Below are positions 1 to 7,481 of a stretch of 7,481 nt of DNA, piece after piece. The stretch comes from Ectopseudomonas composti (GTDB lineage: Bacteria; Pseudomonadota; Gammaproteobacteria; Pseudomonadales; Pseudomonadaceae). The translations under genes and the position numbers were made by a program. Each line of letters starts with the position of its first letter. The first letter of the stretch is position 1. The notes below the pieces were generated by a model that saw nothing but the letters and a program-made list of their open reading frames with translations, had not been told where the DNA came from and ran no database searches. The DNA lies in contig CAMPIF010000206.1 in the NCBI GenBank assembly GCA_946886245.1, positions 1 to 7,481 on the forward strand. The letters are read 5' to 3'.

Positions 1-31
1 TGAAGGGAGTCAGATGCTTGAGCGATTCCAT
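1..31 (-). CDS. Start of an unidentified gene running off the left edge (partial)
   Basis: On the minus strand an ATG at 31-29 opens ten codons reading MESLKHLTPF before the window ends. It lies 10 bases past the stop codon of the metallo-hydrolase gene, and a TGAGG that includes that stop codon forms a Shine-Dalgarno about 8 bases ahead of the ATG, so it is probably the next gene of the same operon and translated by reinitiation. Ten residues do not identify the product. In related operons Blh-type hydrolases often neighbour YeeE/YedE or TauE/SafE-like sulfur-compound membrane transporters; a short polar start followed by a Leu-Thr-Pro-Phe would suit such a protein, but this is inference only. 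Confidence 0.5.
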   Translation of the reverse strand, partial: MESLKHLTPF

Positions 32-41
32 GATGACGACC

Positions 42-905
42 TCAGAGTACGTCGAGGGGGATCTTCAGGTAGCGGGTGCCGTTGTCTTCGGCCGGCGGCA
101 GCTTCCCGGCGCGCATGTTGATCTGCACCGAAGGCAGGATCAGGTTGGGCATGCCCAGGGTGGCGTCACGCTTGCGCCGCATGGCGACGAAATCAGCTTC
201 GGCGATGCCCTGGTGAACGTGGATGTTGTGCGCGCGTTCCTCGGCCACCGTGGTCTGGTTGCGGTAGTCGTCGCGGCCCGGCGCCTTGTAGTCGTGGCAC
301 ATGTAAAGGCGGGTTTCGTCCGGCAGGGCGAACAGTTTCTGGATCGACTGGTAAAGGATGTGTGCGTCACCGCCGGGAAAATCGCAGCGCGCGGTGCCGT
401 AGTCAGGCATGAACAGAGTGTCACCAACGAAACCGGCATCGCCGATCAGGTAGGTCATACAGGCCGGGGTATGGCCGGGCGTATGGATGGCTTGGGCCTT
501 CAATTCACCAATGTGGAATGAATCGCCATCGTGGAACAGGCGGTCGAACTGGCTGCCATCGGTGGCGAACTCGGTGCCGGCGTTGAACAGCTTGCCGAAG
601 GTATTCTGTACCACGGTAATGTGCTCGCCGATGGCCAACTTGCCACCCAGCTCACGCTTGAGATACGGCGCAGCGGACAGATGGTCGGCGTGCACGTGCG
701 TCTCCAGCAGCCACTCGACGTGCAGGCTGCGCTCCCGGACGAAGGCCAGGATGCGGTCTGCGCTGGTATGCGAGGTGCGTCCGGCGGCAGGGTCGTAGTC
801 CAGTACCGAGTCGATGATCGCGCAATGCCGAGTGGCCGGATCGATGACGACATAGCTGTAGGTGTAAGTGGCTGGGTCGAAGAATTCGACGACATCGGGG
901 TGCAT
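42..905 (-). CDS. MBL-fold metallo-hydrolase, persulfide dioxygenase-like (Blh/ETHE1 type)
   Basis: A 287-residue single-domain metallo-beta-lactamase-fold protein, predicted cytoplasmic (no signal peptide). The metal site is visible: HVHADH at 70-75, His145 in PGHTPA, Asp162 in GDTLF and His204 in CHDY. In ETHE1-type persulfide dioxygenases a single Fe(II) is held by the equivalents of His70, His145 and Asp162 and oxidises glutathione persulfide to sulfite; glyoxalase II relatives use two metals. The conserved stretches DPVLDYDP-like (33-39), LETHVHADHLSAAPYL (67-82) and TARCDFPGGD (171-180) resemble the Blh-type hydrolases found in sulfide-response operons, here without the DUF442 or rhodanese domain some members carry. 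Start chosen because AGGAG lies 7 bases before the ATG. A G-tract palindrome sits 17 bases upstream, and a CsoR-family repressor gene lies 201 bases upstream on the same strand, which supports a role in reactive-sulfur detoxification. The substrate is inferred; generic thioester hydrolase activity is the alternative. Confidence 0.85.
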   Translation of the reverse strand: MHPDVVEFFDPATYTYSYVVIDPATRHCAIIDSVLDYDPAAGRTSHTSADRILAFVRERSLHVEWLLETHVHADHLSAAPYLKRELGGKLAIGEHITVVQNTFGKLFNAGTEFATDGSQFDRLFHDGDSFHIGELKAQAIHTPGHTPACMTYLIGDAGFVGDTLFMPDYGTARCDFPGGDAHILYQSIQKLFALPDETRLYMCHDYKAPGRDDYRNQTTVAEERAHNIHVHQGIAEADFVAMRRKRDATLGMPNLILPSVQINMRAGKLPPAEDNGTRYLKIPLDVL

Positions 906-922
906 GGTCAGGCTCCTCTCAT

Positions 923-938
923 ATACCCGTGGGGGTAT
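923..938 (-). promoter_or_regulatory. Putative CsoR-family operator upstream of the hydrolase gene
   Basis: The plus strand reads ATACCCGTGGGGGTAT, an inverted repeat (ATACCC/GGGTAT, 4-base spacer) with a run of five G. AT-flanked G-tracts of this form are typical targets of CsoR/RcnR/FrmR/CstR repressors. It lies 17 bases upstream of the hydrolase ATG, where a bound repressor would cover the transcription start. A second copy precedes the DUF3365 gene at 1952-1967 with 14 of 16 bases identical, and both are followed by TTTA. The AT-rich DNA at 939-1005 is the likely core promoter, but no good -35/-10 pair could be chosen. Confidence 0.65.
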
Positions 939-1048
939 TTAATTAAGATTGAGCGTAACTGTTTTTTAGTTCTATGCTTAGATTAAAATCGAATAATAGA
1001 AAAGACCTTGTTCGGGTCAGCTATAACCCTTTTGCAGCCTTTTCAGTG

Positions 1049-1072
1049 CCTGGCCTGCGCGGGATCGCCAGG
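1049..1072. other. Weak hairpin CCTGGC/GCCAGG in the intergenic region
   Basis: A perfect 6-base inverted repeat (1049-1054 with 1067-1072) with a 12-base loop lies between the repressor gene and the hydrolase promoter. No T-run follows on either strand, so it is not a convincing intrinsic terminator. With the stronger hairpin at 1076-1098 it could end or stabilise the upstream transcript. Confidence 0.25.
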
Positions 1073-1075
1073 TGT

Positions 1076-1098
1076 CGGCGCGCACGAGCGGCGCGCCG
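1076..1098 (-). other. GC-only hairpin just after the repressor gene
   Basis: CGGCGCGC (1076-1083) and GCGCGCCG (1091-1098) form a perfect 8-bp all-GC stem with a 7-base loop, starting 8 bases past the repressor stop codon. It has the position of a transcript-end structure, but no U-tract follows on the minus strand, so it may instead be an RNA-stabilising or partly terminating hairpin separating the haem-protein/repressor transcript from the hydrolase gene, which has its own operator. Confidence 0.4.
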
Positions 1099-1106
1099 GG
1101 AGGGCA

Positions 1107-1391
1107 TCAGGTGTACTTCGTGAATATCTCGCGCACGCGTTGCAGTGAGGCGTCAATGTCTTGCTCGGGGTCGAGCATGGCCTCTTCGATCAGGCAGGTC
1201 AGCATCAGCCGGTAGGACTTGTCCAGTGCGCTGCGCGCCGCCGAGAACTGCTGGGCGATGGCGGCGCAGTCTTCACCGCGCTTGATCATTGCCTGGATGC
1301 CGCGGATCTGCCCCTCGACCCGGGCCAGGCGCTTGAGCATCGCTTGCTGCTGCTCAAGCATGCGTACTTGCAGGTCGGTAGTCTCGGTCAT
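1107..1391 (-). CDS. CsoR/FrmR-family transcriptional repressor with atypical ligand residues
   Basis: A 94-residue all-helical protein of the CsoR/RcnR/FrmR/CstR (DUF156) family, which binds DNA as a tetramer and releases it on sensing metal, formaldehyde or persulfide. The family core KRLARVEGQIRGI spans 20-32, followed by EDCAAIAQQFSAARSAL (40-56). Cys42 aligns with the invariant Cys36 of M. tuberculosis CsoR. By my hand alignment the His61 position is Leu67 and the Cys65 position is Ala71, so the copper set (Cys-His-Cys) and the CstR Cys pair are both broken; the only other cysteine, Cys66, aligns with position 60. The inducer therefore cannot be read from the usual fingerprint. The start codon overlaps the stop of the DUF3365 gene (ATGA), with AGGA 6 bases upstream, so the two are translationally coupled and the regulator is probably autoregulated through the operator at 1952-1967. 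Confidence 0.88.
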   Translation of the reverse strand: MTETTDLQVRMLEQQQAMLKRLARVEGQIRGIQAMIKRGEDCAAIAQQFSAARSALDKSYRLMLTCLIEEAMLDPEQDIDASLQRVREIFTKYT

Positions 1392-1936
1392 GGAGTTTCC
1401 TGGGCAATGGGGCGGCTGAGGGTAAAGGCGCCGCGCAGTTCGCCGACCTGATAACCGCGGGCCTGATCATGCGGATAGTACTGGTCAATGGCCTCTTGTA
1501 CCTCTGTTTTGATCGCCGTGCCGTGGCAGGCCAGGCAGGGTTCGCCCACGGCGATGGCCTGCATATAGCGGTACTGGCCGTCGACCTCTTCGCCATGGCG
1601 TAGCTCTTTCACCGGAGTACCGGCCTCGGCCGCGCTGGCGAAGCGTTCGAGCACGGCTCGCTCCCAGGCATCGGGAGCGTTGTCCGGATTGCGTACCTTG
1701 AGCGAGGTGCGGCCCAATTGCCAGGCTTGCTGGCTGTGCTCGCTGGCGATCTGTGGCGCCAATGCCTGGCAGGCCCGCACCGCTGCGGTCGGTCCGCCCT
1801 CGGCGATGGCCTGACGGACCGTGCCCAGCAAGTGCTCGGCGAATGGTGGGATCTGCGCCGCCGCCTCGTTTTGCCTGGTGGTAGCAGCTTGTGCGGCGGT
1901 GCAGGCGAGCAGGGTGGCGAGTAGAAGTGGGCGCAT
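1388..1936 (-). CDS. Periplasmic DUF3365 (Tll0287-like) c-type haem protein
   Basis: A 182-residue protein with a signal peptide at 1-18 (hydrophobic LLLATLLACTAAQA, likely cleaved after AQA), so it is exported. A c-type haem attachment motif CLACH lies at 134-138 (Cys134, Cys137, His138), and the segment LGRTSLKVRNPDNAPDAWE at about 74-92 is typical of DUF3365/Tll0287-like domains, which often serve as haem-binding sensor or redox modules. Here the domain is free-standing, with no kinase or cyclase output domain attached. It is the first gene of a unit with the CsoR-family repressor, which overlaps its stop codon. A predicted promoter and operator lie immediately upstream (1952-1994). Its role is unknown; a periplasmic redox partner or sensor for the stress handled by this cluster is inferred. 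The start is supported by the signal peptide rather than its weak GAGA ribosome site. Confidence 0.82.
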   Translation of the reverse strand: MRPLLLATLLACTAAQAATTRQNEAAAQIPPFAEHLLGTVRQAIAEGGPTAAVRACQALAPQIASEHSQQAWQLGRTSLKVRNPDNAPDAWERAVLERFASAAEAGTPVKELRHGEEVDGQYRYMQAIAVGEPCLACHGTAIKTEVQEAIDQYYPHDQARGYQVGELRGAFTLSRPIAQETP

Positions 1937-1951
1937 GATCGATTCTCATAA

Positions 1952-1967
1952 ATACTGGTGGGGGTAT
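1952..1967 (-). promoter_or_regulatory. Second putative CsoR-family operator, upstream of the DUF3365-repressor unit
   Basis: The plus strand reads ATACTGGTGGGGGTAT, with outer half-sites ATAC/GTAT and a five-G run. It matches the copy at 923-938 at 14 of 16 positions, and the match continues to 13 contiguous bases (GTGGGGGTATTTA, 1958-1970). It begins 15 bases before the DUF3365 start and touches the predicted -10 element, so a bound repressor would block transcription. Confidence 0.65.
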
Positions 1968-1994
1968 TTATGCATGAAACATGAAGGCTGTCAC
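1967..1994 (-). promoter_or_regulatory. Predicted sigma-70 promoter of the DUF3365-repressor unit
   Basis: On the minus strand GTGACA (1994-1989, five of six matches to TTGACA) is separated by 16 bases from CATAAA (1972-1967, four of six to TATAAT). The -10 abuts the G-tract operator, the arrangement expected for steric repression. A direct repeat GTCACC (1990-1995 and 1999-2004 on the plus strand) overlaps the -35; its meaning is unknown. Confidence 0.45.
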
Positions 1995-2039
1995 CGCCGT
2001 CACCTGCGACATTCTGACCAATGAGGTGTTGGCAGTGGG

Positions 2040-2447
2040 TCAGTGCTTGGAGCCGTCGGTGGGCATGGCCAGCAGTTGCTTTTCCTGGTTCCAGTCGAAG
2101 GGTTCGTCGTTCTCTTCGGCTTCGAAGCGGCGCTCGTCGAGGGCCTGGTACAGGGCGATTTCCTCGTCGGGCATGAAGTGCAGGCAGTCGCCGCCGAAGA
2201 ACCACAGCAGGTCGCGTGGCACCAGGTGGGCGATCTGTGGGTAGCGGTGGAAGACCTGGCTGATCAGGTCCTGACCGAGGTACTGGCTGGATACCGGGTC
2301 GCGCGGCAGTTCGGCGAGCAGTTCGTCGTAGCGCTCGAGGAACAGGGCATGGCTGTCGTCGAGCACCTGCTCGGCTTCGCCCAGGGCGACGAGAATGCCG
2401 CGCAGGTGGTTGAGCAGGGCGAGGTGGTGTTCGAGATGACTGGCCAT
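2040..2447 (-). CDS. PA2817-family conserved protein of unknown function
   Basis: A 135-residue acidic, cytoplasmic-looking protein, no signal peptide or membrane segment. It resembles the Pseudomonas family named after PA2817, which in P. aeruginosa lies near the FadE-like gene as here; the identification is from recalled sequence style and position. Visible features are a helical N-terminus rich in His and Leu (HLEHHLALLNHL, 4-15), a central segment FHRYPQIAHLVPRDLLWFFGGDCLHFMPDEEI (66-97) with one cysteine (Cys88), and a charged Glu/Asp-rich tail (112-128). The DDSHALFLERYDEL-like helix at 29-42 and the tail give no catalytic motif that I recognise. The start is supported by AGGA 9 bases upstream. 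It has its own predicted promoter at 2482-2510, and a terminator-like hairpin separates it from fadE, so it is probably transcribed independently. No function can be assigned. Confidence 0.85.
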   Translation of the reverse strand: MASHLEHHLALLNHLRGILVALGEAEQVLDDSHALFLERYDELLAELPRDPVSSQYLGQDLISQVFHRYPQIAHLVPRDLLWFFGGDCLHFMPDEEIALYQALDERRFEAEENDEPFDWNQEKQLLAMPTDGSKH

Positions 2448-2466
2448 GGTGCAGGTTCCTGAAGGG

Positions 2467-2503
2467 CAAAACGGGCGCAGGAGTATAGAGTTCCTGGCGC
2501 CCG
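2467..2503 (-). terminator. Probable rho-independent terminator after fadE
   Basis: CGGGCGCAGGA (2472-2482) pairs with TCCTGGCGCCCG (2492-2503), an 11-bp stem with one bulged G (2496) and a 9-base loop. On the minus strand the stem is followed at once by TTTTGCC, giving the stem plus T-run of an intrinsic terminator for transcripts from fadE. The -10 element of the PA2817-like gene lies inside it, so the palindrome may have a second role. Confidence 0.6.
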
Positions 2504-2510
2504 CTGTCCT
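2482..2510 (-). promoter_or_regulatory. Predicted sigma-70 promoter of the PA2817-family gene
   Basis: On the minus strand AGGACA (2510-2505, four of six to TTGACA) is followed after exactly 17 bases by TATACT (2487-2482, five of six to TATAAT). Transcription would start near 2475, leaving a leader of about 28 bases with the gene's ribosome site. It overlaps the terminator-like hairpin. Confidence 0.5.
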
Positions 2511-2570
2511 GCTTGGCTGGTTTCGGCTCGGGCATCCTGCTTCGCTCTACCTCCTGCATCCCTGCAGTCG

Positions 2571-2612
2571 TAGCCGCGACGCAAGAAACTCGCGGCTAAA
2601 GCCCCTCCCACA
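2571..2612 (-). repeat. REP-like palindromic element downstream of fadE
   Basis: TAGCCGCGA (2571-2579) and TCGCGGCTA (2590-2598) form a perfect 9-bp stem with a 10-base loop, followed by GCCCCTCCCACA (2601-2612). On the minus strand this reads TGTGGGAGGGGCTTTAGCCGCGA, the layout of Pseudomonas REP sequences (GTGGGAG head plus GCCGCGA hairpin), which are dispersed in many copies and mobilised by RAYT transposases. It begins 11 bases past the fadE stop, the usual intergenic location. Only a single copy is present in this window. Confidence 0.7.
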
Positions 2613-2623
2613 AGCGGTTCGAC

Positions 2624-5071
2624 TCAGCGCACCTTGCCGCGGCTCAGCTTGAGTTCTTCCTTGGCGAAGTCGTCGACGTCGATCACTCGGCGCCGCGCCG
2701 CTTCTGCCGCCTGCAGGCGCTGGCCCTGTTCGCCGTCGAGGATGCCGGCGGCAATCGCCGCTTCGATGGCATCCTGACCCGGCGCCGGTTGCAGGCTGCC
2801 ATCCTTGAGCGCCTGATGCAGACGCTTGCGCGCATCCTGGCTGGCCTGCACCAGATTCAGCGCATGCTGCAGGGCGCCAACCGAATCCTGATCGGCCTGC
2901 GGGCGATAGCAGCCTTCCAGTACCGACTCCAGGGCCGGGTCGCCGGCCTGGCGGCCGATGATCGCGGCCACTTCGGCGTCCAGTTCGTCGCTGGGGCCCT
3001 GGTGGCGGCGGCCCAGCGGGAACACCAGCACTTTCAGCAGGCAACCGAACAGGTGGTTGGGGAAGTTGCTCAGCAGGTCATCCAGCGCTTGCTCGGCATG
3101 ATGGAGGTTTTCCTCCATGGCCCAGCGCAACAGCGGACGAATCGCTTGCGGGTAGTCCAGGTCGTGATAGCGCTTGAGCGCGGCCGAACCCAGGTAGAGG
3201 TGGCTGAGCACGTCGCCGAGGCGCGCGGACAGGCGCTCGCGACGCTTCAGGTCGCCGCCGAGCAGCATCATGCTGCTGTCGGCGCACAGGGCGAAGGCCG
3301 CCGCCAGACGGTTGAGGGCGCGGTAATAGGGCTGGCTGAGGTCGTCGCCGGGCACCTGGCCCAGGCGGTTGAGGGTCAGGCCGAGGAGGAAACTGCTGGC
3401 GGCGTTGCCGATGGCGAAGCCGATATGGCTCATCAGCAGCGAGTCGAACTCGGCCAGCGCCTGATCCTTGTCCTCGCGGTCGGCCAGGGCCATTTCCTTG
3501 AGCACGTAGGGATGGCAGCGAATGGCGCCCTGGCCGAAGATCATCAGGTTGCGCGAGAGGATGTTGGCGCCCTCGACGGTGATGAAGATCGGCGCACCCT
3601 GCCAGGAACGGGCCAGGTAGTTGTTCGGGCCCATGATGATACCCTTGCCGCCGTGCACGTCCATGGCGTGGCCGATGCACTCGCGGCCGCGTTCGGTCAG
3701 GTGATACTTGAGGATCGCCGAGAGCACCGAGGGTTTCTCGCCCAGGTCGACGGCGTTGGCGGTGAGGATGCGCGCGCTGTCCATCAGCCAGGCGTTGCCG
3801 CCGATGCGCGCCAGGGCCTCCTGAATACCTTCGAAGGCTGCCAGCGGCACGTTGAACTGCTCACGCAGTTGCGCGTACTGGCCGGTGGCGAGGCTGGTGA
3901 ACTTGGCCGCGCCGGTGCCGACTGCCGGCAGCGAGATGGAGCGGCCGACCGACAGGCAGTTCATCAGCATCATCCAGCCCTTGCCCAGGTACTCCTGGCC
4001 GCCGATCAGGTACTCCAGCGGAATGAAGACGTCCTTGCCCGAGTTCGGCCCGTTCATGAAGGCAGCGCCCAGCGGCAGGTGACGGCGGCCGATTTCCACG
4101 CCGGGGGTATCGGTGGGAATCAGCGCCAGGCTGATGCCGAGGTCTTCCTTGTCGCCCAGCAGGTGATCCGGGTCGTAGGCCTTGAAGGCCAGGCCGAGCA
4201 GGGTGGCCACCGGGCCGAGGGTGATGTAGCGCTTCTCCCAGTTCAGGCGCAGACCGATCACTTCCTCGCCGTTGTACTGGCCCTTGCAGATGATCCCGGT
4301 GTCCGGCATGGCGCCGGCGTCGGAGCCGGCCAGCGGGCCGGTGAGGGCGAAGCAGGGGATGTCCTCGCCACGCGCCAGGCGCGGCAGGTAGTGCTGGCGC
4401 TGGGCGTCGGTGCCGTAATGCAGCAGCAGTTCGGCCGGGCCGAGGGAGTTGGGCACCATCACGGTGGAGGCCAGGTCGCCGCTGCGGGTCGCCAGTTTCA
4501 TCGCCACCTGCGAGTGGGCATAGGCGGAAAAGCCCTTGCCGCCGTATTCCTTGGGAATGATCAGGGCGAAGAAGCCATGTTGCTTGATGTGCTCCCAGGC
4601 TTTCTCCGGCAGATCCATCTGCTGGCCGACCTGCCAGTCGCTGATCATCGCGCAGAGCTCTTCGGTGGGGCCGTCGATGAATGCCTGTTCTTCTTCGCTC
4701 AGCGTGGCCTTGGGATAGGCCAGCAGCTTGTCCCAGTCCGGCTTGCCGCTGAACAGTTCGCCATCCCACCAGACGGTGCCGGCTTCGATGGCGTCGCGTT
4801 CGGTTTCCGACATTGGCGGCAGCACGCGCTGGAACCAGGCGAACAATGGGCGGGTGAACAGTTGCCGGCGTAGATCGCCGAGCAGGATGAACGCGGCGAC
4901 GGCACCGGTGACGATCCACAGCAACAATTGCAACCAACCCGGTACCGGGCTGAACAACGCCATGGCCAGCAGGTAGGCTGCGGTGATGCCGAGGGCAGGC
5001 AGGGCGGCGGTACGGCTATGGGCCAGGTAGGTGACCCCGAGCAGCAGAACCAGCAACCAGATGACGAGCAT
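2624..5071 (-). CDS. fadE: FadE-type acyl-CoA dehydrogenase
   Basis: An 815-residue flavoenzyme (817 from an upstream ATG) matching the FadE length of about 814. It catalyses the first step of fatty-acid beta-oxidation, converting acyl-CoA to trans-2-enoyl-CoA with FAD. Residues are numbered here from the upstream ATG. The N-terminus has hydrophobic segments at about 2-19, 24-42 and 47-66, indicating inner-membrane anchoring. The dehydrogenase domains follow: an N-terminal helical part (about 130-240), the middle beta part with FALTGPLAGSDAGAM (243-257) and the C-terminal helical part with FEGIQEALARIGGNAW (415-430) and MDVHGGKGI (472-480). Glu502 in ITVEGANILSRNLMIFGQG is the likely catalytic base. 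A DUF1974 C-terminal region (about 525-810) is characteristic of FadE. Start at 5071: GGAGG at 5083-5079 is 7 bases from this ATG but only 1 base from the ATG at 5077. The gene is divergent from the transglutaminase-like gene. No PsrA/FadR operator was recognised upstream. Confidence 0.93.
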   Translation of the reverse strand: MLVIWLLVLLLGVTYLAHSRTAALPALGITAAYLLAMALFSPVPGWLQLLLWIVTGAVAAFILLGDLRRQLFTRPLFAWFQRVLPPMSETERDAIEAGTVWWDGELFSGKPDWDKLLAYPKATLSEEEQAFIDGPTEELCAMISDWQVGQQMDLPEKAWEHIKQHGFFALIIPKEYGGKGFSAYAHSQVAMKLATRSGDLASTVMVPNSLGPAELLLHYGTDAQRQHYLPRLARGEDIPCFALTGPLAGSDAGAMPDTGIICKGQYNGEEVIGLRLNWEKRYITLGPVATLLGLAFKAYDPDHLLGDKEDLGISLALIPTDTPGVEIGRRHLPLGAAFMNGPNSGKDVFIPLEYLIGGQEYLGKGWMMLMNCLSVGRSISLPAVGTGAAKFTSLATGQYAQLREQFNVPLAAFEGIQEALARIGGNAWLMDSARILTANAVDLGEKPSVLSAILKYHLTERGRECIGHAMDVHGGKGIIMGPNNYLARSWQGAPIFITVEGANILSRNLMIFGQGAIRCHPYVLKEMALADREDKDQALAEFDSLLMSHIGFAIGNAASSFLLGLTLNRLGQVPGDDLSQPYYRALNRLAAAFALCADSSMMLLGGDLKRRERLSARLGDVLSHLYLGSAALKRYHDLDYPQAIRPLLRWAMEENLHHAEQALDDLLSNFPNHLFGCLLKVLVFPLGRRHQGPSDELDAEVAAIIGRQAGDPALESVLEGCYRPQADQDSVGALQHALNLVQASQDARKRLHQALKDGSLQPAPGQDAIEAAIAAGILDGEQGQRLQAAEAARRRVIDVDDFAKEELKLSRGKVR

Positions 5072-5078
5072 GTGCATT

Positions 5079-5083
5079 CCTCC
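5079..5083 (-). promoter_or_regulatory. fadE ribosome binding site that decides the start
   Basis: GGAGG on the minus strand (5083-5079) is 7 bases upstream of the ATG at 5071-5069 and only 1 base upstream of the in-frame ATG at 5077-5075. The spacing favours translation from the second methionine. Confidence 0.6.
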
Positions 5084-5184
5084 ATGATTCGAGCGGGCGA
5101 CGCCCCGAGCATAGCGCTAATTGGCGGCAGGGGCGGTGAGCTTGGCCGGATCGTCGTCAGCGTGGCGCAATCGACGGGATTAGA

Positions 5185-5200
5185 CTGAAGCGAACTTCAG
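5185..5200 (+). promoter_or_regulatory. Leader hairpin touching the ribosome site of the transglutaminase-like gene
   Basis: CTGAAG-CGAA-CTTCAG is a perfect 6-bp stem with a tetraloop, ending 11 bases before the ATG at 5212. Its 3' arm shares the AG of the Shine-Dalgarno AGGAG (5199-5203; 8 bases from the ATG), so folding could modulate translation; as double-stranded DNA it could equally be an operator. Confidence 0.35.
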
Positions 5201-5211
5201 GAGTATCCGTC

Positions 5212-5874
5212 ATGCAGACCTGTCTACGTCCCGGCCGCTTCATTGACAGTGACCACCCAGCGGTAGTCGAGTTCGCCGAGCGTTGGCGTGGCGCCTCACG
5301 AGAACCGCTCGGTCAGGCTGTGGCGCTATATCTCGCGGTACGTGACGAGATTCGTTACAACCCCTATGCCTTCAGTCTCGATGCGCAGACATTGAAGGCC
5401 AGCCATGCGCTGGCGAGCGCTGAGTCCTACTGCGTACCCAAGGCCAATCTGCTTGCCGCTTGCGCCCGGCATTGCGGCATTCCCGCGCGTATCGGCCTGG
5501 CCGACGTGCGCAATCACCTGTCCACGCCGCGCCTGCTGGAGTTGCTGCGCAGCGAGGTGTTCGCCATGCACGGCTATACCGAACTCCATCTTAACGGGCG
5601 CTGGGTCAAGGCCACGCCGGCGTTCAACGAGGCGCTGTGCCGGGTATTCAAGGTAGCGCCGCTGGAATTCGACGGCGTGCATGACAGCGTCTTTCACCCC
5701 TATAACGACAGGGGCGAGCGTTACATGGAGTACCTGCACGACCACGGTCAGTTCGAAGATCTGCCCGAGCAGCTGTTCTTCGATCATCTGCGCGTCTGTT
5801 ATCCGCACCTGTTCGAGGCCGGTGCGTTGCAGTTGAGTGGCGACATGCAGCGTGAGGTCAGTGTTATCGACTGA
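5212..5874 (+). CDS. Transglutaminase-like (cysteine protease fold) family protein
   Basis: A 220-residue protein, no signal peptide or membrane segment, so predicted cytoplasmic. It has the bacterial transglutaminase-like/papain-fold core: a helix with VRDEIRYNPYAF (43-54), the nucleophile segment SYCVPKANLLAACARHCGIPARI (72-94) with Cys74, and the His segment MHGYTELHLNGRWVKATPAFN (119-139) with His120. The usual third catalytic residue, Asp in a W-x-x-x-D-P motif, is replaced by Thr135 (WVKATP), so it may use another residue or act non-hydrolytically. The C-terminal part (150-220) is aromatic and acidic and contains no domain I recognise. Such proteins are thought to cleave or modify peptide or isopeptide bonds; the substrate is unknown. 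The start is supported by AGGAG 8 bases upstream. It is divergent from fadE, across 140 bases, and upstream of the ABC exporter, with no evident functional link. Confidence 0.85.
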   Translation: MQTCLRPGRFIDSDHPAVVEFAERWRGASREPLGQAVALYLAVRDEIRYNPYAFSLDAQTLKASHALASAESYCVPKANLLAACARHCGIPARIGLADVRNHLSTPRLLELLRSEVFAMHGYTELHLNGRWVKATPAFNEALCRVFKVAPLEFDGVHDSVFHPYNDRGERYMEYLHDHGQFEDLPEQLFFDHLRVCYPHLFEAGALQLSGDMQREVSVID

Positions 5875-5882
5875 GTCGATAA
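5864..5882. other. Hairpin with the stop codon in its loop
   Basis: TTATCGAC (5864-5871) and GTCGATAA (5875-5882) form a perfect 8-bp stem whose 3-base loop is exactly the TGA stop codon of the transglutaminase-like gene. No T-run follows, so it is not a classical terminator; it may be a rho-associated 3' end structure or coincidence. Confidence 0.4.
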
Positions 5883-5990
5883 TCAAGATCGGCAGGACGG
5901 CCTTTTCTCCGCGCGTCAGGGTAGGTAGGGTGCATGCCAGCAATGAGCGGACGAAACACGCGGTTGCAATCGAGCGTCTTCGCCCTCATC

Positions 5991-5996
5991 TATAAC
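5991..5996 (+). promoter_or_regulatory. Possible -10 element for the ABC exporter operon
   Basis: TATAAC (five of six matches to TATAAT) lies 32 bases before the exporter ATPase start, in the 154-base gap after the transglutaminase-like gene. A TTGCAA at 5964-5969 is too far (21 bases) to be a good -35, so the call is weak. Confidence 0.3.
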
Positions 5997-6028
5997 GACC
6001 TCACTCTCGCGCGGGAAACCCCATCTTC

Positions 6029-6961
6029 ATGAGCGCCGCCCTGACCATTCGCCAGTTGACCAAGACCTACGGAAACGGCTTCCAGGCCCTGCACGGCATC
6101 GATCTGGACGTTGCCGAAGGGGACTTCTTCGCCTTGCTCGGCCCCAACGGCGCCGGCAAGTCCACCACCATCGGCGTGCTCTCCACGCTGGTGAACAAGA
6201 GCAGCGGCACGGTCAGCGTGTTCGGCCATGACCTGGACCGCGAGCCTTACGCGCTCAAGCGCTGCCTGGGCGTGGTGCCGCAGGAGTTCAACTTCAACCA
6301 GTTCGAGAAGGTGTTCGACATCGTCGTCACCCAGGCCGGCTACTACGGCATTCCGCGTTCGATCGCCAAGGAGCGCGCCGAGCAGTACCTGACTCAGCTC
6401 GGCCTGTGGGACAAGCGTGACGTGGCTTCCCGCGAGCTGTCCGGCGGCATGAAGCGCCGCCTGATGATCGCCCGTGCACTGGTGCACCAGCCGCGCCTGC
6501 TGATCCTCGACGAGCCGACTGCCGGGGTGGACATCGAGCTGCGCCGTTCGATGTGGAGCTTCCTCACCGAGCTGAACAAGCAGGGCACCACCATCATCCT
6601 GACCACCCACTACCTGGAAGAGGCCGAGCAGTTGTGCCGCAACATCGGCATCATCGACCACGGCCGTATCGTCGAGCTGAGCAGCATGAAGGATCTGCTG
6701 AAAAAGCTGCACGTCGAGACCTTTCTCTTCGACCTCAAGGATTCCTACAGCTCAGTGCCGGCGCTGCAGGGCTATCCGGCACGCCTGGTCGATCACCACA
6801 CCCTGGAAGTGCAGGTGGAGAAGAGTCAGGGCCTCAACGCGCTGTTCCAGCAACTGGCGCAGCAGCAGGTCGAGGTGCTCAGCCTGCGTAACAAGAGCAA
6901 TCGCCTGGAGGAGCTGTTCGTCTCCCTGGTGGAAAAGAACCTGGCCAAGGTGGCGCAATGA
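6029..6961 (+). CDS. ABC-2 type exporter, ATP-binding protein (YadG-like)
   Basis: A 310-residue ATPase subunit with a complete nucleotide-binding domain in the first 220 residues: Walker A GPNGAGKST (38-46), Q-loop Gln85, signature LSGGMKRR (137-144), Walker B LLILDEP (157-163), D-loop AGVD (165-168) and switch His194 in TTHYLEEAEQ. The GGMKRR signature and the roughly 90-residue C-terminal extension are typical of ABC-2 exporters (DrrA/NodI/YadG). It would energise the permease encoded just downstream, with which it shares an ATGA overlap, the complex being two ATPases plus two permeases in the inner membrane. The recalled P. aeruginosa counterpart is PA2812. The substrate is unknown. The ribosome site before the ATG is poor (GGGA about 12 bases upstream), but no better in-frame start precedes the conserved region. 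Confidence 0.93.
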   Translation: MSAALTIRQLTKTYGNGFQALHGIDLDVAEGDFFALLGPNGAGKSTTIGVLSTLVNKSSGTVSVFGHDLDREPYALKRCLGVVPQEFNFNQFEKVFDIVVTQAGYYGIPRSIAKERAEQYLTQLGLWDKRDVASRELSGGMKRRLMIARALVHQPRLLILDEPTAGVDIELRRSMWSFLTELNKQGTTIILTTHYLEEAEQLCRNIGIIDHGRIVELSSMKDLLKKLHVETFLFDLKDSYSSVPALQGYPARLVDHHTLEVQVEKSQGLNALFQQLAQQQVEVLSLRNKSNRLEELFVSLVEKNLAKVAQ

Positions 6962-7481
6962 CCTCTCAGTACCTCAACAGCGAATTCGCCGCCAACCTGG
7001 TGGCCCTGCGTACCATCGTTCACCGTGAAATCCGCCGCTTCGTGCGCATCTGGCCGCAGACCCTGCTACCGCCGGCGATCACCATGGTCCTGTACTTCGT
7101 GATCTTCGGTAACCTGATCGGCCGGCAGATCGGCGACATGGGTGGCTTCAGCTACATGGAGTACATCGTGCCGGGGCTGATCATGATGTCAGTGATCACC
7201 AACAGCTACGGCAACGTGGTGTCGAGCTTCTTCGGCAGCAAGTTCCAGCGCAACGTCGAGGAGTTGCTGGTGTCGCCGGTATCACCGCACACCATTCTCA
7301 TCGGTTTCGTCGTCGGTGGCGTGCTGCGCGGTCTGGCGGTGGGCTTCATCGTCACGCTGCTGTCGTTGTTCTTCACTCAGCTGCAGGTGCATCACCTGGG
7401 CGTGACCGTGTTGGTGGTGCTGCTGACGGCGACCATCTTCTCCTTAGGCGGCTTCGTCAACGCGGTGTATGCGCGCAACTT
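6958..7481 (+). CDS. ABC-2 type exporter permease (YadH-like), 3' end missing
   Basis: The ATG at 6958 overlaps the stop of the ATPase gene (ATGA), and the frame is open to the right edge, giving 174 residues of an expected 250-260. It starts MTSQYLNSEFAANLVALRTI. A hydrophilic N-terminal segment with REIRRFVRIWPQTLLPP (23-39) is followed by membrane helices at about 40-58, 70-92 (YIVPGLIMMSVITN), 111-140 and 148-170. The FGSKFQRNVEELLVSPVSP segment (about 92-110) matches the conserved loop of ABC-2 membrane proteins that docks on the ATPase. It forms the transmembrane pore of the exporter with the preceding gene; the recalled P. aeruginosa counterpart is PA2811. The substrate is unknown. Confidence 0.92.
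   Translation, partial: MTSQYLNSEFAANLVALRTIVHREIRRFVRIWPQTLLPPAITMVLYFVIFGNLIGRQIGDMGGFSYMEYIVPGLIMMSVITNSYGNVVSSFFGSKFQRNVEELLVSPVSPHTILIGFVVGGVLRGLAVGFIVTLLSLFFTQLQVHHLGVTVLVVLLTATIFSLGGFVNAVYARN

Follow-up and report, generated by a model that had tools for sequence, protein, structure and literature searches.

The window (the whole 7,481-nucleotide stretch of Ectopseudomonas composti DNA analyzed here) carries two almost identical 16-bp palindromes, each just upstream of a start codon, with the gene for a small CsoR-family repressor between them. This arrangement raises the question of which protein reads the palindromes, which genes it would control, and what signal it would sense. The first-pass annotation had proposed that a single CsoR-family regulator controls both promoters. 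The answer that we consider probable, on the basis of sequence comparison, is that the palindromes are the operators of this repressor, which would act as a persulfide-responsive switch on three transcription units and coordinate sulfide oxidation with a bd-type oxidase.

The palindromes and the genes around them

The coordinates of the palindromes, the identity of 14 of their 16 bases, their distances from the two start codons, and the location of the repressor gene between them are exactly as first annotated (Table 1). In gene orientation, both palindromes read AAATACCCCCAC-NN-GTAT. When the window is compared with eight relatives, the ATAC/GTAT arms are invariant in 8/8 columns at both promoters, and the whole operators retain 14/16 and 13/16 invariant columns, compared with 26/68 and 47/112 in the upstream sequence. 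A pseudo-palindromic 16-mer with a G/C tract in front of the repressor operon is, as far as sequence can tell, what is expected of the CsoR/RcnR (DUF156) family. With up to three mismatches allowed, the window contains three matches, against 0.22 expected from shuffled sequences; the third (positions 457-472, two mismatches) is found at the same place in seven of the eight close relatives and was rejected as an operator because it lies within the coding part of PDO. Just upstream of the PDO operator, the window (approximately 952-977, minus strand) and the eight relatives share a further conserved block that consists of GCATAGAAC and the bases following it. A sigma-70 scan of positions 880-2100 returned a single weak minus-strand site, located at neither operator. 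The ATGA overlap suggests that the haem-protein and repressor genes form a two-gene operon.

Table 1. Coordinates of the genes, codons, and predicted operators in the window
Feature	Position	Strand	Remark
Persulfide dioxygenase (PDO) gene, metallo-beta-lactamase fold, 287 aa	42-905	minus	Pfam PF00753; PDB 9g8t
O-PDO, predicted operator ATACCCGTGGGGGTAT	923-938		17 bp upstream of PDO start (ATG at 905)
CsoR-family (DUF156, PF02583) repressor gene, 94 aa, with C42 and C66	1107-1391	minus	
Repressor Cys66 codon	1194-1196	minus	One residue before the CsoR-family metal-ligand His position; spacing +24, not +29
Repressor Cys42 codon	1266-1268	minus	Aligned with first Cys of CsoR, CstR, and InrS
ATGA, haem-protein stop overlapping repressor start	1388-1391	minus	
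DUF3365/Tll0287 (haem-Cache) haem c protein gene, 182 aa	1388-1936	minus	Pfam PF11845; Tll0287 5b82, E 4.3e-11
CLACH haem c attachment motif	1523-1537	minus	Sequence
Cys56 codon, candidate axial haem ligand	1769-1771	minus	Kept in 26/26 loci
O-haem, predicted operator ATACTGGTGGGGGTAT	1952-1967		15 bp upstream of haem-protein start (1936)
PA2817-family gene	2040-2447	minus	
FadE gene	2624-5077	minus	

Distribution of the operator and of the repressor gene

Genome-wide counts of the motif were obtained from relatives, which were collected by scanning named genomes with a 34-sequence alignment of the repressor and keeping the best 80 of 527 confirmed stretches. The closest among the matches listed is Pseudomonas sp. 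8O (L001/L142), whose repressor and PDO are 100% and 99% identical to those of the window; its next relatives are P. alcaliphila, P. mendocina, and P. oleovorans. The consensus RTACNNNTGGGRGTAT was derived from the window sites and the relatives, its letters being shaped on sites at repressor-bearing loci, and a slightly looser pattern, RTACNNNNGGGRGTAT, was used for the upstream sites of distant relatives, the PDO-promoter counts, the exception genomes, and the tandem operators. In the 5.2-Mb genome of Pseudomonas sp. 8O, RTACNNNTGGGRGTAT occurs exactly three times, at the promoters of PDO, of the haem-repressor operon, and of cydP-cydAB; the copy before cydP, ATACTCATGGGGGTAT, corresponds to a place outside the window. 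Across eight close genomes, 22 exact matches were found, 21 of them at these three promoters (3, 3, 2, 3, 3, 2, 2, and 3 per genome, some genomes lacking one of the exact sites) and one elsewhere, and the reversed control gave one. When the pattern ATACNNGTGGGGGTAT was searched in three relatives with at most one mismatch, it was found at the two window promoters and cydP in Pseudomonas sp. 8O and only at the two window promoters in the other genomes; with up to two mismatches, the real counts (13, 9, and 10; sum 32) did not exceed those of the reversed control (19, 5, and 13; sum 37), and the two-mismatch matches are therefore background. The first-pass annotation had staked its proposal on the motif being present at orthologous loci and uncommon elsewhere in the genome, and at the level of sequence it withstands this test, since the motif is found at those loci and almost nowhere else.

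Forty of the best 80 (of 527) loci were chosen, and 39 of their genomes, all repressor-bearing, were searched with the looser RTACNNNKGGGRGTAT, which gave 46 matches in 30 genomes, none in the remaining nine, and six in the reversed control. Outside Pseudomonas sp. 8O, a script placed 38 of the 43 matches within 300 bp upstream of a reference gene (41/46 when its three are included), some of these reference genes (YeeE, peroxiredoxin, rhodanese, DsrE-like, and OsmC) having been picked partly for their nearness to matches; the genes known from Pseudomonas sp. 8O alone, namely those for the haem protein (8), PDO (7), the repressor (5), and cydP (5), account for 25/43. The other targets are YeeE (4), OsmC/amidohydrolase (4), peroxiredoxin (2), periplasmic rhodanese (2), and a DsrE-like protein (1) that has no Pfam match and was named by eye, and five matches were unassigned. 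The reading-frame picker was weighted by third-position G+C, and it missed or extended some genes. The 3.7-Mb genome of S. stutzeri K1 contains three matches, one each at the promoters of cydP, PDO, and the haem-repressor operon; the cydP and PDO sites are 16 kb apart and the haem-repressor site is on another contig. With the sites at three separate places, the shared operator is unlikely to have arisen by tandem duplication inside a single cluster.

Some arrangements were seen in individual genomes. Four Stutzerimonas-type genomes have an operator between divergent OsmC and amidohydrolase genes (L125, L127, and L130 near 1501; L126 near 727), and OsmC-like genes are also found near the repressor in L046 and, by eye, in L076 and L078; these are possibly a further target and are not obviously sulfur genes. 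Three Pseudomonas genomes have tandem operators 18-20 bp apart before the repressor or the haem-repressor operon (L109 1501/1519, L110 1501/1521, and L111 1501/1519). In L188, a gene that by eye is peroxiredoxin-like and TehA-like, TsoY-family, and octahaem tetrathionate-reductase-family genes lie between the repressor and PDO, and a fourth operator (12863) is approximately 190 bp upstream of the peroxiredoxin-like gene. The sequence CTGACCTGCATCAA is found just upstream of the cydP operator of Pseudomonas sp. 8O (L142, approximately 5857-5870, minus strand) and is largely kept in relatives; it resembles an ANR/FNR half-site, which would suggest control by oxygen as well.

Among 149 genomes of the genus, 13 contain an orthologue of the repressor (at least 61% identity), the best match in all others reaching about 36-38% at most. 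The exact motif is present in 11/13 repressor-positive and 3/136 repressor-negative genomes (Fisher 2e-12, relatedness ignored), and in 6/7 versus 3/136 when the six repressor-positive genomes known beforehand are set aside (5e-8, relatedness ignored). The reversed pattern shows no such link (2/13 versus 25/136). Because the raw total of the genus is not in excess of the control (21 real versus 29 reversed-pattern matches, the latter counted by hand) and the control lacks this split, the argument rests on the division of the genomes by presence of the repressor. The two repressor-positive genomes without the motif have a one-mismatch site before the repressor or haem gene, which was looked for afterwards with the looser pattern; the three repressor-negative genomes with the motif have no gene of the first reference set within the surrounding 10 kb.

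The same dependence is seen at individual promoters. PDO (E 1e-60 or better) is encoded in 133/149 genus genomes, and among the 30 PDO loci listed, one per genome, an operator with at most one mismatch lies within 300 bp upstream at six of eight repressor-positive loci, the other two having none, and at 0/22 repressor-negative ones (p 4.7e-5), four of the latter encoding a PDO of 79-80% identity. In all six cases, 15-26 bp separate the site from the beginning of the PDO match. The cydP gene is found in 16/149 genomes, and its promoter carries the site in all five repressor-positive genomes (three exact, two with one mismatch), whereas no operator was seen at that promoter in the only genome that has a close cydP (71%) but no repressor; ten repressor-negative genomes with a distant cydP (42-49%) yielded one two-mismatch match, 33 bp before a 48% cydP. 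Furthermore, 10 of 21 distant repressors (42-60% identity, some of them near-duplicates) are preceded by the palindrome, with at most one mismatch, within 170 bp, against 0.025 expected.

BigR is a member of the ArsR family. It is highly improbable that another regulator, such as FisR or an ArsR protein of the BigR/SqrR type, reads the operators and that the CsoR-family gene is a passenger. An ArsR-type HTH protein was seen by eye near the repressor in 12 loci, mainly of Stutzerimonas, and sulfide regulation in Acinetobacter is assigned to FisR and BigR (PMC7315123). Against this reading, the motif tracks the presence of the repressor both genus-wide and at the PDO and cydP promoters, and it is still found in front of the repressor gene itself in relatives of 42-60% identity. 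Its form, a TAC..GTA palindrome containing a G-tract, is also that of published CsoR-family operators (PMC10318464). The proposal of one CsoR-family regulator for both promoters is thus supported, the evidence being the tracking of the motif with the presence or absence of the repressor gene. Sequence comparison likewise supports the identity of the operators and a regulon of three promoters.

A CsoR-family repressor with a shifted cysteine pair

The repressor has a PF02583 domain and a three-helix fold, as expected of the CsoR/RcnR (DUF156) family; its monomer was modeled as a confident three-helix CsoR-like fold, with InrS, FrmR, and CsoR as structural neighbors. It is the sole PF02583 protein in five of the eight close genomes, including Pseudomonas sp. 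8O. Both C42 and C66 are present in all 34 aligned sequences and in all of the best 80 (of 527) loci, down to 42% identity and in records named as gamma-, beta-, and alphaproteobacterial, and the scan patterns covered neither residue. Alignment with CstR (7mq3), InrS, and Streptomyces CsoR places C42 at the first cysteine and C66 one residue before the His position. The residue after C66, which we take to correspond to FrmR H60 and CsoR H61, is His in InrS and Streptomyces CsoR and would be expected to be so in a CsoR (Cu), InrS, RcnR, or FrmR protein, but it is Leu67 in the window and never His in those best 80 loci. Similarly, the second-Cys position is Ala71 in the window and never Cys in the 80 loci, and the cysteines are spaced by 24 in 80/80, not by 29 as in CstR. 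By its sequence, therefore, the repressor is a distinct CsoR-family clade with neither the metal-site His nor a Cys at the CstR position.

It is very unlikely that this protein is a classic sensor of metals (Cu, Ni/Co) or formaldehyde, of the CsoR, RcnR, or FrmR kind, that stands beside sulfur genes by chance. Its Pfam name, "metal-sensitive transcriptional repressor," and its structural neighbors would suit such a sensor, as would the NCBIfam matches to RicR, FrmR, and RcnR; however, these are all far below their cut-offs (36.8, 29.5, and 26.2 bits versus 175, 133, and 138), the ligand positions hold no His (67) and no Cys (71) in any of the 80 loci, and the script-assigned genes behind the operators (5/43 unassigned) are sulfur, redox, or respiratory genes, with no metal exporter.

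The best reading is that the repressor works like CstR but is not CstR. Like CstR of Staphylococcus aureus and other Firmicutes and its Bacillus homologue YrkD, it combines a CsoR/DUF156 fold with two conserved cysteines and no metal His, and has predicted operators at its own and at sulfur-gene promoters, with targets of the same kind, such as rhodanese, SQR, PDO, and TauE. In CstR, the characteristic response to persulfide or polysulfide is cross-linking between protomers and loss of DNA binding. By contrast, the cysteines of CstR are C31/C60 (+29; PMC9774590) instead of C42/C66 (+24), and the accessible parts of the CstR literature mention no cytochrome bd or DUF3365 haem gene in its regulon. 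TTHA1953 of Thermus thermophilus is also a thiol-controlled CsoR-family protein that acts on sulfur oxidation genes at several promoters through a TAC/GTA palindrome, but it is described with C39/C68 (+29), an operator without a G-tract, the Sox pathway, and a gene far from its targets (PMC10318464). Because the C66 position is not known to react in the characterized members compared, any C42-C66′ chemistry is a guess.

Sulfide oxidation, cytochrome bd, and the signal

The PDO matches 9g8t over its full length (residues 2-286, E 2.5e-142, top PDB chain), which is PaPDO of P. aeruginosa (PMC12856154), and by this similarity it is assigned as a PaPDO-type persulfide dioxygenase. Assignment as Blh (NF040641) was rejected: the score was 401.1 bits against a cut-off of 625, and only profile positions 141-423 were matched, without the N-terminal sulfurtransferase domain. 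The gene after PDO in Pseudomonas sp. 8O encodes SQR with a fused sulfurtransferase domain, and the order is PDO, sulfurtransferase-SQR, SulP with a fused rhodanese, and then cydP-cydA-cydB-ybgE; the sulfurtransferase-SQR and SulP-rhodanese genes would fall past the left end of the window. The predicted regulon is thus wider than the window, with SQR, SulP, and rhodanese behind PDO and a third operator at the cytochrome bd operon, and the PDO, SQR, and SulP-rhodanese genes give it, if regulated as predicted, a CstR-like content. At least one sulfur gene (PDO, SQR, SulP, rhodanese, TauE, or YeeE, a reference set partly chosen from genes near motif matches) is found in the examined stretch at 56 of the best 80 (of 527) loci and none of this set at the other 24. 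The comparison of these genomes supports both the conservation of the cysteines and a gene content of sulfur and bd functions.

SulP and rhodanese form one 710-aa frame in Pseudomonas sp. 8O (L142 5919-8051) and two genes in several close relatives. In the distant L059, L061, and L062, three of the 24 loci without a sulfur gene of this set, the next gene encodes a large transporter, of RND/MMPL type in the one that was searched by family. In another group of Pseudomonas (L047, L048, L051, L185, and L190), the repressor has a second bd-type oxidase nearby, a shorter CioA-like one (466-487 aa), which is apparently an independent link of the repressor to a quinol oxidase.

The haem protein belongs to the DUF3365/Tll0287 family (PF11845, 90.8 bits versus 24.1), with one CXXCH and, by eye, an apparent signal peptide; a PDB search found only Tll0287 above noise. 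Its gene precedes that of the repressor in 26 of the best 80 (of 527) loci; Cys56 is present in 26/26 and CXXCH in 25/26, the exception being an interrupted copy (L050 5443-5971) whose first frame lacks CXXCH and whose adjoining repressor is open. In a stand-alone DUF3365 protein of P. putida, the haem is reported to have Cys/His ligation through C59 and to bind NO weakly, and a redox role was proposed (PMC12889525). C56 of the window may be the equivalent of this C59, and the haem protein may have a role in redox chemistry or electron transfer.

Sulfide can donate electrons, and it also poisons haem-copper oxidases. In the model that we consider probable, the repressor would occupy both operators as well as the cydP-cydAB promoter at low sulfide and keep transcription off. 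Once sulfide has been oxidized to persulfide or polysulfide, C42 and the C66 of the partner protomer would be linked or persulfidated, and the modified repressor would leave the DNA, derepressing three transcription units: the haem protein-repressor operon (autoregulation), the PDO/sulfurtransferase-SQR/SulP-rhodanese genes, and the cytochrome bd operon. SQR would then pass sulfide electrons to quinone, and the bd oxidase, of a type reported to be sulfide-resistant (PMC7315123, PMC10968556), would pass quinone electrons to oxygen.

Alternatively, though in our view this is unlikely, the regulon may be real while its dithiol senses cyanide, NO, or oxidants in general, PDO and bd oxidase then serving as a response to respiratory poisons. 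Protection by bd oxidases is reported against cyanide, NO, and sulfide (PMC11837568, PMC10968556), some haem-Cache proteins bind NO (PMC12889525), and in other genomes a 1-Cys peroxiredoxin gene, too, lies behind operators. Because TTHA1953, the CsoR protein of sulfur genes, is reported not to respond to NaHS (PMC10318464), the signal could also be another thiol oxidant. On the other hand, PDO is the commonest target besides the haem-repressor operon (seven sites), and YeeE (four), periplasmic rhodanese (two), and the DsrE-like protein (one) stand beside cydP (five), OsmC (four), and peroxiredoxin (two); moreover, the stand-alone haem-Cache protein that was tested bound NO only weakly (PMC12889525). 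A persulfide signal is the one that we favor.

CydE of Alishewanella is reportedly a dedicated regulator of sulfide-protective cytochrome bd. CioR of Chromobacterium violaceum is another such regulator; cyanide induced cioRAB among the compounds tested, and no link to SQR or PDO was seen in the available part of that study (PMC11837568). As far as these sources go, CioR and CydE are of the MarR/GbsR family, unlike the CsoR-family repressor proposed here. In Acinetobacter baumannii, SQR/PDO and YeeE/PDO operons are under sulfide or persulfide control by FisR and BigR, a sigma-54 activator and a repressor in place of the single repressor proposed here, and sulfide also raises cydAB transcripts, which the accessible part of that report assigns to neither (PMC7315123). 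CsoR-family sulfur repressors and bd oxidases with their own repressors are already known. In the open-access literature searched, no description was found of this repressor clade or its cysteine register, or of a CsoR repressor that governs PDO/SQR together with cytochrome bd; the clade, its register, and the predicted control of PDO/SQR and bd oxidase by one CsoR repressor would be new.

It is also tempting to speculate that a separate CsoR clade, present in several proteobacterial groups, detects persulfide by means of a C42-C66′ dithiol (+24), a register that none of the characterized members compared uses, that in Pseudomonas it couples sulfide oxidation directly to the synthesis of bd oxidase, and that the haem-Cache protein is a periplasmic redox partner, an extended proposal that we judge evenly poised between right and wrong. 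The shifted cysteine pair raises the question of how CsoR proteins host a persulfide switch, and the operator is specific enough for sequence-based mapping of the regulon in other genomes. From a single small repressor and its 16-bp operator, a link between sulfide oxidation and bd oxidase is predicted, with exact sites to mutate. If the model is true, an electron source and a poison-proof sink for its electrons would be switched on by one sensor.
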